Below, one piece after another: positions 1 through 64,000 of a stretch of 64,000 nt of DNA. Each line of letters opens with the position of its first letter. Within the stretch, counting starts at the first letter, position 1. Source of the stretch: Fibrobacter sp. (lineage in GTDB: Bacteria > Fibrobacterota > Fibrobacteria > Fibrobacterales > Fibrobacteraceae); NCBI GenBank assembly GCA_024398965.1, contig JAKSIF010000002.1, forward strand, positions 124,001 to 188,000, written 5' to 3'. Made by a program: the position numbers and the translations under genes. The notes below the pieces were generated by a model. The model did no database searches. It was given only the letters and a program-made list of their open reading frames with translations, and was not told the DNA's origin.

Positions 1-2
1 GT

Positions 3-164
3 GGATTGTCTCAAGAAGAAGTCGCAAGAATGTCGGGAACAAGTCAATCGCGCCTGGCAAAAATGGAAAAGGCAAATTCCAGCGTGTCTTTGGAATTGTT
101 GATTCGGGCTCTGTTCTCCTTGGGCTCCAGCAAAAAAGAACTTCTAAAGGCTATGGCTGGATGA
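3..164 (+). CDS. XRE-family HTH regulator, C-terminal part (5' end outside window)
   Basis: The frame is open from the window edge and ends at TGA 162-164, giving 53 residues. The peptide begins GLSQEEVARMSGTSQSRLAK, the second half of a Cro/C1-type helix-turn-helix: the turn is SGTSQ and the recognition helix SRLAKMEK. The following segment (SLELLIRALFSLG) is the helix usual in HigA/XRE antitoxins. It probably binds operator DNA, perhaps as the antitoxin of a toxin-antitoxin pair whose partner lies outside the window to the left. The family is well supported. The antitoxin role is inference because no toxin gene is visible. Confidence 0.7.
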   Translation, partial: GLSQEEVARMSGTSQSRLAKMEKANSSVSLELLIRALFSLGSSKKELLKAMAG

Positions 165-273
165 CGCCGAGCGAACTCTAAAAAAAGAGAACGTCGGCTA
201 GTGCCGCGACTACAAAGGCCAACAGAGCTTTTGTAAAGATTGAACACCCTTCAAGAAGGCCAAAAAACGCTTT

Positions 274-1056
274 TTACAGCGCCTTGATTTCTTCGGGAGT
301 GAGGCCAGAAACTGAGGCAATTTCTTCCAAAGTAAGTTTTCCCTGAACACGCAACGCCTTGGCGAGTTCCTTGTTCTTGTCACTCTGCCCTTTCTCGTAA
401 CGAATGTTAAGTTCCTGTTCCAGGGTCATGTAAGCCTTCTTTGCAATAGGGTCCTTGCGGTACTGTTCCACGAGATCGTGGATGCGCTTCATCTTTGCGG
501 ATCCGTGCTCCTGCGTGGCGAAGTACTGCATGTATTCGCGAATGGAGTTGTCCTTGATTTCGCGGTACTTCTTAAAGATATAAAAGTTTTTATAACAAAG
601 GTCGCCCATTAAAATATTTGGGTCGCTTTCTTCGCGGTTCTGGAACCTGTAAACGGGCTTGTCCTTGCCGAAGATGTCGTCCGGGCAAATGAACAGAATG
701 TACTGTTCTTGAAGTTTGGTGTAATTCACTCCCTTGGCGAGGACATCTAGGTCGCACATTCCCTGGTAGTAGCGGGCGCGCTTGGGCAGTTCGCCGGTAT
801 CGACCATCTGCAACTCAATATCGAAGTAACGACCTGTGCTAGGCAATTCCTCCTTCACGAGCACATCGAAGCGGACGCTCTTGTGGAAGGGATCTTCCTG
901 GGTCGTGGCTTCGGCGACCACGGAAATCTTGTCGATGGAAATTTTCAGGACGTCCTGCAGAAAATCCTTGGCCACATCCTCGTTGCTGAATACCTTGGCA
1001 AACATAAAGTTGTCGGTAATGTCCAGGTCTTCGTACTTTTTCATTTGATAGCTCAT
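274..1056 (-). CDS. Rpn-family PD-(D/E)XK nuclease / transposase-like protein
   Basis: This 260-residue protein matches the Rpn/YhgA-like family (PD-(D/E)XK nuclease transposase family), which are DNA nucleases that promote RecA-independent recombination. It opens with KYEDLDITDNFMFAKVF, the typical N-terminal signature, followed by the catalytic-core pattern RFDVLV ... YFDIELQ (D, then D-x-E-x-Q) and RARYYQGM. The C-terminus is a short helical tail, LTLEEIASVSGLTPEEIKAL, as in many paralogues. I chose ATG 1056 rather than the ATG at 1116 because GAGG lies just before it and homologues begin near MKKYEDL. The gene stands alone and is convergent with the XRE fragment. These genes are multicopy in Fibrobacter and probably behave as selfish or accessory genes. 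Confidence 0.85.
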   Translation of the reverse strand: MSYQMKKYEDLDITDNFMFAKVFSNEDVAKDFLQDVLKISIDKISVVAEATTQEDPFHKSVRFDVLVKEELPSTGRYFDIELQMVDTGELPKRARYYQGMCDLDVLAKGVNYTKLQEQYILFICPDDIFGKDKPVYRFQNREESDPNILMGDLCYKNFYIFKKYREIKDNSIREYMQYFATQEHGSAKMKRIHDLVEQYRKDPIAKKAYMTLEQELNIRYEKGQSDKNKELAKALRVQGKLTLEEIASVSGLTPEEIKAL

Positions 1057-1197
1057 TTTATCCTCAAAAAAAATCCACAACGTCGTCGTGTCCCTTTGCC
1101 GGGAGGACTTCGTCATGGATCTATTAAACTATTTTGAGGACAATATATTTATCGACTTTCGCGCAGGCAACCCATTTTTCAATTGACATTCATTTTG

Positions 1198-1271
1198 CAA
1201 ACAACTGTTTGCATGAGAGTCGCGGCGGCCAAGCTTGCTTGTGCCGACATGACCGAATGCTAGGTTGTTCT
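1198..1271. repeat. mini-element copy 1 bounded by CAAACAACTGTT and GGTTGTTCT
   Basis: The unit starts CAAACAACTGTT and ends ATGACCGAATGCTAGGTTGTTCT-like. Its ends are inverted with respect to each other (AACAAC / GTTGTT), and it contains an internal imperfect hairpin around AAGCTTGCTT. It is followed after one base by a second, longer unit with the same ends. Confidence 0.6.
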
Positions 1272-1272
1272 A

Positions 1273-1371
1273 CAAACAACTGTTGACACGAGTGTCGTGA
1301 CCATGGCAAGTTTACTTGCCATTGGACACCTGTCCTCGCTTGACGGGGATGACCGAGGGCAAGGTTGTTCT
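1273..1371. repeat. mini-element copy 2 with internal hairpins
   Basis: It has the same boundaries as the preceding unit (CAAACAACTGTT at the left, GACCGAGGGCAAGGTTGTTCT-like at the right). Inside is a strong hairpin, ATGGCAAGTTTACTTGCCAT (near 1303-1322). The middle differs from copy 1 while the ends are conserved, as expected of a small palindromic repeat family. Confidence 0.6.
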
Positions 1372-1390
1372 TTCTTCCTAGTACTTGAAA

Positions 1391-2533
1391 CTAGAAGAAG
1401 CTACCCTTGACGCCAACGGCAATGGTCCATTGCTGGCCAAAGTCGCTCCAGTCCGGAGCGTTCCACTTGCGCATGGGTTTTTCGTCGTACTCGTCCTTGG
1501 GATCAGCGGCATTAGCCTTGTCGTGGAGCGGTACGGATAGAGCCAGGAACACAGGGAAATCGGCGTCGGAGAACTCAATGCCGTAGGCAAATGCCACAGA
1601 CCAAGCCTGATGATCAGGGTCTGGGCGCGGATCGTAAGTACCGGCCTTTTCTGAGGAAATCCATGCAACCCCAAGAGGTGCGGAGAAGTTTACGCCAAAG
1701 GACTGTACAATGCCCGGGCGGCCACGATAGCCGTAGGCAATGGAGCCCCCAACCGTTGGCGGCGTGTAGGCGCCAAGGTCGTTTTCACCATAGGGCTTAA
1801 AGCGGTACTTGAAACGCTTTCCGGAAACATCCATGTCATCCCAGTAGGAATCGTTGAACTCATTCTCGCCAGAAATCAGGTGCATGGCAAAGGGATGGGT
1901 ATAGGTCAAGCCATAAAGCCAGATTCCCTTGTCTGTATCGCGGCTGTAATCCCAGCCCAATGTAAGGCTATAAAGACCGGAACCCTTCTGGAAACTGCTG
2001 GGCAGAATTTCTTCTGCAGCGTCAGTACCGCGCTTAATGTCGTACTGGCCCGTAGGAATGGACAAGCTTGCAGACAGGGAGGCTGCGCCGCCACTTCCAA
2101 TGGTCTTGCTAAAGTCAAAGGAGATATCGCCCATGCCGCCGGTGGTACGATCCGTAGGAATCTGGTTACTACGGTACTGCACTTCGCCCTGATGGCTCAT
2201 CCAGGGAATGCTCACCCCGAGCTTTGTAGACCAGGTGGGCTTAATAGACAAATGGGGCGTAACAGTCAGGCCGGAGAAATTCTGGCCAACGCTGTACTTG
2301 GTAAAAACTTCGGTTTCAAGATAGCCGCCGGAGACTCCCTGGCCAATCCACTTGATACCATCCCCAGCTCCACCGCCGGATCCGCCTGCACCGCAACCAC
2401 CAATGGACTCCCAAGGGGTCGCCACTTCAACAGGAGCGTTAAGGCCAGCCATAAAGGCAGCCGCACCGGCGATAACAACAGCTGCGCCGCCAAGCAACTT
2501 TCCGCAATTCTTTCTGCAATCAAATTTCTTCAT
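1391..2533 (-). CDS. predicted outer-membrane beta-barrel protein
   Basis: This is a 380-residue protein with a basic N-terminus and hydrophobic stretch (about residues 12-33, GGAAVVIAGAAAFMAGLNAP) that acts as a signal sequence. A Gly/Cys-rich segment (45-58) follows, then many alternating aromatic strands such as LTVTPHLSIKPTWSTKLGVSIPW, typical of an outer-membrane barrel. It ends VGVKGSFF, with the terminal Phe recognised by the BAM machinery. The start has a good ribosome site (GAGGTGA). It lies 18 bp downstream of the lipoprotein gene 2552-3781 and is probably co-transcribed. The barrel resembles MetA-pathway/channel-type transporters in outline, but I cannot assign a substrate. Confidence 0.6.
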   Translation of the reverse strand: MKKFDCRKNCGKLLGGAAVVIAGAAAFMAGLNAPVEVATPWESIGGCGAGGSGGGAGDGIKWIGQGVSGGYLETEVFTKYSVGQNFSGLTVTPHLSIKPTWSTKLGVSIPWMSHQGEVQYRSNQIPTDRTTGGMGDISFDFSKTIGSGGAASLSASLSIPTGQYDIKRGTDAAEEILPSSFQKGSGLYSLTLGWDYSRDTDKGIWLYGLTYTHPFAMHLISGENEFNDSYWDDMDVSGKRFKYRFKPYGENDLGAYTPPTVGGSIAYGYRGRPGIVQSFGVNFSAPLGVAWISSEKAGTYDPRPDPDHQAWSVAFAYGIEFSDADFPVFLALSVPLHDKANAADPKDEYDEKPMRKWNAPDWSDFGQQWTIAVGVKGSFF

Positions 2534-2551
2534 GATTCACCTCGCAGAGCC

Positions 2552-3781
2552 TTACGGAAGTTGGAGCAAGAAGCCCAGGTTAGTGCCAGTGGCCACAAAG
2601 CGACCATCGGGAGAACGGCCGCCGATCATGGGAACAGGAGCTATCTGGCGAACATCGCCAACCCATTCCACAGTAATGTCAGAGGGAGCGCCCGCAGTCA
2701 ACTTGATTTCGCGCATGGCGGTACGGCCTGCAGAACCGTTCTGGACGGATTCTTCGCCAAGGTCGTTCTTGTTCACAAACTGAGATCCGCTGGGGAACTC
2801 AGCCCAAGTCACAAACAGACGGCTGCCAATACCAAACCAATGAGGCTGAACTGCAGAGGAAATCATGTCTGCCGTCTTCTCGATCATAACCGCATTGGCG
2901 CTTTCGGAAAGTTCCTGCACGTAGGAATTCCAGCCGGTCATGCTGGAGTTGATGGCGTTATAGACCACAAAATTTCCGTCAGGGGAAATCAGCGGACTAT
3001 CCACCAGCCAGCCTTCAATACCGGCAGGCTTTTTCAACTTCTTGGGCTTAGACAAGGCCGCAGATTCTTCCTTTGCGGAACCCGTCTTTGAAAAATCCAC
3101 AAACAAGATTTCGTTACTCTTGTTCACGTAGACAAGGCGTACGTTCTTCGTTCCGAAGAAGCCTTCTACCGTAGAGTCTGCAACGGAGGAGTCGGAAACG
3201 GCAGCGGTTTCATCAACCCAAAGGTGGGGTGTGGCAAATTCGCTGATTTCCTTGTCGTAGAACCAGAACTTTTTCTTGTCACTCATACGAACGGCAAAAA
3301 TACCGTAGTCCAGGTTTTCACAGGACTTGTTGCCCTTGGTATCGTAAGCTCTGAGAGCGACAATGTAATCGCCATGGGTACTCCATTCCGGATCCTGGAA
3401 CTGGCATTCACCAGCCGCAGTATCGCGCATCAGGAACCAACGAACCGTATTGGAAGTATCTGTCACGGTCAATCGATCGTGCTGAACCACCCTGGAAGTT
3501 GTGTAGCTTGAATCGTCTGTATTCACCACAAGCTTGCCGCCGAAATTCAGCCACAGCATGGAACCGGGATAATTTACCGGATCCTGGGAAACGGAAGGGT
3601 TACAAATCTGCTTTCCCACGTTGGTTGCCACCAACTTGCCGAAATCACCGACCGAGGCTTCGCCCTTATTGCCGGACTCTGTCGCTTCAAACTGTTCCGG
3701 CTCGTAAACGCAAGCGGTTACACCCAGGGTCAATACAGCCCCAAGTGCCAGCCTAGAAAACTTTTGAGCAAAATATTTCAT
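2552..3781 (-). CDS. lipoprotein with TolB-like beta-propeller repeats
   Basis: This is a 409-residue protein. The N-terminus MKYFAQKFSRLALGAVLTLG is followed by VTAC, a lipobox, so it is predicted to be a lipoprotein. Two segments, SPLISPDGNFVVYNA and GGRSPDGRFVATGTN, have the SPDG pattern of TolB/WD40-like propeller blades. Intervening sequence is rich in short beta-strands. I chose ATG 3781 over the in-frame ATG 3823 because it gives a proper signal peptide and has a TATATTTC element 13 nt upstream. The outer-membrane barrel gene follows 18 bp downstream, so the two may form an envelope pair. Specific function unknown. Confidence 0.6.
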   Translation of the reverse strand: MKYFAQKFSRLALGAVLTLGVTACVYEPEQFEATESGNKGEASVGDFGKLVATNVGKQICNPSVSQDPVNYPGSMLWLNFGGKLVVNTDDSSYTTSRVVQHDRLTVTDTSNTVRWFLMRDTAAGECQFQDPEWSTHGDYIVALRAYDTKGNKSCENLDYGIFAVRMSDKKKFWFYDKEISEFATPHLWVDETAAVSDSSVADSTVEGFFGTKNVRLVYVNKSNEILFVDFSKTGSAKEESAALSKPKKLKKPAGIEGWLVDSPLISPDGNFVVYNAINSSMTGWNSYVQELSESANAVMIEKTADMISSAVQPHWFGIGSRLFVTWAEFPSGSQFVNKNDLGEESVQNGSAGRTAMREIKLTAGAPSDITVEWVGDVRQIAPVPMIGGRSPDGRFVATGTNLGFLLQLP

Positions 3782-3786
3782 CAATT

Positions 3787-3794
3787 GAAATATA
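3787..3794 (-). promoter_or_regulatory. -7-like element TATATTTC, 13 nt before the lipoprotein ATG
   Basis: The element matches the TAnnTTTG-like pattern seen before many genes here. The distance to the ATG leaves essentially no 5' leader. Inferred from recurrence. Confidence 0.4.
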
Positions 3795-3812
3795 TAAAAG
3801 TATAGAATTGAA

Positions 3813-5171
3813 TTATTTGCCAACCGACCACTGAGCCTTAGTTTTCCTTACAAGACGCTGATAAACACAGAAAATTATGGTTCCGGTAGTAAGCCAGCTC
3901 AAAGGATAGCAGCACATGAGTGATGCGAAAGTGCCAAATTTGGGGAACATGGCAAAGACCCAGAATATACGGACGCCGCAGATTCCAAACACGCAAATCA
4001 AAGTGGGCGACATGGACTGGCCCATTCCACGGAGGGCGCCGGAGCACACATCAATCATTACGTTGATGAATTCCAGACCTATCACAATGTAGACTCGGTA
4101 CATGCCAGTCGCAATCGTTGCTTCGTCATTGGTGAAGATTGACAAAATGGGGTGATAGAAAATACAAGTCAATGCCCCCAATGTAAAGGTCGTTACGCCC
4201 GAAAGCAAAAGGGTCCATCGGACAACACTACGGCAACGCTCCAGATTTTTGGCGCCATAGTTCTGACCCACAAAGGTCACGCAGGCATGGCCAAAGGACG
4301 CCAGCCAGAAGTACACTATCAACTCCGGATTCATAGCCACAGCGGATGCAGCAACCGCCGTAGAACCTAAGCTGTTAATCGCCGACTGGATACACACATT
4401 ACTGAAGGAGAACAAGGCACCCTGTACGCCCGCAGGCATACCAATCTTAACTATGCGACCAAGAAAATAAGGTGTAATGCGAAGCTTCCAGAATTCAAAC
4501 TTGAAGGCCCCCTGCTCCCGTTTCAAAAAGTACAATAGCGTAAGGGAGCTAACTACGTTGGACAGCACCGTGGCGATGGCAACCCCATCTACATCCATAT
4601 GGAATCCCACCACAAAGAGGATGTTCAGGACCAGGTTGATGATGCCCGCCACCAGCAGCACATAGAAGGGGCGCTTGGTATCGCCCTTGCTTCTCAGGAC
4701 TGCCGCACAGAAATTGTACAGCATGATGAAGGGCATGCCTACGAAATAAATCTGGAAATAAAGAACCGCCTGGTCCAAGATATCCTGAGGTGTGGAGATC
4801 CATTGCAGAATGGGGCTGGCAAATACCACACCTACAGCGGCCAACAGGATTCCGCACACAAGGGAAATAAAGATGGCGGTATGGATACTGCGGGACACGG
4901 CACGGGCACGGCCCTCGCCCAAGGCATTGGCCACAACCACGTTGGCCCCGATGGAAAGGCCTACGAAAAGATTCACCATCAGGTTGATGATGAAGGTATT
5001 CGCCCCTACGGCAGCGAGGGCCGCATCGCCGGCGAATTTACCCACTACGGCGACATCTGCGGAATTGAACAGCTGCTGGAGAATGGAACTTGCCGCCAGG
5101 GGCACAGCAAACTTTAGGATCTTATCCCAAATAGAGCCCGAGAGCAAGTCCATGTTTTTTGCTTTAGCCAT
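3813..5171 (-). CDS. MATE-family multidrug/cation exporter
   Basis: This is a 452-residue polytopic membrane protein of the MATE family, which exports drugs or metabolites in exchange for Na+ or H+. The family N-terminus is visible (LLSGSIWDKILKFAVPLAAS, then LQQLFNSADVAVVGKFAG), as is the repeat of this motif in the second half (IGMPAGVQGALFSFSNVCIQ). About 12 hydrophobic helices can be counted. The ATG at 5171 gives the usual family length and has AAGG upstream. An ATG at 5279 would add an atypical basic extension. The gene is divergent from ychF with about 120 bp between them. Substrate cannot be read from sequence. Confidence 0.88.
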   Translation of the reverse strand: MAKAKNMDLLSGSIWDKILKFAVPLAASSILQQLFNSADVAVVGKFAGDAALAAVGANTFIINLMVNLFVGLSIGANVVVANALGEGRARAVSRSIHTAIFISLVCGILLAAVGVVFASPILQWISTPQDILDQAVLYFQIYFVGMPFIMLYNFCAAVLRSKGDTKRPFYVLLVAGIINLVLNILFVVGFHMDVDGVAIATVLSNVVSSLTLLYFLKREQGAFKFEFWKLRITPYFLGRIVKIGMPAGVQGALFSFSNVCIQSAINSLGSTAVAASAVAMNPELIVYFWLASFGHACVTFVGQNYGAKNLERCRSVVRWTLLLSGVTTFTLGALTCIFYHPILSIFTNDEATIATGMYRVYIVIGLEFINVMIDVCSGALRGMGQSMSPTLICVFGICGVRIFWVFAMFPKFGTFASLMCCYPLSWLTTGTIIFCVYQRLVRKTKAQWSVGK

Positions 5172-5233
5172 ACAATACCTTTTTCGGGCGGCAATAATAG
5201 CTTTTTGAAAAACGCACGGGAACCCCTTTTTAC

Positions 5234-5241
5234 TAACTTTG
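5234..5241 (+). promoter_or_regulatory. -7-like promoter element TAACTTTG of ychF
   Basis: This is an exact match to TAnnTTTG, with TTTTTG about 26 nt upstream. The predicted leader is about 45-50 nt and contains a GGAG ribosome site before ATG 5294. Confidence 0.45.
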
Positions 5242-5293
5242 TCCATGAAAATTTTATCGGCGGGATAGAAACGCCGCACAACTGGAGATAATC

Positions 5294-6391
5294 ATGGGTT
5301 TTAAATGTGGTATCGTGGGTTTGCCCAACGTTGGCAAGAGCACCATCTTTAACGCAATCACCAACGCCGGCGCCGAAGCCGCCAACTATCCCTTCTGCAC
5401 CATCGACCCCAACGTGGGTATGGTGAACGTTCCCGACGCACGTCTCGATGCCCTGGTAAAGGTTTACAACCCCAAGTCCATCGTTCCCGCTGTTACAGAA
5501 TTCGTGGATATCGCAGGTCTTGTAAAGGGTGCTGCCAACGGTGAAGGCCTTGGCAACCAGTTCCTCACCCACATTCGTGAATGCCAGGCCATCATGGAAG
5601 TGGTCCGCTGCTTTGATGACGGCGACATCGTTCACGTTCACGGTTCCGTGGATCCAGTTCGCGACGTGGAAATCATCGAAACCGAACTGATCCTCAAGGA
5701 CCTGGAAAGCGTAGAAAAGCGTTTGGCTACCGAAGCCAAGAACGCCCGTATGGGTGGCGCCGAGGCCAAGGCCCGTCTGGCCGCCTGCGAAAAGCTCCGC
5801 GACGCCTTCCAGGAAGGCAAGGCAGCCCGCGGTCTCGCAGGCGAAAGCGAAGAAATGGACCAGATTATCAAGGACCTGGCCCTGCTTACCGCAAAGCCCT
5901 TGTTCTACTGCGCCAACGTGAAGGAAGACGACATCCTCACCGGCAACGCCTACGTAGAAGCTCTCAAAGAATACGCCGCCAAGAACGGCCACGAAGTCAT
6001 CATGATTTCCGGCAAGATCGAAGAAGAACTTTCCCAGATGGAACCCGCCGACAAGGTTGAATTCCTCAAGGACCTGGGCCTCCAGGAATCCGGCTTGGAC
6101 GCAGTTGTCCGCAAGGGTTACGAAATCCTCGGCCTCCGCACCTTCCTTACCGCAGGCGAAAAGGAATGCCGTGCATGGACCTTCGAAGCAGGCTTCAAGG
6201 CTCCTCAGTGCGCAGGCGTCATCCACTCCGACTTCGAACGCGGCTTCATCCGCGCAGAAACCCTCTCCTACGCCGACTTCGAAAAGTACGGCAGCTGGAA
6301 CGCCGCCAAGGAAGCCGGCGTACTCCGTACCGAAGGTAAGGAATACGTGGTGCAGGACGGCGACATCATGCTGTTCCGCTTCAACGTGTAA
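5294..6391 (+). CDS. ychF: redox-regulated P-loop ATPase/GTPase YchF (OLA1 family)
   Basis: At 365 residues it has the normal length for YchF, an Obg-related P-loop protein that prefers ATP and associates with ribosomes. The Walker A motif is GLPNVGKST (residues 9-17), the G3 region is DIAGLVKGA (about 75-83), and NVKE replaces the usual NKxD (about 207), which is the YchF hallmark behind its altered nucleotide specificity. A C-terminal TGS domain is present ([17 protein letters not shown] to [13 protein letters not shown]). GGAG precedes the ATG. It is a single-gene unit followed by a hairpin terminator. Confidence 0.97.
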
Positions 6392-6473
6392 GAGGCGCGA
6401 GACACGAGGCGCGAGGTTCGAGGTTCGAAGTACGAAGGCTCGCCACGTAATTCATAACTCATCATTCATAATT

Positions 6474-6505
6474 AAAAAAGGACTGCCCGCAGGCAGCCCT
6501 TTTTC
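6474..6505. terminator. hairpin terminator after ychF
   Basis: The stem is AAAAAGGACTGCC / GGCAGCCCTTTTT with a CGCA loop, and it has A and T tracts on both sides. It can therefore serve ychF (+) and the convergent gene ending at 6529. Confidence 0.8.
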
Positions 6506-6528
6506 TTTAACCTTTATCCTTTAACCTA

Positions 6529-7092
6529 TTAACCCTTTTTCGAGGCCTTTCGCGCCTTATATTCTGTTACAATAGGGCGAATGATGCTAGCCAGATTCAT
6601 CGCGGTTCCAATCAGGATCAGCGCCTCTGCCGCATACAGGCCAATTCCAGGTTCCACCTTCAGCAAAGGAATTCCCATGGCGGAATTCAACTTGCTTAGC
6701 TGTGCCAAGAATCCCCACATGGACACCATGGTCAACATACCAAGAGCGATGGAGCCCAAGGGTGTAAACCAGGCAAATGCCCCAGCAAGCACGGCGCCAA
6801 TCAAGATGGCATAGAGGAAAGGAACTGGCTCCATCTTGGGGAAGTTGGGCATCTGGGCACGGAACTTTTCCATGGCCGTAGGATTGCCAGCTTCCATCTT
6901 TTTGAGAGTACCAAGAGCCGGTTCGTACAAGGCCTGTTCAAGATCAAGACCAGAGGCAAGTTCGTACAGATTAGGGTCTGCAATAACCTTATCGTCGCTG
7001 CAGGATACGTTGGCCATAGGCATCAAAAGAGCCAGGACTACCAGCAGATACGGAATAGCTGTAATCTTTTTGAAGAACTTCAGTTCCCGCAT
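6529..7092 (-). CDS. small integral membrane protein of unknown function
   Basis: I do not recognise this family. The protein is 187 residues with an N-terminal hydrophobic segment ending MPMANVSC (13-31), which could be a transmembrane anchor or a weak lipobox. An extracytoplasmic stretch follows (32-90), then three hydrophobic helices (about 92-113, 115-133, 148-170) and a very basic tail (KARKASKKG). Its ATG overlaps the stop codon of the upstream SUMF1-domain gene (TAATG), so the two are translationally coupled and probably act together. Confidence 0.55.
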   Translation of the reverse strand: MRELKFFKKITAIPYLLVVLALLMPMANVSCSDDKVIADPNLYELASGLDLEQALYEPALGTLKKMEAGNPTAMEKFRAQMPNFPKMEPVPFLYAILIGAVLAGAFAWFTPLGSIALGMLTMVSMWGFLAQLSKLNSAMGIPLLKVEPGIGLYAAEALILIGTAMNLASIIRPIVTEYKARKASKKG

Positions 7093-9317
7093 TACTTGCC
7101 CTCGAACATTGCCCTCGGGAATGCGCAGCGGAAACCAATGGCATCGGACCAGAAACGAGGATCCTCATCGTCACGCTCGGTGAGGTTCAAATCCTTTTCG
7201 TTATCCTTCCAGGAGCCGCCCTTGTACACCTTATGGGAGCCCATGGTTGCGCCAGTCGGATTGGACTTTTCAACGATGAAGGAGAACATGAAGTAGTTAT
7301 CCAAGGTCCATTCGGCAACGTTACCGGACATATCGAAGATGCCCCAGGGATTGGACTTCTTGGCGCTGACAGGCTGAGGACCATAGAGCGGGCTCTTCTT
7401 GCCCAGCTTGTAGGAGTTCTTGCGGTAGACAGCGTAGTTGTTTACATCAGGAACATCATCAAGATTCCAGAGTGCGCCTTCGTTATTATCGGCGCGACCG
7501 GCAAATTCCCACTGGGCTTCGGTGGGCAGATCGCCGCCAATGGCCTTACAGAACTTGCGGGCGTTATCCCAGTTGATGTTATGCACAGGCTTACGGGCTT
7601 CCTTAAAGGAAGAACGGTCCTCAATACGCTGACTGGAATCCAGACGGTCCATGGTTTCCTTAAAGAACTGCTGGGTCACTTCAGTTGTATGAATTGCAAA
7701 CGGAGACATGGCAACCACATGACCCCTGTAACGGAAGGATCCGGAGTCAATCAGGGCGACGTTGCCAACAATCTTATCGCGGATGACGCGAGGCACAGAC
7801 ATCTTGACTTCGACACCAAGGTCTTCGTCTTCCTGTACCGGAGCCTTCTTTTCAACTTCCTCGGTCAGAACCTGAGTCTTTTCTTCGGCAGGACGATTGA
7901 GCCATTCCTGGACTTCGGTCTGGTCAAAGATGTAGTCCGGAAGTTCAAAACCACCATGGGTCTGAACATCGGATCCGTTCACATTCAGTTCCATCTTCTC
8001 ATAACGGTAATGATGACGACCGGTCAAAACACCCTGGTCGTAAATCCACACAGGCTTGTTGTTGACCAAGGTCAGGTGAGCCTTAGCATCACCATCCTTT
8101 ACCAAGTTATAGAATTCTTCGTTGGTCATACCTTCGGCGGTACCGGACCAGGATACATCAAAGCGAGCCTTGGGCTGGCCAAAGGTCATACGTACGGCCG
8201 CAATCTGGTCTGTTCCGTCAACCTTCTGGTAAACAGGTTCAACCTTAGTCGGCTGCATGGTGCCGCTCAAGGGGAGTTTCTGCAAGCTGTCCAGCTTGTG
8301 ACGAAGGACCTGGTTAATCATGCCAATGCCACCAAGCTTGCTGCTACGCCACATATCGCGTGCTTCCTGACGCTTTACCTGGAACTTGGCACGATAGTCC
8401 TTATAGGAATCATCGTCGGCGGTAACACTAAGGGACAAAGCCTTGCGAGGAGCCGGATAGCTCTTGGCGAACTCTGTGGTGTCAACCAGGCTGACAGTAT
8501 TCTGGATATCGGCAGCAAGCTTATCAAACAGGACTTCGACTTCTTCCAGGGTATTGGCGGATTCAACGGCACCCAAGGTTACAGAAGTCTTTGCAGTCAC
8601 CTTGCCATCGTTAGCAAGAACTGCCATCTGCGGTTTAATCTTAAGGACTTCACCGTCCTGCACATAAACAGCTTCTACATAGGGAAGGCGATTGGGGGCA
8701 GAGAAGGAGAAGGCATACATGCCTGACTTAACAGGATAAATCTTGGATACCTGGTTTCTCATCTTGAGAGTCAAGGAAGTGTATTCCAGACCAGGGATGC
8801 CTGCGGTATCAATGATGATGATACCCGGACGATCCACTTCGTTCAGCTGCTGCCAGCGGCCGTTCTTCATGAAGAACAGTTTCGGAACGCGGGGAGAATA
8901 GATGTATTCCCTATCGAAATACAGGTCCAGTTCATCCTGGAAGGCCTTGTTCTTCTGAGAACCATAGAAACGCATGCCCACCACTTCGGAAGCCTTAAGG
9001 TAGTTTTCCCTGAGGCTAAAGGCATGAAGCTTTTCAAAGTTCTTTTCGTCTACCTGGCCAGAGAACCAGTGATATTCCTTCGGGCCCTTCTTATGACGCA
9101 GATACATGGTATTTGCCTTGAGGGGAATCGTAGGAGTTTCGGACAGGGCTCTTACACCACCCTTTACGATGGCCATATCTGCAATATTTTCCATTGCAGC
9201 ACCCGTCTTAAAGAGGTTGGGAGCAACCTTGTAATTACGATCGGCATCAGCCATGGCCAAAGCGGGCACCAACAGAAGAAGGGACAGCCAACTAAGACGA
9301 TGTGTTTTAAAGGACAT
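7092..9317 (-). CDS. secreted SUMF1/formylglycine-enzyme-domain protein with large unknown N-terminal region
   Basis: This is a 741-residue protein with a signal peptide (SWLSLLLLVPALAMADA). Residues about 30-500 are unrecognised, predicted mostly beta-rich and extracytoplasmic. The C-terminal ~220 residues are a formylglycine-generating-enzyme-like (FGE-sulfatase/SUMF1) fold: TTEVTQQFFKETMD, PVHNINWDNARKFCKAIGGD, LPTEAQWEFAGRA, WGIFDMSGNVAEWTLDNYF, YKGGSWKDN and IGFRCAFPRAM. The catalytic cysteine pair of true FGE is not evident, so it is more likely a binding or structural SUMF1 domain as in GldK-type proteins. The start at 9317 is supported by AAAGGAG. The next gene overlaps its stop. Confidence 0.7.
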   Translation of the reverse strand: MSFKTHRLSWLSLLLLVPALAMADADRNYKVAPNLFKTGAAMENIADMAIVKGGVRALSETPTIPLKANTMYLRHKKGPKEYHWFSGQVDEKNFEKLHAFSLRENYLKASEVVGMRFYGSQKNKAFQDELDLYFDREYIYSPRVPKLFFMKNGRWQQLNEVDRPGIIIIDTAGIPGLEYTSLTLKMRNQVSKIYPVKSGMYAFSFSAPNRLPYVEAVYVQDGEVLKIKPQMAVLANDGKVTAKTSVTLGAVESANTLEEVEVLFDKLAADIQNTVSLVDTTEFAKSYPAPRKALSLSVTADDDSYKDYRAKFQVKRQEARDMWRSSKLGGIGMINQVLRHKLDSLQKLPLSGTMQPTKVEPVYQKVDGTDQIAAVRMTFGQPKARFDVSWSGTAEGMTNEEFYNLVKDGDAKAHLTLVNNKPVWIYDQGVLTGRHHYRYEKMELNVNGSDVQTHGGFELPDYIFDQTEVQEWLNRPAEEKTQVLTEEVEKKAPVQEDEDLGVEVKMSVPRVIRDKIVGNVALIDSGSFRYRGHVVAMSPFAIHTTEVTQQFFKETMDRLDSSQRIEDRSSFKEARKPVHNINWDNARKFCKAIGGDLPTEAQWEFAGRADNNEGALWNLDDVPDVNNYAVYRKNSYKLGKKSPLYGPQPVSAKKSNPWGIFDMSGNVAEWTLDNYFMFSFIVEKSNPTGATMGSHKVYKGGSWKDNEKDLNLTERDDEDPRFWSDAIGFRCAFPRAMFEGK

Positions 9318-9420
9318 ACAGTCTCCTTTTGCAAACTTCAAGAAATGCGCAAAACATTTCAATTTTCTCACATAAAAATAACTTTTTTGCTTACACCGTC
9401 TATTCCGGGGTATCAAAATC

Positions 9421-12400
9421 CTAGTCATTCGCCCCCATTTGGAGCAAATGTCCGCCATTTCCACCGCCTACGGGGCCCAATTCCATCTTCCAGTCGGCAA
9501 GGCGGATAATATCCGGGTGATGCTCAATGACGATAACCGTGTCTCCGCGGGCAGAAAGACGACGCAAAAGGTTCCAAAGAATCTGGATATCCTTCAAGTG
9601 GAGACCCGTGGTAGGTTCATCCAGAAGATAGACCGTTTCCTTGGCGTTCTTGCGGGAAAGCTCTGCAGCCAGTTTCAGGCGCTGGTTTTCACCGCCGCTC
9701 AATGTGGTCACGGGCTGGCCCAGCTTAACATAGGGCAGGCCCACATCGCGAAGGGCTTCAAGCTTGGGCAGAATCTTAGGCTGGTCCTTGAAGAACTCGC
9801 AGGCTTCGGCAACGCGCATGTCCAGCACGTCGGCAATATTCTTGCCCTTGAAGGTCACCGTCAAAGTTTCCTGGTTGTAGCGCTTACCGCCACAGGCGTC
9901 ACAGACTTCCCACACGTCAGAAAGGAAGTGCATTTCTACGGAGATGGCGCCACGGCCTTCGCAGGCGGGGCAGCGACCTCGAGCCAGGTTATAGCTGAAG
10001 CGGCCATAGTCAAAGCCCTTGATCTTGGACTGTTCCAGCTTGGCAAAGAGCTTGCGGATATCGTCAAAGACGCCGGTAAAACTGGCAGGGGTACTGCGGG
10101 GTGTTCCCGAAATAGGGCTCTGGTCCACCAGCAGGACCTCGCCGGATTCCTTCTTCTTACCTCGGGCCTGAAACTTGCGCTTTAACGCCGGATAGATTTC
10201 ATCCATGACCAGGGAACTCTTGCCGGAACCGGATACACCGCAAACCACGCTGACAGCGCCCTTGGGGAATTTTACAGACAAATTCTTAAGGTTGTTCTTG
10301 GAAAGATTCTTGAATTCGTAGAATTCCGTATTTTCGGTAATGGGAACTGCGGCAACCTCATTGGCCATGGGGATGTTTCGGGTCAAGTACTTCACCGTTT
10401 CGCTACGAGGGAACTGCTGGAGCGCATAAGGCTTCGACAATGCGGCCGGGGAGCCCTCGGCTACCACCTCGCCGCCGAATTCTCCGGCGGCGGGGCCCAT
10501 ATCGATGATATGGTCGGCCGCCTCCATCATGTTCATATCGTGCTCCACCACCACCAGGGTATTGCCCAAGTCCCTCAGGCGGTACAATGTATCCAGAAGC
10601 TTTGCGGTATCGCTTTCGTGGAGGCCAACCGTAGGCTCATCCAGAACATACAGCACCCCTTCCAGGCCGCTACCGATCTGGCTAGCCAAACGAATACGTT
10701 GGGACTCGCCACCGCTCAAGGTGTCGCCGGAGCGATCCAGGCCAATGTAGCCCAAGCCCACGCTCTTCAAGAAATCCAAGCGACCGATGATTTCACGAAG
10801 GAGGGGTTCCGCAATCTTCGCCTTCCCCGCCCCGTTCTTTTCGCCATCGAACTTCACATTGGCAAACCAGTCACGGGCCTCGTCAATACTCATGTGATGG
10901 ACATCCATAATGTTCATTCCATCACCCTGCTTGCCGCGACTTTTATCGCAGGAATTATCACGTACATTCTTACCGGAATTTCCGCCGATGCGAACCGCCA
11001 GGTATTCAGGCTTCAGGCGTTCCCCCTTACAATCAGGGCAAACCTTTCCATCCTTAAAGTGCCCCAAGCCAAGGCAAGTTTCGCAGGCGCCCCAGTGGGT
11101 ATTGAAACTGAAGTGTTTCGGATTCAAGGCGCTATCCATGTACCAGCCACAATCGGGGCAGCCCGGCTTTTCGCTGGCAGACAAACGTTCTTCACCTTCA
11201 CAGTCCACAAACAAAATTCCGTTACCGTCGCGGTAGCCTCGTTCAAAGGCTTCCACCAGGCGGGCGCGGTTTTCTTCCTTCACCACCACCTGGTCCACAA
11301 CAGCCAACACCTGCTTTTCGCGGGTAGGAATCTTGGGCAGCGGCAGTTCCACAAGCTTATCGCCCATGTACACCTTGCGGTATCCCTTTTCCGTCAGGAT
11401 CTTGGACAGTTTCAGGATGTCCTTGACTTCAAAAGGAGCAAGCACCGTCACCATCTTGTTCAGGTCTCTGTCAAAGGCAAGCTGCATCAAGTCGCCGGCA
11501 GCGTAGGAGTCCACAGGCTTACCGCAATGAAGGCAGTGGGGCGTACCCACGCGGGACCAGAAAATACGGAAGTAGTCGTAGATTTCGGTAAGCGTCGCCA
11601 CCGTACTGCGGGGGCTCTTGCTGGCAGACTTCTGGTCAATGGCAATTGCCGGAGCCAAGCCCGAAATAGAATCAATGCTACCGCGGTCCGGGCGACCCAG
11701 GAATCGACGAGCGTAGGTACTCAAGGTTTCCACAAAGCGCCTCTGGCCTTCGCTAAACAACGTATGGAACGCAAGGCTGCTCTTGCCGGAGCCCGAGACA
11801 CCGGTCACCACCGTCAGCTTATGGCGGGGAATGGTAACGTCAATATTCTTCAGATTGTGCTTGCGGGCGCCGCGAACTTCAATATCCAGGGACGGGCCGT
11901 CGCTATTGCTCCCCATCTTCTTCATGGCAGAAGCCATCTTTGCCGAAGATGCGTCATAACGGGCCTTGTTTTCGGCAAGGCTTCCCATCAAGTTGGAAAT
12001 AGGCTTGTAACCGTTGCGGGCGCGTGCCAAAATAGGAGCCAGATAGCGGCCGGTTTCAGACTTCTTGCTCTTTGCAATCTGTTCCGGAGTTCCTGCGGCA
12101 ATAACGCGGCCACCATGCACGCCAGCGTCGGGGCCCAAGTCAATAATCCAGTCGGCGCACTTGATCACATCCAGATTGTGTTCAATAATCACAATGCTGT
12201 TGCCCAGGCTGCGCAAACGATTCAGGCAATCCATCAACTTGCGGATATCCTCGAAATGCAAACCTGTGGTAGGTTCGTCCAGCAGGTACAAGGTCTTGCC
12301 CGTTCCAGGCCTACGAAGTTCCGATGCAATCTTGATTCGTTGGGCTTCGCCGCCGCTCAAGGTGGTAGAGGGCTGGCCCAAAGTCAGGTAGCCCAGGCCC

Positions 12401-14844
12401 ACTTCGCAAAGCAGGTTCAGAGGTGCAGAAATGCGGGGCTGGTCCTTGAAGAATTCCGCAGCATCGCTAATGCTCATGTCCAGAATTTCAGAAACGTTCT
12501 TGCCCTTAAAGTAAACTTCGCGGGTGGCGTCGTTAAAACGCTTGCCGTTACAGACTTCGCAAGTCACCTGCACACTGGGCAAAATGTGCATGTCAATTTC
12601 TTTTACGCCGGCGCCTTCGCAGGCATCGCAGCGACCGCCCTTCACGTTAAAGCTGAAACGGCTCTTGGTATAACCGCGAATCTTACTTTCTTCCATGCCG
12701 GCGAACAAGTCGCGGATATCGTCCCAGATCTTGGTGTAAGTGGCGGGATTACTACGGGGAGTGCGGCCAATAGGCGTCTGGTCGATTTCAATGACCTTGT
12801 CGATATTCTCAACGCCTTCCAGGTGGTCGAACTTGCCCACCGGTTCCTCGGAATTGAAGAACACGCGGGCCAGTTCCTTACGGAGAATCTGATTCACCAG
12901 CGTACTCTTGCCGGAGCCCGAAACACCGGTCACCACAGTCAAGGCGCCATCCAGGGGAATCTCCACGTCAATGTTCTTCAGGTTGTTCTCGGCAGCTCCG
13001 CAAATCTTTAACTTGGGAGTATCCTTGTCGATTTTCTTGCGCTGCTTGGGAACCTCGATTGCCTTACACCCGCTAAGGTAAGCGCCCGTCAAGGAATCCT
13101 TGTTCTTTTCCAGTTCTTCCACAGGGCCTGCGGCAATAATTCCACCGCCTTCTACACCTGCACCAGGACCCACGTCAATCACGTAATCCGCATGACGCAT
13201 GGTGTCTTCGTCGTGTTCCACCACAATAAGGCTGTTGCCCTGGGCACGCAAATGGTCCAGCATTCCAAGCAGCTTGTCGTTGTCACGAGGATGCAAGCCG
13301 ATGCTAGGTTCGTCCATCACGTAAAGCACACCCTGAAGTCCGGCGCCCACCGCACTAGCCAAGCGGATTCGCTGGGCTTCGCCGCCACTCAATGTGGATG
13401 CCTTTCGGGAAATGTTCAGGTAGCCAAGGCCCACCGCGTTCAAGAACCCCAGACGGCCTCGGATTTCCTTCAGGATTTCGCGACCGATACGCAGTTCCTT
13501 CTCGCTCAGGTTCAGCTTGTTGAAAAATTCCACCGACTGCTCCACGGACCATTCCGTCATCTCGGTCAGGTTATGGCCATGGAAATCCACAGCGTTTGCG
13601 GTACGGTTAATGCGGGAGCCCTTGCATTCCGGGCACACGTCAATCTTCATGAACTTGCGGAAGTGGAAGATGTGCCACATGTTCCAAAGTTCCTGGACAA
13701 TATCAAGAACACCCCGTTCACTGCCGCTGGGCGTACCATGGAGAACTGCCTGCTGCTGAGCCGGTTTCAGTTTGTTCCAGGGAGTGTCCAAGGTGAAGTG
13801 CATTTCGTTGGCGATGGTGCGCAGGTTACGCCAGCCGTAATCGCTAAACAGCAAGGTTCCCGTATCCTTCTTCTGGATTGCCAAGGCCCCCTGCTTCAAG
13901 GACAAGGTCTTGTCGGGAATCACCAAGTCGATATCAAACTCGCAGCTTTCGCCCATGCCCTTGCACACCGGGCAGCGGCCCTTGGGATCGTTAAAGCTGA
14001 AGAATCGCGGTTCCAGTTCCGGAATGGAAACGCCGCACTTGGGGCAAGCCAAAAGCGTACCCTGCAGGCGGTATTCCTCGGCACCGGCGGCACCCGACGC
14101 GCCAGGCACCGCAGCAAACAGGAAGCTTACCAGCTTACCTTCGGTCAGCTTGAGTGCCCCTTCCAAGGCTTCACGCAAGCGACTCATGTTCTTACGTTCC
14201 AAGGTCAGGCGGTCGATCACCGCCTCGATGGTGTGCTTCTCGTAACGCACCAGCTGGGGAACTTCGTCGATGCGGTAAATTTCACCATCCACACGGACGC
14301 GGACAAAACCATTTTCCTTCAGTTCCGCCAGTTCCTTACGGTATTCGCCCTTACGTTCCTGCACAATGGGCGCCATCACTGTCACCTGACGGGGAACACC
14401 GTTGACTTCGCCATCGCCGGCATAAAGGTTGTCTACAATCTGGTCCACCGTCTGAGCTTGGATCACGCGACCGCATTCCGGGCAGTGAGGCACTCCAAGT
14501 CGGGCGAACAGCAAGCGGTAATGGTCCAAAATCTCAACCACCGTACCCACCGTACTGCGGGGATTGCGGTTCACCGTCTTCTGGTCGATGGAAATAGTGG
14601 GCGAAATTCCGCGAACGCTTTCAACCTCCGGATGCTTCATGCGGCCAATGAACTGACGGGCGTAAGCAGAAAGAGATTCCACAAAACGGCGCTGGCCTTC
14701 CTGGAAAACCGTATCGAAGGCAAGGCTACTCTTGCCGGAGCCCGAAACGCCCGTCACCACCACAATGGAATCACGGGGAATGTTCAGGCTAACATGGCGA
14801 AGGTTATGCTCGTGGGCGTCGCGAATATCAATGGACTTTGTCAT
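9421..14844 (-). CDS. uvrA: double-length excinuclease ABC subunit A (tandem UvrA fusion)
   Basis: UvrA recognises bulky DNA lesions and loads UvrB in nucleotide excision repair. Ordinary UvrA has about 940 residues, but this single uninterrupted frame has 1807 and contains two UvrA units. Four Walker A motifs of the form GVSGSGKS are present (near residues 32, 638, 1012 and 1532), with matching LSGGE signatures before each Walker B. The first unit (1 to ~945) carries a full UvrB-binding/insertion region ([19 protein letters not shown]). The second (~970-1807) has a shorter one ([19 protein letters not shown]). CxxC zinc-finger pairs occur in both. A linker of about 40 residues joins them. 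It is monocistronic with a TTG-N20-TATATTTT promoter. Confidence 0.95.
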
Positions 14845-14893
14845 ATAAAAACTTCAGAATTTGCGCAGAAACCCCTGCGCGCTAATCACGGAT

Positions 14894-14924
14894 AAAATAT
14901 AGTGAACATTTGAATACTTTTCAA
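14894..14924 (-). promoter_or_regulatory. uvrA promoter (TTG-N20-TATATTTT)
   Basis: On the minus strand TTG (14922-14924) is separated by exactly 20 nt from TATATTTT (14894-14901), matching the -33/-7 layout inferred for this genome. The ATG is 50 nt further on. No obvious LexA box was seen. Confidence 0.5.
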
Positions 14925-14960
14925 CAGTAGCTTTTGTTCTCCCCGTCCAAATCCATCGTC

Positions 14961-14991
14961 TTGCCAAGCATTCCTGCAAAATCTATATTCC
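14961..14991 (+). promoter_or_regulatory. tRNA-Ala promoter (TTG-N20-TATATTCC)
   Basis: TTG at 14961-14963 is followed after 20 nt by TATATTCC at 14984-14991, about 37 nt before the tRNA. Same layout as the uvrA promoter. Confidence 0.45.
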
Positions 14992-15028
14992 AGTTGAACA
15001 CGGCTCACTATGCCGAAAGTTCACCTAC

Positions 15029-15101
15029 GGGGGTATAGCTCAGTTGGTAGAGCGGCAGGTTCGCAATCTGTAGGTCAGGAGTTCGACTCTCCCTACCTCC
15101 A
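15029..15101 (+). tRNA. tRNA-Ala (anticodon CGC)
   Basis: A 73-nt cloverleaf can be drawn. The acceptor is GGGGGTA / TACCTCC with a G3-U70 pair (the alanine identity element), and the D arm is GCTCAGTTGGTAGAGC. The anticodon stem GCAGG / TCTGT encloses the loop TTCGCAA (anticodon CGC, reading GCG), and the T loop is TTCGACT. The outermost T-stem pair is an A-C mismatch (49-65). CCA is not encoded. Confidence 0.93.
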
Positions 15102-15104
15102 TAT

Positions 15105-15137
15105 AAAAAAGACGGCCATGAAGGTCGTCTTTTTCTT
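15105..15137 (+). terminator. terminator after tRNA-Ala
   Basis: AAAAAAGACGGCC / GGTCGTCTTTTT hairpin with an ATGAA loop, immediately downstream of the tRNA. Confidence 0.8.
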
Positions 15138-15167
15138 TATCAGCCCGACTTACCTCGCTCTGCGCAC

Positions 15168-15201
15168 AAAAAAAGAACCCCGGTCCTAAAACCGAGGTTC
15201 C
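15168..15201 (-). terminator. terminator of the DUF3332 gene
   Basis: GAACCTCGGT / ACCGGGGTTC hairpin followed by a T run on the minus strand. It is separated from the stop codon by the 58-bp inserted segment described as a repeat. Confidence 0.75.
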
Positions 15202-15223
15202 TTAAACTTTGCAGTAATTAAAA

Positions 15224-15313
15224 GAATCAATTACTTAGCGTTTTGATTCTGCGGCTCGGAAATGCCCACGCAAGCGTGGTCGCTACACTCGCCTTAGGAA
15301 TCAATTACTTAGC
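15224..15313. repeat. 16-bp direct repeat flanking a 58-bp palindromic insertion
   Basis: GAATCAATTACTTAGC occurs at 15224-15239 and again at 15298-15313. The second copy contains the stop and last codon of the DUF3332 gene. The 58 bp between them hold a tight hairpin, CCACGCAAGCGTGG. The layout is that of a small mobile palindrome with a target-site duplication, or of a local slippage event. Confidence 0.6.
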
Positions 15314-15742
15314 AATGTCGTACTGAGCAACGAGGTTGCCCTGAGCGTCGAGAGCGCGAACAACGTTTTCGTCGCGTTCGAGAGTCATGGTAGCCTTTTC
15401 GCCAGCAGCGGTGGTCACTTCAACGGACATAGAACCGTCAGCGTTCTTAACAGCTGCGATTTCGTTGCCCTGAGCGTCCTTTTCATAGTAGGTGTCGCCA
15501 GCAGCGAGGGGGTTGGAACCGGTCCAGAATTCAACAGTGTTGAGAACGAGGCCGTCAACGAGACCGAGGGCAATGCCGTAAACCGGGAAAACCATCAGGA
15601 AGAAGTGAACGATGGAGTTGATCCACTTGTCACCGAGGGTGCCGTTCCAGTCATGAATCTTGTTGAAGCAAGCGTTCTTGCCATAGCAACCGGTGAGGAC
15701 GATCATGCCAGCTGCGAGAAGGGTAATGATACCTTTTTTCAT
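15305..15742 (-). CDS. DUF3332-family lipoprotein
   Basis: A 145-residue protein. MKKGIITLLAAGMIVLTGC is a lipoprotein signal with lipobox LTGC. The region NKIHDWNGTLGDKWINSIVH and the following hydrophobic FFLMVFPVYGIALGLVDGLV are the conserved core of DUF3332 proteins, which are small envelope lipoproteins of unknown role. The C-terminal 60 residues form a beta-rich domain (YYEKDAQGNEI ... VAQYDIAK). AGGAG precedes the ATG. It is a single-gene unit with its own terminator. Confidence 0.85.
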   Translation of the reverse strand: MKKGIITLLAAGMIVLTGCYGKNACFNKIHDWNGTLGDKWINSIVHFFLMVFPVYGIALGLVDGLVLNTVEFWTGSNPLAAGDTYYEKDAQGNEIAAVKNADGSMSVEVTTAAGEKATMTLERDENVVRALDAQGNLVAQYDIAK

Positions 15743-15818
15743 TTGTTACTCCTATAGGATTTGAGTTCGTCGTTTTTTTCGACATGCAGAAATATAAATA
15801 ATAAACTAAAAAAAATGG

Positions 15819-16199
15819 TCATAGAGCAAAATTTTTTATGCAACGCAGAGCTAATTGCGCCGATTTCGTTAGCCGGAAATGATTAAAATCACAAAATCGG
15901 ACCCACCTCTTGCCAGAATAACCGCATAGGTTTATAGCCCTATTTTCCGTTTTTACGCCCAAAACCAGCAAACGAGCCCCTTTGGGGGTATCAAGGTCCC
16001 CAGCACCGAGGGGGGCGGAGCCCATCACCTGCACAGATAAGCAGACAAACACATGTTTTTCCAGAGCATCCTCAGCCGTTTCACCTTCCACAATCTCCGC
16101 AGTCGGGAACTCCCACAAAGCTCCGTCCCTGCAAAAAGGCAGTCTCTTGCATATTAGAAAACGACCATTTCTTACCACGATACCAGATGCCACAACCAT
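15819..16199 (-). CDS. Nudix-fold protein with degenerate Nudix box
   Basis: A 126-residue stand-alone Nudix-fold domain. The N-terminal strands VVASGIVVRNGRFLICKRLP and the LWEFPTAEIVEGETAEDAL segment align with MutT/MutY-C proteins. The catalytic motif should read REUxEExGU at this point but is EKHVFVCLSVQV, so the metal-binding glutamates are missing. It is therefore unlikely to hydrolyse nucleoside diphosphates. It may bind a ligand, or it may be decaying. No ribosome site is obvious. It is divergent from the solute-binding protein gene at 16312. Confidence 0.65.
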   Translation of the reverse strand: MVVASGIVVRNGRFLICKRLPFCRDGALWEFPTAEIVEGETAEDALEKHVFVCLSVQVMGSAPLGAGDLDTPKGARLLVLGVKTENRAINLCGYSGKRWVRFCDFNHFRLTKSAQLALRCIKNFAL

Positions 16200-16311
16200 A
16201 TAAAATTCTCATCAAAAAATTCATTCTTCCCTTTTTTATGCTAAATTACGAAATAGATACTTACAAAACAACCAAAGGAAGGTTTGGTGCGTTTTGCAAA
16301 AAGGAGAACTT

Positions 16312-17865
16312 ATGTCGGGTTGGTTTAATAAGAGTTTTTGTGGAAAGTTTTCTTTCTCAGCTTCCCTTTTGGCGACGCTTCTCGCAACGTCTTCCTTTGC
16401 CGCGCCCAAGCCGCTCACCATGTGGATCATGCCCAACGGCGCATCTCCTCAAGAAAAACTGGAACAGCGCCTAGAAATTTTCACGAAGCAAACCGGCATT
16501 CCTACCAAGGTCCAGGTTTTGGACTGGGGCGAAGCTTGGAATAGAATCAACGTGGCCCTCGAAGGCAAGCAGGAAGCACCCGATGTTCTCCAGCTAGGCA
16601 CCACCTGGATTCCCTATTTCGCATCAAAAAAAGTTATCAAGCCACTCAACAGCTGGCTTCCAGAAATCGATTCCACCAGATTTGTTCCCGTAAGCTGGAA
16701 TACGACCCATATCGACGGCGACTCCACCATCTATTCCGTCCCCTGGTTCATCGACATCCGTCCGATTCTTGCCAACAAGCGTATCTTCAAGGAACACGGC
16801 TTTACAAAGGAATCCGTTTCCACCTACAGGGGCTTCATCAACGCAATCAAAAAGGTTAACGCCGCCAACGAAAGTCTAGATGACGGCACCAAGATTCACG
16901 GTTACGCCTTCCCTGGCAAAAGCGACTGGAACATTCCTCACAATTTTGCTCCTTGGGTGTGGAGTAACGGCGGCTCCTTTGTAAAGAAAGACGAAAATGG
17001 CAAATGGCATGCCAGCATCCTTTCTGAGGAAACATTGTTAGGTATCGGCAGTTACCTGCATTTCGTCATGGACAGCCTGGTACTCCCGGAAGTCTTGCAA
17101 ACAAACACCGCACAAGTCGCCCAGCAATTCAATAACGGCGAACTGGCTTTCATTCTTAACACGTCTGAAATCGTCATGCAGACCCGTTTCGAGGGTTCCA
17201 TGGGCGGTCTCTCCAACGCACGCATTGGCAGCGACAGTGTTTTGGTCATTCCCATTCCCAAGGGTGCCAACGGCAGTGTCAGCTTTATCGGCGGTAGCAA
17301 TCTCGCCATTCCTGCAAACAACAACAGGCCCGAAGCAAAGGATCTCATCCTGTTCCTAGTCAATGACGAGAACCTTGATGCCTACACCCAGCAGATTGGT
17401 CTGCTCCCCTCGAGCAAGAGCGTTTTGGCCGAATGGTCCAAGGATGACGATTACCGCGAACTGGTCGCGGCTCTAGAAACAGGCAGGACCTATGCAACCA
17501 TTCCCGAATGGGGTACCTTGGAACAGTTGCTCGTATCCATGTTCAGTACTGTTTGGGAACTGATGGAAATCCCGTCTCTTTACTCCACAGAAAAACTGTA
17601 CGAAATTTTCAAGCAATACAGTATCGAAATCGACAAGGCGCTTAACTATCCCACAAACAACATGATGACCCTGGCCGAATTCGAGGACACTTGGAAGGAC
17701 ATCTTTGACAACAAGATTCATTCAAACATGAATCCCACCCAAAATGATTCCAGTACAGCGGAGCCCAGCATTGTTAGCAACAATCTGTCCAAGGCCCCCT
17801 TTGTATTCCTGTTCATGGTGCTTATGGGCTTTGTGTTCAACTTTAGGCGAAAGAGCAAGAAGTAA
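16312..17865 (+). CDS. family 1 extracellular solute-binding protein with C-terminal membrane anchor
   Basis: A 517-residue protein. The signal peptide is SFSASLLATLLATSSFAA (about 13-30). The body is a sugar-type periplasmic binding protein: LTMWIMPNG at the mature N-terminus, LEIFTKQTGIPTKVQVLDWG, APDVLQLGTTWIPYFASKKV and VIPIPKGANGSVSFIGGSNL. Unlike normal family members it ends in a transmembrane helix with a basic tail (APFVFLFMVLMGFVFNFRRK, 492-512), so it would be tethered in the inner membrane. ATG 16312 is chosen because AAGGAG lies 6 nt upstream. No ABC permease or ATPase is nearby. Instead a GGDEF protein starts 17 bp downstream, which suggests a sensory rather than a transport role. 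Confidence 0.85.
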   Translation: MSGWFNKSFCGKFSFSASLLATLLATSSFAAPKPLTMWIMPNGASPQEKLEQRLEIFTKQTGIPTKVQVLDWGEAWNRINVALEGKQEAPDVLQLGTTWIPYFASKKVIKPLNSWLPEIDSTRFVPVSWNTTHIDGDSTIYSVPWFIDIRPILANKRIFKEHGFTKESVSTYRGFINAIKKVNAANESLDDGTKIHGYAFPGKSDWNIPHNFAPWVWSNGGSFVKKDENGKWHASILSEETLLGIGSYLHFVMDSLVLPEVLQTNTAQVAQQFNNGELAFILNTSEIVMQTRFEGSMGGLSNARIGSDSVLVIPIPKGANGSVSFIGGSNLAIPANNNRPEAKDLILFLVNDENLDAYTQQIGLLPSSKSVLAEWSKDDDYRELVAALETGRTYATIPEWGTLEQLLVSMFSTVWELMEIPSLYSTEKLYEIFKQYSIEIDKALNYPTNNMMTLAEFEDTWKDIFDNKIHSNMNPTQNDSSTAEPSIVSNNLSKAPFVFLFMVLMGFVFNFRRKSKK

Positions 17866-17882
17866 CCTATAAGGTTTTTCGT

Positions 17883-19703
17883 ATGAACGATTCTTTGATC
17901 CTAAGATTTTCAAGAAGTATTATTTTCAAGTCCATCTTGATGCTTACCATCAGCATGAGTCTGGTGGTTACAGGCGGCATTTACATTTTCGCCAAAAAAC
18001 AAATGGACCTCATGTTGGAATGGAGCTTCAACAACAACGAAGCACAGCTTGGTCAAATCGCCGCAACCGCAAGCAACGAAATGAAGCAGTTTGGCGACAG
18101 GCTTTCCCTTTTGGCCAAGACTTCTGAAATCCAGAGCATGGACCCGACCACCGCCGCCAGTTACCTGAAAAGTTACAACATATCCTCTCTTTTCATTTCT
18201 GGCGAAAACATCTCCATCTACGACAGGCAAGGCCAGTTCATCTGCGATAATTCCATGGTGGGAGTCGTATCCGACTCAAAATACCCTATTGATTTTTCAC
18301 GCATTACACCGCATCGTCCGTACATCACTCCGTGGTTCAGAAGCAGCAATGAATCCGCCCCGGAAAGACTCTTCGGAATCAATATTTCCAACCGTGCCGT
18401 TGGCGACGGAAGCCTTATCGCCAGTTTCACACTACGCAGATTGTGGAAGAACTTTGCCGACAACAAAATCGGCAAGAACGGCTTTATCGTAGCAATCAAT
18501 ACCCAGGGAGAAATCCTTTACCACCCCGACCTGAAGCGCTGGCTCACCGGAATCCATAAAATCACCGAGCTGGGTCTGGAAAAACTGGATCCTCGAAACT
18601 TCAATGTAAAGAAGGCGGAATTCATTAAGCTTTCTGACGACAACTTCTACCTGGTCAACTACGCCTACGACCCCAACTACGATTTCGGTATTTTCACCTT
18701 CCAGCCCAAAAGCGAAATCGACGGCTTAGTGGCGTCCGTACAGCAGGGAAGCCTGGTCATTCTGTTTGCGGCAATCGTCATTATTCTTGGCGTTGCCACA
18801 TGGATGTTCTTTATGCTAGGTCTTCCGCTGAATCGTCTAACCTACCACATCCGCCGAATCACCGAAGGCGAAATGGATGTAGAACAGATTCATGTGGGCC
18901 GCCGTAAGGACGAAATCGGAATGCTGTCAAAGGCATTCAACCTGATGCACAGCACCATCCAAAGGCAACTCCGTGAGCTGAACGCCCACAGGAACATGCT
19001 AGAACAGGAAGTGAAGGAACGTACCCAGGAACTCGAACTTGCAAACAAGAAACTGGACCTTATATCCAGAACCGACGAACTGACAAGCCTTCCCAATCGT
19101 CGAGACATGAACGAAACCGTCGTCAACGAAATGGAACGCAGCCAGCGAACTCACAAGCCGTTCTGCTTTATCTTTATCGACATTGACCATTTCAAGGCAA
19201 TCAACGACACCTACGGTCATGCCTGCGGCGACGTTGTCCTTAGGTCCGTGGCGCAAACTATTCGAGGACTGCTGCGTAAGTACGATGTTCTGGCCCGTTA
19301 CGGTGGTGAAGAATTCCTGACCCTATTGCCCGAAACCGATCTTGACGGAGCAAAGGTTGTTGCAGAACGTTTCCGCCATCAAATCGAGACCATGTCCGTC
19401 CATTACGCCAACCACATCATCAACGTAACCGTCACTTTGGGTGTGGCCAGGTTTGACCACAAGCTGGGAGCAGACCGAAGCATCCAGCTGGCAGACAAGG
19501 CCCTGTACCAGGGCAAGGAAGGTGGACGTAACCAGGTGGTCATCTGGAATCCTGAATGGGTTACAGAAGCCGATTACGAAGCCGCAGCCATCGAGATGGC
19601 CGAGGCCAAAAAGGTTAGCGACACCCAGGCAATGGAAATGATTCGCGAGCCCGCAAAAACGACCGACAGCAACGACCCGTCTCCCTTTAAGGAATCGACT
19701 TAG
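17883..19703 (+). CDS. Cache-HAMP-GGDEF diguanylate cyclase
   Basis: A 606-residue membrane sensor that should make cyclic di-GMP from two GTP. Order of parts: TM1 (about 12-36), periplasmic dCache-like domain (40-285), TM2 (289-314, LVILFAAIVIILGVATWMFF), HAMP (315-366), coiled coil (366-395, LEQEVKERTQELELANKKL) and GGDEF domain (395-560). The active-site loop is GGEEF (474-478). RKYD at 465-468 is an intact inhibitory I-site. DIDHFKAINDTYGH binds Mg/GTP. The gene follows the anchored solute-binding protein by 17 bp and is probably in one transcript with it. A hairpin terminator lies downstream. Confidence 0.93.
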   Translation: MNDSLILRFSRSIIFKSILMLTISMSLVVTGGIYIFAKKQMDLMLEWSFNNNEAQLGQIAATASNEMKQFGDRLSLLAKTSEIQSMDPTTAASYLKSYNISSLFISGENISIYDRQGQFICDNSMVGVVSDSKYPIDFSRITPHRPYITPWFRSSNESAPERLFGINISNRAVGDGSLIASFTLRRLWKNFADNKIGKNGFIVAINTQGEILYHPDLKRWLTGIHKITELGLEKLDPRNFNVKKAEFIKLSDDNFYLVNYAYDPNYDFGIFTFQPKSEIDGLVASVQQGSLVILFAAIVIILGVATWMFFMLGLPLNRLTYHIRRITEGEMDVEQIHVGRRKDEIGMLSKAFNLMHSTIQRQLRELNAHRNMLEQEVKERTQELELANKKLDLISRTDELTSLPNRRDMNETVVNEMERSQRTHKPFCFIFIDIDHFKAINDTYGHACGDVVLRSVAQTIRGLLRKYDVLARYGGEEFLTLLPETDLDGAKVVAERFRHQIETMSVHYANHIINVTVTLGVARFDHKLGADRSIQLADKALYQGKEGGRNQVVIWNPEWVTEADYEAAAIEMAEAKKVSDTQAMEMIREPAKTTDSNDPSPFKEST

Positions 19704-19734
19704 TTACAACAAAAGCTTGAACCGAGATTAAACA

Positions 19735-19767
19735 AAAAAACTCGCAACTTTCGTTGCGAGTTTTTTT
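19735..19767. terminator. bidirectional terminator between the cyclase and tRNA-Pro
   Basis: ACTCGCAAC / GTTGCGAGT stem, TTTC loop, with A and T runs on both sides. It serves both convergent units. Confidence 0.85.
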
Positions 19768-19768
19768 A

Positions 19769-19842
19769 TCGGGATGACTGAATTCGAATCAGCGACCTCT
19801 TGAACCCCATTCAAGCGCTCTACCAGGCTGAGCTACATCCCG
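19769..19842 (-). tRNA. tRNA-Pro (anticodon GGG)
   Basis: A 74-nt cloverleaf on the minus strand. The acceptor is CGGGATG / CATCCCG, the D arm is GCTCAGCCTGGTAGAGC, the anticodon stem CTTGA / TCAAG encloses the loop ATGGGGT (anticodon GGG), and the T loop is TTCGAAT. CCA is not encoded. It is convergent with the diguanylate cyclase gene. Confidence 0.95.
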
Positions 19843-19932
19843 AGGTCTTTTTTCAAAGAGTAGACCAAAGGTAGTTAATATTTAGCGTTTTGCAAGGCTC
19901 AATCCTTAAAAAAGTTGATTTTTGCCACCTTT

Positions 19933-20652
19933 TTACTTCCAATAGCCAATAACCAGCACCTCAGGAGCAGCCTTGGGGAACTTTTTACTCTTAAACGAGA
20001 CGATCTTGCGAATGCTTTTTTGTTTCAGTTCCCATCCATTTCGAGACATGCCCTTGGTGGAAAGGGTAATCTTCAAAGCGGGAATTTTACCACCTTCGCT
20101 CACCTTGCCGTTTTCATCCACGCTTACGCCAACATTTTTCGACTTCATAGCGAAGTCCTTGGCAGACTCAGCAGAAAGAGTCAAATCAGGGCGGGCCTTC
20201 TTGTCGGTTTCCCAGACGTAGAAGGACCATTCGCGGGATTCGCCGGCGGTATAGTAGCCTGCGTCAAACATCTTCTCATTGAAAAAGAAGGGAGCCTTTA
20301 CCGAGCCTTCCATGGAAGCCGTGTAGGGCTTTCCATCGACACCCACTAGGACAACGGTTTGAACCACAGGGCCTTCCATCTCGGAAAAATCCATATCGAA
20401 CTCAACAACCACCGGGCCGTTGTTAGCAATGGAGGCGGGATACTTGAAGTTCGAACATCCAACGCCCTGACACATTGCCGTTTCAAGCTTAATTTCCTTG
20501 CCGGAGACGTTTGCACCCTTCAAAACAAAATGTTTGATGTCTCCCTGGTTCACTTCACCAATCTGGTAAACTGCCGGGGTAAAAACAACGGGATCGACAG
20601 CGAATGCTGCAGAAGCAGCAACGAAAGCAAATGCAGTTAAAATCTTTTTCAT
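19933..20652 (-). CDS. secreted protein of unknown function, Ig/ASH-like (DUF1573-type)
   Basis: A 239-residue protein with a clean signal peptide (MKKILTAFAFVAASAAFAVD). The mature part begins PVVFTPAVYQIGEVNQGDIK, continues with FVLKGANVSGKEI, and has two beta-rich halves reminiscent of DUF1573/ASH Ig-like domains. A cysteine pair (CQGVGC) follows. No catalytic motif is visible. TATATTTC lies 13 nt before the ATG, and its promoter overlaps that of the divergent HAD phosphatase within 35 bp. Family assignment is tentative. Confidence 0.5.
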   Translation of the reverse strand: MKKILTAFAFVAASAAFAVDPVVFTPAVYQIGEVNQGDIKHFVLKGANVSGKEIKLETAMCQGVGCSNFKYPASIANNGPVVVEFDMDFSEMEGPVVQTVVLVGVDGKPYTASMEGSVKAPFFFNEKMFDAGYYTAGESREWSFYVWETDKKARPDLTLSAESAKDFAMKSKNVGVSVDENGKVSEGGKIPALKITLSTKGMSRNGWELKQKSIRKIVSFKSKKFPKAAPEVLVIGYWK

Positions 20653-20687
20653 GGAAGGAAATATACATTTTTTCTATTTTGGGCGCC
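20653..20687. promoter_or_regulatory. 35-bp divergent promoter region
   Basis: Only 35 bp separate two divergent ATGs. They contain TATATTTC (minus strand, 20658-20665) and TATTTTGG (plus strand, 20675-20682), each exactly 13 nt from its ATG. There is no space for conventional leaders, so both transcripts are predicted to be leaderless or nearly so. Confidence 0.5.
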
Positions 20688-21665
20688 ATGAATTTTAATG
20701 CCGAAAAAACGCCTCTCTCAGAAATCAAGGCTTTAATTGCCCAAAAGGAACTGTTCATTTTTGACCTGGACGGTACCATGTTCAACAGCCTGGGGGATTT
20801 GGCTCCGGCAGTGAATTACGCCTTAAGGCAGTTCGGTATTCAAGAAATTTCCAAGGACAACGTGAGAAGTTGCATCGGGAACGGCTCCAGGAATCTGATT
20901 CGCAGGTCCGTGGCATCGGGCATTATGTACGGCGCAGGCAAGACCGCCGGCGAACCCATAGCAAGTGAGAATCGTCCCCTCCCGTGTCATCCTGAGCGGA
21001 GCGTAGCGGAGTCGATAAATGAAACTAGGAACTTTAGTTCCTTAGTTGAATTAGGTTCGAAGGAGCAGGATCTAGCCATCGACGAAATCAAGCATCTAGA
21101 CGTCCGCGATAAGGAAGCCGTCGCCGCCATTTTGGAAGGCGCTGGCTTTGACGAAGCCAAGGTTGACGAGGTCCTGAAAACTTACTCCGGCTATTACTGG
21201 GAACACTGCACCGAAGAAACGGTGCCTTACGAAGGTGTCCTGGAATTTATCGACTGGATTTGCGAAAGTAACGGCCGCGACGAGGGTGCCGGCAATTCGT
21301 CGGGTCGCAAGATCGCAGCCATGCTGACCAACAAGCCTGTTTTACCTGCAAAAAAGATCTTGGAAAAATTTGGACTGCTGAGCAGGACCGCGCAGAACAA
21401 CAAGATTTCCTACTACCTTTGCGGCGACACCACACCGGAACGCAAGCCTGGCCCCGGCGGCATCTACGCCATTTTGAAGGAGCTGAATGTCGCTCCCGAA
21501 AAGGCCGTGATGATCGGCGACGACACTCCGGATGTGATGGCAGCCAAGAACGCCGGCATCGACAGCATTATTTGCCTGGAAGGTTTTGGCCGTCCCGAAA
21601 ATCTTTTGCCCTTAGAGCCCAAATACACCATCAGGCATATCAAGGATTTGATGAAGTTGGTTTAA
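20688..21665 (+). CDS. HAD-superfamily phosphatase (phosphoglycolate phosphatase-like) with inserted repeat
   Basis: A 325-residue HAD hydrolase. Motif I is FDLDGTMFNS (about 26-35), motif II MLTNKP, the motif III lysine lies in ERKPGPGG, and motif IV is MIGDDTPDVMAAKNAG, all intact. It resembles phosphoglycolate phosphatase Gph, but members usually have about 220 residues. The extra length lies mainly in the cap domain. Residues about 100-128 (beginning CHPERSVAES) are the translation of an 87-bp palindromic repeat at 20986-21072, inserted in frame. The protein may still fold, since the insertion sits in the variable cap region. ATG 20688 matches the family N-terminus. Confidence 0.85.
   Translation: MNFNAEKTPLSEIKALIAQKELFIFDLDGTMFNSLGDLAPAVNYALRQFGIQEISKDNVRSCIGNGSRNLIRRSVASGIMYGAGKTAGEPIASENRPLPCHPERSVAESINETRNFSSLVELGSKEQDLAIDEIKHLDVRDKEAVAAILEGAGFDEAKVDEVLKTYSGYYWEHCTEETVPYEGVLEFIDWICESNGRDEGAGNSSGRKIAAMLTNKPVLPAKKILEKFGLLSRTAQNNKISYYLCGDTTPERKPGPGGIYAILKELNVAPEKAVMIGDDTPDVMAAKNAGIDSIICLEGFGRPENLLPLEPKYTIRHIKDLMKLV
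20986..21072. repeat. palindromic dispersed repeat inside the HAD phosphatase gene
   Basis: It begins GTCATCCTGAGCGGAGCG and ends TTAGGTTCGAAGGAGCAGGA. The centre is a hairpin, AACTAGGAACT / AGTTCCTTAGTT. The ends match the intergenic copy at 54504-54586 (opposite orientation) almost base for base, while the hairpin centre differs. The copy is in frame and free of stop codons. Confidence 0.85.
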
Positions 21666-21679
21666 TAGGCCGCTCAGCC

Positions 21680-22303
21680 CTATTTATCCGACGATTCCGA
21701 AAATTCAAACGGAATGGTCACAGAGGTGATTCCGTCGGATTTTTCAAATTTCCAACGACTTACAGCCGTCTTTATTTCTGCGTCAAAATCGTCATAACCA
21801 GTGATTGATGATTTTACGACAGCATTGGTTATCGAGCCGTCAGGAGCAATGGTCAGCTGCAACACCAAGCGACCTTCAAATCCAGGCTTCTTTTTTAAGA
21901 ACTTATTGTAGATATGGCGAAGGCCTTGTGTTCGTGGACATACAATTTTAGATAGTTGCTCACCAGAAAGAGATCCCTCAAATTTAAGATCCCGTTCAGT
22001 CAATTTCTTCACTAGCCCTTTCGCTTTTGATTCGCCAATCGGTGTATGACAACCATAAAGACAATCCCCAACAACAGGCATCGTTCCGTAGAGAACGGTA
22101 GTTCCCTGGACAACAATACTTTCTTGTTTAGGAAGATACTTGGAATCCTTGATTTCTTTTTTCAGCAAGGAGCTAGAAGAAATGTCCCTTGCAGGCTCCT
22201 CCTTTACAGATTCTTTCTTCTCAGCATTGTCGCAACCAGCCCACAGGGCGGCTGCAGTCATAAGGGCAAAACGGCCTAAGCATTTGTAGAAGAAACGAGC
22301 CAT
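21680..22303 (-). CDS. lipoprotein with AgmX/PglI (TonB-like) C-terminal domain
   Basis: A 207-residue protein. The signal FALMTAAALWAGC has a lipobox and is followed by a Lys/Glu-rich linker. The C-terminal ~95 residues (GLRHIYNKFLKKKPGFEGRL, VLQLTIAPDGSITNAVVKSS, FDAEIKTAVSRWKFE) are the AgmX/PglI C-terminal domain, related to the TonB C-terminal fold. This domain is common in Fibrobacterota and Myxococcota and of undefined role. The middle part has four cysteines (CLYGC, CPR). TATATTAT lies 12 nt before the ATG. It is convergent with the HAD phosphatase gene. Confidence 0.75.
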   Translation of the reverse strand: MARFFYKCLGRFALMTAAALWAGCDNAEKKESVKEEPARDISSSSLLKKEIKDSKYLPKQESIVVQGTTVLYGTMPVVGDCLYGCHTPIGESKAKGLVKKLTERDLKFEGSLSGEQLSKIVCPRTQGLRHIYNKFLKKKPGFEGRLVLQLTIAPDGSITNAVVKSSITGYDDFDAEIKTAVSRWKFEKSDGITSVTIPFEFSESSDK

Positions 22304-22307
22304 GTTT

Positions 22308-22315
22308 ATAATATA
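22308..22315 (-). promoter_or_regulatory. -7-like element TATATTAT
   Basis: It lies 12 nt before the ATG of the AgmX/PglI-domain lipoprotein gene and fits the leaderless pattern. Confidence 0.35.
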
Positions 22316-22343
22316 AGAAAACTCGAACGACGAGAGCCGCGGT

Positions 22344-23174
22344 CTACCGCAAAAAGGTTTTTACAAGGGCTTCCACTTCCTTGCGATCCAGCGGGATGCC
22401 ATCGCATTCCATAGTAAGAATCAGATTCTTGCCAGGAATAAAACCGTTCTTGCTGTAGGTGCGCAATTTCATCACCGTTTTCATCGAGTAGTCCGAATCA
22501 TCCATACGTCCTAAATGCTCCCACAAAAACTCCTGACGAGTCCGGAAGTTCAGGCAAGTAAAATCGGGATAGACCGGAATCAGCTTGCCGACCGCCGCCT
22601 TCATTTGCAGAGGGCGTTCGTACTTGTAAGGAACATTGTATTTCGCAAGGATATCAGCGATAATCATCTCCGACTTGGAGCGTACTCGTTCCCCTTTTGA
22701 GGTTAGAAACTCCGGCTCCCCCTCCCGAAAAGATTTGCCCTTGTAAGGCAGCGCAAGCCAGCGAACCGCATATTGTTCATCAGAAAATTGCACCGGCAAC
22801 ACAAACTGACGACGATTTTTATGAAGTCGTTCAAAAACTTTGAGTGCATCACATTTGGCATACTCTTTCATGAATTTTTCAATCAGAGAAAGCTGCCTTT
22901 CCAGTTCCTTCAGCAAGGCTCCGTCATAATCCTTCTGGGCAAGTCTCTTAATGAATCTTATTTTATCCTTCGGGATATAAACACCATTGGAATCCGATGA
23001 CGGAGAAACATGGTAGCAATGCCATTGTTTTCCATGCATGGCAACTCGCAAACGGCCAACAGGCGCATTCGCCAAAGATTTTCGTTTTTCAATGATTACG
23101 GCAAGTAGCTTCTCTGCTCTACTTTGCATTTCCGGCAAAAACTGATCCGGAGACAGGTTTTCAATCTGGTTCAT
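22344..23174 (-). CDS. hypothetical protein with PD-(D/E)XK nuclease-like core
   Basis: A 276-residue soluble protein. The N-terminal half is helical and charged (ELERQLSLIEKFMKEYAK). The C-terminal half has a pattern of the restriction-endonuclease-like fold: RSKSEMIIADILAKYNVPY (helix with Glu), PVYPDFT (catalytic Asp), EFLWEHLG (Glu-x-x-x-Glu-His), then a helix. Such proteins are found as isolated single genes in gut bacteria, and their substrate is unknown. AGAGG lies before the ATG. Nuclease activity is inference from the three spaced acidic residues. Confidence 0.55.
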   Translation of the reverse strand: MNQIENLSPDQFLPEMQSRAEKLLAVIIEKRKSLANAPVGRLRVAMHGKQWHCYHVSPSSDSNGVYIPKDKIRFIKRLAQKDYDGALLKELERQLSLIEKFMKEYAKCDALKVFERLHKNRRQFVLPVQFSDEQYAVRWLALPYKGKSFREGEPEFLTSKGERVRSKSEMIIADILAKYNVPYKYERPLQMKAAVGKLIPVYPDFTCLNFRTRQEFLWEHLGRMDDSDYSMKTVMKLRTYSKNGFIPGKNLILTMECDGIPLDRKEVEALVKTFLR

Positions 23175-23668
23175 AAAGCCTCTTAGGTTTTATGTCCATA
23201 TATCAACGTAGGCACACTCGTGTCTAATCGAAAAACGTACAAATTTCAATGCTGAAAAAGTAATTTTTGGAAAAACAGCGGGCATTTTGTGGAAATAGGG
23301 AACCAAACAACTAATGTGGACAACTTTGGTACCCCAAAAATTAATTTGTACAAAACAAAATTAAACTATTTGAGTCTCACCGGGGTACTAATGTCACATC
23401 ACCACCAAATTTAGTGCCCTACACCCACGCAGAAACACACCCCCAACAACAAATTTCGGTTAATTTGTTCGTAATTCAAGGTACCAAAGGGGTAATCAAA
23501 AGCTTTTTAGTACCCCATTTTGACCAAAACGTCTCTTCAATTTCAGCTTTCAAACCCAATGGAGCCCATTTATCACGAAAAGCGCCTTACCAGCCTCACC
23601 CGCAACAACCCTCATCCTAAAATTTTCTAAATTTTGATCCGAAAAAGAACTTTTATATACCCGCGCCC
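23175..23668. other. 494-bp AT-rich gene-free region with recurrent GGTACC/GTACCCC motifs
   Basis: No plausible gene was found on either strand. The motif GTACC or its complement recurs (near 23331, 23385, 23481 and 23511), twice in TTGGTACCCC / TAGTACCCC contexts, along with repeated AATTTGTAC / AATTTGTTCGT segments. The last 20 bp hold TATATACC 15 nt before the miaB ATG, probably its promoter. Confidence 0.45.
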
Positions 23669-24994
23669 ATGAAAAAATATTACTTGGCCACATACGGCTG
23701 CCAGATGAACGAGTACGACTCCGCCCTCATTGCCCAGAAGCTGGACATGGAAGGCTGCATGGAAACAGGCGACATTACCGAAGCCGATTTCATTATCGTC
23801 AACACCTGCTCCGTTCGCGAAAAGGCAGAGGACACCGCATTTGCAAACATCAGCAAGTACCGCAAGCTGAAGAAAGCTAACCCGGACTTGAAGGTGGTGG
23901 TTTGCGGTTGCATGGCCAAGAACCGCGGCCCGGAAATTCTCAAGCGACTGAAGGTGGTGAACTACGTCGTAGGTCCGGACCAGTACAAGAATATTCCCGA
24001 GTTGCTGCTGGCAGGCCCCGATAGCCCGCTGCACAAGACTCACCATCGCATGTTCCTGGACGAAGACATCACCCAGAACTACGTCGGCGATTACGCCAAG
24101 GTAAAGCACGACTTCAGCACCTTCGTTACCATCCAGCGTGGATGCAACAAGCGCTGCAGCTACTGCATTGTGCCCTACCTCCGCGGCCCCGAAAAGTACC
24201 GCGACATGGACGACGTCTTGACGGAAGTTCAGAAGGCCGCAGACAAGGGCATCACGGAAGTCATGCTTTTGGGCCAGACGGTAAACGCCTACAAGAACGG
24301 CGACCACAATTTTGCAGACCTGCTCACCCGCGTATCCGAGATTGGCGGCATTCAGCGAATCCGCTTTACCAGCCCCCATCCGAGGCACTACACCAACGAA
24401 CTGATCGATGTACTGCTGAACAATCCCAAGGTCTGCCACTACGCCCACATTCCGATCCAGAGTGGTAGCGACGCCATGCTGAAGAAGATGCGCCGACAGC
24501 ACAACATGGAACAGTACATGAGCGTCATCGAGCAGCTCCGCAGCAAGGACCCGCTGTACGGAATTTCTACAGATGTGATCTGCGGCTTCGTTGGCGAAAC
24601 CGACCAGGACTTCGAAGACACCATGAAGGCCTTTGAAGCCTGCCAGTTCGATAATGCCTTCATGTTTATCTACAGCCCGCGAAAGGGCACCGAATCCTAC
24701 AAGGAAACGGAAACCCTTACCGCCGAAGAAAAGCTGGCCCGCCACACCCGTCTGGTGGAACTGCAGAACGGCATCACCAAGAAGCGTAACGAGCTGATGA
24801 TCGGCCGCACCGAGACGCTCCTTGTGGAAGGCTGCTCCAGCCGCGACGAAAACGAATTCATGGGCAAGACAGACAACTTCAAGAAGGTAATCTTCAAGCC
24901 TTCCGAAGGCCGCATCGTGAGGCCCGGCGACTACGTGAAGGTAAAGATTGACGACATCCGCGGATGGACTTTACGCGGAACTTTGTTGGACTAA
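23669..24994 (+). CDS. miaB: tRNA-2-methylthio-N6-dimethylallyladenosine synthase MiaB
   Basis: A 441-residue radical-SAM methylthiotransferase that converts i6A37 to ms2i6A37 in tRNAs reading UNN codons. The N-terminal UPF0004 domain has the auxiliary-cluster cysteines C11, C47 and C81 (YGCQMNEYDS, NTCSVRE, CGCMA). The radical-SAM motif is C159-x3-C163-x2-C166 in RGCNKRCSYCIVPY. The SPHP motif (FTSPHPRHY) and a C-terminal TRAM domain (VEGCSSRDENEFMGKTDNFK onward) are present. Length and motifs are normal. It is monocistronic, or perhaps co-transcribed with the SPOR protein gene 41 bp downstream. Confidence 0.97.
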   Translation: MKKYYLATYGCQMNEYDSALIAQKLDMEGCMETGDITEADFIIVNTCSVREKAEDTAFANISKYRKLKKANPDLKVVVCGCMAKNRGPEILKRLKVVNYVVGPDQYKNIPELLLAGPDSPLHKTHHRMFLDEDITQNYVGDYAKVKHDFSTFVTIQRGCNKRCSYCIVPYLRGPEKYRDMDDVLTEVQKAADKGITEVMLLGQTVNAYKNGDHNFADLLTRVSEIGGIQRIRFTSPHPRHYTNELIDVLLNNPKVCHYAHIPIQSGSDAMLKKMRRQHNMEQYMSVIEQLRSKDPLYGISTDVICGFVGETDQDFEDTMKAFEACQFDNAFMFIYSPRKGTESYKETETLTAEEKLARHTRLVELQNGITKKRNELMIGRTETLLVEGCSSRDENEFMGKTDNFKKVIFKPSEGRIVRPGDYVKVKIDDIRGWTLRGTLLD

Positions 24995-25035
24995 CAGCGA
25001 CAAATCATACCGGATTATATTTGATAGGCATTAGA

Positions 25036-26079
25036 ATGAATTTCATCGGAAAGCATTTTACCCTGGCAACAATTCTATTATCCGCAATCTGCGCAAACGC
25101 TCAGGATCCCGCTGCAACGGCATCTCAAACCGACGCAGCACCCACCGCCCCTCAAGCCAGCCCTGCAGCAACAGCATTGGCAAACGCCCAGAAGTCCTAT
25201 GTAGCAGGTAACTGGAAAGAAGCCGCTGCAGCATACAGCGTCGCCTGCCCCATGCAACCTAAGGAAAAGCAAGACGAATGCCTCCTGTGGAACGTCCTTG
25301 CCCTTTCCCAGACCGGTGACGCAAAGTCCTTCAAGGAAGCAGGCAAGCGTCTCGACAGCCTTATCCAGGTAGTCAATCCGCAGCAGTCCCTGTACGCAGA
25401 CCTGATGATGACCAGTGCCCAATTCCGTCTTTATCTCGGTAAATACGACAAGGCGGCCGAATCCCTGATCCACGCCATCGAGACATCCCAGCCGAACCAG
25501 TACGTTGTTCTGCAGAAGGTATGCCAGGCGGTCAAGAGCAAGTACCACTCCGACGAGCTGGTAGAACGTTGCAACATGTTGGACAATCCTGGGGCAAAGG
25601 TTCAACCGGCAACCGTCCCCCAGGCCGCACCTCTGACGACAACCTCTTCTACAACCCCACAACCCAAGACAGATTCCGTAGTCGCCACATCTAGCCCTGC
25701 CCCTGCTAACACCGCTCCAGCAGTTTCATCTTCGTCCGTGGCTCCGGTTTCTTCCGCAGCTGCCCCCGCATCCTCCGCCACAGCCCAGGCAACCCCCGCC
25801 CAGAACGTGTCCACAGCCCCCCAACCCCAGGAAAAGCCTTCCGAGGAATACTGGGTTCTCCAGCTTGGCGCATTCAGCGTCAAGGACAATGCCAACATGC
25901 TGGTATCTACCCTAAAGAAGAACAATGTTACTGCGACAATCGTAGAGCAACCCCGTGGGGAGAAGCTTTTGTACCTGGTGCAAACCGGTCATTTCCAGAC
26001 AAAAGAAGCAGCGGTAGACTACGGAGCTAAGCGTTTGGCCCCCTTAAAAGTGGAATTTCAGCCTCTTTCTAAAAAATAA
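25036..26079 (+). CDS. secreted SPOR-domain protein
   Basis: A 347-residue protein with signal peptide (HFTLATILLSAICANAQ). Residues about 50-190 are a TPR-like helical region (KSYVAGNWKEAAAAYSVACP). Residues 190-265 are a low-complexity Ser/Ala/Pro/Thr linker. The last ~75 residues are a SPOR domain (EYWVLQLGAFSVKDNANMLV to VEFQPLSKK), which binds denuded septal peptidoglycan. It is probably a periplasmic division or cell-wall protein. I chose ATG 25036 because it gives a complete signal peptide. Confidence 0.8.
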   Translation: MNFIGKHFTLATILLSAICANAQDPAATASQTDAAPTAPQASPAATALANAQKSYVAGNWKEAAAAYSVACPMQPKEKQDECLLWNVLALSQTGDAKSFKEAGKRLDSLIQVVNPQQSLYADLMMTSAQFRLYLGKYDKAAESLIHAIETSQPNQYVVLQKVCQAVKSKYHSDELVERCNMLDNPGAKVQPATVPQAAPLTTTSSTTPQPKTDSVVATSSPAPANTAPAVSSSSVAPVSSAAAPASSATAQATPAQNVSTAPQPQEKPSEEYWVLQLGAFSVKDNANMLVSTLKKNNVTATIVEQPRGEKLLYLVQTGHFQTKEAAVDYGAKRLAPLKVEFQPLSKK

Positions 26080-26136
26080 TTTACAGAAAAAGCCGAATTT
26101 TTCCGTTTCCGCTCTACAAAAAAAACATAAACTTTC

Positions 26137-26144
26137 TATATTTA
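26137..26144 (+). promoter_or_regulatory. -7-like element TATATTTA of the tRNA-Leu unit
   Basis: It lies about 13 nt before the mature 5' end of tRNA-Leu and is preceded by an A-rich tract. Same motif as other promoters here. Confidence 0.45.
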
Positions 26145-26157
26145 GTTAAACCCCAAG

Positions 26158-26240
26158 CCGGGGTGGTGAAATTGGTAGACGCGCCGGACTCAAAATCCGG
26201 TAGAGGTGACTCTGTGAGGGTTCGATTCCCTCCCCCGGCA
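26158..26240 (+). tRNA. tRNA-Leu (anticodon CAA)
   Basis: An 83-nt class II tRNA. The acceptor is GCCGGGG / CCCCGGC, and the D loop contains AATTGGTAGACGC. The anticodon stem CCGGA / TCCGG encloses the loop CTCAAAA (anticodon CAA, reading TTG), and a long variable arm (TAGAGGTGACTCTGT) follows. The T loop is TTCGATT. CCA is not encoded. A coding gene starts 22 bp downstream and is probably in the same transcript. Confidence 0.96.
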
Positions 26241-26262
26241 TTAAAGGAAGAAGGATATATTG

Positions 26263-27015
26263 ATGGTAAAGTGGTGCAAAACATTGGCGATGGTTCTCCT
26301 TTGCGGGTCATTTGTGTTTGCCCAGTTTGACGACGAATCTTCCGAAGACTCTTACGGCAACGAACCTGGTACCGCCGAAGAATTCGAAGCTGCCAACAAC
26401 ACCGACGCCGATCAGGCCGAAGCTGGTGAGGCAACCGCTTCCGACGACGAATGGAAGGGCTTCGATTACGAAGAAATGGGTCTTACTCAGTTTGAATTCC
26501 AGCAGGCAAAGCAAGAAGGCATCTCCAGAGATCAGCTGACTCGCCTTGTTGAGCTCGGCGTTCGCCCCTCCGAATATATTCAGAAGCCCTGGGAAAAGCT
26601 GGGTATTTCTGAAGAAGACTGGCTGGCCCAGCGTTCTAATGGTCTTGAAGATGCAGACATCGACCGTTCTTACCGCAACCGTTCCGGCGACCAGCAGTAC
26701 GCATACCTTTCTCTCGTTGTACCCTCTCTCTACCAGTGGAAGACCAGTCAGTCCATGAAGGCAATCTGGATTGACGCTCTCTGGGTAACTAGCGTTGGTG
26801 CAACCGCTTATTTGGCAGCTGACGGAAGTTCCGCCTGGTGGTACGGTCTGCTCTTCGTGGCAGGCGCACACATCTGGTCTTTCGCAGACGCCTTCTTCAG
26901 CACCCAGTGGGACAGCAACCCGGATGCAAACCGATTTAGCTACGGCATCATCCCCACCCCGGCTCACGAAAACGCAGGCATGGGTGTCACAGGGTTCCTC
27001 AACGTTAAGTTCTAA
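26263..27015 (+). CDS. secreted/membrane protein of unknown function, DUF5683-like C-terminus
   Basis: A 250-residue protein with signal peptide ([17 protein letters not shown]). A very acidic segment follows (18-65, rich in Glu/Asp) and then a helical region with repeated short helices ([20 protein letters not shown]). The last 110 residues have two or three hydrophobic stretches ([39 protein letters not shown]) and end FLNVKF. The same ending is seen in the protein at 48716-49435. GGAAGAAGGA precedes the ATG, and it sits directly after tRNA-Leu. Function unknown. Confidence 0.6.
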
Positions 27016-27026
27016 GCGCGCAGACC

Positions 27027-27374
27027 ATGCAGCTTGAGTTACTTAAAAGCAAGATTCATCGAGCAACTGTAACTGATGCAAACCTGAACTATCAGGGTTC
27101 TATTACTATTGCCCGCGACTTGATGGATGCAGCAGGCATTCTTCCCTACGAAAAAGTCGGCGTTCTAGACGTAAACAACGGTTCTCGTCTCGACACCTAC
27201 GTCATCGAAGGACCGGCCAAGTCCGGCGTAATCTGCCTGAATGGAGCAGCAGCCCGCCTAGTTCAGCCCGGCGATTTGGTCATCATCGTGGCCTACGCAA
27301 CCATGACTCCGGAAGAAGCCAAGAACTGGCAGCCCACCGTTGTTCACGTCAACGAGAAAAACGAAATCATCTAG
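27027..27374 (+). CDS. panD: aspartate 1-decarboxylase (proenzyme)
   Basis: A 115-residue pyruvoyl enzyme that makes beta-alanine from L-aspartate for pantothenate and CoA synthesis. The self-cleavage site is G24-S25 in YQGSITIA, and Ser25 becomes the pyruvoyl group. [18 protein letters not shown] at the N-terminus, Tyr58-region DTYVIEG and the [12 protein letters not shown] loop are all conserved. It begins 11 bp after the preceding gene and is probably co-transcribed with it. No panB or panC is in the window. Confidence 0.97.
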
Positions 27375-27450
27375 CAGTCGACCTTCCAGCGGTCAAGAAA
27401 ACAAAAGAATCATGTATTGAACAGGAGCGGCCTTGAACCGTTCCTTTTTC

Positions 27451-27458
27451 TATATTCA
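27451..27458 (+). promoter_or_regulatory. -7-like element TATATTCA
   Basis: It lies 13 nt before ATG 27464, with TTG about 16 nt further upstream. It probably drives the 27464-argS operon. Confidence 0.4.
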
Positions 27459-27463
27459 TAATC

Positions 27464-28081
27464 ATGAAGTTCGGAATCATCTCCATCGTCTCCGCAATGA
27501 CGCTGCTCCTTGCCAGCGCCCTTTTTGCAGCAGGGGAAATTCCGCAAGGCGCAACGGGACCCGATTCAGCAGCAATGACCCAGCCCACTTCGATTATAGA
27601 TTCCAGCACCGTCCGGGAAGACACCATTGTCGTCATTGTAGACGAAGGTATTCCCTGGAACAGAGAGCACTTCGACCCCGAAAGACTTGTACGCAAGGAA
27701 ACCTTCGACCCAGCACTAAAGGTGGCCTACACCTATTCCGTCAGTTTCATGGGCGGAACTTTCGGTTCTTTCGCCCAGCAAAGTTACATGGCCCACCTGG
27801 CCTACGAATTCACACCGAATCTCCATCTTTACGCTGATCTCGGACTTTGGATGCCCCTGTACTCAAACTTTCGGTTTAATACTCCTATAGCCAAGGAAGA
27901 TGTCCGCCAGGGGAACGTGGACGTAGTCATCCCCGACATCACCTTAGAGTATAAGCCAACCGAGAATACCAGTTTCCGATTGATGATCGTCAACGAAAGG
28001 GACGCATTTAAGGCTTATGGGCCTTACCGCTACTACGGCGGTTATTACAGGCCTTGGAGAAATTCTATCTTGTACCGCTGA
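27464..28081 (+). CDS. predicted outer-membrane protein of unknown function
   Basis: A 205-residue protein with signal peptide (FGIISIVSAMTLLLASALFA). It has a Ser/Thr-rich N-terminal part and then beta-strand-like segments (KVAYTYSVSFMGGTFGSF, HLAYEFTPNLHLYADLGLW, ITLEYKPTENTSFRLMIVNE). The C-terminus is Tyr/Arg-rich (YGPYRYYGGYYRPWRNS). It may be a small barrel or surface protein. Its stop overlaps the next ATG (TGATG), so it is coupled to the LytR_C lipoprotein. Confidence 0.5.
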   Translation: MKFGIISIVSAMTLLLASALFAAGEIPQGATGPDSAAMTQPTSIIDSSTVREDTIVVIVDEGIPWNREHFDPERLVRKETFDPALKVAYTYSVSFMGGTFGSFAQQSYMAHLAYEFTPNLHLYADLGLWMPLYSNFRFNTPIAKEDVRQGNVDVVIPDITLEYKPTENTSFRLMIVNERDAFKAYGPYRYYGGYYRPWRNSILYR

Positions 28082-28476
28082 TGCGACTGTTTATCTGTTT
28101 TATATTCTGTTTAACTCTATTGGGCTGCAAGGAAGAAGTTGTAGAGCCCAAGGTGCAGGAAGTTCGCTCCTACAAGGGCGACGTAGAAGTCCTGAACAGT
28201 TGCGGAATGTCTGGTGCAGCAGCCAAGATGAGAGCTTACCTCCGAAAGAACGGTTTTGACATCGTAAGTTCTCGAAACGATGTGCTGCAGAATTACGAAG
28301 AAACGATTATCGTGCTGCGAAACCCGGAATGGGAAGGAGCCCAGGCTCTAGCAAGAGCGCTCAAGACAAACAATATCATGTACGTCAAGAGCAATAGAGC
28401 CGTGGTTGATGCAGCCGTATACATAGGAAAAGACTTTAAACAAATCATAGAACCCGAACAGGGAGATTCAAAATGA
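28081..28476 (+). CDS. lipoprotein with LytR_C domain
   Basis: A 131-residue protein. MRLFICFIFCLTLLGC is a lipoprotein signal. The rest is a LytR/CpsA/Psr C-terminal (LytR_C) domain: VEVLNSCGMSGAAAKMRAYL and NGFDIVSSRNDVLQNYEETI are typical. LytR_C is thought to bind cell-wall or glycan structures, and in Fibrobacterota and Bacteroidota it often sits next to rsfS, as here. The ATG overlaps the upstream stop and its own stop overlaps the rsfS ATG (ATGA), so all three are tightly coupled. Confidence 0.8.
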   Translation: MRLFICFIFCLTLLGCKEEVVEPKVQEVRSYKGDVEVLNSCGMSGAAAKMRAYLRKNGFDIVSSRNDVLQNYEETIIVLRNPEWEGAQALARALKTNNIMYVKSNRAVVDAAVYIGKDFKQIIEPEQGDSK

Positions 28477-28883
28477 CAAAGCAAAACCTGCCGGAATCCA
28501 TCCAGCTCGGAGCAAGCATTCTGTTTGAACTCCGCGCCCAGAACGTACAACTCATCGACCTTCGCGGTATCAAGGACGTTACCGATTTCTTCTTGGTAGC
28601 AACTTGCGAAAGCGAAGCCCAGATGCAGGCAATCTTGAACGAATTCCACAAGGAATTCAAGGCTCGCAAGCTCCCCACCGTAGGCGTGGAATACAAGGAA
28701 GGCGTCCGTTGGGCCGTTTTCGATGCAGGCCTAGACCTGATGGTTCATCTGTTCGAAGAAGAAAAGCGCGAAGAAATTTCCCTTGACCGTCTGTATTCCG
28801 ACGGCAAGATCGTTGAACTGGACGAAAACGACTTCATGAAGACCACAAGCAAGAAGTCTGGAGACGACAATGAACTCGTTTGA
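28473..28883 (+). CDS. rsfS: ribosome silencing factor RsfS
   Basis: A 136-residue protein that binds L14 on the 50S subunit and blocks subunit joining in starvation. The conserved core is present: VQLIDLRGIKDVTDFFLVAT, GVEYKEGVRWAVFDAGLDLM and VHLFEEEKREEISLDRLYSD. A C-terminal ~20-residue tail is extra. It overlaps the LytR_C gene by 4 bp and argS by 14 bp. Confidence 0.95.
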   Translation: MTKQNLPESIQLGASILFELRAQNVQLIDLRGIKDVTDFFLVATCESEAQMQAILNEFHKEFKARKLPTVGVEYKEGVRWAVFDAGLDLMVHLFEEEKREEISLDRLYSDGKIVELDENDFMKTTSKKSGDDNELV

Positions 28884-30582
28884 GCAAGAAATTGCAAATG
28901 CTCTGGCAGCAACGGGCTCCTTCGAGGCCGAAGCCGCACTCAAGCTTATCTCTGTGCCGCCTGACACCACCCACGGCAACTTCACCATTCCCTGCTTCTC
29001 CCTTGCAAAGGTGATGCGCAAGGCTCCGAAGATGATTGCCGAGGAACTGGCCGCCCAGGTAAAGCTTCCCTCTGGTTTGTCCAAGGTTGAAGCCGTAAAC
29101 GGCTACCTGAACTTCTTTATCGACCGCGGTTACCTGGCCAAGTCCACCCTGGAAGAAATTGACGCCAAGGGCCTCGCCTATGGTCATCAGGAATCCAACG
29201 GCAAGGTGGTCTGCATTGACTTCAGTTCCCCCAACATCGGTAAGGAACTGGCATTCCATCACCTCCGCTCCACCATGATCGGTAACAGCCTCTCCCGCAT
29301 TTACAAGGCAGCAGGCTACAAGGTTGAACGAATCAACCATTTGGGCGACTGGGGTACCGCCTTCGGTAAGCTCATCGTGATGTACCTCCGCGAAAAGCTT
29401 CCTACCGACCAGGCCACTCTCGACGCCCTTACCGTGAAGGAACTGAACATCCTTTATGCAGCCTTCTCCAAGGCCAGCAAGGAAGAGCCGGGCCTTGAAG
29501 ATGAAGCCCGCGCCGCCTTTACCAAGCTTGAAAAGGGAGACGAATTCTACCGCACCTTGTGGACCGCATTCCGTGCAGCAACCCTCAAGGAACTGATGCG
29601 CATCTACGACATGATGGGCGTAGGCTTTGACCACTACACCGGCGAATCCTTCTTTGAAGACAAGATTCCCGCAATTCTTGACGAACTCCGCGAAAAGAAT
29701 TTGATGATCAAGTCCAACGAACTGGACGTGGTGATGCTGGATGAGTTCGACCTGAACCCCTGCCTTATCCGCAAGAGCGATGGTTCTACCCTGTACGCCA
29801 CCCGCGACTTGGCTGCAGCCGACTACCGCATGAGGGAATACAACTTCGACAAGTGCCTATACGTTGTGGACCTGGGTCAGGCTCTGCACTTCAAGCAAGT
29901 TTTCCACGTGCTGAAGAAGATGGGCCGCGACTGGTACACCAACATGTACCACATTCCCTTTGGCGTGATCCTCCAGCTGGTGGACGGCAAGTGGGAAAAG
30001 GGCAAGACCCGTACCGGTACTGCAAGCCTTCTCCGCGATGTGATTGATGCTGCCCAGAAGAAGATTCTGGAATTCATCGACGCCAAGAATCCGGAATTGG
30101 AAAACAAGGAACTGATTGCCCGCCAGATCGGCATTAGCGCTCTCACCTTCAACGACCTGAAGAACAGCCGCGTGAAGGATGTCCGCTTTGACTGGGATGC
30201 AGTCATGAGCTTCGAAGGCGACACTGGTCCTTACGTCCAGAACGCACATGTTCGCCTCTGCAGCATCATGCGCAAGGCCGGTTATACCGTTAAGTTGTCT
30301 GAAATCGACTACGCACAGCTCAGCGATGACGCCGCCTACAGCCTCATCAACCTGCTTTCCAAGAAGTCCGAAAAGATTCTCGGTGCAGTAGCCGGCGACG
30401 AGCCTAGTGTTCTCGCACAGTACGCATTGGAAATTGCAGAAGCTGCCCACAAGTTCATCCATGAAGACCGCGTTCTCGGTTCCGCCGAAGAAAAGTCCCG
30501 CCTGTTCCTGGTACAGTCCACCCAGATTGTACTAGAAAACGTCCTGGATCTCCTGGGCCTCTTCCCCATTCGTTCCATGTAA
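28870..30582 (+). CDS. argS: arginyl-tRNA synthetase
   Basis: A 570-residue class I synthetase that charges tRNA-Arg. Parts: N-terminal Add-1 domain (1-105, with the VNGYLNFFI motif), Rossmann catalytic core (110-430), and the DALR anticodon-binding domain (450-570, QNAHVRLCSIMRKA). The usual HIGH box of ArgRS (normally H-x-G-H-L-R-S-T) reads A128-F-H-H-L-R-S-T, so the first His and the Gly are replaced. The KMSKS-equivalent loop is in KTRTGTASLLRDVID, which like many ArgRS lacks canonical KMSKS. It ends in a strong terminator. Confidence 0.95.
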   Translation: MNSFEQEIANALAATGSFEAEAALKLISVPPDTTHGNFTIPCFSLAKVMRKAPKMIAEELAAQVKLPSGLSKVEAVNGYLNFFIDRGYLAKSTLEEIDAKGLAYGHQESNGKVVCIDFSSPNIGKELAFHHLRSTMIGNSLSRIYKAAGYKVERINHLGDWGTAFGKLIVMYLREKLPTDQATLDALTVKELNILYAAFSKASKEEPGLEDEARAAFTKLEKGDEFYRTLWTAFRAATLKELMRIYDMMGVGFDHYTGESFFEDKIPAILDELREKNLMIKSNELDVVMLDEFDLNPCLIRKSDGSTLYATRDLAAADYRMREYNFDKCLYVVDLGQALHFKQVFHVLKKMGRDWYTNMYHIPFGVILQLVDGKWEKGKTRTGTASLLRDVIDAAQKKILEFIDAKNPELENKELIARQIGISALTFNDLKNSRVKDVRFDWDAVMSFEGDTGPYVQNAHVRLCSIMRKAGYTVKLSEIDYAQLSDDAAYSLINLLSKKSEKILGAVAGDEPSVLAQYALEIAEAAHKFIHEDRVLGSAEEKSRLFLVQSTQIVLENVLDLLGLFPIRSM

Positions 30583-30625
30583 TCAACTGAATCGCGTCGC
30601 AGCCAGACCTGCGACCGTTTCTAAA

Positions 30626-30662
30626 CAAAAAAGAACCGCGATTAAATCGCGGTTCTTTTTTC
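30626..30662. terminator. bidirectional terminator between argS and the FISUMP gene
   Basis: A near-perfect hairpin, AAAAAAGAACCGCGATT / ATCGCGGTTCTTTTTT, that serves both convergent genes. Confidence 0.9.
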
Positions 30663-30713
30663 TCATAGCAACCGTAGGTTGCGAGCTCATGGCTCAAGGC
30701 TCATAGCTCAATA

Positions 30714-31841
30714 CTAGTCACCATCGATGCAACGAACGGAATAAGCATTGGTCTTGCTGGGAACCAGCTGACGAACCATCTGGTCGCTCATACGACCCAT
30801 TGCCCAAATCCAAATAGTTTCGTTACGGCCATTCTGTGCAGACCAGAAGCCGGCGTATTCACCCATGTCTTCGTAGCGGACAGTGGACTTGCCAATCAGC
30901 TTACGATAGCCGGAGGAGAAGATGGAGAAACCGTATTCATCGGTGCCGCCACCGCCCTGCCAACCTGTGGTAGCCTTCATCTTCTTGGCAAAGGCTTCGC
31001 ACTTGTCAACACCGTCGTAGCAATGGGTAATGCCAACGAGCATATCCATCCATTCTCGGTCACGGGGCAAGTGCCAACCCTTGGGGCAAGCCTTGCGAGC
31101 GCCTTCAAGGTCATAAAGACGACCACCGCGGGCGCAGTAGGATTCCTTGTCATCGTAGCACCAGGAATGACCTTCCACCTCAAAGTTTACGTTCTGAGCA
31201 AACCACTCACGACCTTCAACCTTAATGGTACGATATGTCTGTCCATCACGAGGATCGGTAAACACACCGGATACTTCGCGAAGAGAGGCCCTATGTTCCT
31301 GCTCGGCCTGGCGGAATTCCACCAGCTTTTCACGACGGAACTTTTCGCGACCTTCGATTTCCTTGACCCAGGCAGCCTGAGCAGCCTCGTTAGCAAACTT
31401 GATTCTCAAATCGCCAACGGCAAAGAGTTCATTGCCACAAGCCAGGTCGACGCCAGCGATATTGATAATCTGTTCGGTAGTTTCGGCATTCTTACCTTTG
31501 CCCACGGTAAAGGTACGAGGCTTGTTGAAGTAAGAAATCCAAGCTTCAGCAGTCTGCTTACAAGATTCGTAGAAATGTTCCTTTTCAATCTTGTCTGCGA
31601 GCACAGTCATATTTCCGGCTACGGAAAATTCAAACATGCCGTCCTTAACCTTGAAGGAAACCGGCTGCACGGCCTTATAGTGAGTGTACTTGCCAAAACG
31701 GATGTCGCCTTCGATCTTTGCAGATGCGTAATCGCCTTCCCCTTCGGCGTTATAGATGGCGTCCCAGGTCTTGGGCGGAGCTGCAAAAGTTTCCACAGCG
31801 GCAAGACATGAAATCACAGCGAGAATAGTTTTAATTTTCAT
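30714..31841 (-). CDS. FISUMP (Fibrobacter succinogenes major paralogous domain) secreted protein
   Basis: A 375-residue protein with signal peptide (KIKTILAVISCLAAVETFAA). Residues 25-190 are a beta/helical region of unknown function with a charged helix (EIEGREKFRREKLVEFRQAE). The C-terminal ~180 residues are the FISUMP domain: DPRDGQTYRTIKVEGREWFA, NVNF, YDLEGARKACPKGWHLPRDR, then the end SVRCIDGD. Conserved cysteine pairs (CYDDKESYC, CYDGVDKC) may form disulfides. The domain is a lectin-like or FGE-like fold thought to be a surface module, and the binding partner is unknown. ATG 31841 is preceded by AGAAGGA. Confidence 0.9.
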   Translation of the reverse strand: MKIKTILAVISCLAAVETFAAPPKTWDAIYNAEGEGDYASAKIEGDIRFGKYTHYKAVQPVSFKVKDGMFEFSVAGNMTVLADKIEKEHFYESCKQTAEAWISYFNKPRTFTVGKGKNAETTEQIINIAGVDLACGNELFAVGDLRIKFANEAAQAAWVKEIEGREKFRREKLVEFRQAEQEHRASLREVSGVFTDPRDGQTYRTIKVEGREWFAQNVNFEVEGHSWCYDDKESYCARGGRLYDLEGARKACPKGWHLPRDREWMDMLVGITHCYDGVDKCEAFAKKMKATTGWQGGGGTDEYGFSIFSSGYRKLIGKSTVRYEDMGEYAGFWSAQNGRNETIWIWAMGRMSDQMVRQLVPSKTNAYSVRCIDGD

Positions 31842-32021
31842 TGTCCTTCTCATTTCTGTATTTTAATACGATTCTTTAAAGTTAGTTTATTTTATGCTTT
31901 TTGGAAACTCATTTTTTGTTAACAAATTTTCATTCTGTTGTAACCATTACAAGGGGCAATTTCGTCATTTTTTCGCCCTCAAAAAAGAATACGCACCCTT
32001 CAATTTTTTTATTTTTAGGAT

Positions 32022-32867
32022 ATGGCTACAACACGTTACATTTTGCAGATTCATTGCCCTGACCAAAAGGGCCTTATCGCAGGTACCACCCAAGTTCTCG
32101 CCAAAGCAGGCGCCAACATTGTGGACTTGCAACAGCACACCGCCAAGGATATCGAGACTTTCTTCCTCCGAGCTGTTTTCGAGGCTGAACCCGAAAATAT
32201 CGAAGAAGTCCGCAAGCACTTGGAAACCCTGGAAGGGCATCTCCAGCTGAACTGGAAATTGTTCGACACCTCCAAAACCGAACGCGTCGCAATTTTCGTG
32301 TCCAAGACAGACCACTGCCTTTACGATCTGCTCCTGAAAAAGCGCGACGGCGATCTGCCCTGCGAATTCAGCTGCATCGTCGGCAACCACACGGACCTCG
32401 CCGGAGTCGGCGGATCCTTCGGCGTTCCCTTCTACTATGTTCCGTCCAATCCGGATAAGAACATCCCGGAAAACCGTTTCCGCGAAATCATCGAAGAAAC
32501 CAAGACCGACACTGTGGTTCTCGCCCGCTATATGCAGATTCTTTCTGCAGCATTCACCGAAGAATTCAAGTACCGCATCATCAACATCCACCACGGCTTC
32601 CTCCCGGCATTCAAGGGCGCAAAGCCCTACCACCAGGCATGGAACAAGGGTGTGAAGATTATCGGTGCAACAGCCCACTTCGCCACAGAAGACTTGGACC
32701 AGGGTCCTATCATCGCCCAGGATATCCAGCGAGTTCCTGAAACAGCCAGCATTGATGAACTGGTGGAACTGGGTAAGGATATCGAAAAGCGCACCCTTTC
32801 CCAGGCTCTTAAACTTTGGCTTGAACATCGTGTATTTGTCGTAGCCGGCAGAACCTTTATTCTGTAA
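32022..32867 (+). CDS. purU: formyltetrahydrofolate deformylase
   Basis: A 281-residue enzyme that hydrolyses 10-formyl-THF to formate and THF, balancing one-carbon pools and feeding formate to purine synthesis. The N-terminal ACT domain (1-80, LQIHCPDQKGLIAGTTQVLA) is the regulatory part, sensing Met/Gly in known members. The C-terminal formyltransferase fold holds the catalytic Asn-His-Asp: INIHHGFLPAFKGAKPYHQA and DLDQGPII. AGGA precedes the ATG. The next gene starts 9 bp downstream. Confidence 0.96.
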   Translation: MATTRYILQIHCPDQKGLIAGTTQVLAKAGANIVDLQQHTAKDIETFFLRAVFEAEPENIEEVRKHLETLEGHLQLNWKLFDTSKTERVAIFVSKTDHCLYDLLLKKRDGDLPCEFSCIVGNHTDLAGVGGSFGVPFYYVPSNPDKNIPENRFREIIEETKTDTVVLARYMQILSAAFTEEFKYRIINIHHGFLPAFKGAKPYHQAWNKGVKIIGATAHFATEDLDQGPIIAQDIQRVPETASIDELVELGKDIEKRTLSQALKLWLEHRVFVVAGRTFIL

Positions 32868-32876
32868 GGAGTACTC

Positions 32877-33392
32877 ATGTCTGAAGAAATCAAGAACGAA
32901 GAACAGCCCCAGGTTGTTCCCACAGCCGAAAACAACAATACTGCGGAAGCTGTTACTCCTGCACAGGAATCCTCTGCAGAAAACGTAGCCTCTCAAGAAG
33001 TTCCTGCAGCATCCCCGGAAGCACCCGTTGACGCCAAACCTCAGGTTATCGTTCAGAAGGAAAGGGGCTTCTCCCACTACGTGGGTTTCGCTCTTCTCGC
33101 AGTGCTTTGCATTTGCTTCTTCTTCGCTCCCGGCATCGCCCTGACTTATGCCATCAACATGATTCCCGGTGTCAGCCTGGGCGCCATGGCAGCATGGGTA
33201 TTCAGCGCCATATTCAGCGTTGTCGTATGGCTCATTTTCAAGCTGAAGATCAAAGGCTTCAAGAAGTCCTTCTACATCTACATTGCCCTTTGCGTCGTAG
33301 TCTTTGGAATTCTTATTGCCGCCGAGGTATTGACTGAACAGACCGGAGTATTCGCAAGTATCCTCGCAATGCTTACCGGTGCCAACGCCTAA
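32877..33392 (+). CDS. small membrane protein with acidic N-terminal tail
   Basis: A 171-residue protein of no recognised family. Residues 1-62 are hydrophilic, rich in Glu, Gln, Pro and Ala, and probably disordered and cytoplasmic. Three hydrophobic helices follow: about 66-92 (HYVGFALLAVLCICFFFAPG), 95-120 and 130-152. AAGGAG lies just before the ATG. It sits between purU and pyrE in one apparent operon, but nothing in it points to nucleotide metabolism. Confidence 0.6.
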   Translation: MSEEIKNEEQPQVVPTAENNNTAEAVTPAQESSAENVASQEVPAASPEAPVDAKPQVIVQKERGFSHYVGFALLAVLCICFFFAPGIALTYAINMIPGVSLGAMAAWVFSAIFSVVVWLIFKLKIKGFKKSFYIYIALCVVVFGILIAAEVLTEQTGVFASILAMLTGANA

Positions 33393-33431
33393 AGGGCTCT
33401 GTATAAACACTTATAACCAAAGAGTTTTATA

Positions 33432-34103
33432 ATGACTAAGACTGACGCTTTCGTTAACTTCCTCGTTGAATCTGGAGCTCTGAAGTTTGGTGACTTCGTT
33501 ACCAAGAGCGGCCGTAATACTCCGTACTTCATCAACACTGGAGAATTCCGTACCGGAGCATCCCTTTCCAAGCTGGCAGAATTCTACGCAGCAGCATTCG
33601 TGGAACATTTTGACGGCAAGGCAACCAACCTTTATGGTCCCGCCTACAAGGGCATTCCCCTGTGTGCAGCTACCGCCATGAAGCTTTCCGATGTATACGC
33701 CAAGAACCTGACCTTCACCTACAACCGTAAGGAAGTCAAGGACCACGGCGAAGGCGGATCTCTGGTAGGTTACAAGTACGCCGAAAAGACCAATGTGGTG
33801 ATCATTGAAGACGTGATTACCGCTGGTACTTCCGTGAACGAAACCCTGCAGATTCTCAAGAACATCGAGAATGCCAATGTCATCGGCCTCTTGATTTCTG
33901 TGGACCGTAAGGAAAAGTTGGACAACGGCAAATCCGCCTTGCAGACCGTCCAGGATGAATACGGCATCGAAGCCCACTCCATCGTGAACATCAACGACAT
34001 TATCGCCTTCCTGGAAAAGGAAGAAAACCGCAAGGCAATCAACGCTCCCGAAGGCATCTTGGAAAAGGTGTACGCCTATCGCGAACAGTGGGGCGCTAAG
34101 TAA
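33432..34103 (+). CDS. pyrE: orotate phosphoribosyltransferase
   Basis: A 223-residue enzyme that couples orotate to PRPP to make OMP in pyrimidine synthesis. The PRPP-binding loop is VVIIEDVITAGTSVNE (about 121-136). The orotate region FGDFVTKSGRNTPYFINTGE and the catalytic loop FTYNRKEVKDHGEGG, with its Lys and His, are intact. It follows purU and the small membrane protein, so one-carbon and pyrimidine functions share a transcript. The stop runs into a 26-bp perfect palindrome that can terminate transcription. Confidence 0.96.
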   Translation: MTKTDAFVNFLVESGALKFGDFVTKSGRNTPYFINTGEFRTGASLSKLAEFYAAAFVEHFDGKATNLYGPAYKGIPLCAATAMKLSDVYAKNLTFTYNRKEVKDHGEGGSLVGYKYAEKTNVVIIEDVITAGTSVNETLQILKNIENANVIGLLISVDRKEKLDNGKSALQTVQDEYGIEAHSIVNINDIIAFLEKEENRKAINAPEGILEKVYAYREQWGAK

Positions 34104-34249
34104 ATCAAAGATTTCAATCTTTGATTTACAATGAATAATGAACAGAGAGCAATGAACAATTTTAATAGTCGCGCCAAAGGCGCTAAGTAAATGAGCACGA
34201 AGTGCCTTTATAACCATTGTTCATTGTTCATTGTTAACTGTTAATTGAA
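34102..34249. repeat. intergenic palindromic element with ATGAACAATGA-type arms
   Basis: It starts with the palindrome AAATCAAAGATTTC / AATCTTTGATTT (34102-34127). Then comes an arm AATGAATAATGAACA (34130 onward) whose inverted partner TGTTCATTGTTCATTGTTAA lies at 34217-34237. Between the arms are two small hairpins (GCGCCAAAGGCGC, GCACGAAGTGC) and a repeat of GGCGCTAAGTAAAT, identical to the pyrE 3' end. Confidence 0.65.
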
Positions 34250-34939
34250 ATGAAAAATGTTCTTGTTCTGATGGTAGCTATCTTGGCTTGCGCTCTTGTT
34301 GGGTGCAGCCAAAGTTATCAATGGAGCAAGAAACATCCAGCCTACAGCAAGGCGCCCTATGGAGATCTTGCCGTAGCAGGGGTTCAAAACGCATTCGTTC
34401 TGACTAGAACCGGATGGTTCGCCAAGCGCCTAGACTTTGGTTCCGACAGCATTCAAATCAAGGGTACAGCTTTCTGCGCCCAGGTTATGCTTGATGAACT
34501 CAAGGGCGGTTACGCAAACCTGAACATTCTATCGGACAAGGCCCTAAGTGGTTTTCCTGAAGAGAGTCAGAAACTGGACGACCGCATTTTCATGAAAGGT
34601 CGCCTTCCAGAACAAGGCATTGTCGTCAAGGATAGCGCAGGCAACATCCCCGCAATGATTCTTCTGGTTCACGAAGTCATCGTTGGAACAGACCTGAAGC
34701 GAGAAGACTACTTTGACTACGCCCTCATTCATAACGAGAGCAAGGAACGCACCGCCGTAAAGAACATTAGCGCAATTGTGTCCTACACCTTGTGGGACAA
34801 TTTGAAACAGCGCCCTCTGTTTAGTGCCGTTGACGAAATCCAGCATCCGATAGTCAACATGACCATCGCCGACCTGGAAACCTTGGTTCGTGAAACCGTT
34901 CGACAGATTCGCAGCAACCTGTACTTGGGGGCAAAATGA
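34250..34939 (+). CDS. lipoprotein of unknown function
   Basis: A 229-residue protein. MKNVLVLMVAILACALVGC is a lipoprotein signal with lipobox LVGC. The mature part is mixed alpha/beta with no recognised motif. Conserved-looking segments are FVLTRTGWFAKRLDFGSDSI and ISAIVSYTLWDNLKQRPLFS. Its stop overlaps the ATG of the next gene by 4 bp (ATGA), so the lipoprotein and the barrel-like protein downstream are coupled and are probably partners in the outer membrane. Confidence 0.55.
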   Translation: MKNVLVLMVAILACALVGCSQSYQWSKKHPAYSKAPYGDLAVAGVQNAFVLTRTGWFAKRLDFGSDSIQIKGTAFCAQVMLDELKGGYANLNILSDKALSGFPEESQKLDDRIFMKGRLPEQGIVVKDSAGNIPAMILLVHEVIVGTDLKREDYFDYALIHNESKERTAVKNISAIVSYTLWDNLKQRPLFSAVDEIQHPIVNMTIADLETLVRETVRQIRSNLYLGAK

Positions 34940-36207
34940 ATTTTCGCTCCCTAGTATTCCTGATCCTATCCATTGCGGTAAGCTATGCTCTCGGCAAGGA
35001 CGTCTACTTTGATTCCAAGTGGACTTTTTGGCGTGATGCGGACATCCTTATCTGGACCACAGACAAGGAACTTCCCATTGACCCTAAGGAATTCTGTCTT
35101 TCCATTAAGCGAAACAACTCCGGCGCAGGCGAACCCAAGTGCCGCATCGTAGGTGAATGGGAACGAGACTCTGTCGCCATCCGCTACGCATCCTGGCTAT
35201 CCAACAATATGGAACCAGGGCTGCCCGCCTCCTATCTCAAGGCCAGACACCCTGCCATGGGAGCCAAGATTCAAGCTCTAGAAGACAAGATCGTCTTGTT
35301 CATGGCTGACAAAGGCAGCACGCTTCAGCTCGCCATCTTTGACGAAACTTCGTCCGAACCCAAAGCCGGAGGAACCCTTCCAAAGAAGGCTGATAAAATC
35401 GCCCTTGGTGACGACATCGCCAGCACCTTCTTCGACAGAAATACAACTCGCCGCTTAAGCAAGGAAGAACGAGCCAAGAAACTTACAGAACCGGACGATT
35501 TCTATAAAGAAGTGCCCAACTTTAGAGCATGGGCAGGCGTCTCTGCTGGCTACGCACAGGCCCAAATTCCCCTGACTCCCGACAACTGGTATCGCAGCCA
35601 CGTAAGGAGCCAAGTTCGCAACTACCGCATCACCAAGGATTCCGTTAGCCTTTGGAACTTCCTTGACGATTCCGGCCCGCTGTTTACTTTGTACGCAGGC
35701 GGTACCTGGTACGGCTTTATCGGCGGCGAAATTTTCTACCGCTACGCCAATCACAAGATGAAAACAGACGAAAGCGATACGGTTTACAAGGAATTGGACC
35801 ATTGGGAATTCGCCCAGCACGAAATCGGCTTGAACGTTATGTTTTCCAGGTCCTACAATCCAATCAAGTGGATGGATATAAACCTCTTTGCATTCCTTGG
35901 ATTCCAATACAGTTTCTACTCTGAAGATATTGAACTGAAAAGTGATGTAAAGAAACCTTCCAGGGCATACGAATCACGAATCAAGTTTGAAGACGCATAC
36001 AAGGGCGCCCTATTTGGCTTTGGAAGCCAATTCGTATTTGCAGACCACTATGGCGTCAGCGTCCGTACAGGTATTTCAAGCCGAGGCAAGAGCGTCTATT
36101 CCGATCCCTCTCCTGATGCAGCCTCCGAGCCAACAACCATCGGCGCTTCCACCATTGACTGGTTCATAAGTTTTGGCCTTGAATACCATTGGAGTTTGGC
36201 CAACTAA
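34936..36207 (+). CDS. predicted outer-membrane beta-barrel protein
   Basis: A 423-residue protein with signal peptide (FRSLVFLILSIAVSYALG). The first ~190 residues are a soluble domain (DILIWTTDKELPIDPKEFCL). From ~195 on, alternating aromatic strands suggest a barrel: WAGVSAGYAQAQIPLTPDNW, LFTLYAGGTWYGFIGGEIFY, INLFAFLGFQYSFYSEDIEL and SFGLEYHWSLAN. It is translated together with the upstream lipoprotein. Function unknown. Confidence 0.55.
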   Translation: MNFRSLVFLILSIAVSYALGKDVYFDSKWTFWRDADILIWTTDKELPIDPKEFCLSIKRNNSGAGEPKCRIVGEWERDSVAIRYASWLSNNMEPGLPASYLKARHPAMGAKIQALEDKIVLFMADKGSTLQLAIFDETSSEPKAGGTLPKKADKIALGDDIASTFFDRNTTRRLSKEERAKKLTEPDDFYKEVPNFRAWAGVSAGYAQAQIPLTPDNWYRSHVRSQVRNYRITKDSVSLWNFLDDSGPLFTLYAGGTWYGFIGGEIFYRYANHKMKTDESDTVYKELDHWEFAQHEIGLNVMFSRSYNPIKWMDINLFAFLGFQYSFYSEDIELKSDVKKPSRAYESRIKFEDAYKGALFGFGSQFVFADHYGVSVRTGISSRGKSVYSDPSPDAASEPTTIGASTIDWFISFGLEYHWSLAN

Positions 36208-36232
36208 CTTTGCCGAGGACCGGCACTTTTTC

Positions 36233-36240
36233 TAGATTTG
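36233..36240 (+). promoter_or_regulatory. -7-like element TAGATTTG of the DEAD-box helicase gene
   Basis: Exact TAnnTTTG match, 16 nt before ATG 36249, with no ribosome site in between. Confidence 0.5.
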
Positions 36241-36248
36241 CGCTCATT

Positions 36249-37664
36249 ATGAGTGATATTCAGAATCAAGAAGTTAAAGAAGAAATCGTTAATAAGCAAG
36301 AAACTGTCAATCCGTTTTTGACTCCCGTCAATATTATTGAGCCCAAGAACAAGCTCCCCGATTACACTTTCGACATGCTGCCCGCCGAACAGAAGGCGAT
36401 TCTCGCAAGCCACGGCTGGACCGACCTGATGCCTGTCCAGCGCAAGACTATGCCCTACATGCTTGCCGCCCGCGATATGCTGGTACAGTCCAAGACTGGT
36501 TCGGGCAAGACCGGTGCTTATGTTCTCCCCCTCTTGCAGGTCATCGTTCGTGACCACCTGTTCCCCCAGGCTTTGATCCTGGTGCCCACCCGCGAATTGG
36601 CCATCCAGGTACAGGACGAAGTGCAGAAACTTTCTGCAGGAACCGGCATCAAGTCTGTAGCCATCTTTGGTGGCGTATCCTACGAGCCTCAGCTTAAGGC
36701 ATTGAAGGAAGGCGTTCATATCATCGTTGCAACTCCGGGTCGCCTGATGGACCATGTGCAGCGCGGTAACGTGGACTTCCTGGACATCCGCGACCTGATC
36801 CTGGATGAAGCCGACGAAATGCTTTCCATGGGTTTCTATCCAGACATGCAGAAGATCCGCAAGTATCTTCCCAAGCAGCTGGCCTGCACCATGTTCAGTG
36901 CCACCATCCCCCAGACCGTGAAGAGCCTTGCCAGAGAATTCCAGCGCCCGTCCGCAGAATTCCTCTCCCTCAGCTACGACAAGGTTATCGCCAACAACCT
37001 GGAACATCGTTGGTATCCCTGCGACGTCATGGACAAGGACTCCATGACCATCAAGGTTCTGGAATACGAAAATCCCGAAAGCTGCATGATTTTCTGCAAC
37101 AAGAAGTGCGACGTCAGCTACCTGGAACAGGTGCTCTCCGGCTACGGATTTGTTGTTGGAGCCCTCAGTGGCGACGTAAGCCAGGCTCTCCGCGAAAAGA
37201 CATTGAACGCCTTCCGCGACAAGAAACTGCGTATCTTGATCTGTACAGACGTTGCAGCCCGCGGTATCGACGTAGATCACGTAACCCACGTTATCGTCTA
37301 CGATCATCCGGACGACCACGAAGTCTACGTCCACCGCAGTGGACGTACGGCCCGTGCAGGCCGTAGCGGCGTCTGCATCTCCCTGGTTACACCGGTTGAG
37401 GAAATCGAAATCAAGAAGACCGCCGCAGACTTCGGCATCAACTTCATCAAGCAGGAACCGCTGACCAACGAAGCCATCGCCAAGAAGGTTGGCGAACGCA
37501 CCCTCAAGCAGCTGCAGGAAGTTAGCAAGCATTTCGGTGGCCAGAAGGCCAAGGAACGCATCAGCCACTTCATTCCCCTGGCCAAGGAACTGGCTAACGG
37601 AACCGAAGACCAGCAGATGCTTCTTGCCTACCTGCTGGACAGATACATCTGGAAGAAAAATTAA
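36249..37664 (+). CDS. DEAD-box RNA helicase
   Basis: A 471-residue ATP-dependent RNA helicase that remodels structured RNA, for example in ribosome assembly or mRNA decay. Motifs in order: Q-motif region (LMPVQRKTMPYMLAARDML), motif I QSKTGSGKT (about 79-88), motif Ia PTRELAIQV, motif Ib ATPGRLMDHV, motif II LILDEADEML (DEAD near 186), motif III FSATIPQT, and motif VI HRSGRTARAGRSG. The C-terminal tail after the helicase core is short (~70 residues) and has no RRM. ATG 36249 is preferred because the motif-bearing protein begins there. It cannot be assigned to a named paralogue. Confidence 0.93.
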   Translation: MSDIQNQEVKEEIVNKQETVNPFLTPVNIIEPKNKLPDYTFDMLPAEQKAILASHGWTDLMPVQRKTMPYMLAARDMLVQSKTGSGKTGAYVLPLLQVIVRDHLFPQALILVPTRELAIQVQDEVQKLSAGTGIKSVAIFGGVSYEPQLKALKEGVHIIVATPGRLMDHVQRGNVDFLDIRDLILDEADEMLSMGFYPDMQKIRKYLPKQLACTMFSATIPQTVKSLAREFQRPSAEFLSLSYDKVIANNLEHRWYPCDVMDKDSMTIKVLEYENPESCMIFCNKKCDVSYLEQVLSGYGFVVGALSGDVSQALREKTLNAFRDKKLRILICTDVAARGIDVDHVTHVIVYDHPDDHEVYVHRSGRTARAGRSGVCISLVTPVEEIEIKKTAADFGINFIKQEPLTNEAIAKKVGERTLKQLQEVSKHFGGQKAKERISHFIPLAKELANGTEDQQMLLAYLLDRYIWKKN

Positions 37665-37672
37665 CAATTGAT

Positions 37673-37730
37673 AATGGATAGTTGACAATCGTCAATTATC
37701 CATTAAAAAAGCGCCGGAGGCGCAAAATAC
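37673..37730. repeat. palindromic element before map
   Basis: AATGGATAGTTGACAAT / CGTCAATTATCCATT (37673-37704) is an almost perfect inverted repeat. It is followed by a GCGCCGGAGGCGC hairpin (37711-37723) ending 9 bp before the map ATG. It may act as terminator of the helicase gene and as leader of map. Confidence 0.65.
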
Positions 37731-37731
37731 A

Positions 37732-38493
37732 ATGGCTAAGATTAAAGTAAAGAACGCAAGAGAAATTGAGCTGATCCGCGACGCAGGCGCCCTGGCAGCA
37801 GAAACCCTGCTCCGTGCAGGCGAAATGTGCAAGCCTGGTGTCAGCACCTTGGAAATTGACGAATTCATCGGCGACTACACTCGCCAACACAAGGGCATTT
37901 CCGCATGCAAGGGTTATCATGGCTATCCCCGCTACGCTTGCATCAGCATCAACGAAGTCGTCTGCCACGGCATCCCCAACGCAAAGACTATCCTCAAGGA
38001 AGGTGATATTGTCAACATCGACATTACCACCATTCTCCAAGGCTACCACGGTGATACCTCCGCCATGTTCTGCGTCGGCAAGGTAAGCAAGCTCGCCCAG
38101 GAACTGGTCGACACCGCCAAGTTCGCCATGGAAGAAGGCATTCGCGCCGCAGGTGAAATGGGCGCCCGCTGGTACGACATCGGCAACACAATCAACGACG
38201 TTGCAGACGAACACGGCTTTAGCGTTGTCCAGGACTACTGTGGTCATGGCATCGGCCGCGGATTCCACGAAGACCCGCTGGTATTCCACTTCCGTAACAA
38301 CGAATACCCCCAGTTCATCGAAGTGGGCAACGTATTCACCGTCGAACCCATGCTGAACGCAGGCAAGCCCGGCACCAAGACCCTCGCCGACGGTTGGACT
38401 GCAGTCACCCGTGACGGTTCCTTGAGCGCCCAGTGGGAACACACTGTGGTAAAGACCAAGGACGGCATTGAAATCCTGACCCTGCCTCGCTAA
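37732..38493 (+). CDS. map: methionine aminopeptidase, type I
   Basis: A 253-residue metalloprotease that removes the initiator Met from nascent proteins. The five metal ligands are recognisable: Asp in NIDITTILQGYHGDT (two Asp), His in GHGIGRGFHEDP, Glu in FTVEPML and Glu in SAQWEHTVV. The His of the substrate pocket is in YHGYPRYACISINEVVCHGI. It is a short type Ia form without the zinc-finger extension. Its stop overlaps the ATG of the next gene (TAATG). Confidence 0.97.
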   Translation: MAKIKVKNAREIELIRDAGALAAETLLRAGEMCKPGVSTLEIDEFIGDYTRQHKGISACKGYHGYPRYACISINEVVCHGIPNAKTILKEGDIVNIDITTILQGYHGDTSAMFCVGKVSKLAQELVDTAKFAMEEGIRAAGEMGARWYDIGNTINDVADEHGFSVVQDYCGHGIGRGFHEDPLVFHFRNNEYPQFIEVGNVFTVEPMLNAGKPGTKTLADGWTAVTRDGSLSAQWEHTVVKTKDGIEILTLPR

Positions 38494-38828
38494 TGTCCCT
38501 GCTCAGTAATTTTCGCGACAAGGCGGTGGAGAAATTCGTCCGGAACCACGAACTTGTAAAAAAATTCGGCGAGGTCCAGACCATTTCCATCGATTCCGAA
38601 AACGGAACCATCGACACCACCGTCTTGCTCAACGGGGAAATCGCCCCCATCAAGTTCCGGGGTTACTACTACTTTGACGATACTGACAATGGAACCGACA
38701 TCGTCATACGTAAAATCACCTGTGAAAGGCTATGGATCGACACAGCCCTCGACTATTGGCTTGGCGACAAAACCCTTCGCTACAATATTCCAGGCCTTGC
38801 AGGGGGCATTGCAAAGATCCTATTCTAG
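38493..38828 (+). CDS. conserved-looking hypothetical protein coupled to map
   Basis: A 111-residue protein that I do not recognise. Its N-terminal half is charged (NFRDKAVEKFVRNHELVKKF), followed by a beta-rich stretch (SENGTIDTTVLLNGEIAPIK, FRGYYYF). It ends in a Gly-rich hydrophobic segment (PGLAGGIAKILF). No signal peptide is present. The TAATG overlap with map and the absence of an own ribosome site suggest translational coupling. Confidence 0.6.
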   Translation: MSLLSNFRDKAVEKFVRNHELVKKFGEVQTISIDSENGTIDTTVLLNGEIAPIKFRGYYYFDDTDNGTDIVIRKITCERLWIDTALDYWLGDKTLRYNIPGLAGGIAKILF

Positions 38829-38858
38829 GATTTTACAGTTTTTCCTAGGAATTTTCGT

Positions 38859-38866
38859 TATATTAT
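38859..38866 (+). promoter_or_regulatory. -7-like element TATATTAT
   Basis: It lies 12 nt before ATG 38871 and fits the leaderless pattern. Confidence 0.35.
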
Positions 38867-38870
38867 TAGT

Positions 38871-39557
38871 ATGAGTGAAAATAACGAACAGCTGGATGAA
38901 AGGCAGGAAGTTTCCGACTCCCAGGATTCCAAGAAGAGTACTACAGACAAGCTAAAAGACCGCATAACAAGCGTTCTGCTTGATTTGATTACGGATATTC
39001 CCGATTCCCTTCACAACAAAACCGAGGATCCCGACGAAAAGGTCCGCAAACTGACCATGCAGGCCGCCCTCAAGGCATCCTCCGTCAGCGCTACCCTGTC
39101 CATTCCAGCGGGCATCACCGGCATCCTCACGTCCATTCCTGATATTGCCGCTGTTTGGCGTATCCAGGCCCAGCTGGTGTCCGACATTGCTGCAAGCTAC
39201 GGCAAGCTGGCCCTGCTTAGCCGCGAAGCCATGATCTGGTGTCTGTTCCGCCATAGCGCCGCCTCCCTGCTTAGGGACCTGGCCGTTAGAACAGGAAGCC
39301 GCATCATCGTCCAAAAGCTGTCCGCCGCCGCCCTCAAGACCATCCTGACAAAAATAGGGATCCAGGTATCCTCCAAGCTACTGGGCAAGGTCGCCATTAG
39401 AGCAATTCCTGCCATTGGAGCCCTTGGCAACGGACTTTATACCTACTACGACACAAACGAGGTAGGCAAGACCGCCGCAGCCTACTTCAAGGCCCTTTCC
39501 AACCAAGATCCAGACGTCAAGGATGCCGAGGTTGTAACGGATCCTGAAAACAGCTAA
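38871..39557 (+). CDS. EcsC-like family protein
   Basis: A 228-residue protein. After a hydrophilic N-terminus (1-45) comes a region resembling the EcsC family: QAALKASSVSATLSIPAGIT, GILTSIPDIAAVWRIQAQLV and SDIAASYGK. Several amphipathic or hydrophobic helices follow (AAALKTILTKIGIQVSSKLL, VAIRAIPAIGALGNGLYTYY). EcsC-like proteins are membrane-associated and have no firmly known biochemical role. The assignment rests on the PAG-IT and WRIQAQ pattern only and should be treated as provisional. Confidence 0.5.
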   Translation: MSENNEQLDERQEVSDSQDSKKSTTDKLKDRITSVLLDLITDIPDSLHNKTEDPDEKVRKLTMQAALKASSVSATLSIPAGITGILTSIPDIAAVWRIQAQLVSDIAASYGKLALLSREAMIWCLFRHSAASLLRDLAVRTGSRIIVQKLSAAALKTILTKIGIQVSSKLLGKVAIRAIPAIGALGNGLYTYYDTNEVGKTAAAYFKALSNQDPDVKDAEVVTDPENS

Positions 39558-39666
39558 AACAGCCAAATTTCAACGAATTTCACGAAATCCGGGGAAGTAC
39601 TCCTCGGATTTCCGTTGTTTTACCCCTCTTGTCACCCCCCGCCCTTGAACCTCCCATATTTTTTTC

Positions 39667-39674
39667 TATCTTTG
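39667..39674 (+). promoter_or_regulatory. -7-like promoter element TATCTTTG of fusA
   Basis: Exact TAnnTTTG match, 50 nt before the ATG of fusA. The predicted leader is about 35-40 nt with a weak TGGAA before the ATG. Confidence 0.5.
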
Positions 39675-39716
39675 GGCGCAACTCAAATAAACATCAACTC
39701 CATTTGTGGAATAACT

Positions 39717-41846
39717 ATGAAAAACATTACTACCCACAGAAATATTGGTATTTCTGCTCACATCGACTCCGGTAAGACCACTCTTACCGAACGTATCCTT
39801 TACTACACCAAGCGTATTCACGCTATCCACGAAGTTCGTGGTAAGGACGGCGTCGGTGCCACGATGGACTCCATGGAACTCGAACGCGAACGCGGCATCA
39901 CCATTCAGTCTGCTGCTACCTTCGCAAGCTGGACCCACACCAAGTCTGGCGAAGCCGACACCATCAACATCATCGATACCCCGGGGCACGTGGACTTCAC
40001 TATCGAAGTTGAACGTTCTCTCCGTGTGCTTGACGGTGCTATCCTCGTTCTTACCGGCGTGGAAGGCGTTCAGTCTCAGTCTATTACCGTTGACCGCCAG
40101 ATGAAGCGCTACCATGTGCCTCGCGTTGTGTTTGTCAACAAGTGCGACCGCTCCGGTGCAAATCCGCTCCGCGTTGCTGTTATGCTCAAGGAAAAGCTGA
40201 ACCACAAGCCCTGCGTTATGCAGATTCCTATCGGTCTCGAAGACCAGCTGAAGGGCGTGGTTGACCTGGTTGAAATGAAGGCCTACTACTTCGAAGGCGA
40301 CAACGGTGACGACATGCGCGAAACCGAAATCCCGGCTGAACTGGCTGACCAGGCTCAGGAATACCGTGAAAAGCTCGTTGACTGCTGCGCAGACTACAAC
40401 GACGAAATCATGGAACTTGCTATGGAAGGCAAGTACGGTGTTGATGACATCGATAAGGCTCTCATCAAGAAGACCATCCGCGAAGCTTGCATTAGCCTCG
40501 AAGTTACTCCGGTGTTCATGGGTTCCGCTCATAAGAACATTGGTATCCAGAAGCTCCTCGACGGTGTCGTTGACTACCTCCCCTGCCCGACCGACGTCGA
40601 AAACAAGGCTCTCGACCTGAACAACAACGAAGAAGAAGTTGTTCTGAAGTCCGAAGACAACGCTCCCATGGTTTCCTACGCATTCAAGCTGGTGAACGAC
40701 CGCTATGGTCAGTTGACCTACATCCGCGTATACCAGGGTGTTATCAAGAAGGGTGACATGATCACCAACATCTCCACCGGCAAGAAGGTTTCCGTTGGCC
40801 GTCTCGTTCGTATGCACGCTGACGAAATGGTGGATATCACCGAAGCTGGTGCAGGCGACATCGTTGCTCTGTTCGGTATTGACTGCGCATCCGGTACTAC
40901 CTTTACCGATGGCAAGAACAACTTCAACATGACCTCCATGCACGTTCCTAACCCGGTTATCGAACTTGTGATCGAAGCTAAGAACCGTGACGACCTGGAC
41001 AACATGTCCAAGGCTCTGAACCGCTTCACCAAGGAAGACCCGACCTTCCAGGTGGAAGTGAACAAGGAATCTGGCGAAACCATCATCAAGGGTATGGGCG
41101 AACTTCACCTCGACGTTTACATCGAACGTATGCGTCGTGAATACAAGGTTGACGTTCAAACTGGTGCTCCGCAGGTTGCATACCGCGAAACCATCACCCG
41201 CGCTTCCAAGTTCGACTACACCCACAAGAAGCAGACCGGTGGTAGCGGTCAGTACGCTAAGGTCGTCGGCGAAATGCGTCCGATGGCTGTGGAAGGCGAC
41301 TCCGAAAAGGTTTACAACTTCATCAACTCCGTCGTTGGCGGCCGTATTCCTAAGGAATACATTCCGTCCTGCGATAAGGGCTTCCAAAGCTGCATGGCTG
41401 CTGGTTCCTTGATCGGCTTCCCGGTTGTTGGTATCGAAATGGACGTCCAGGATGGTGCATTCCACCCCGTTGACTCTTCCGATATGGCCTTCCAGGTTGC
41501 AGCTCGTATGGCATTCCGTGAAGCCTTCGCTAAGGCTGGCGCACAGATCCTCGAACCGATCATGAAGGTTGAAATCCAGACCCCGACCGAATTCCAGGGT
41601 TCCGTTGTTGGTAACGTTTCTCAGCGTCGTGGTACCATCGTTGGTACTAACGAAGAACTGGGCATGACCACCATCACCGCTGAAGTTCCGCTGTCTGAAA
41701 TGTTCGGTTACGCAACTGACCTGCGTTCTATGACTCAGGGTAAGGCTGAATTCACCATGGAATTTGCAAAGTACCTCCCGGTTCCGCGCAACATCCAGGA
41801 CGAACTCATCAAGAAGTACGGCGACAAGGCTGGCGCCAGAGCTTAA
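39717..41846 (+). CDS. fusA: elongation factor G
   Basis: A 709-residue translational GTPase that moves tRNAs and mRNA through the ribosome. The G motifs are G1 AHIDSGKTT (14-22), G2 [11 protein letters not shown]3 DTPGHVDF and G4 NKCDRSGA. Domains II-V follow, with the domain IV loop [13 protein letters not shown]. The Ser in AHIDSGKTT, where most bacterial EF-G have Ala, and the [20 protein letters not shown] stretch resemble the spdEFG1/mitochondrial EF-G1 branch found in spirochaetes, planctomycetes and deltaproteobacteria. Codon use is strongly biased, as expected for high expression. It is alone, not in an rpsL-rpsG-tufA cluster, which also fits that branch. Confidence 0.96.
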
Positions 41847-41874
41847 TCGCTCAGCACTCTTGAATTAGAGATTG

Positions 41875-41910
41875 AAGAATCCCCGCGAGCAATCGCGGGG
41901 ATTCTTTTTC
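41875..41910 (+). terminator. terminator after fusA
   Basis: AAGAATCCCCGCGA / TCGCGGGGATTCTTTTT hairpin with a GCAA loop. Confidence 0.9.
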
Positions 41911-42209
41911 GTCGTACACAACACAAGGAGTCTTCGCCACACACCAAACAAACGCGAAGGCCTCCCATAAAAAAGGATTCCGCGAGACAAGCTCGCGGAA
42001 CCCAGTGGAATTAGAAGAGAACAAGTGTGCTTCCTATCTTTTCCTACCCCGCGGTTCGATCAGGCATCCCCTCTCCAGAACCAGGAATAGATTGGAAGCA
42101 CGATATTAATATACCCCTCCATACAAAAGATGGAACAAGAATTTTCGAATTTCTTGTTCCAACACGAGATGTTCCAACTTGTAGTAAGACCTGGCAGTCG
42201 TAACTTTTT
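41911..42209. other. gene-free stretch with two further hairpins
   Basis: About 300 bp without a credible gene. One hairpin (41970-41998, TTCCGCGAG / CTCGCGGAA) is followed by T residues on the minus strand and looks like a distal terminator for mazG. A second (42130-42158, GGAACAAGAA / TTCTTGTTCC) has no T run. Nothing else was recognised. Confidence 0.5.
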
Positions 42210-43052
42210 CTACTTGGATTCAGCCGCCTTTGTACGAGCCTTAGCCTCACGCCACAGTTCCTGAAGGCGCTCCGGAGTCTCTTCTTTCATTTCCTTGCCC
42301 TCGGCACGGGCAAGCTCTTCCACTACGCGGAAACGTTTCTCGAACTTGCTGTTGGCGCGTTCCAGGGCGAGAGCCGCATTGAACCCGCAGTGACGTGCCA
42401 CGTTCACCAAACTGAAAAGGATATCGCCGAACTCGTCTTCCATGCGATCAATATTTCGATTTTCTTCGGAACTTGCTTGCATTTCAGCACGGAATTCAGT
42501 AAATTCTTCTACGGCCTTGTTGAACACCGGTTCAGCCTCGATCCAGTCAAACCCAACCTTGGCGGCGCGACGCTGAATCTCCTGGGCACGGGCCAACGTA
42601 GGCATGCTCTTGCTAACCTTATCCATAGCGGACTTGCCAGCCATTGATAGATTGTTTTTTTCCGCGTCCTTGATGGTCTCCCAGCGACTGCGCAATCCGT
42701 TAGGATTGTTCACATCGAGAAAGTCCTTTTCATTCTCGACCTTGACGTCGCCAAACACATGAGGGTGTCGACGGATCATTTTTTCGCAGATTCCCTGCAC
42801 CACGTCGTCAATGGCAAAATCCCCGTTTTCCTTTGCGACCTGAGAATGGAATACAATCTGGAAGAGAACATCTCCCAGTTCTTCGGCCATGTGAACCTTA
42901 TCGTTCGCCTGAGCCGCATCGATGTATTCGTGGGATTCTTCGACTAGATAGGGCAGCAAGGACTGATGCGTCTGTTGCCTGTCCCAGGGGCAGCCTTCCG
43001 GAGAGCGGAGGGTAGCCATGATTTTAACAAGATCGTCAAAGGAATATTTCAT
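42210..43052 (-). CDS. mazG: nucleoside triphosphate pyrophosphohydrolase MazG
   Basis: A 280-residue all-alpha NTP pyrophosphatase that cleaves (d)NTPs to NMP and PPi and clears abnormal nucleotides. Two MazG units are present: MATLRSPEGCPWDRQQTHQS, YLVEESHEYIDA and EELGDVLFQIVFHS in the first, and EFGDILFSLVNVARHCGFN in the second, with the metal-binding EExxE/ExxD residues. Its ATG abuts the ATG of dprA (CATATG at 43050-43055), so its promoter (TATCTTTT, 13 nt upstream) lies inside dprA. Confidence 0.95.
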   Translation of the reverse strand: MKYSFDDLVKIMATLRSPEGCPWDRQQTHQSLLPYLVEESHEYIDAAQANDKVHMAEELGDVLFQIVFHSQVAKENGDFAIDDVVQGICEKMIRRHPHVFGDVKVENEKDFLDVNNPNGLRSRWETIKDAEKNNLSMAGKSAMDKVSKSMPTLARAQEIQRRAAKVGFDWIEAEPVFNKAVEEFTEFRAEMQASSEENRNIDRMEDEFGDILFSLVNVARHCGFNAALALERANSKFEKRFRVVEELARAEGKEMKEETPERLQELWREAKARTKAAESK

Positions 43053-44015
43053 ATGGGAAAAGATAGAAACAGTTGCAACAATGCTTTTGATTTTTTCAAG
43101 ACAGAAAACTTGCCGAACGCAAACAACGCAAGCGACACAAGAATCCTGGAACAGGATTATCCCCTCCTGCTAAAGGAATCCAAGCTGCGACCGCGTCAAT
43201 TATTCTATAGGGGAACCTTGCCGCCCAAGGATGCCGTCGGTATCGCCATGGTGGGCACAAGGCGACCAGGTCGAAACGCCCAGGAACTTTGCAAGCAACT
43301 TGTTGAAAGCCTTAAGGGGACAAACGCCGTCGTGGTCTCGGGGCTTGCCCAGGGCATCGACAGTTACTGCCATCAGGCAGCTCTCGACGCAGGCATTCCC
43401 ACGTTGGCGGTAATTGCCCAGGGCTTGGATGCAAGACTTCCCGGATCCCAGGCCGAGTTAGCCCGCAGAATCATTTCTGAGGGTGGAGCGGTGGTTACCG
43501 AGTACGAGGGCGATTTTCCATCCTACAAGGGCACGTTCCCGGCCAGGAACCGCATTATCAGCGGGATGAGCAAAGCCACGGTACTTGTCCAGAGCAAGAT
43601 AAAAGGAGGCGCCCTGATTACAGCGGATTACTGCCTGCAGGAAGGAAAGCTTCTTCTAGCTGTTCCAGGAGACTACGATAGTGAAGTTGCCAGCGGTCCA
43701 AACATGTACCTGGAACAGGGGAAAGCCAAGCCCATATTCGCCCCCGAAAGCCTATGGGCTGTGGCAGGACTTTCCAAAAAAACAGACTGCCACATCATCA
43801 GCTTCGAAGACGTAAAAAAAGCCGGATGCAACCTTTCACCAGAAGCTAAAGCCTTTTACAACCAGTTCTGCGGGTTCCGAAAGAATTTTTCTGAATTGCA
43901 AGAAGAATCTAACTTTAAGACTGGCAACATTTTAGCTATATTAACAGAGCTAGAGATTGCAGGTTTGGTCCAAACACGGGACAACTTCCAATTCTACTTT
44001 AACGGGAACAACTGA
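43053..44015 (+). CDS. dprA: DNA-processing protein DprA (Smf)
   Basis: A 320-residue RecA loader that binds incoming single-stranded DNA in natural transformation. The Rossmann-like DprA core is intact: GIAMVGTRRPGRNAQELCKQ, VVSGLAQGIDSYCHQAALDA, AVIAQGLDARLP, FPARNRIISGMSKATVLVQS and GALITADYCLQEGKLLLAVP. The C-terminal winged-helix-like part (NILAILTELEIAGLVQTRDN) is present. The N-terminal SAM domain of longer forms is missing. ATG 43053 directly abuts the mazG start, and AAAGGAA inside mazG could serve as its ribosome site. The ftsB/divIC-like gene follows immediately. Confidence 0.93.
   Translation: MGKDRNSCNNAFDFFKTENLPNANNASDTRILEQDYPLLLKESKLRPRQLFYRGTLPPKDAVGIAMVGTRRPGRNAQELCKQLVESLKGTNAVVVSGLAQGIDSYCHQAALDAGIPTLAVIAQGLDARLPGSQAELARRIISEGGAVVTEYEGDFPSYKGTFPARNRIISGMSKATVLVQSKIKGGALITADYCLQEGKLLLAVPGDYDSEVASGPNMYLEQGKAKPIFAPESLWAVAGLSKKTDCHIISFEDVKKAGCNLSPEAKAFYNQFCGFRKNFSELQEESNFKTGNILAILTELEIAGLVQTRDNFQFYFNGNN
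43058..43065 (-). promoter_or_regulatory. -7-like element TATCTTTT of mazG, inside dprA
   Basis: It lies 13 nt before the mazG ATG, within the first codons of the divergent dprA gene. This implies a leaderless mazG transcript. Confidence 0.4.
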
Positions 44016-44016
44016 C

Positions 44017-44298
44017 TTGAATAAGCGACTTTTTCTCTTACTGGCGATTATAATCATTGCAATTGCAGTGGTTGTTTCTCAGCTGTTGTTTGGCAAAAAC
44101 AGCCTTAAGCAGCAGAGAAGTATCTCCAAGGAAATTGCCGTTTATCAGCATCAGATTGATTCGCTGCAGAAGATTATTGACAGTCGCAACATTGAGATAG
44201 AACGACTGAAGAATGATTCGTTGTATAAGGAAGAAATTCTTCGCACTAAGTACGGCATGAGTTTGAAGGGCGAAAAAGTTTTCCAGCTCGTCAGGTAG
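44017..44298 (+). CDS. septum formation initiator (FtsB/DivIC-like)
   Basis: A 93-residue bitopic protein with a short N-terminus (LNKR), one transmembrane helix (about 5-25, LFLLLAIIIIAIAVVVSQLL) and a coiled coil (about 32-70, QQRSISKEIAVYQHQIDSLQ). It closes with EEILRTKYGMSLKGEKVFQL, the E-xx-R-x-x-YG-M-x-x-x-GE pattern of FtsB/DivIC. It would bridge FtsL and FtsQ in the divisome. The start is taken as TTG 44017, one base after the dprA stop, since no ATG is available at that position. The gene pair is probably co-transcribed. Confidence 0.82.
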   Translation: MNKRLFLLLAIIIIAIAVVVSQLLFGKNSLKQQRSISKEIAVYQHQIDSLQKIIDSRNIEIERLKNDSLYKEEILRTKYGMSLKGEKVFQLVR

Positions 44299-44340
44299 CC
44301 CAAGCACTTCGCTTCGAAAGCGAAACGCACACCCAAAAAC

Positions 44341-47300
44341 TTAAGCCATCTTGCTTGCGTCAGTACCGCCAACATGCTCCACTTTTCCTGCAAAGTAGCT
44401 GTACGCTGCAGGCACAATGAACAAGGTCATGAAGGTAGCAAAGGTAAGACCGCCAGCAATGGCGATACCCATGGCAACGCGGCTAGGGGTGCCGGTGGCG
44501 ATCAGCGGCACTGCGCCCAAAACTGTTGAAAGACTAGTCATGAGGATTGGGCGGAAGCGGCGTGTCGCCGCTTGCCTAGCCGCTTCCAGCTTGGAACATC
44601 CTGTGGCAGCCGCAATCTGGTTTGCAAATTCCACAATCAAGATACCATTCTTTGTCACCAGAGCAATCAAAAGGATTAACGCAATCTCACTGAAGATGTT
44701 CAATGTCTGACCCGTCAAATACAAGCAAGTCAGCGCACCTGCCAATGCAAGGGGCACGGTAAAGAAAATCACCAGCGGTGCACGGAAACTTTCAAACTGT
44801 CCTGCAAGAACCAGGAATATCAAAGCAAGCGCCAACAGGAACACCACATACAAGCCGGAAGAACTTTCCTCAAACTCCTTGGAGGCACCACTCAACGTTG
44901 TACTTACGTTGGGATATTCCTTCAACACTTCCTTTGCAATGCGACGCATTTCCTCCACGCCATCACCAATGGTCTTTCCGGGAACAAGGCCCGCCTGAAT
45001 GGTGGCAGCACTAAAACGGTTATATCGCGGAAGCGACGGTGACGCAGAGCGTTCCACATAGGTAATGAAATTATCGACACTAACGGCCTCGCCCTTTCGG
45101 TTCTTTACCGTCAGCAAAGACAGGTTCTGAGGCGTAGCCCTATACTGGTAACCAACGGCACCAATCACATCGTACTGACGTCCGTCCTTGTAGTATTCCC
45201 CATAGCTCTTGTCGCTGATAGACAGCTGGATGGCCTGGGCTATATCGTTAACGGAAACGCCTTCCTCATTAGCCTTGTCGCGAAGAATCTCGATGTGAAG
45301 TTCCGGCTTGGTAAACTTCAAGTTGGTATTCACCACGCTGAACACAGGGCTCTTGCTAGCTTCTTCCATGAACTTGGGCACCAAAGTACGCAATACTTCA
45401 ATGGATCCCGCCTGCAACACAAACTGAACCGGAAGGCCACCGCGCTGGGTACTGATGCTCTGGGGTTCAAACACCATCACTCGAAGATCCGGGTATTCAT
45501 TGCCCAGCAGCTGAATTTCGTGGGCAATCACGCTCTGAGGGCGGCGCGCCGTCTTGTCGTCATTCAAGGAAAGACGAATTCTGGAATTACCCGCATTCCA
45601 GGCACCAGCCTGCACTTCCTTGTATTCACCACTATCCAGAATAGTCATGACCTCATCTACAAAAGCATCGGCCATGCGCTTGGTTCGGGTAAGGGTAACG
45701 CCTTCGGGCATGTTCACGTTAACCATGACAGAGCCGGAATCTTCCGTTGGTGCCATTTCGCTACTCATGTCATTAAAGCAATAATAGGCTGCAAACAAAA
45801 GGCCTGCCACCACCGGGAACAGCAAGAAACGCAGCTTCAGGAATCCGCCCAAAAGTACTGCATAAATACGGTTCAGCCAGTTGAAGAAAGGTTCAGTCCA
45901 GTTATAGAAACGGCCTTTTTTCTGATGACGCAGGAACTTGGAGCAAAGCATAGGAGAAAGAGTCAAGGCACAACTTGTGGAAAGGAAAACCGTTCCAATC
46001 ATCACCGCAACAAATTCTCGAAAGAGAAGACCCGTAGTTCCGCCCAAGGCAAGCACCGGAACAAACACGGCCATCAACACAACAGATGTCGCAATCACTG
46101 CAAAAAAGATTTCGTTGGTACCCGCCACTGCGGCCTGCTTCGGCGTCATCCCCTTTTCAATCTTGTCGTAGATATTCTCCACAATCACGATAGCGTCATC
46201 CACCACAAGGCCAATGGCCAGCACCATGGCAAGAAGAGTCAACACGTTGATACTAAAGCCACACAGGTACAGAACAAAGAAACTACCGATTACAGCCACA
46301 GGCACCACCACCATGGGAATAATGGTGGTTCGGCCCTCGCGCAAGAAGGCAAAGATAATGGCAATCACAAGGAGGAAGGCGATAAAGATGGTTTCCACCA
46401 CTTCCTTGATGGAAGCGCGAATATTGATACTCGTATCGCGACCATAAAGCATGTCTACGCCTTCGGGCAATTCACGGCGAATATCTTCCACACGCTTGTA
46501 GAATTCATCAGCAATATTCACGTGGTTACTACCCGGCTGAGCCACCAGGGCGCAGGTCACTGTGTTCTTGCCATTACGCCTAAAACCCTTGCGGGTGTCC
46601 AGCGGTTCATAGTGAATATTCGCAACGTCAGATACGCGGATGACGGTACCATCGGCAGCAGTCTTTACAGCAATCCTTCCAAAGGCCTCCGGATCCATAA
46701 TGCGGCCAAGGGTACGAATGGAAAGTGTCGTCTCGGAGCCTTCGATGGAACCCGCCGGAAGTTCAAGGTTTCCCCTGCTGAGAGCCGCACTCATTTCACT
46801 GCCGGTAACGCCTAGAGCCTGCATGCGGATAGGATCGATCCACAAACGAACCGTGGGCTGTTTTTCACCCCAGATCATCACCTCGGAAACACCGTTAATA
46901 GTCTGCAGACGCTCCTTCACATGATTGCGAGCAATCTCAGAAACATCCATCGCATCAAGCTTGTCACTTACCAAGCTAATCATCAAGATAGGGTCGGAGT
47001 CGGAGTCGCTCTTGTTCACCGTAGGCTCATCCACATCATCGGGCAAGCGGCGGCGCACGCGGCTAACGCGGTCTCGAATATCATTGGCGGCATCTTCCAA
47101 ATCCATGCCGGTTTCGAATTCCACGCTGATGTAGGAGGAACCATCGGAGCTGGTAGATGTCAAGGCCTTAATGCCAGGCGCACTGTTGATGGACGATTCC
47201 AAGACCTCGGTCACTTCCGCTTCCACCACCGCGGCATTTGCGCCCGGATAGGAAGTTCGAACCTGAATCAAGGGGTAGTCAACGTTTGGGTATTCGCGGA

Positions 47301-47400
47301 TACCCAAGTTACTCATACCAAATGCGCCCAGCAACAAAATCACCAAGGCTACAACGGTCATAAGAACCGGACGTCGAACAGAAAGGTTTGCTACACTCAT
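44341..47400 (-). CDS. RND efflux pump inner-membrane permease (HAE1/AcrB family)
   Basis: A 1019-residue proton-driven exporter. The N-terminus MSVANLSVRRPVLMTVVALV (TM1), the large periplasmic loops (residues ~35-330 and ~550-860), and 12 predicted helices are all as expected. VGLVVDDAIVIVENIYDKIE in TM4 carries the essential Asp-Asp pair, and LLIALVTKNGILIVEFANQI in TM10 the essential Lys. EMAPTEDSGSVMVNVNMPEG is a typical start of the second porter region. It lies 127 bp downstream of the adaptor gene in the same orientation. No TolC-like outer-membrane gene is in the window, so the pump must borrow one. Substrates unknown. Confidence 0.96.
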   Translation of the reverse strand: MSVANLSVRRPVLMTVVALVILLLGAFGMSNLGIREYPNVDYPLIQVRTSYPGANAAVVEAEVTEVLESSINSAPGIKALTSTSSDGSSYISVEFETGMDLEDAANDIRDRVSRVRRRLPDDVDEPTVNKSDSDSDPILMISLVSDKLDAMDVSEIARNHVKERLQTINGVSEVMIWGEKQPTVRLWIDPIRMQALGVTGSEMSAALSRGNLELPAGSIEGSETTLSIRTLGRIMDPEAFGRIAVKTAADGTVIRVSDVANIHYEPLDTRKGFRRNGKNTVTCALVAQPGSNHVNIADEFYKRVEDIRRELPEGVDMLYGRDTSINIRASIKEVVETIFIAFLLVIAIIFAFLREGRTTIIPMVVVPVAVIGSFFVLYLCGFSINVLTLLAMVLAIGLVVDDAIVIVENIYDKIEKGMTPKQAAVAGTNEIFFAVIATSVVLMAVFVPVLALGGTTGLLFREFVAVMIGTVFLSTSCALTLSPMLCSKFLRHQKKGRFYNWTEPFFNWLNRIYAVLLGGFLKLRFLLFPVVAGLLFAAYYCFNDMSSEMAPTEDSGSVMVNVNMPEGVTLTRTKRMADAFVDEVMTILDSGEYKEVQAGAWNAGNSRIRLSLNDDKTARRPQSVIAHEIQLLGNEYPDLRVMVFEPQSISTQRGGLPVQFVLQAGSIEVLRTLVPKFMEEASKSPVFSVVNTNLKFTKPELHIEILRDKANEEGVSVNDIAQAIQLSISDKSYGEYYKDGRQYDVIGAVGYQYRATPQNLSLLTVKNRKGEAVSVDNFITYVERSASPSLPRYNRFSAATIQAGLVPGKTIGDGVEEMRRIAKEVLKEYPNVSTTLSGASKEFEESSSGLYVVFLLALALIFLVLAGQFESFRAPLVIFFTVPLALAGALTCLYLTGQTLNIFSEIALILLIALVTKNGILIVEFANQIAAATGCSKLEAARQAATRRFRPILMTSLSTVLGAVPLIATGTPSRVAMGIAIAGGLTFATFMTLFIVPAAYSYFAGKVEHVGGTDASKMA

Positions 47401-47406
47401 TTTTAT

Positions 47407-47520
47407 CAGTTATGAATTATGAATTACGAATTACGAGAAATCGCCTATACAGATCAACAATTTTTTCAACAGCATCTATTCTCGTTCTCTTGTAATTCAT
47501 AACTTGTAATTAGTAATTGG
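47407..47520. repeat. inverted-repeat element between adaptor and permease genes
   Basis: CAGTTATGAATTATGAATTACGAATTACGAGA-type sequence (47407-47438) is matched in inverted orientation by 47480-47520 (CTCGTTCTCTTGTAATTCAT and following TTGTAATTAGTAATTG). About 40 bp lie between. The arms are imperfect, AT-rich and related to elements at 6450-6475 and 34130-34246. Confidence 0.6.
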
Positions 47521-47527
47521 CAAAGCC

Positions 47528-48676
47528 TTAGTTTACTTCGTAATCGGTATTGTTACGGATTTCGCGAATGCGAATGGAACTTCCCTGACGGATGCTGATC
47601 AAGCCAGAGGTTATCACAGTATCACCCTCGTTAAGGCCACTAACCACATCTACGGCAATAGGAGTACGCAAGCCTGTTTCTACACGGACCATCTGGGCCT
47701 TACCCTCTTTTGCAATAAACAGATAGGCGCCATCCTTATCAAGCGTCAATGCTTCCGCAGGAACAGGGATCGTCTTGGCACGGCCAGTAGCAGCATCGGA
47801 AAGATCCACATTTACCTTGGCATAACCGCCAGCAATAAGTTCGCCCTTGGAGTTATCCACCTGAATCATAATCTGGCGAGTACGGCTGCTTTCGGAAATG
47901 GTAGCATCAAGAGCCTTCACCTTTCCCGTCTTTTCGATATTACGTTCCTCGTCCCTCAATTGGATTGCATCACCGACCTTGATGTTGGCAGCGTAGCGCT
48001 GGGGCAAAGCAAACTTGGCCTTCAACTGCTTAACTTCGCTAAGGGTCGCAATGGAGGTGCCTGTAGTCATCCAAGCACCAACGGAAACATTCACAAAACC
48101 AAGCTTGCCACTAAAAGGAGCACGGACTTCTGTCTTTGCGATTTGAGCCTTGATCAATTCTATGTTTGCATCAGCGGACTTCAATGATGCCTCGGCGGCT
48201 TCAAGGTCTGCTTGGGTAGCAGCATTCTTTTCGACCAATCCCTTGGTTCGATCCATTTTCTGTTTTGCCAACTGCTGGTTGGACTCCGCCTGCTTTAACT
48301 GAGCCTTCAGTTCCGAATCATCAATTTTTGCAAGCAGCGCACCTTTGGAAACATTGGCTCCGTCCTTAGCCATCAACTGAACCAAGCGTCCATTGGTTGC
48401 AGCAGTCAGTTCAACGCTGTTCATTGCTTCCAGCGTGGCCATTGTCTGGAAATTCTTACTTGCCACATGGGATTCCGCAATGTAGCCTTCAACAGCAAAG
48501 GTCTTTGCCCCACGACCTCCGGGGCCACCCTTTCCACCAGGAGCTTTGCCCTGGCTTGCAGAAGCGCCCTTGCCGGCCTCACCAGACTGGGCATCAGAGG
48601 AACAAGCAACAAAACTTAAAGACGAAAAGCAAAAAACAAGAAAAGCAACGAAAGCAAGCGAAGAGAAAGATTTCAT
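47528..48676 (-). CDS. RND efflux pump periplasmic adaptor (membrane-fusion protein)
   Basis: A 382-residue protein. The signal ends FSSLSFVAC (lipobox), so it is a lipid-anchored adaptor. A Gly/Lys-rich linker (about 35-60) follows. Then come the lipoyl half-motifs (NGRLVQLMAKDGANVSKGAL, APFSGKLGFVNVSVGAWMTT) flanking a coiled-coil hairpin (SELKAQLKQAESNQQLAKQK ... DLEAAEASLKSADANIELIK), and the beta-barrel and membrane-proximal domains. It links the permease encoded downstream to an outer-membrane channel. ATG 48676 gives a complete lipoprotein signal. An ATG at 48712 would add 12 unneeded residues. Confidence 0.93.
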   Translation of the reverse strand: MKSFSSLAFVAFLVFCFSSLSFVACSSDAQSGEAGKGASASQGKAPGGKGGPGGRGAKTFAVEGYIAESHVASKNFQTMATLEAMNSVELTAATNGRLVQLMAKDGANVSKGALLAKIDDSELKAQLKQAESNQQLAKQKMDRTKGLVEKNAATQADLEAAEASLKSADANIELIKAQIAKTEVRAPFSGKLGFVNVSVGAWMTTGTSIATLSEVKQLKAKFALPQRYAANIKVGDAIQLRDEERNIEKTGKVKALDATISESSRTRQIMIQVDNSKGELIAGGYAKVNVDLSDAATGRAKTIPVPAEALTLDKDGAYLFIAKEGKAQMVRVETGLRTPIAVDVVSGLNEGDTVITSGLISIRQGSSIRIREIRNNTDYEVN

Positions 48677-48715
48677 ACTATTTAGATTCCCAGGACCAAA
48701 GATTCGTTGCACTCC

Positions 48716-49435
48716 CTAGAACTTAACATTAAGCAATAAACCGCTACCGTCCTCATAGAACTCAGGGACGATATCCATCCTTTCGGTAAACGCCTTGGAA
48801 GACGTAGCTCTGTATACACGAACCGTATTCAGCATTGAAACCACGCGGTTCAAAACCAGGGCTCCAATGGAAGCTTGGAATACAATTCGACTTACACGGT
48901 AATGGCGCAAGCGGCTCTTGTATTCATCCATGTGCTCAGTGGATTCCGGATTATCAGAACTGCCCCAGTCCCACTGGATATCTTCGCTAAGGCCCTTGTT
49001 GATTTCATCCATAGTCTTACCAGCACGAAGCATTGCCTGATTGTAATCTTCATCCATATCGGGCGAAGAATTCTGGCCATCAACGCCACCACGACTACGG
49101 TAATCGCCAACAGTATTCAACAGAGATTCCTTCTTGCTGCCGCTGGTCAGGCCCGCATGACGCACCGCATAGCTATGGGCAGACGTCAAGTAACGTTCGC
49201 CGATAAAATAGGAACCGAAAGCGGTGACCCAAAGCCCAACGTCTGTCCATACAAAAGGACGTACAAACTTCTGCTCGCCGAGATAACGTTCACCCATACC
49301 AGGCAAGAGGGCCGAGGAACCCAGGGCAATAAGCCAGTTCTTGTCGGAATTCTTGGACACATTTTCATCCACAGAAACTACCACCTGAGAATAGGCGGTA
49401 GCAACTGCAAACAATAGTGCCAGAAAAAGTTTCAT
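48716..49435 (-). CDS. DUF5683-like membrane protein of unknown function
   Basis: A 239-residue protein with signal peptide (KLFLALLFAVATAYSQ). A hydrophobic region begins LIALGSSALLPGMGERYLGE, and the PG-x-G-x-x-Y-x-G pattern is typical of DUF5683. Two further hydrophobic helices follow (TDVGLWVTAFGSYFIGERYL and IVFQASIGALVLNRVVSML), and the protein ends LLLNVKF. Its ATG overlaps the stop of the larger upstream gene (TAATG), which has the same PG-x-G-x-x-Y pattern. They are probably paralogous partners acting in the envelope, though no biochemical role is known. Confidence 0.6.
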   Translation of the reverse strand: MKLFLALLFAVATAYSQVVVSVDENVSKNSDKNWLIALGSSALLPGMGERYLGEQKFVRPFVWTDVGLWVTAFGSYFIGERYLTSAHSYAVRHAGLTSGSKKESLLNTVGDYRSRGGVDGQNSSPDMDEDYNQAMLRAGKTMDEINKGLSEDIQWDWGSSDNPESTEHMDEYKSRLRHYRVSRIVFQASIGALVLNRVVSMLNTVRVYRATSSKAFTERMDIVPEFYEDGSGLLLNVKF

Positions 49436-51081
49436 TAGAATCCCCAGCTTGCCTGAACGTTTACGCCAAAACCATTGAACAGGTTCACGCCACTATCAAA
49501 ATGAAGATGATCGTACCAGGACAGGTCTTCCTGGTAAAGGGCCTTGTTATGGGAATTTGCGGTAAGGGCTGCGTCTACAGCAGAAACGATATGGTTCAAG
49601 ATCAAGCCGCCAAAGAACCAGGCCTGCATGTCGGCATAATCATTAGCCTTGCTACGCAGAGAACGGTATTCGCTACGGTTGTCGGACTTACCAAGAATCT
49701 CGGTCTTGGAATTAGGATCTTCCAAGCCAAGGTTTGTAACCAAGGTTGCATCAGTCACGTCGTCCCAACCAAGAACATAGGCGTTGTTTGCCAAGAAGGA
49801 ATAAACTTCGTCGGCATCTTTGAAGTGGACTTCCTTTTCTTCCTTGCCCAGTTCCTGAGGCTTGCGAACAAAATCGTTAATAAAGCCTTCATCGTTGTTG
49901 TAAAGCTTGGAACGGTCAAAGCAACCGCGGCTTCTGGCATCGCCGTAGATAGCCTCGCAGAAGGATTCTCGAGTACCCAGATAACGGTTCCTGAACTCGG
50001 CTTCGTAGTTGACTGCATCCGCATTGAACAGTTCTCGCATTGCCTGTTCATAACGACCGATGGAATAATGCTTGCGAGCGAAATCCTTATACTTGTCCAC
50101 CTGGTCATTGTACTTGTGGACACTGAAGTAGTACCAGCCTCCCCAGAGGGCTGCTTCCAAAGCCAGGTAAACACCACCACGAACATTGGTGAAAGTGGAG
50201 CCACCAACATAGAGCTGACCGCTACCCGGAACAACCAAAGACATGAAGAGCGCCTTGCGAGGATTCTTATAACGGCCCTTCATTTCGTCGATACCATTTA
50301 CCTTGGAAACCTTCACGGGACCAAGAACATCTCGACGGCTAATGGAACTGCTGGACGGAACATCCGTTGCGGAACTGCTGGACGCAGCCATGGCAATGCT
50401 ATCCTGACGAGCCTGTTCCTGAGCCTGAGCAATAGAATCGGCAACCATCTGAGCAATCGCAGCGGAGTCACGAGCAATTGCCGCCAGATCTTCCTGTTCT
50501 TCGGCGGCCTTTGAATAAGCGCGCATCGCTTCCTGGTAGGATTCTTCTGCGCTCATAGAATCAAGCTGGGTGGAGTCTACAGGAGGACGAACCGGCTCAC
50601 CATTTTCAGGAACCTGGGCCTGCTGAGATTCATTAGCAAAACGTTCCATGGCGGCTCTTTTTTCTGCAGCGGCACGTTCTGCAGCAGCCCTCTGTTCTTC
50701 CTCTGCAGCCTTTTCGGCAGCGGCCTGTTCTTCGGCAGCCTTGTCCGCAGCGGCTTTCTCTTCGGCAGCCTTCTTCTCAGCGGCGGCCTTGTCCGCAGCG
50801 GCTTTCTCTTCAGCAGCTTTCTTCTCAGCGGCGGCCTTGTCCGCAGCGGCCTTCTCTTCAGCAGCCTTCTTCTCGGCGGCGGCCTTGTCCGCAGCGGCCT
50901 TCTCTTCGGCAGCTTTCTTCTCAGCGGCAGCCTTTTCGGCTGCTACATCTGCGGCAGCAGCTTCTTCTTCAAATTCAGCAAACAAATCTCGGGGCTGAGC
51001 AAAGGATTGCACAGCAAGCAAACTGGCGGCACAAGCCACAACTTTAACAAAGGGAATAAAAGCAAATTTGCGCATACGCAT
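49435..51081 (-). CDS. TolA-like alanine-rich repeat protein with DUF5683-like membrane domain
   Basis: A 548-residue protein with signal peptide (about 1-30, ending AVQSFAQ). Residues 40-160 are a long Ala/Glu/Lys helix with four identical 16-residue units, AAAEKKAAEEKAAADK (51-114), as in TolA domain II. A Ser-rich linker (240-255) follows. Then comes a membrane region starting KALFMSLVVPGSGQLYVGGS, of the DUF5683 type, and a C-terminal part ending NVQASWGF. The rod would reach across the periplasm. ATG 51081 is chosen because TACATTTG lies 15 nt upstream. No ribosome site is visible. It is translated together with the downstream paralogue. Confidence 0.7.
   Translation of the reverse strand: MRMRKFAFIPFVKVVACAASLLAVQSFAQPRDLFAEFEEEAAAADVAAEKAAAEKKAAEEKAAADKAAAEKKAAEEKAAADKAAAEKKAAEEKAAADKAAAEKKAAEEKAAADKAAEEQAAAEKAAEEEQRAAAERAAAEKRAAMERFANESQQAQVPENGEPVRPPVDSTQLDSMSAEESYQEAMRAYSKAAEEQEDLAAIARDSAAIAQMVADSIAQAQEQARQDSIAMAASSSSATDVPSSSSISRRDVLGPVKVSKVNGIDEMKGRYKNPRKALFMSLVVPGSGQLYVGGSTFTNVRGGVYLALEAALWGGWYYFSVHKYNDQVDKYKDFARKHYSIGRYEQAMRELFNADAVNYEAEFRNRYLGTRESFCEAIYGDARSRGCFDRSKLYNNDEGFINDFVRKPQELGKEEKEVHFKDADEVYSFLANNAYVLGWDDVTDATLVTNLGLEDPNSKTEILGKSDNRSEYRSLRSKANDYADMQAWFFGGLILNHIVSAVDAALTANSHNKALYQEDLSWYDHLHFDSGVNLFNGFGVNVQASWGF
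50740..50931 (-). repeat. four tandem 48-bp coding repeats
   Basis: Four 48-bp units each encode AAAEKKAAEEKAAADK. The units differ only at a few third codon positions, so slippage could change copy number in frame. Confidence 0.85.
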
Positions 51082-51088
51082 AAAATAG

Positions 51089-51096
51089 CAAATGTA
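51089..51096 (-). promoter_or_regulatory. -7-like element TACATTTG
   Basis: Exact TAnnTTTG match, 15 nt before the ATG of the TolA-like gene. Confidence 0.45.
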
Positions 51097-51119
51097 CAAG
51101 CAGCAAATTTCAAGAATAC

Positions 51120-51158
51120 AAAAAAGAACCGCCCCAATCCTAGGACTGGAGCGGTTCG
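51120..51158 (-). terminator. terminator of the rpsF-rpsR-rplI operon
   Basis: CGAACCGCTCCA / TGGGGCGGTTC hairpin followed by TTTTTTG on the minus strand, about 55 bp after the rplI stop. Confidence 0.85.
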
Positions 51159-51212
51159 AAAGCTTGGTTTGTCACAAAATCAAACTAATTTGTTTTTGCG
51201 ACTCTCGGCTCG

Positions 51213-51659
51213 TTACTTCTCAGCAACAACCCAAACCTTAACGGTAGCTTCAACGTCGCTGAAGACGTTGATAGTAACGTTGAACACACCGAGCTGCTTG
51301 ATGGGTTCAGCCAAAGCAACCTGAGCGCGGGTCACCTTGATGCCCTGCTTGGTGATTGCATCGGCGATGTCAGATGCGGATACAGAACCGTACAGACGTT
51401 CACCTTCAACAACGCGACGTTCCAGGTTAACAGAAACCTGAGAGAGCTTTGCAGCTACGTCACCAGCAGCAGCCAATTCCTTCTGGAATGCGGCTTCAAC
51501 TGCAGCGCGATTGTTTTCAATTTCAGCAACAGCTTCCTTAGTTGCACGAACAGCGAGCTTACGCGGGAAGAGATAGTTATTTGCATAACCGTTCTTAACC
51601 TTCACGACGTCGAGCATCTTACCCAAATGAGGGACGTTAGCCTTAAGAATAACTTCCAT
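51213..51659 (-). CDS. rplI: 50S ribosomal protein L9
   Basis: A 148-residue protein that binds 23S rRNA near the L1 stalk. The N-terminal domain is VILKANVPHLGKMLDVVKVK and NGYANNYLFPRKLAVRATKE, followed by the long connecting helix (40-75) and the C-terminal domain (VEGERLYGSVSASDIADAI). It is the last gene of the S6-S18-L9 operon, 16 bp after rpsR, with a GGAGG ribosome site. Confidence 0.98.
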   Translation of the reverse strand: MEVILKANVPHLGKMLDVVKVKNGYANNYLFPRKLAVRATKEAVAEIENNRAAVEAAFQKELAAAGDVAAKLSQVSVNLERRVVEGERLYGSVSASDIADAITKQGIKVTRAQVALAEPIKQLGVFNVTINVFSDVEATVKVWVVAEK

Positions 51660-51675
51660 AGTCTAGTACCTCCAA

Positions 51676-51927
51676 TTAGCGAATGCTGTCCGAAACGAAC
51701 GGGAGAATGGCCATCTGACGAGCACGCTTGATAGCTTCGTTCAGCATACGCTGATACTTAGCAGAGGTGCCGGAGATACGGCGAGGAATGATCTTGCCAC
51801 GTTCAGAGATGAAACGACGGAGAGTCTTTTCGTCCTTGTAGTCGATGAACTGAACGTTGTTTTCGGTGAACCAGCAAGTCTTCTTGCGACGAATGCGGGT
51901 TGCCTGCTTCTTATCTTCAAAAGCCAT
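51676..51927 (-). CDS. rpsR: 30S ribosomal protein S18
   Basis: An 83-residue protein that pairs with S6 on the 30S platform. [40 protein letters not shown] and [19 protein letters not shown] are the conserved core. Its ATG overlaps the rpsF stop, so S6 and S18 are made together. Confidence 0.98.
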
Positions 51928-52295
51928 TATTCAGCCTCCCCTTCTTCTGCGTCAACCGGAACGATTTCTTCGGTAGACTGAGCCATGTCTGCATTGTAAA
52001 CGATTTCGCTCATCGGATAATCAACGAGGGTCATCCAACGGAGAACGTTACCATTCAGCTTGAGAGCTGCTTCCATAGCGGCAACAGTTGCAACTTCTGC
52101 CTTGTAGTAGAAGATTACATAGAAGCCGTGCTGGCGCTTGTTGATAGTATAAGCGAGCTTGCGCTTGCCCCAATCGTCACGACGAACAATTTCGCCGCCC
52201 TTAGTGATGTTAGCGGCGATGGTCTCGATTTCGGCCTTGATGGCGTCGTCAGAGATCATAGCGTCGATGATCACCATAGTTTCGTACTGTCTCAT
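51927..52295 (-). CDS. rpsF: 30S ribosomal protein S6
   Basis: A 122-residue protein. [20 protein letters not shown], the [20 protein letters not shown] strand-turn-strand and [20 protein letters not shown] are typical. An acidic tail ([11 protein letters not shown]) follows. ATG 52295 matches homologues, and AAAGGGAT lies just upstream. A ~65-nt leader with possible S6:S18 binding structure precedes it. Confidence 0.98.
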
Positions 52296-52299
52296 AATG

Positions 52300-52369
52300 A
52301 GATCCCTTTGGTCTATCGCCCAGGTTACCACCATTGGCCCCGGGAGGGTTCCGATATAAATCGGTGGCT
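52300..52369 (-). promoter_or_regulatory. possible S6:S18-responsive mRNA leader of rpsF
   Basis: The leader can form a CCGAT / ATCGG hairpin near its 5' end, then a CCC-rich stretch with a CCG motif (CCCTCCCGGGG), and a longer-range CCACC / GGTGG pairing (52363-52367 with 52328-52332) that competes with the first hairpin. Known bacterial rpsF leaders bind the S6:S18 dimer through a CCG motif. The match here is by eye only. Confidence 0.35.
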
Positions 52370-52377
52370 CAAATATA
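52370..52377 (-). promoter_or_regulatory. -7-like promoter element TATATTTG of the rpsF operon
   Basis: Exact TAnnTTTG match about 75 nt before the rpsF ATG. Confidence 0.55.
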
Positions 52378-52421
52378 GAAAAGGACGGCTAGAACGTCAA
52401 ACCTCGGTGCCAAGTCCTAGG

Positions 52422-53339
52422 TTAAATAGCTAGCTGAAAGCCCAGAATTCCGTAGGAAGCCCATTCATTTACGCCTCGGTTAAAGTACCTTTGGGTACCT
52501 ATTTCCAGGGAAATCCAAGCGGAAAGCAGGCTTTTTTTAGCCCAATGACCAATTTCTCGCAAATCAAAGGCAATTCCCGGGATCAGGGACAGCTGCATCG
52601 CCCTGGAGAAGTTGTACTCGTACAGAACATTCCCCGTTACGCCCCAAAAGCGACTTAGCCTATAACCCATGCCGGCACCGATACCCACAGAAAAACCGTC
52701 CAAGGAAAACATCTTCTCGCAATCGGATATCTCAACGCGAAGGGAGTCCAGGTCTTCCTCTTCTTCAAAGTCGTCGTTAGACCAGACCAAGTTATTGTTC
52801 CAGCTGCTCGGCGTATGAACGTGATGGTTCGGAGAGGAACTAGTGTGATTTTTTACCTGATGACGGAATTCAGAAATGCTGGAATTTTCCAAGCCAAAAA
52901 CAGGTTCAATGAACAAATCAAGTTTTTCCCAGGCCTTGTGCAAACGGACATTGAGGCGGTAGCGCTGGTACATAATCATGACCTCGTCGTCCAGGTCTCC
53001 CCCGAAATAGCGGACATCGATACCTCCGCTGATCCAGTCCGTGTAGAAGAACTCCATCTGCGCCTGCCAAACACCCATGCAGTCGCATTCTTCGGTAGGG
53101 TTAAATATTCCGCCGGCAATACCGATGGACAAGCCCTTGCCTGTATAAGCAGTCTGTCGCGGGAGCGGGATGTTCCTGGTGGCAGGAGACTCTGATTTTG
53201 CCTCATCATTCGTCAATGCATCGACCGCAACAACAGCTGCAGTTGATTCCGACGGAGTCAGAACGGCGGACGAATCCGTCGCAGCCTCGGCAGCGAAAGC
53301 ACTCAACGAAAGCATTAATAAAAACAACAGAACAGGCAT
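52422..53339 (-). CDS. predicted outer-membrane beta-barrel protein
   Basis: A 305-residue protein with signal peptide (PVLLFLLMLSLSAFAAEA). A Ser/Thr/Ala-rich stretch (20-60) is followed by barrel-like strands: KGLSIGIAGGIFNPTEECDC, MEFFYTDWISGGIDVRYFGG, YRLNVRLHKAWEKLDLFIEP, GFSVGIGAGMGYRLSRFWGV and WASYGILGFQLAI. The closing residues ISLEIGTQRYFNRGVNEW fit a last strand. A His/Ser/Asn loop (HQVKNHTSSSPNHHVHTPSS) is exposed. Start 53339 gives the complete signal. Function unknown. Confidence 0.55.
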   Translation of the reverse strand: MPVLLFLLMLSLSAFAAEAATDSSAVLTPSESTAAVVAVDALTNDEAKSESPATRNIPLPRQTAYTGKGLSIGIAGGIFNPTEECDCMGVWQAQMEFFYTDWISGGIDVRYFGGDLDDEVMIMYQRYRLNVRLHKAWEKLDLFIEPVFGLENSSISEFRHQVKNHTSSSPNHHVHTPSSWNNNLVWSNDDFEEEEDLDSLRVEISDCEKMFSLDGFSVGIGAGMGYRLSRFWGVTGNVLYEYNFSRAMQLSLIPGIAFDLREIGHWAKKSLLSAWISLEIGTQRYFNRGVNEWASYGILGFQLAI

Positions 53340-53356
53340 TCTGGAATAATTATAAC

Positions 53357-53382
53357 AAAAGCCCTCGGGGTTAGCCAAGAGC
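53357..53382 (-). terminator. terminator-like hairpin after the lipoprotein gene 53408-54406
   Basis: GCTCTTGGCTAACCCCGAGGGCTTTT on the minus strand. The segment, with its flank ATTTTACAATCG, is nearly identical to the trpS terminator region at 54450-54490. Confidence 0.6.
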
Positions 53383-53407
53383 GATTGTAAAATAAAGAGA
53401 ACAGGGA

Positions 53408-54406
53408 TTACTTTTCCGAATACTTCAAGAGAACAACAATAGAATCCGTTTCAAAGGAACTTTGCTCACCTATGCCGTAGGTTGCAAGCCAAACAAAATC
53501 TTTCTTATAAGCAAAACCAACCACAGCTTCATCGAAAAAGGCATCCAACGAATCCTTTACTTGAGAACGACGAACATAATCATCCACAATCCACAAGTCA
53601 TCCACAATCGCCTTACGATCCAACGAGAGTTTCTTACAAGGAACGCTCCCATTTTTTACAGGATGATACTCACTTACCACCAGTGAAACGGAATCGGATA
53701 TACAGGTTTCCCTGCTTGGAGTTTGCATGCACATTTCTTCTCCCGAAAGATACACCCCATAACCAGATTCATTTATATAATCGCTGCAAAACTTATCCCA
53801 TTCTTTTTTTCCAACACTTCCCTGGCAACATTTATAGGACGAGTCATAGGCTACACTATCGACACTATATTCAAAGCACGTTTCCAACAAGCTTCCATCA
53901 TCAGACACCGTCGTATCATTCGCCCACACGTACGCATCTAACCGAACCCCCTCGTCATAAGTAGAAATTTTAAAAGACTCATTTTCCTTGACTACGGCAT
54001 TTAGATAAGGAGTCATATCCACATCGTAGGATTTCGTCACGCCATCTTCGTCCAGCAAGTCAAAACGCAAATGATGATCTTCATCCAAAGGAATTTTCGC
54101 AGTCCATGGTCCCGAACATTGACCCCAAAAGTCACGACAATGGGTTTCTACATCGTCTCCATCGTGATGAACTTTCGATGGGCACAACACAACGGAATCA
54201 ACAACAGATATATCACGATTGCGGTAGCAGTCGCTATATGTCACGGCGACGCTGTCTAATTTTCCAGAGACGTCTACTGAAACTTCCAAAACCGATGGAC
54301 GATGCACGGCCTTTGTAACCGCATGGAGATCCACATAGCCACCATCATGTAAATCACAAGCCCAGACCAGCAAAGAAATAAGAATTGTAAAAACTAACCC
54401 ACGCAT
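53408..54406 (-). CDS. lipoprotein of unknown function, AT-richer than neighbours
   Basis: A 332-residue protein. MRGLVFTILISLLVWAC is a lipoprotein signal with lipobox LVWAC. The mature part is rich in Asp, Ser, Val and Tyr and has about 13 cysteines (for example VDSVVLCPSKVHHDGDDVET, HCRDFWGQC, YKCCQG), so it is likely a disulfide-bonded surface protein. No known motif was seen. Base composition and codon use are AT-richer than the adjacent ribosomal and trpS genes, which suggests lineage-specific or acquired origin. TATATTCA lies 12 nt before the ATG. Confidence 0.6.
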   Translation of the reverse strand: MRGLVFTILISLLVWACDLHDGGYVDLHAVTKAVHRPSVLEVSVDVSGKLDSVAVTYSDCYRNRDISVVDSVVLCPSKVHHDGDDVETHCRDFWGQCSGPWTAKIPLDEDHHLRFDLLDEDGVTKSYDVDMTPYLNAVVKENESFKISTYDEGVRLDAYVWANDTTVSDDGSLLETCFEYSVDSVAYDSSYKCCQGSVGKKEWDKFCSDYINESGYGVYLSGEEMCMQTPSRETCISDSVSLVVSEYHPVKNGSVPCKKLSLDRKAIVDDLWIVDDYVRRSQVKDSLDAFFDEAVVGFAYKKDFVWLATYGIGEQSSFETDSIVVLLKYSEK

Positions 54407-54410
54407 ATCT

Positions 54411-54418
54411 TGAATATA
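54411..54418 (-). promoter_or_regulatory. -7-like element TATATTCA
   Basis: It lies 12 nt before the ATG of the lipoprotein gene 53408-54406. Confidence 0.35.
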
Positions 54419-54449
54419 AACATTTTTTTGACGAATGCAACTTCTCACA

Positions 54450-54478
54450 AAAAAAGCCCTCGGCATTAACCGAGGGCG
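54450..54478 (-). terminator. terminator downstream of trpS
   Basis: CGCCCTCGG / CCGAGGGC hairpin with a TTAATG loop followed by TTTTTTT on the minus strand. About 240 bp separate it from the trpS stop, with a dispersed repeat in between. Confidence 0.75.
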
Positions 54479-54503
54479 ATTGTAAAATGTTTTTGGAATT
54501 GTT

Positions 54504-54586
54504 AGATCCTGCTCCTTCGAACCTAAGAATTGTAGGGCAACAAGTTGCCGACAATTCTATATCGTCGCTTCGCTCCTCAGGATGAC
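54504..54586 (-). repeat. intergenic copy of the dispersed palindromic repeat
   Basis: Read on the minus strand it begins GTCATCCTGAGGAGCGAAGC and ends TTAGGTTCGAAGGAGCAGGA, like the copy inside the HAD phosphatase gene. Its central hairpin is AGAATTGTCGGCAAC / TTGCCCTACAATTCT, different in sequence but equivalent in structure. An unrelated hairpin, CGGCTCATATTAATGAGCCG, lies 50 bp further on. Confidence 0.85.
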
Positions 54587-54714
54587 GCAGGAAGGTTCAA
54601 GGAGATGACGCGCAGGGACTACGTGAGCTACAAGCGGCTCATATTAATGAGCCGTGGTAGCGAGAGTGAGTGAAGAACAGGAGGTTTTTCACCCCACGTA
54701 CTGAACGAACGGTC

Positions 54715-55710
54715 TTAGTAAGTACCCAGGAGTTCGCGGACCTTGTCCATCATAGCCTTGGACTTGACGCGGGCCTTTTCCTTACCGTAGGCGAGAATCT
54801 TGTCGATTTCTTCGGTGTGGGCCAGAAGGTCGAAGTACTTTTCGCGGGCGGCGCCCAGGTGTTCTTCAAGAACGTTCTGCAGTTCCTGCTTGGCGTGGCC
54901 CCAGCCCATGCCGCCAGCGCGGTAGCGGGCAGCCAGAGCTTCGGTCTGTTCGGTCGTTGCGAACAGCTTGTACAGCTTGAACACGTTGCAGGTATCCGGA
55001 TCCTTAGGTTCTTCGATGCCCTGGGAGTTGGTAACGATTTTGCCCAGGCGCTTCTTCAAAGCCTTGGAATCCAGGAAGATGTCGATGTAGTTGTCGTAGG
55101 ACTTGCTCATCTTGCGACCGTCGAGGCCCGGAATCACGCCGGTGGATTCCTGGAAAACCGGTTCAGGAACGGTGAACACATCCTGACCAAAATGCTTGTT
55201 GAACTTGATGGCGATATCGCGGGCAAATTCCACATGCTGCTTCTGGTCCTTACCGACGGGAACGATGTCGGCATTGAACATGAGGATGTCTGCATCCATC
55301 AAGCAAGGATAGCAGTAAAGACCCATGTTCACGTTGGCGTCAACATCTTCGCCGGCGGCTTCGTTCTTTGCCACCTTGTCCTTGTAGGCGTGGGCGCGGT
55401 TCATGAAACCCTTGGGAGTAAAGCAGCTGAGAGCCCAGCTCAATTCAAAGATTTCAGGAATGTCGCTCTGCTTGTAGAACAGGGTTTCTTCCGGATTCAG
55501 GCCCAGGGCAAGCCAGGTGGCTGCGACCTTGTAGATGTTGTCGCGCATTTCTGCACCGTTCTGCACGGTAGTCAGGGCGTGATAGTCTGCAATGAAGTAA
55601 ACTGCATCGTAGGTCTTGGTGAGTTCAAGAGCCGGGCGGATAGCGCCCACATAGTTGCCGAGGTGCGGAGTGCCCGTCGGCTTGATACCGGTAAGAGAAA
55701 TCTTTTTCAT
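54715..55710 (-). CDS. trpS: tryptophanyl-tRNA synthetase
   Basis: A 331-residue class Ic synthetase that charges tRNA-Trp. The HIGH-type box is TGIKPTGTPHLGNYVGAIRP (residues about 7-26), and the KMSKS loop is GLDGRKMSKSYDNYI. The dimer and Trp-pocket motifs (YFIADYHALT, DILMFNADIVPVGKDQKQHV) are present. TAAATTTA lies 13 nt before the ATG without a ribosome site. Normal length, complete. Confidence 0.97.
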   Translation of the reverse strand: MKKISLTGIKPTGTPHLGNYVGAIRPALELTKTYDAVYFIADYHALTTVQNGAEMRDNIYKVAATWLALGLNPEETLFYKQSDIPEIFELSWALSCFTPKGFMNRAHAYKDKVAKNEAAGEDVDANVNMGLYCYPCLMDADILMFNADIVPVGKDQKQHVEFARDIAIKFNKHFGQDVFTVPEPVFQESTGVIPGLDGRKMSKSYDNYIDIFLDSKALKKRLGKIVTNSQGIEEPKDPDTCNVFKLYKLFATTEQTEALAARYRAGGMGWGHAKQELQNVLEEHLGAAREKYFDLLAHTEEIDKILAYGKEKARVKSKAMMDKVRELLGTY

Positions 55711-55715
55711 GTGCG

Positions 55716-55723
55716 TAAATTTA
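55716..55723 (-). promoter_or_regulatory. -7-like element TAAATTTA of trpS
   Basis: It lies 13 nt before the trpS ATG. Confidence 0.4.
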
Positions 55724-55782
55724 GTAATTCCAAATTATTCCTTTGAAATAATGGCCAAATGTTTTATTACATTTTCCGTCAA

Positions 55783-56943
55783 ATGATGCAAGACGAAAAG
55801 TACATACTGGTCGATAGCGAAGAATCCTTGGCAAGTTTGCTGCAGGATCTTGAAAACTACGACATGGCCGCGGTAGATACCGAAGCCGATTCCATGTACC
55901 ATTATACGGCTCGTCTCTGTCTCATCCAGATTACCATTGGCGACCACCACTACATTGTGGACCCCCTTTGCGGACTGGATCTTCAGCCCCTGTTCAACGC
56001 CCGCGCCATGCAGGTCTTGATTTTCCACGGGGCAGATTACGATTTACGATTGCTCTGGCAAACCTACGGATTTGCCCCTAAGCAGATTTTTGACACCATG
56101 CTTGCCGCCAAGATTTTGGGCGAACCCCACCTTGGCCTTGCAGACCTGGTTCGCGAATACTTCGGCGACGAACTGAAGAAGGAAAACCAGCGCGCAGACT
56201 GGACCATTAGGCCCCTGCCCCTGGAAATGTGCGAATACGCCATTCACGACACCTTCTACCTTCACGAACTTTGCGCCATCCTAGCAGAAAAGCTCCAGGC
56301 TGCCGGACGCATGAGCTGGCTTATCGAGCAATGTGAAGCCCTTATCGAACACGCCAAGAACCCGGCTCCGGCCAAGAAGGACCCTTGGCGTATTACAGGC
56401 AGTTCCATTTTCAGCCCCTGCTCCTTGAACATCCTGAAGTTCCTTTGGGAATGGCGCGAGAAACAGGCCGAAGAACTGGACCGTCCGCCCTACAAGGTGA
56501 TGCCCGCAGACTTGATGCTGGCCATAGTCCGACACGCCCAGCAGACCTATCCCGAAGTATTGCTGGACCATCTGCCCAAGCTGCCTCGCAATTTCAAGGA
56601 CGAACGCCTGGAATCCTTCGTCAACATGATGAAGTCCGCCATGGCTGTTCCAGAAAGTGACTGGCCGGAACGTTTGCCCAAGGCACCTCCCCCGCCGATC
56701 ATTCCCAACTCCGACCTGCTGTCGGTATTGAAGACTTGGCGCGACGAAAAGGCCGAGGCACTTAAGCTCGACGCGTCCCTTCTGGCAAACAAGGCCCAGC
56801 TGATCTGGCTTGCTGCACCGGGAAAAATCCCTTGGGAAACCCGTTACGACGAAGCCCACCTGATGAACTGGCAGAAACAGATCTGGACCGAGATCCTGCA
56901 GGAAAAACTTCCTACGGCAAAACGTGTGGGAGACCCGGACTAG
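55783..56943 (+). CDS. rnd: ribonuclease D
   Basis: A 386-residue 3'-5' exoribonuclease that trims tRNA 3' ends. The DEDDy exonuclease motifs are Exo I AAVDTEADSMY, Exo II IFHGADYDLRLLW and Exo III CEYAIHDTFYLHEL, with the essential Tyr and Asp. Two HRDC-type helical regions follow (about 208-285, FLWEWREKQAEELDRPPYKV, and 310-370, LKTWRDEKAEALKLDASLLA). A 3' exonuclease fits the lack of encoded CCA on the three tRNAs here. The start is uncertain: ATG 55759, 55783 and 55786 are in frame, and none has a clear ribosome site. Confidence 0.92.
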   Translation: MMQDEKYILVDSEESLASLLQDLENYDMAAVDTEADSMYHYTARLCLIQITIGDHHYIVDPLCGLDLQPLFNARAMQVLIFHGADYDLRLLWQTYGFAPKQIFDTMLAAKILGEPHLGLADLVREYFGDELKKENQRADWTIRPLPLEMCEYAIHDTFYLHELCAILAEKLQAAGRMSWLIEQCEALIEHAKNPAPAKKDPWRITGSSIFSPCSLNILKFLWEWREKQAEELDRPPYKVMPADLMLAIVRHAQQTYPEVLLDHLPKLPRNFKDERLESFVNMMKSAMAVPESDWPERLPKAPPPPIIPNSDLLSVLKTWRDEKAEALKLDASLLANKAQLIWLAAPGKIPWETRYDEAHLMNWQKQIWTEILQEKLPTAKRVGDPD

Positions 56944-56996
56944 GTTCCAACAATTCACCTTTATCGACCGCCGGCTAAGATTCGCCCGCATTCATT

Positions 56997-57581
56997 ATGG
57001 AATACATTTTTCCCATAGCACTTATCATCCTGGTGATCCTTTCGAAATCCATGTTCGGAAAGGTTTTCAAGAATCACGAGGAAGGGGACGAGCTCATTAA
57101 GAATCCCTGGTTCGAGATTCACGCCATCCCGGGCTATACGGAATCACGAGCCATTGCAGCCTTCTACCCCCTGAAGGGCGAACCCAACATCATGCCCATC
57201 CTGGAACAGCTCTGCGAAGAAGGTCGCTTGCTGCTACCCAAGGTAACCGGTCCCACCACCATGGAATTCTACCCCATCAAAAGCTTGAGAAAAGATTTGG
57301 TAAAGGGGAACTTTGGAATCATGGAACCTCGTGAAGGACTGGAACCGTACAAGGGCGAAAAAGGCGAGATCGAAGTTTTTCTTGTTCCCGGAACAAAGTT
57401 CAACATGACCGGCGAACGCAAAGGACACGGTAAGGGATACTACGACAGATTCCTTGCCAACTACCCTGAGGCTTACAAGGCAGGCATTGCAAGTCCAAAG
57501 CAGATTAGCAAGGAACCCTTGGAGCAAAAGGAAACCGACATTAAAATGAACCAGGTCATTGTCTGCAGGGCCAAAGCTTAA
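56997..57581 (+). CDS. 5-formyltetrahydrofolate cyclo-ligase-like protein with N-terminal membrane helix
   Basis: A 194-residue protein of the 5-FCL/MTHFS superfamily, which converts 5-formyl-THF to methenyl-THF using ATP. The C-terminal signature is complete: VPGTKFNMTGERKGHGKGYY and DRFLANYPEAYKAGI. The segment YPLKGEPNIMPILEQLCEEG matches the folate site region. The N-terminus, however, is a hydrophobic helix (IFPIALIILVILSKSMFGKV) instead of the usual Lys/Arg-rich ATP-binding helix. Either the protein is membrane-anchored or its start and N-terminal domain have diverged. It is followed 14 bp later by the RNA methyltransferase gene. Confidence 0.8.
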   Translation: MEYIFPIALIILVILSKSMFGKVFKNHEEGDELIKNPWFEIHAIPGYTESRAIAAFYPLKGEPNIMPILEQLCEEGRLLLPKVTGPTTMEFYPIKSLRKDLVKGNFGIMEPREGLEPYKGEKGEIEVFLVPGTKFNMTGERKGHGKGYYDRFLANYPEAYKAGIASPKQISKEPLEQKETDIKMNQVIVCRAKA

Positions 57582-57595
57582 AAGAGGAATACAAA

Positions 57596-58570
57596 ATGGC
57601 ATTTGATAGAGACAACAATTTTGGCGGCGACCAGAGAAACTTTGGAGAACGTCGCGAAGGATTTGGCGGAGACCGCCGTCGTAGCTTTGGCCGTGGCCCT
57701 CGCCAGAATTTCCGCGTTCGCGAAGATAACGAGTTCCGCCCGAAGCCCCGCTTTGAACAGAAGCCGCAGGACACTGCCCGCGCCTATCAAGACGGCATCA
57801 TTCCCGCAGTAGGTGACGCAGACGCCGCTCCTCAGGTTGCCGTGGGCGGCATCAAGGAAGTAACCGAACTTCTGACCAAGAGTCCCATGCAGGTTCACCG
57901 CGTGCTCTTTATGCACCAGTCCGGAAACCCCAAGCTCTACGAACTGCAGAAGCTGGCCAAGCGCGCCCACGTTCACGTGCAGCAGGTGGACTCCAAGATC
58001 CTGAACAGCTACGCCACCCCGAATCACGGTGTAGTAGCCCTCATGAACGAAAAGGAACTGCTGGTCTGGGAAGACGTCCGTGAAGAATTCTTTAACGCCA
58101 TCGACAAGGGCGAGCGCAAGCTGGTTGCCGTTGCCACCAACATCGAAGACCCGCGCAATCTGGGCGCTTGCATCCGTAGTAGTCTTGCTTTGGGCGTAGA
58201 TATCTTGCTGCTACCCGCCAAGGGAATGTGCGGCATCACTCCCAGTGTGGCCCGCACCAGTGCCGGCGCCCTGGACAAGATGCGCATCTGCCGCCCCAAC
58301 AATCTAGAAGCAGCCATCGGTGAATTGAAGATGGCCGGCTATCAGGTTCTCGGCCTGGACGCCGATACCGAGACCAACCTGGCAGACTTCAAGTTCGCCG
58401 ACCAAGCCGTCATCGCCGTAGGTGGCGAAGACGTCGGTCTCCCGCCCTTCATCAAGAAGCAGTGCGACGCAATCCTCCGCATCCCCATGATGCCCGAGGC
58501 CCACTCCTACAATGCATCCGTGGCCCTCTCCCTGGGGCTCTACGAATACGCCCGCCTGCGTATAAAGTAA
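57596..58570 (+). CDS. TrmH/SpoU-family rRNA 2'-O-methyltransferase (RlmB-like)
   Basis: A 324-residue SPOUT methyltransferase. The first ~55 residues are Arg/Gly/Phe-rich and disordered (DNNFGGDQRNFGERREGFGG), a likely RNA-binding tail. Residues 75-150 are the L30e-like substrate-binding domain (LLTKSPMQVHRVLFMHQSGN). Residues 160-324 are the SPOUT domain with motif I IEDPRNLGACIRSSLALGVD, motif II IAVGGEDVGLPP and motif III IPMMPEAHSYNASVALSLGL. The knot and SAM-binding residues are intact. The target could be G2251 of 23S rRNA as in RlmB, which sequence alone cannot prove. AGAGGA precedes the ATG. Confidence 0.9.
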   Translation: MAFDRDNNFGGDQRNFGERREGFGGDRRRSFGRGPRQNFRVREDNEFRPKPRFEQKPQDTARAYQDGIIPAVGDADAAPQVAVGGIKEVTELLTKSPMQVHRVLFMHQSGNPKLYELQKLAKRAHVHVQQVDSKILNSYATPNHGVVALMNEKELLVWEDVREEFFNAIDKGERKLVAVATNIEDPRNLGACIRSSLALGVDILLLPAKGMCGITPSVARTSAGALDKMRICRPNNLEAAIGELKMAGYQVLGLDADTETNLADFKFADQAVIAVGGEDVGLPPFIKKQCDAILRIPMMPEAHSYNASVALSLGLYEYARLRIK

Positions 58571-58627
58571 TCAGAGCGTTCAACAGGCTGCAGCATATTC
58601 AAGACAGCCCGCTGCGGCATTACAACC

Positions 58628-58665
58628 GCGACGTTCCGCGATGCAAGCGACGTTCCGCAATGCAA
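58628..58665. repeat. two tandem 19-bp repeats
   Basis: GCGACGTTCCGCGATGCAA is followed directly by GCGACGTTCCGCAATGCAA, one mismatch. They lie between the methyltransferase stop and the terminator. Confidence 0.8.
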
Positions 58666-58700
58666 AAAAAAGACTCCGCGAAAAACGCGGAGCCTTTTTT
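58664..58700. terminator. bidirectional terminator between the methyltransferase gene and gltD
   Basis: AGACTCCGCG / CGCGGAGCC hairpin with an AAAAA loop, A-run before and T-run after. Confidence 0.85.
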
Positions 58701-58719
58701 ATAACCTTTGTTATCCGGA

Positions 58720-60180
58720 TTAGCCCATCAAGGCCTTATGGATAGCGGCAGCAGCCTGGCGGCCGGTCTTCATAGCCAGCACAACAGTCTGAGGACCGTG
58801 GAAAGCATCGCCACCGACGAAGACGTTCTTCACGGTAGTTTCTGCAGTTTCGGGATCCTTCACCACGAAGGTGCCGTTACGGTTGGTTTCCAGAGCCGGA
58901 GTGGTATCCTTCAGTTCGGAAGAAACCTTGCTACCGATGGCGAGAACAACGGTATCGCAATCGATGACATCCTGTTCGCCTTCGACCTTGACCGGCTTGG
59001 GACGGCCGTTTTCATCGGGTTCGCCGAGAACGAACTTATCCAGCTTAGCCTGAGCTACGCGACCATCGGCACCGCCGACGAATTCGGAAGGATTACGGAG
59101 TTCCATCAGTTCCACACCTTCTTCTGCAGCTTCCTTAAGTTCGGCACGGCAGGCAGGCATCTGATCCTTGGTACGGCGATAAACGATACGGACCTTTTCT
59201 GCACCAAGACGGAATGCCATGCGGGCAGCGTCCATAGCCACGTTACCGCCACCTACGACAACAACGTTCTTGCCGGATTCGATAGCTTCGCCGCGGTTTG
59301 CCTTGCGCAGGTATTCGTCGGCAGCATAGACGCACTTCAGGTCTTCGCCCGGAACGCCTGTCTTGAGAGCCAAGCCTGCACCGTTACCAATGAACACTGC
59401 GTCATAGCCCTGCTTCAAAAGTTCATCAACAGAAACATCCTTACCGACGGTGACGCCAGTACGGACTTCGATACCCATCATAGGCAGGATGGAGTATTCA
59501 TAGTCGACCAGCTTCTTGGGCAGACGGAATTCAGGAATACCGTAGCGGAGCACGCCACCCAACTTGTCGTAGGATTCAAAAATGGTCACATCGTGGCCCT
59601 GTGCACGCAGGTCCACAGCGGCGCTAAAGCCTGCAGGACCAGAACCGATAACAGCAACACGCTTGCCAGTTGCAGCAGCAACAGGAACAGGCTTCTTGCC
59701 GCCAAGATGTTCACGTTCGTAGTCGGCGCAGAAACGTTCCAGCTTGCCCATCTTGATACCCTTGTTAGGATCCTTGAGGGTCTTGGTCAAAGCGCAGTTG
59801 GCTTCGCACTGACGTTCGTGGGGGCAGACGCGGCTGCAGATAGAAATCAAAAGGGATGCGCTACGGAGAATTTCGACGGCACCGGCAACATCGTCGGCAG
59901 CCAGCAATTCCAGGTACTGAGGAATGGGCATGCCAATGGGGCAAGCAGCAGAACAGAACGGCTTCTTACACTTCATGCAACGGCTTGCTTCCACACGAGC
60001 CTGGGTCTTGGTAAAGCCCATGTTGTCTTCTTCCATAGTGGTGCGGCGGGCCATGGGGTCCACTTCACCCACATACTGGGGCTGGATAGCCAACTTGTCC
60101 TTCAGGGTCAAGGTCGGCAGAGCAAGAATGCGGTCCAGTTCAGCCTGGGCAGCGCGATCAAGTTCAGCAGAATCAAGCAT
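58720..60180 (-). CDS. gltD: glutamate synthase small subunit / NADPH-dependent FAD-FeS oxidoreductase
   Basis: A 486-residue flavoprotein that passes electrons from NAD(P)H to the large subunit in ammonia assimilation. The N-terminal Fe-S domain has the motif CMKCKKPFCSAACP with a second cysteine group CSRVCPHERQCEANC. The FAD site is VIGSGPAGFSAAVDLRAQGH, and the NAD(P)H site is VVVGGGNVAMDAARMAFRLG. It ends VFVGGDAFHGPQTVVLAMKT with the flavin-binding GD. The large subunit gltB is not in the window, so it may work with a distant GltB or with another acceptor as in the SudA/NfnB-type relatives. ATG 60180 has GTAGGA upstream. Confidence 0.93.
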   Translation of the reverse strand: MLDSAELDRAAQAELDRILALPTLTLKDKLAIQPQYVGEVDPMARRTTMEEDNMGFTKTQARVEASRCMKCKKPFCSAACPIGMPIPQYLELLAADDVAGAVEILRSASLLISICSRVCPHERQCEANCALTKTLKDPNKGIKMGKLERFCADYEREHLGGKKPVPVAAATGKRVAVIGSGPAGFSAAVDLRAQGHDVTIFESYDKLGGVLRYGIPEFRLPKKLVDYEYSILPMMGIEVRTGVTVGKDVSVDELLKQGYDAVFIGNGAGLALKTGVPGEDLKCVYAADEYLRKANRGEAIESGKNVVVVGGGNVAMDAARMAFRLGAEKVRIVYRRTKDQMPACRAELKEAAEEGVELMELRNPSEFVGGADGRVAQAKLDKFVLGEPDENGRPKPVKVEGEQDVIDCDTVVLAIGSKVSSELKDTTPALETNRNGTFVVKDPETAETTVKNVFVGGDAFHGPQTVVLAMKTGRQAAAAIHKALMG

Positions 60181-60304
60181 ACACAATCCTACGGTTGTAC
60201 AAACAACCTATAAAAAGTTCAAAAATTTGCGGACAAATATAGTTTTTTCAAAAGTTGCGGTAAAAAAATTGTACCTCAAATGGGGGTAAAAGCATCACTA
60301 CCGA

Positions 60305-61411
60305 CTATGATATTCTTTTCTGTGTAATTTTCTTAACGGATTCCAGAATTTTCGTACAGGCGGCCTTTTGCAAGCCACAACAATCGGCAACCGCAAGCAT
60401 ATCGTCTTCTGAAGGATTCCCATTTCCGTTCACAGTCATTTCATGTTCCGCCTTATCAACAGTCTTCGTTATATCATAAGCAGGAGACAATTTGTAAGAA
60501 CGAGCTGACTCGTCATAAAGGAACGCAAAATTCTTCCCATGGTCATCCTTATTTCCGTAGAAAACATTAAAGGCCATTCTACGAAATACCTCATACATAT
60601 CAGATTGATCTATGCATATTTTTTGTACAACCTGAAACAAATGGCAGTAATCTAAATTCGGAATTCGATGGGAGGTTTCAAGCATGGACGACAAAGAAAC
60701 CATGTGAACTCTATTCGTACCATCCCGGTCAAAACGTTTCGCACCAAAGAATCCCCCATATTTTTTTGACGGGAAAAGTTTGAACTCATTCACATTTATG
60801 CCAGCATCTCGAGCCAACTTATTGGCCTCAAATTCCTTTTTCCCTGCATTCCTAGAATCATAAGAGCACGGAAATTTCACAATCCAGCAATCTTCTCCAA
60901 CCTTGATGTGAGCCTTTGGCCTAGCCCCACCGCTTGAACCACCTAGACGGTAGACTTCGTCTAGATTTACATTTTCCATTTCATCATTCCAAATCTTATC
61001 GGCTTCTGCCGCAAGCATATCTAGGTCAAAACGTTCTGGAGTTGACATCTCAGAAAAACTAGGTTCATACTGTAATCCACCCATACCATAATCGTTCACC
61101 AAAGCAAGCCGGGTTAGTGGAGAAACACGATCCGCATTAAATCCCTGCCTGGCAAGCATCCTACGAAATAAAAGTTCTCCCCAGCCATCAGGCAGGGAAT
61201 CCGCAAACACCCCGTAAAGGCCGTTAAACGTTTTCTTATGATTAACAAACACCTTGTTCGTCAACGGAAGAGAAAATGGAGATAAGGCAAAACCATCTTT
61301 CAGCCATCCCTCGTCATACTGAAAACCAATTTCACCAGATAAGTCAGCAAGATAGCCAACTACCCTCCCATTGTATTTTACAGTCAGCTTTTTTACAACC
61401 GTCAGTTCCAT
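60305..61411 (-). CDS. hipA: HipA-family serine/threonine kinase toxin
   Basis: A 368-residue protein of normal HipA length. E. coli HipA phosphorylates GltX and causes growth arrest. The N-terminal HipA domain (1-100) contains YNGRVVGYLADLSGEIGFQY and DSLPDGWGELLFRRMLARQG. The Gly-rich nucleotide loop is GGSSGGARPKAH (157-168). The catalytic loop is FYGNKDDHGKNFAFLYD (about 280-297), and the Mg-binding motif is SPAYDITKT. All key residues are present, so it should be active. It overlaps the stop of its antitoxin by one base. The local sequence is AT-richer than the core genes. Confidence 0.93.
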   Translation of the reverse strand: MELTVVKKLTVKYNGRVVGYLADLSGEIGFQYDEGWLKDGFALSPFSLPLTNKVFVNHKKTFNGLYGVFADSLPDGWGELLFRRMLARQGFNADRVSPLTRLALVNDYGMGGLQYEPSFSEMSTPERFDLDMLAAEADKIWNDEMENVNLDEVYRLGGSSGGARPKAHIKVGEDCWIVKFPCSYDSRNAGKKEFEANKLARDAGINVNEFKLFPSKKYGGFFGAKRFDRDGTNRVHMVSLSSMLETSHRIPNLDYCHLFQVVQKICIDQSDMYEVFRRMAFNVFYGNKDDHGKNFAFLYDESARSYKLSPAYDITKTVDKAEHEMTVNGNGNPSEDDMLAVADCCGLQKAACTKILESVKKITQKRIS

Positions 61412-61695
61412 TACAAGTCCTTCAAATTGGCAACTGCGGGCAATCTAAAAAGCATGTTGAAATCTTCTAGACAATCTAAAGCCATTGCAATTTTTAGCAA
61501 GGACTGCAAAGAAATTTCGCCCAGCAGTTCAAAACGCCGAACAGAAGCGTAGCTAACCCCCGATCGGGAAGCTAAATCCTTCTGGGTTAAATTCATAGAC
61601 CGCCTACAAGCCCTCATTCGCGCCACAAGAGCCTCGGTTGCAGCAGGAATCGTCAAAGAATCTACAAAATCGCCAATATCAAATTTTGTTTTCAT
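61411..61695 (-). CDS. hipB: HipB-like XRE antitoxin
   Basis: A 94-residue DNA-binding antitoxin. The helix-turn-helix is MNLTQKDLASRSGVSYASVR (about 34-53), followed by RFELLGEISLQSLLKIAMAL and a short hydrophobic tail. It should neutralise HipA and repress the operon. The ATG is preceded by TATATTTT at 14 nt, so the transcript is probably leaderless. The gene pair order (antitoxin first) is the classical one. Confidence 0.9.
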   Translation of the reverse strand: MKTKFDIGDFVDSLTIPAATEALVARMRACRRSMNLTQKDLASRSGVSYASVRRFELLGEISLQSLLKIAMALDCLEDFNMLFRLPAVANLKDL

Positions 61696-61701
61696 ACTGC
61701 T

Positions 61702-61709
61702 AAAATATA
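61702..61709 (-). promoter_or_regulatory. -7-like element TATATTTT of hipBA
   Basis: It lies 14 nt before the hipB ATG. A HipB operator may overlap the AT-rich flank, but no clear inverted repeat was seen. Confidence 0.4.
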
Positions 61710-61780
61710 AGCAATTATTGAAAGAATTTCAACATTATCGCCAATATTTTAGCAACACCACCTTTCAAAAACGCAAAATA

Positions 61781-61800
61781 CCCCCCCCCAAAAAAAAAAA
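61781..61800. repeat. homopolymer junction C9-A11
   Basis: Nine C residues are followed directly by eleven A residues, between the hipB promoter and the stop of the ORF6N gene. The tract could slip during replication or be an assembly weak point. Confidence 0.85.
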
Positions 61801-61815
61801 TTAGGAAACACCAAA

Positions 61816-62664
61816 CTAGCACATTTTTTCGTAACTCGTTTTGTAATCCAATACGATATAACGATCATGGAATATACCGCCTGCAGGCCTCCGCTCAAAG
61901 GAAATGTCAGGCCTAGCAGCCTTGAAGTCGTCAATCATTGTTTGAGTCAACGCACAGCCATTCCGCTGATCACTGAAAAGCGTAATCTTAACATTCTGAG
62001 CAACACCTCGCAATAAATCCAGTGTTTTTACGCCAACAAAATCATCAAACAAGAAAATTGACTTCTGAGCCATGCCATAAATCTGCGAGTTAGCGACATC
62101 GGCCTCCAGCTTTTGACCATTCAGAATCAAGTGATGCTTATAGGTAGAAGGATCATGAAAGAATTCCATGACTTTGCCCAGCGATTCTTGGGTTTTCAAA
62201 GACTCCACCTCCAAACGAGCCACATCCGTACGAATTTCCGCAATTTCGTGGGAATGTCGTGCCGTGAGGGTTGCAATTTGAACACAGTTGGAACAACCCA
62301 GCAACTGCTGATTTTCAGCAACAATGTAATCCTTCATGTCCTTGAAAAGACGGACAAGAGCTTTGCTTTGAGCTACTGCCAATGGCCCCCTCAAAACAGA
62401 CATCAACATATAGATTCCCTGTTCCGTAAATGCATAAGGTCGGAATTTTGAATATTTTCCCTGTTCTAAGGTCGGTTTTTCCGACCTTAGAATTTCATGA
62501 TATTCTTCTTTCGTCAACTGAAATCGAAAATCATCATCAAAGCGTTCAATATTAGCTTTAACTTGTTCATTGAAACGCTTCGTCTCATACCCATAAATTT
62601 CCGCAAGATCGGAATCAAGCATCACCTTTACACCGCGGATGGTGTAAACCTTGCTCTTACGCAC
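61816..62664 (-). CDS. ORF6N-domain protein, apparently truncated at the C-terminus
   Basis: A 282-residue protein. The N-terminal ~100 residues are the phage-type ORF6N DNA-binding domain: YTIRGVKVMLDSDLAEIYGY, ETKRFNEQVKANIERFDDDF, RFQLTKEEY and YAFTEQGIYMLMSVLRG. A coiled-coil middle (IAEIRTDVARLEVESLKTQE) follows, then a C-terminal module ending GGIFHDRYIVLDYKTSYEKM. Homologues continue past the HDRY segment with a conserved tail, so the frame appears cut short near the homopolymer tract. The start is GTG 62664, since an in-frame stop lies 15 nt upstream. It probably derives from a phage or mobile element. Confidence 0.75.
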   Translation of the reverse strand: MRKSKVYTIRGVKVMLDSDLAEIYGYETKRFNEQVKANIERFDDDFRFQLTKEEYHEILRSEKPTLEQGKYSKFRPYAFTEQGIYMLMSVLRGPLAVAQSKALVRLFKDMKDYIVAENQQLLGCSNCVQIATLTARHSHEIAEIRTDVARLEVESLKTQESLGKVMEFFHDPSTYKHHLILNGQKLEADVANSQIYGMAQKSIFLFDDFVGVKTLDLLRGVAQNVKITLFSDQRNGCALTQTMIDDFKAARPDISFERRPAGGIFHDRYIVLDYKTSYEKMC

Positions 62665-62728
62665 ATGAAAACAGAATCACTTCAGCAGAAAATATTTCCA
62701 CTAGCATACAGACCTTTTGCGCGCTCAA

Positions 62729-62950
62729 TCAAGCTGTCCACATTTTATACGGCAGACTTTCGCCACACTCTTCAATAGGAACATGGCTCAACCCAGCAGC
62801 ATCGCAGAACTGCAACAAATCCCCTTCCTTGAATTCGCCTTTTTTAGAAACACATTTCCAGCCAAGTACAGAAACAAGTTCAATACGGTCAGCCCCATCA
62901 ATAGGTTCCACTTTCCAAATTTTTTGAATAGACGCCAGCTTACGTCCCAT
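62729..62950 (-). pseudogene. N-terminal fragment of an RNA ligase (TIGR02306/DRB0094-type)
   Basis: A 73-residue frame with a good ribosome site (GGAG) and ATG. GRKLASIQKIWKVEPIDGAD, RIELVSVLGWKCVSKKGEFK and EGDLLQF match the N-terminal OB-like domain of the DRB0094 RNA ligase family. Full proteins have over 300 residues and carry a KxDG nucleotidyl site, which is missing here. The remaining 25 residues do not fit the family. It is most likely a decayed gene, and a free-standing domain is possible but less likely. Confidence 0.65.
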
Positions 62951-63329
62951 TTTTTTACTCCATTTTTATAAGTCAACAAACCCGCGAAAGCGACATGCCT
63001 ACGCGACGAAACACAAATGCAACTCAAGCATTTGCACAAAGATTCATGCACAGCGCACAATACACGCCATGCAAAGCACAATCAACTAGTTCACAATTTT
63101 TTACGGGATGATTTGCAAACGAGATTGGCAAGGGTATTCCTTGGCGTTACCTGACGCATTGCTGCGTACTCGAGCAGGTCGTGTTCCTGCCAGCTATCCA
63201 ACCTCACCTACAAAAGGGTGAATGAACCCATCTGGGGATGTCTACGCCCCTATCAACGGGATTGTCCAATAACTCAGTTAAAGATAATCAGAAAAAAATG
63301 AGCTGTCAAGAGAGTGTTTTATACCGACA
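62951..63329. other. gene-free region with possible coding remnants
   Basis: No intact gene. On the minus strand between about 63100 and 63290, short pieces of coding-like sequence appear in different frames (LLDNPVDRGVDIPRWVHSPF, then SPDGFIHPFVGEVG, then DSWQEHDLLEYAAMRQVTPR), broken by stops and frame changes. They may be remains of an unrecognised gene. Confidence 0.3.
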
Positions 63330-64000
63330 TTACGCAAGGTTCGTTATATCTCTTTCTTGTACGATCTTTTCGATTTCGTCAATCGTTTCTGCGCATCCGC
63401 CAAGACTTTCATCTTCACGGATTGAAGAAAAACCAAGAAGAACTTTCTTTCTCAAATCCGAATACAAATTCAGAATCACGGACTGTCTTAATTTCAGTTG
63501 TTCCGCCAGGAGAACGAGATCCGCCTTTCTGATTTTATCAATCTCATAATGGTTTCCAATTTTCATGGAAACCTTTCTTGTCAGAGTCGGGTACAGAAGT
63601 GTACAGACGGCATCGTAAATCGGAGATAGCTTCAAGATATCGTCATCATAGAGCAAAGAATAATTTTTCCCGTGAGCGTCGCAGTTGCCAATAACGAGAT
63701 TAAACAGGACGTACTGAATAAAAGCCCGAGCGTCCAAAAGAGGAACTGATGTTCTCTGGCTAATCAGCTGAAAAATATCCGCAATGCCCGGACCACCATC
63801 ATTCTGATATTTTCGATCGCTAAGGATCCCCAAAGCCTGGCACATATCCTCTTGATGTAAACGAACAACAGAATCACCTCTTTTGATTCTATCATAGCGT
63901 TCCACCATTATGAACGTTTCATCCTGAATTTTCTTCAAAGCTACTTCAGGCACGCTTAGGCCAGAATATTTAGCAAGTTTCACGCACACATATTCATTTA
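63330..64000 (-). CDS. second HipA-family kinase, partial (5' end outside window)
   Basis: The frame is open from the right edge (reading NEYVCVKLAKYSGLSVPEVA, the classical HipA NEYxCxxLA segment), so the protein starts beyond 64000. The visible ~222 residues include FIMVERYDR, RLHQEDMCQALGI, the catalytic loop LVIGNCDAHGKNYSLLYDDD and the Mg motif SPIYDAVCT. The C-terminal subdomain ends EIEKIVQERDITNLA. It differs clearly from the HipA at 60305 and is a separate system (HipA of the short HipBST/HipA_C type cannot be excluded). Its antitoxin would lie outside the window. Confidence 0.88.
   Translation of the reverse strand, partial: NEYVCVKLAKYSGLSVPEVALKKIQDETFIMVERYDRIKRGDSVVRLHQEDMCQALGILSDRKYQNDGGPGIADIFQLISQRTSVPLLDARAFIQYVLFNLVIGNCDAHGKNYSLLYDDDILKLSPIYDAVCTLLYPTLTRKVSMKIGNHYEIDKIRKADLVLLAEQLKLRQSVILNLYSDLRKKVLLGFSSIREDESLGGCAETIDEIEKIVQERDITNLA

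Follow-up and report, generated by a model that had tools for sequence, protein, structure and literature searches.

Palindromic elements carried in frame within genes have so far been regarded as a curiosity, known from Rickettsia and few other organisms. Two families from R. conorii, RPE-4 and RPE-6, are included together with the neisserial dRS3 in the class of CGTC-tagged REPs by a 2013 survey (Di Nocera et al., PMC3733652). According to that survey, these REPs lack a dedicated enzyme. Families 1-4 of this class have a stem of 8-9 bp, a loop of 4-5 nt and a CCA-like tail. In another described system, the REPtron, palindromes with a GTAG tag flank the gene of a Y1 transposase (RAYT). Here we report the analysis of a composite GTCAT-tagged palindromic element lying within a phosphatase gene of Fibrobacter sp., in a stretch of 64,000 nucleotides (the window), and of the small GIY-YIG nuclease genes that are bracketed by palindromes with the same tag.

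The Fibrobacter elements resemble the CGTC-tagged REPs in several respects. The copies read start with a (C/T)GTCAT tag, they are small dispersed palindromes with AT complementary at stem positions 1-2 (GTC-AT...AT-CT), and some of them are in frame within genes, while none flanks a RAYT gene. However, they are longer and form a two-layer hairpin, with an outer stem of 5-6 bp, an inner stem of mostly 4-5 bp and, in the long form, a nested hairpin; the tail is CTAG-like, and they fail the criteria for families 1-4. They also belong to a phylum outside the list in PMC3733652, and the linked GIY-YIG nuclease is not mentioned there. Since the tag and the start of the stem are common to both and the stem length, loop and tail differ, we consider these elements relatives of the CGTC-tagged class and not members of its four families.

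Like the Rickettsia palindromic elements, with which a preliminary description of the window had compared them, they are palindromes placed in frame in proteins of unrelated kinds, where they are read as additional loops. This comparison holds in concept; the organism and sequence differ, and in Fibrobacter the same loops hold different families across species and are empty in some of them. The tie to the RPE families is made through PMC3733652 only, without comparison to Rickettsia sequence. As in REPtrons, a small enzyme gene is bracketed by palindromes matching dispersed non-autonomous copies, but the enzyme is a GIY-YIG nuclease instead of an HUH transposase and the tag is GTCAT instead of GTAG, and the defining criteria of GTAG REPs and RAYTs are not met. 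The nuclease shares with GIY-YIG homing endonucleases a catalytic domain with conserved Tyr, Gly, Arg, His and Glu; unlike them, it extends barely beyond this domain (~95 residues), is flanked by REPs and, as far as seen, is not intron-encoded. No link between GIY-YIG proteins and REPs was found in the open-access literature searched, with subscription journals and preprints outside its scope: the GIY-YIG superfamily survey (PMC1564403) has no word starting with 'palindrom', and the RepRanger paper (PMC12306157) mentions no nuclease. Given this scope, the association is regarded as new only provisionally.

The features of the window considered below are as follows.

20688..21665, plus strand: HAD-superfamily phosphatase gene bearing the insertion, phosphoglycolate-phosphatase-like, 325 codons.
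20974..21084, plus strand: net insertion of ~111 nt (37 codons) relative to element-free orthologues; boundaries approximate.
20986..21073, plus strand: composite GTCAT-tagged palindromic element, long form, with the translation CHPERSVAESINETRNFSSLVELGSKEQD.
21016..21060, plus strand: nested second hairpin (the centre) with TCGA at both sides; the REP that sister genome G010 holds in RlmL lacks the corresponding part.
54504..54587, minus strand: long-form copy between genes, whose centre differs (AGAATTGTCGGCAACTTGTTGCCCTACAATTCT).

The element at 20986-21073 runs GTCATCCTGAGCGG...AGCAGGATCT and lies within a single open frame. The surrounding ORF matched Pfam HAD_2 (3e-25), and the motifs FDLDGT, TNKP and GDDTPD of this phosphatase are all intact on either side of the insertion; the NCBIfam equivalog scores were under the cut-off, and thus the exact substrate is not fixed. 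Orthologues free of the insertion were found in the genus, the closest being 93% identical across the C-terminal part, and the junction reads GEPI-EGKSRAE-HLDV in G010 versus GEPI-ASENRPLP-CHPERSVAESINETRNFSSLVELGSKEQD-LAIDEIK-HLDV in the source genome. Leaving aside what moves the element, this gene almost certainly records an in-frame mobile insertion. The AlphaFold model of the phosphatase has a pLDDT above 90 at 139 core residues and below 50 over residues 90-128, which correspond to the insertion and linker, and therefore the insert is most likely a disordered surface loop of the cap domain on an intact core. Translation of the longer phosphatase with its insert is inferred from the open frame, and its expression is inferred too. 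In several species, other loops of the HAD orthologues (L044-L047), located before the TNKP and CGDT motifs, are also expanded by low-complexity or tandem segments such as RDEGAGNSSGR and NGNSAG.

Most claims of the preliminary description of this gene were confirmed. It had placed an 87-bp repeat at 20986-21072 in the open phosphatase frame, without stop or frameshift and with all HAD catalytic motifs kept; this held, the single frame having 325 codons and the element extending to 21073 if the last T of GGATCT is counted. Its estimate of ~29 added residues held only in part, as the net gain relative to orthologues is larger (111 nt, 37 codons). The proposed alignment with orthologues revealed homologs without the segment, and the proposed search of this and related genomes revealed copies elsewhere in the genome and the genus.

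Dispersal of the palindrome is far above chance. Exact GTCATCCTGAGCG cores occur 50 times in the 3.59-Mb source genome (151 contigs), compared with 0 for the reversed-pattern control, and the degenerate pattern GTCATYCYGRR has 210 genome matches versus 10 when reversed. Eight places in the genome match the long form over its 3' half, and the pattern for this half is present in 55 of the 80 genomes of the genus. RlmL holds two 87-nt copies nearly identical to the one in the HAD gene, and similar copies lie between genes. No Rfam family matched the repeats in the 64-kb window.

The short form of the element is GTC-ATCCT-GAGC-(inner stem)-GTCGA-AGGAT-CT, with ATCCT/AGGAT as the outer stem. The long form adds a ~45-nt hairpin after GTCGA, at the end of which TCGA is repeated; the TCGA pair around this hairpin is a candidate for a target duplication. 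Among inner stems with a short loop, we identified nine different left arms, each perfectly complementary to its right arm, and pairing was 100% for real arms versus 57% with arms swapped. The distinct centres number 49, and 34 of these, belonging to one class, keep five inner pairs 97-100% paired with 3-5 pair types each. The element is kept as a hairpin, as shown by covariation between copies of both the inner stem and the nested hairpin. Folding of single copies was unremarkable for most of them (RNA fold z-scores of -0.3 to -1.7), and a repeat finder with default seeds detected no inverted repeat in either window copy; the evidence for a conserved hairpin thus rests on covariation between copies.

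These results also bear on the remaining claims of the preliminary description. A second, intergenic copy, given as 54504-54586, was confirmed on the minus strand and extends to 54587, and membership in a mobile or dispersed family held, as judged from the exact GTCATCCTGAGCG cores and the distribution in the genus. The statement that only the hairpin centre differs failed in part, because the window copies differ in the left arm as well (GCGGAGCGTAGCGGAGTCGA versus GGAGCGAAGCGACGA). Selection of the centre for structure is supported by compensated variation between copies and not by single-copy folding. The composite structure and the tie to a GIY-YIG nuclease had been missed.

The open GATAAATGAAACT centre has three copies in the source genome, all of them within genes (one in HAD, two in RlmL). 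The GATATAGAATTG centre places TAG in the CHPER frame, and most such copies in the source genome are intergenic. Purifying selection against stops would produce this split and is a possible explanation. At the RlmL site, the DNA flanking the REP is identical on both sides in genomes G000 and G010, as read, and the extra nested hairpin is present in G000 only, for a net difference of 51 nt (17 codons), G010 having the short form. Hence, either the long form originated by nested insertion or G010 lost the nested hairpin.

Context was read for 49 distinct core copies, and by a mechanical rule ~19 of them fall within long open frames, although some of these may be spurious, such as an antisense frame of 147 codons (L017). 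Among conserved enzymes, clear insertions were observed in LpxD, a NUDIX hydrolase and a UvrA-like ATPase, as well as in RlmL, which has two long copies, and in a glycosyltransferase, which has three; the genes of all five are supported by Pfam. Comparison of HAD, NUDIX, RlmL and the glycosyltransferase with their orthologues shows in-frame insertion into otherwise conserved proteins. The NUDIX loop is empty in G010 and G035 (CAYGFPQSLTYLG) and is filled by CHPERNAAGMESKDLA in G000 and G039, by EIPGQARDDKA in G023 and by another family in G007. The RlmL loop holds the long form CHPERSGAESINETRNFSSLVELGSKEQNLE in G000, the short form of the same REP (CHPERSGAESKDLE) in G010, VIASEAKQS (of the GTCATTGCGAGC type) in G024 and G020, and an HSEERSDEES-type segment in G039 and G023; it is empty in G007. 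Two of these families also flank nuclease genes: the EIPGQARDDKA family flanks the GIY-YIG gene of G023, and GTCATTGCGAGC elements flank those of G024 and G020. Empty sites and the occupation of the same loops by differing families are shown directly by these comparisons, and repeated in-frame insertion of several families into tolerant loops is their simplest reading. The genus therefore presents several element families repeatedly entering the same enzyme loops, and the process of insertion can be followed, since empty sites and a nested intermediate are preserved between sister species.

In FISUMP-type lipoproteins (Fib_succ_major), trimmed 26-bp copies were found in poly-serine linkers, where they are read in another frame (VILSDSEGSS). 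At six loci (L005, L006, L014, L023, L027 and L196), the VILSDSEGSS segments adjoin VIPGTDPGSS and VIPSEVEGSS from other REP families, and these linkers are partly REP-built. In the RlmL of G010 (L208), a tandem expansion KLSTKGYVTLEEGTTDRVLDDCR resembles another translated repeat family.

Two copies of the element are located immediately upstream of a GIY-YIG ORF in the source genome, and a second small GIY-YIG gene there has elements of a subfamily of its own on both sides (GTCATCCTGGAG...GATAGGATCC). Genes of this small GIY-YIG family are bracketed throughout the genus by GTCAT elements with differing stems. The nuclease is a standalone protein (PF01541, E 4.6e-18) in which Y7, Y18, G20, R28, H32, E65 and N84 are invariant in 12 sequences. 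A scan of 84,980 species genomes yielded 80 further nuclease loci from Clostridia, Bacteroidota, Proteobacteria, Bifidobacterium, Chloroflexi, Nostoc, Patescibacteria and others, including a Fibrobacter succinogenes relative, which, like the occurrence of a FISUMP lipoprotein, agrees with the assignment of the source to Fibrobacter. Beyond the genus, members of the family have distinct stems, for instance GTCATTCCCGCGAAGGCGGGAATCC. The loci were picked by protein similarity and not by their flanks; a single seed alignment was used, and the set does not extend to remote branches of the family.

A 12-mer common to both 300-nt flanks was found at 55 of 77 loci, compared with 88 of 1620 control placements in the same loci. 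GTCAT occurs within 200 nt on both sides of the gene at 65 of the 77 loci (7.8 expected), and TGTCAT lies at most 200 nt from the gene at 67 of them, whereas GTAG on both sides showed no excess in the same 77 loci (24 versus 24.9 expected). Palindromic GTCAT elements were identified on both sides at 70 of 107 loci versus 10 of 1015 control placements (Fisher p ~3e-72; the loci are not fully independent), and such bracketing was absent from all 35 control genes (0/10 other GIY-YIG genes, 0/25 HAD loci). Small standalone GIY-YIG genes are associated with bracketing GTCAT palindromes across many phyla. The association has exceptions, as 14 of the 107 loci have no palindromic GTCAT element nearby, and the elements closest to the gene form an inverted pair about it (GTCAT..gene..ATGAC) at only 33 of the 70 bracketed loci. 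When mapped on the nuclease tree, the stem type of the elements requires 28 changes, compared with a mean of 46.4 after shuffling (0 of 200 shuffles as low); this clustering may reflect common descent or joint transfer of the gene and its flanks.

Within the phylum, at least four GTCATYSYGAGCG cores are present in some genome of 6 of the 11 genera with a strong nuclease match (E up to 1e-25), versus 2 of the 30 others (hand count; Fisher p 0.002). Genome-by-genome co-occurrence is only moderate, partly because other genera use other stems. In genome G118 (100% complete, 9 contigs), 79 GTCATYSYGAGCG cores are present but no nuclease of the family was detected at 1e-12, which argues against strict dependence on the nuclease, and several other genomes likewise contain GTCATYSYGAGCG cores without a detected family nuclease. 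Recent loss of the nuclease or another mobiliser are possible in G118 (L252-L254, L327-L329).

In our reading of these observations, a mobile palindrome of composite, REP-like structure, seen as the 87-bp segment, was inserted in frame in a cap-domain loop of the phosphatase and is tolerated there because this loop is flexible. Copies would spread as small non-autonomous elements and stay in genes only if open and in frame. The small GIY-YIG nuclease may recognise the folded hairpin and nick near the GTCAT tag, and repair of the break would seed copies of the element at new sites, much as proposed for RAYTs with GTAG REPs; as the case of G118 suggests, elements may outlive their enzyme. The balance of evidence tips modestly towards mobilisation of the hairpins by the small standalone GIY-YIG nuclease, with the movement, the cleavage point and the copying route all inferred. 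In a bolder reading, which we could as easily see fail as succeed, standalone GIY-YIG nucleases would be dedicated mobilisers of GTCAT/CGTC-tagged REPs. These would constitute a second large bacterial REP class, parallel to the RAYT/GTAG REPs across phyla but with an unrelated enzyme and perhaps covering the rickettsial in-frame elements, and the system would continually add translated segments to proteins.

Several other explanations can be considered. The main rival, which remains possible, is that the GIY-YIG gene is a selfish homing-type passenger landing on or cutting REPs, which are themselves moved otherwise or only by replication slippage and recombination. In its favor, the GIY-YIG domain is characteristic of homing endonucleases (PMC1564403), REPs persist without the nuclease gene, and some nuclease genes lie amid arrays of numerous REPs, which could be landing zones. 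However, where the flanks were read, whole palindromes and not two halves are present on both sides, which is mild evidence against a passenger, and the stem type varies by genome yet matches the REPs within the genes of that genome. Y1 transposases of the IS200/IS605 type (RAYTs), the proposed movers of GTAG REPs, are unlikely to move these elements; the source genome has two Y1_Tnp genes, but neither has GTCAT elements on both sides, and the nuclease loci show no enrichment of GTAG. That the phosphatase is a pseudogene tolerating the insert by chance is very unlikely: expression of the gene is only inferred, but its open frame retains every catalytic motif, and on both sides of the insertion it remains 80-93% identical to the nearest orthologues. 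An ordinary lineage-specific, non-mobile loop expansion, as suggested by the low-complexity variation in other loops of the same orthologues, is all but excluded by the dispersed near-identical copies in HAD and RlmL and the similar intergenic ones. Mobilisation by the GIY-YIG nuclease, our preferred reading, makes its association with the palindromes a testable answer to the question raised in 2013 of what moves CGTC-tagged REPs.

Additional observations were made at individual nuclease loci. The YhbQ-type GIY-YIG genes at L068 and L069 have a few 12-mers common to both flanks, without palindromic GTCAT elements. Another YhbQ-like GIY-YIG gene (L248, G060:C27:23900-25600) is flanked by a different palindrome, TGGTGGCTTCGAGAGCCTCAGCCACCG, and possibly another nuclease subfamily owns its repeat type. 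In Bifidobacterium oedipodis (L106), the element upstream of the GIY-YIG gene, GTCATCCTGAGCGGAGCGTAGCGGAGTCGA, has 30 nt identical to the window copy, and this identity across phyla suggests a possible transfer of the nuclease together with its element.
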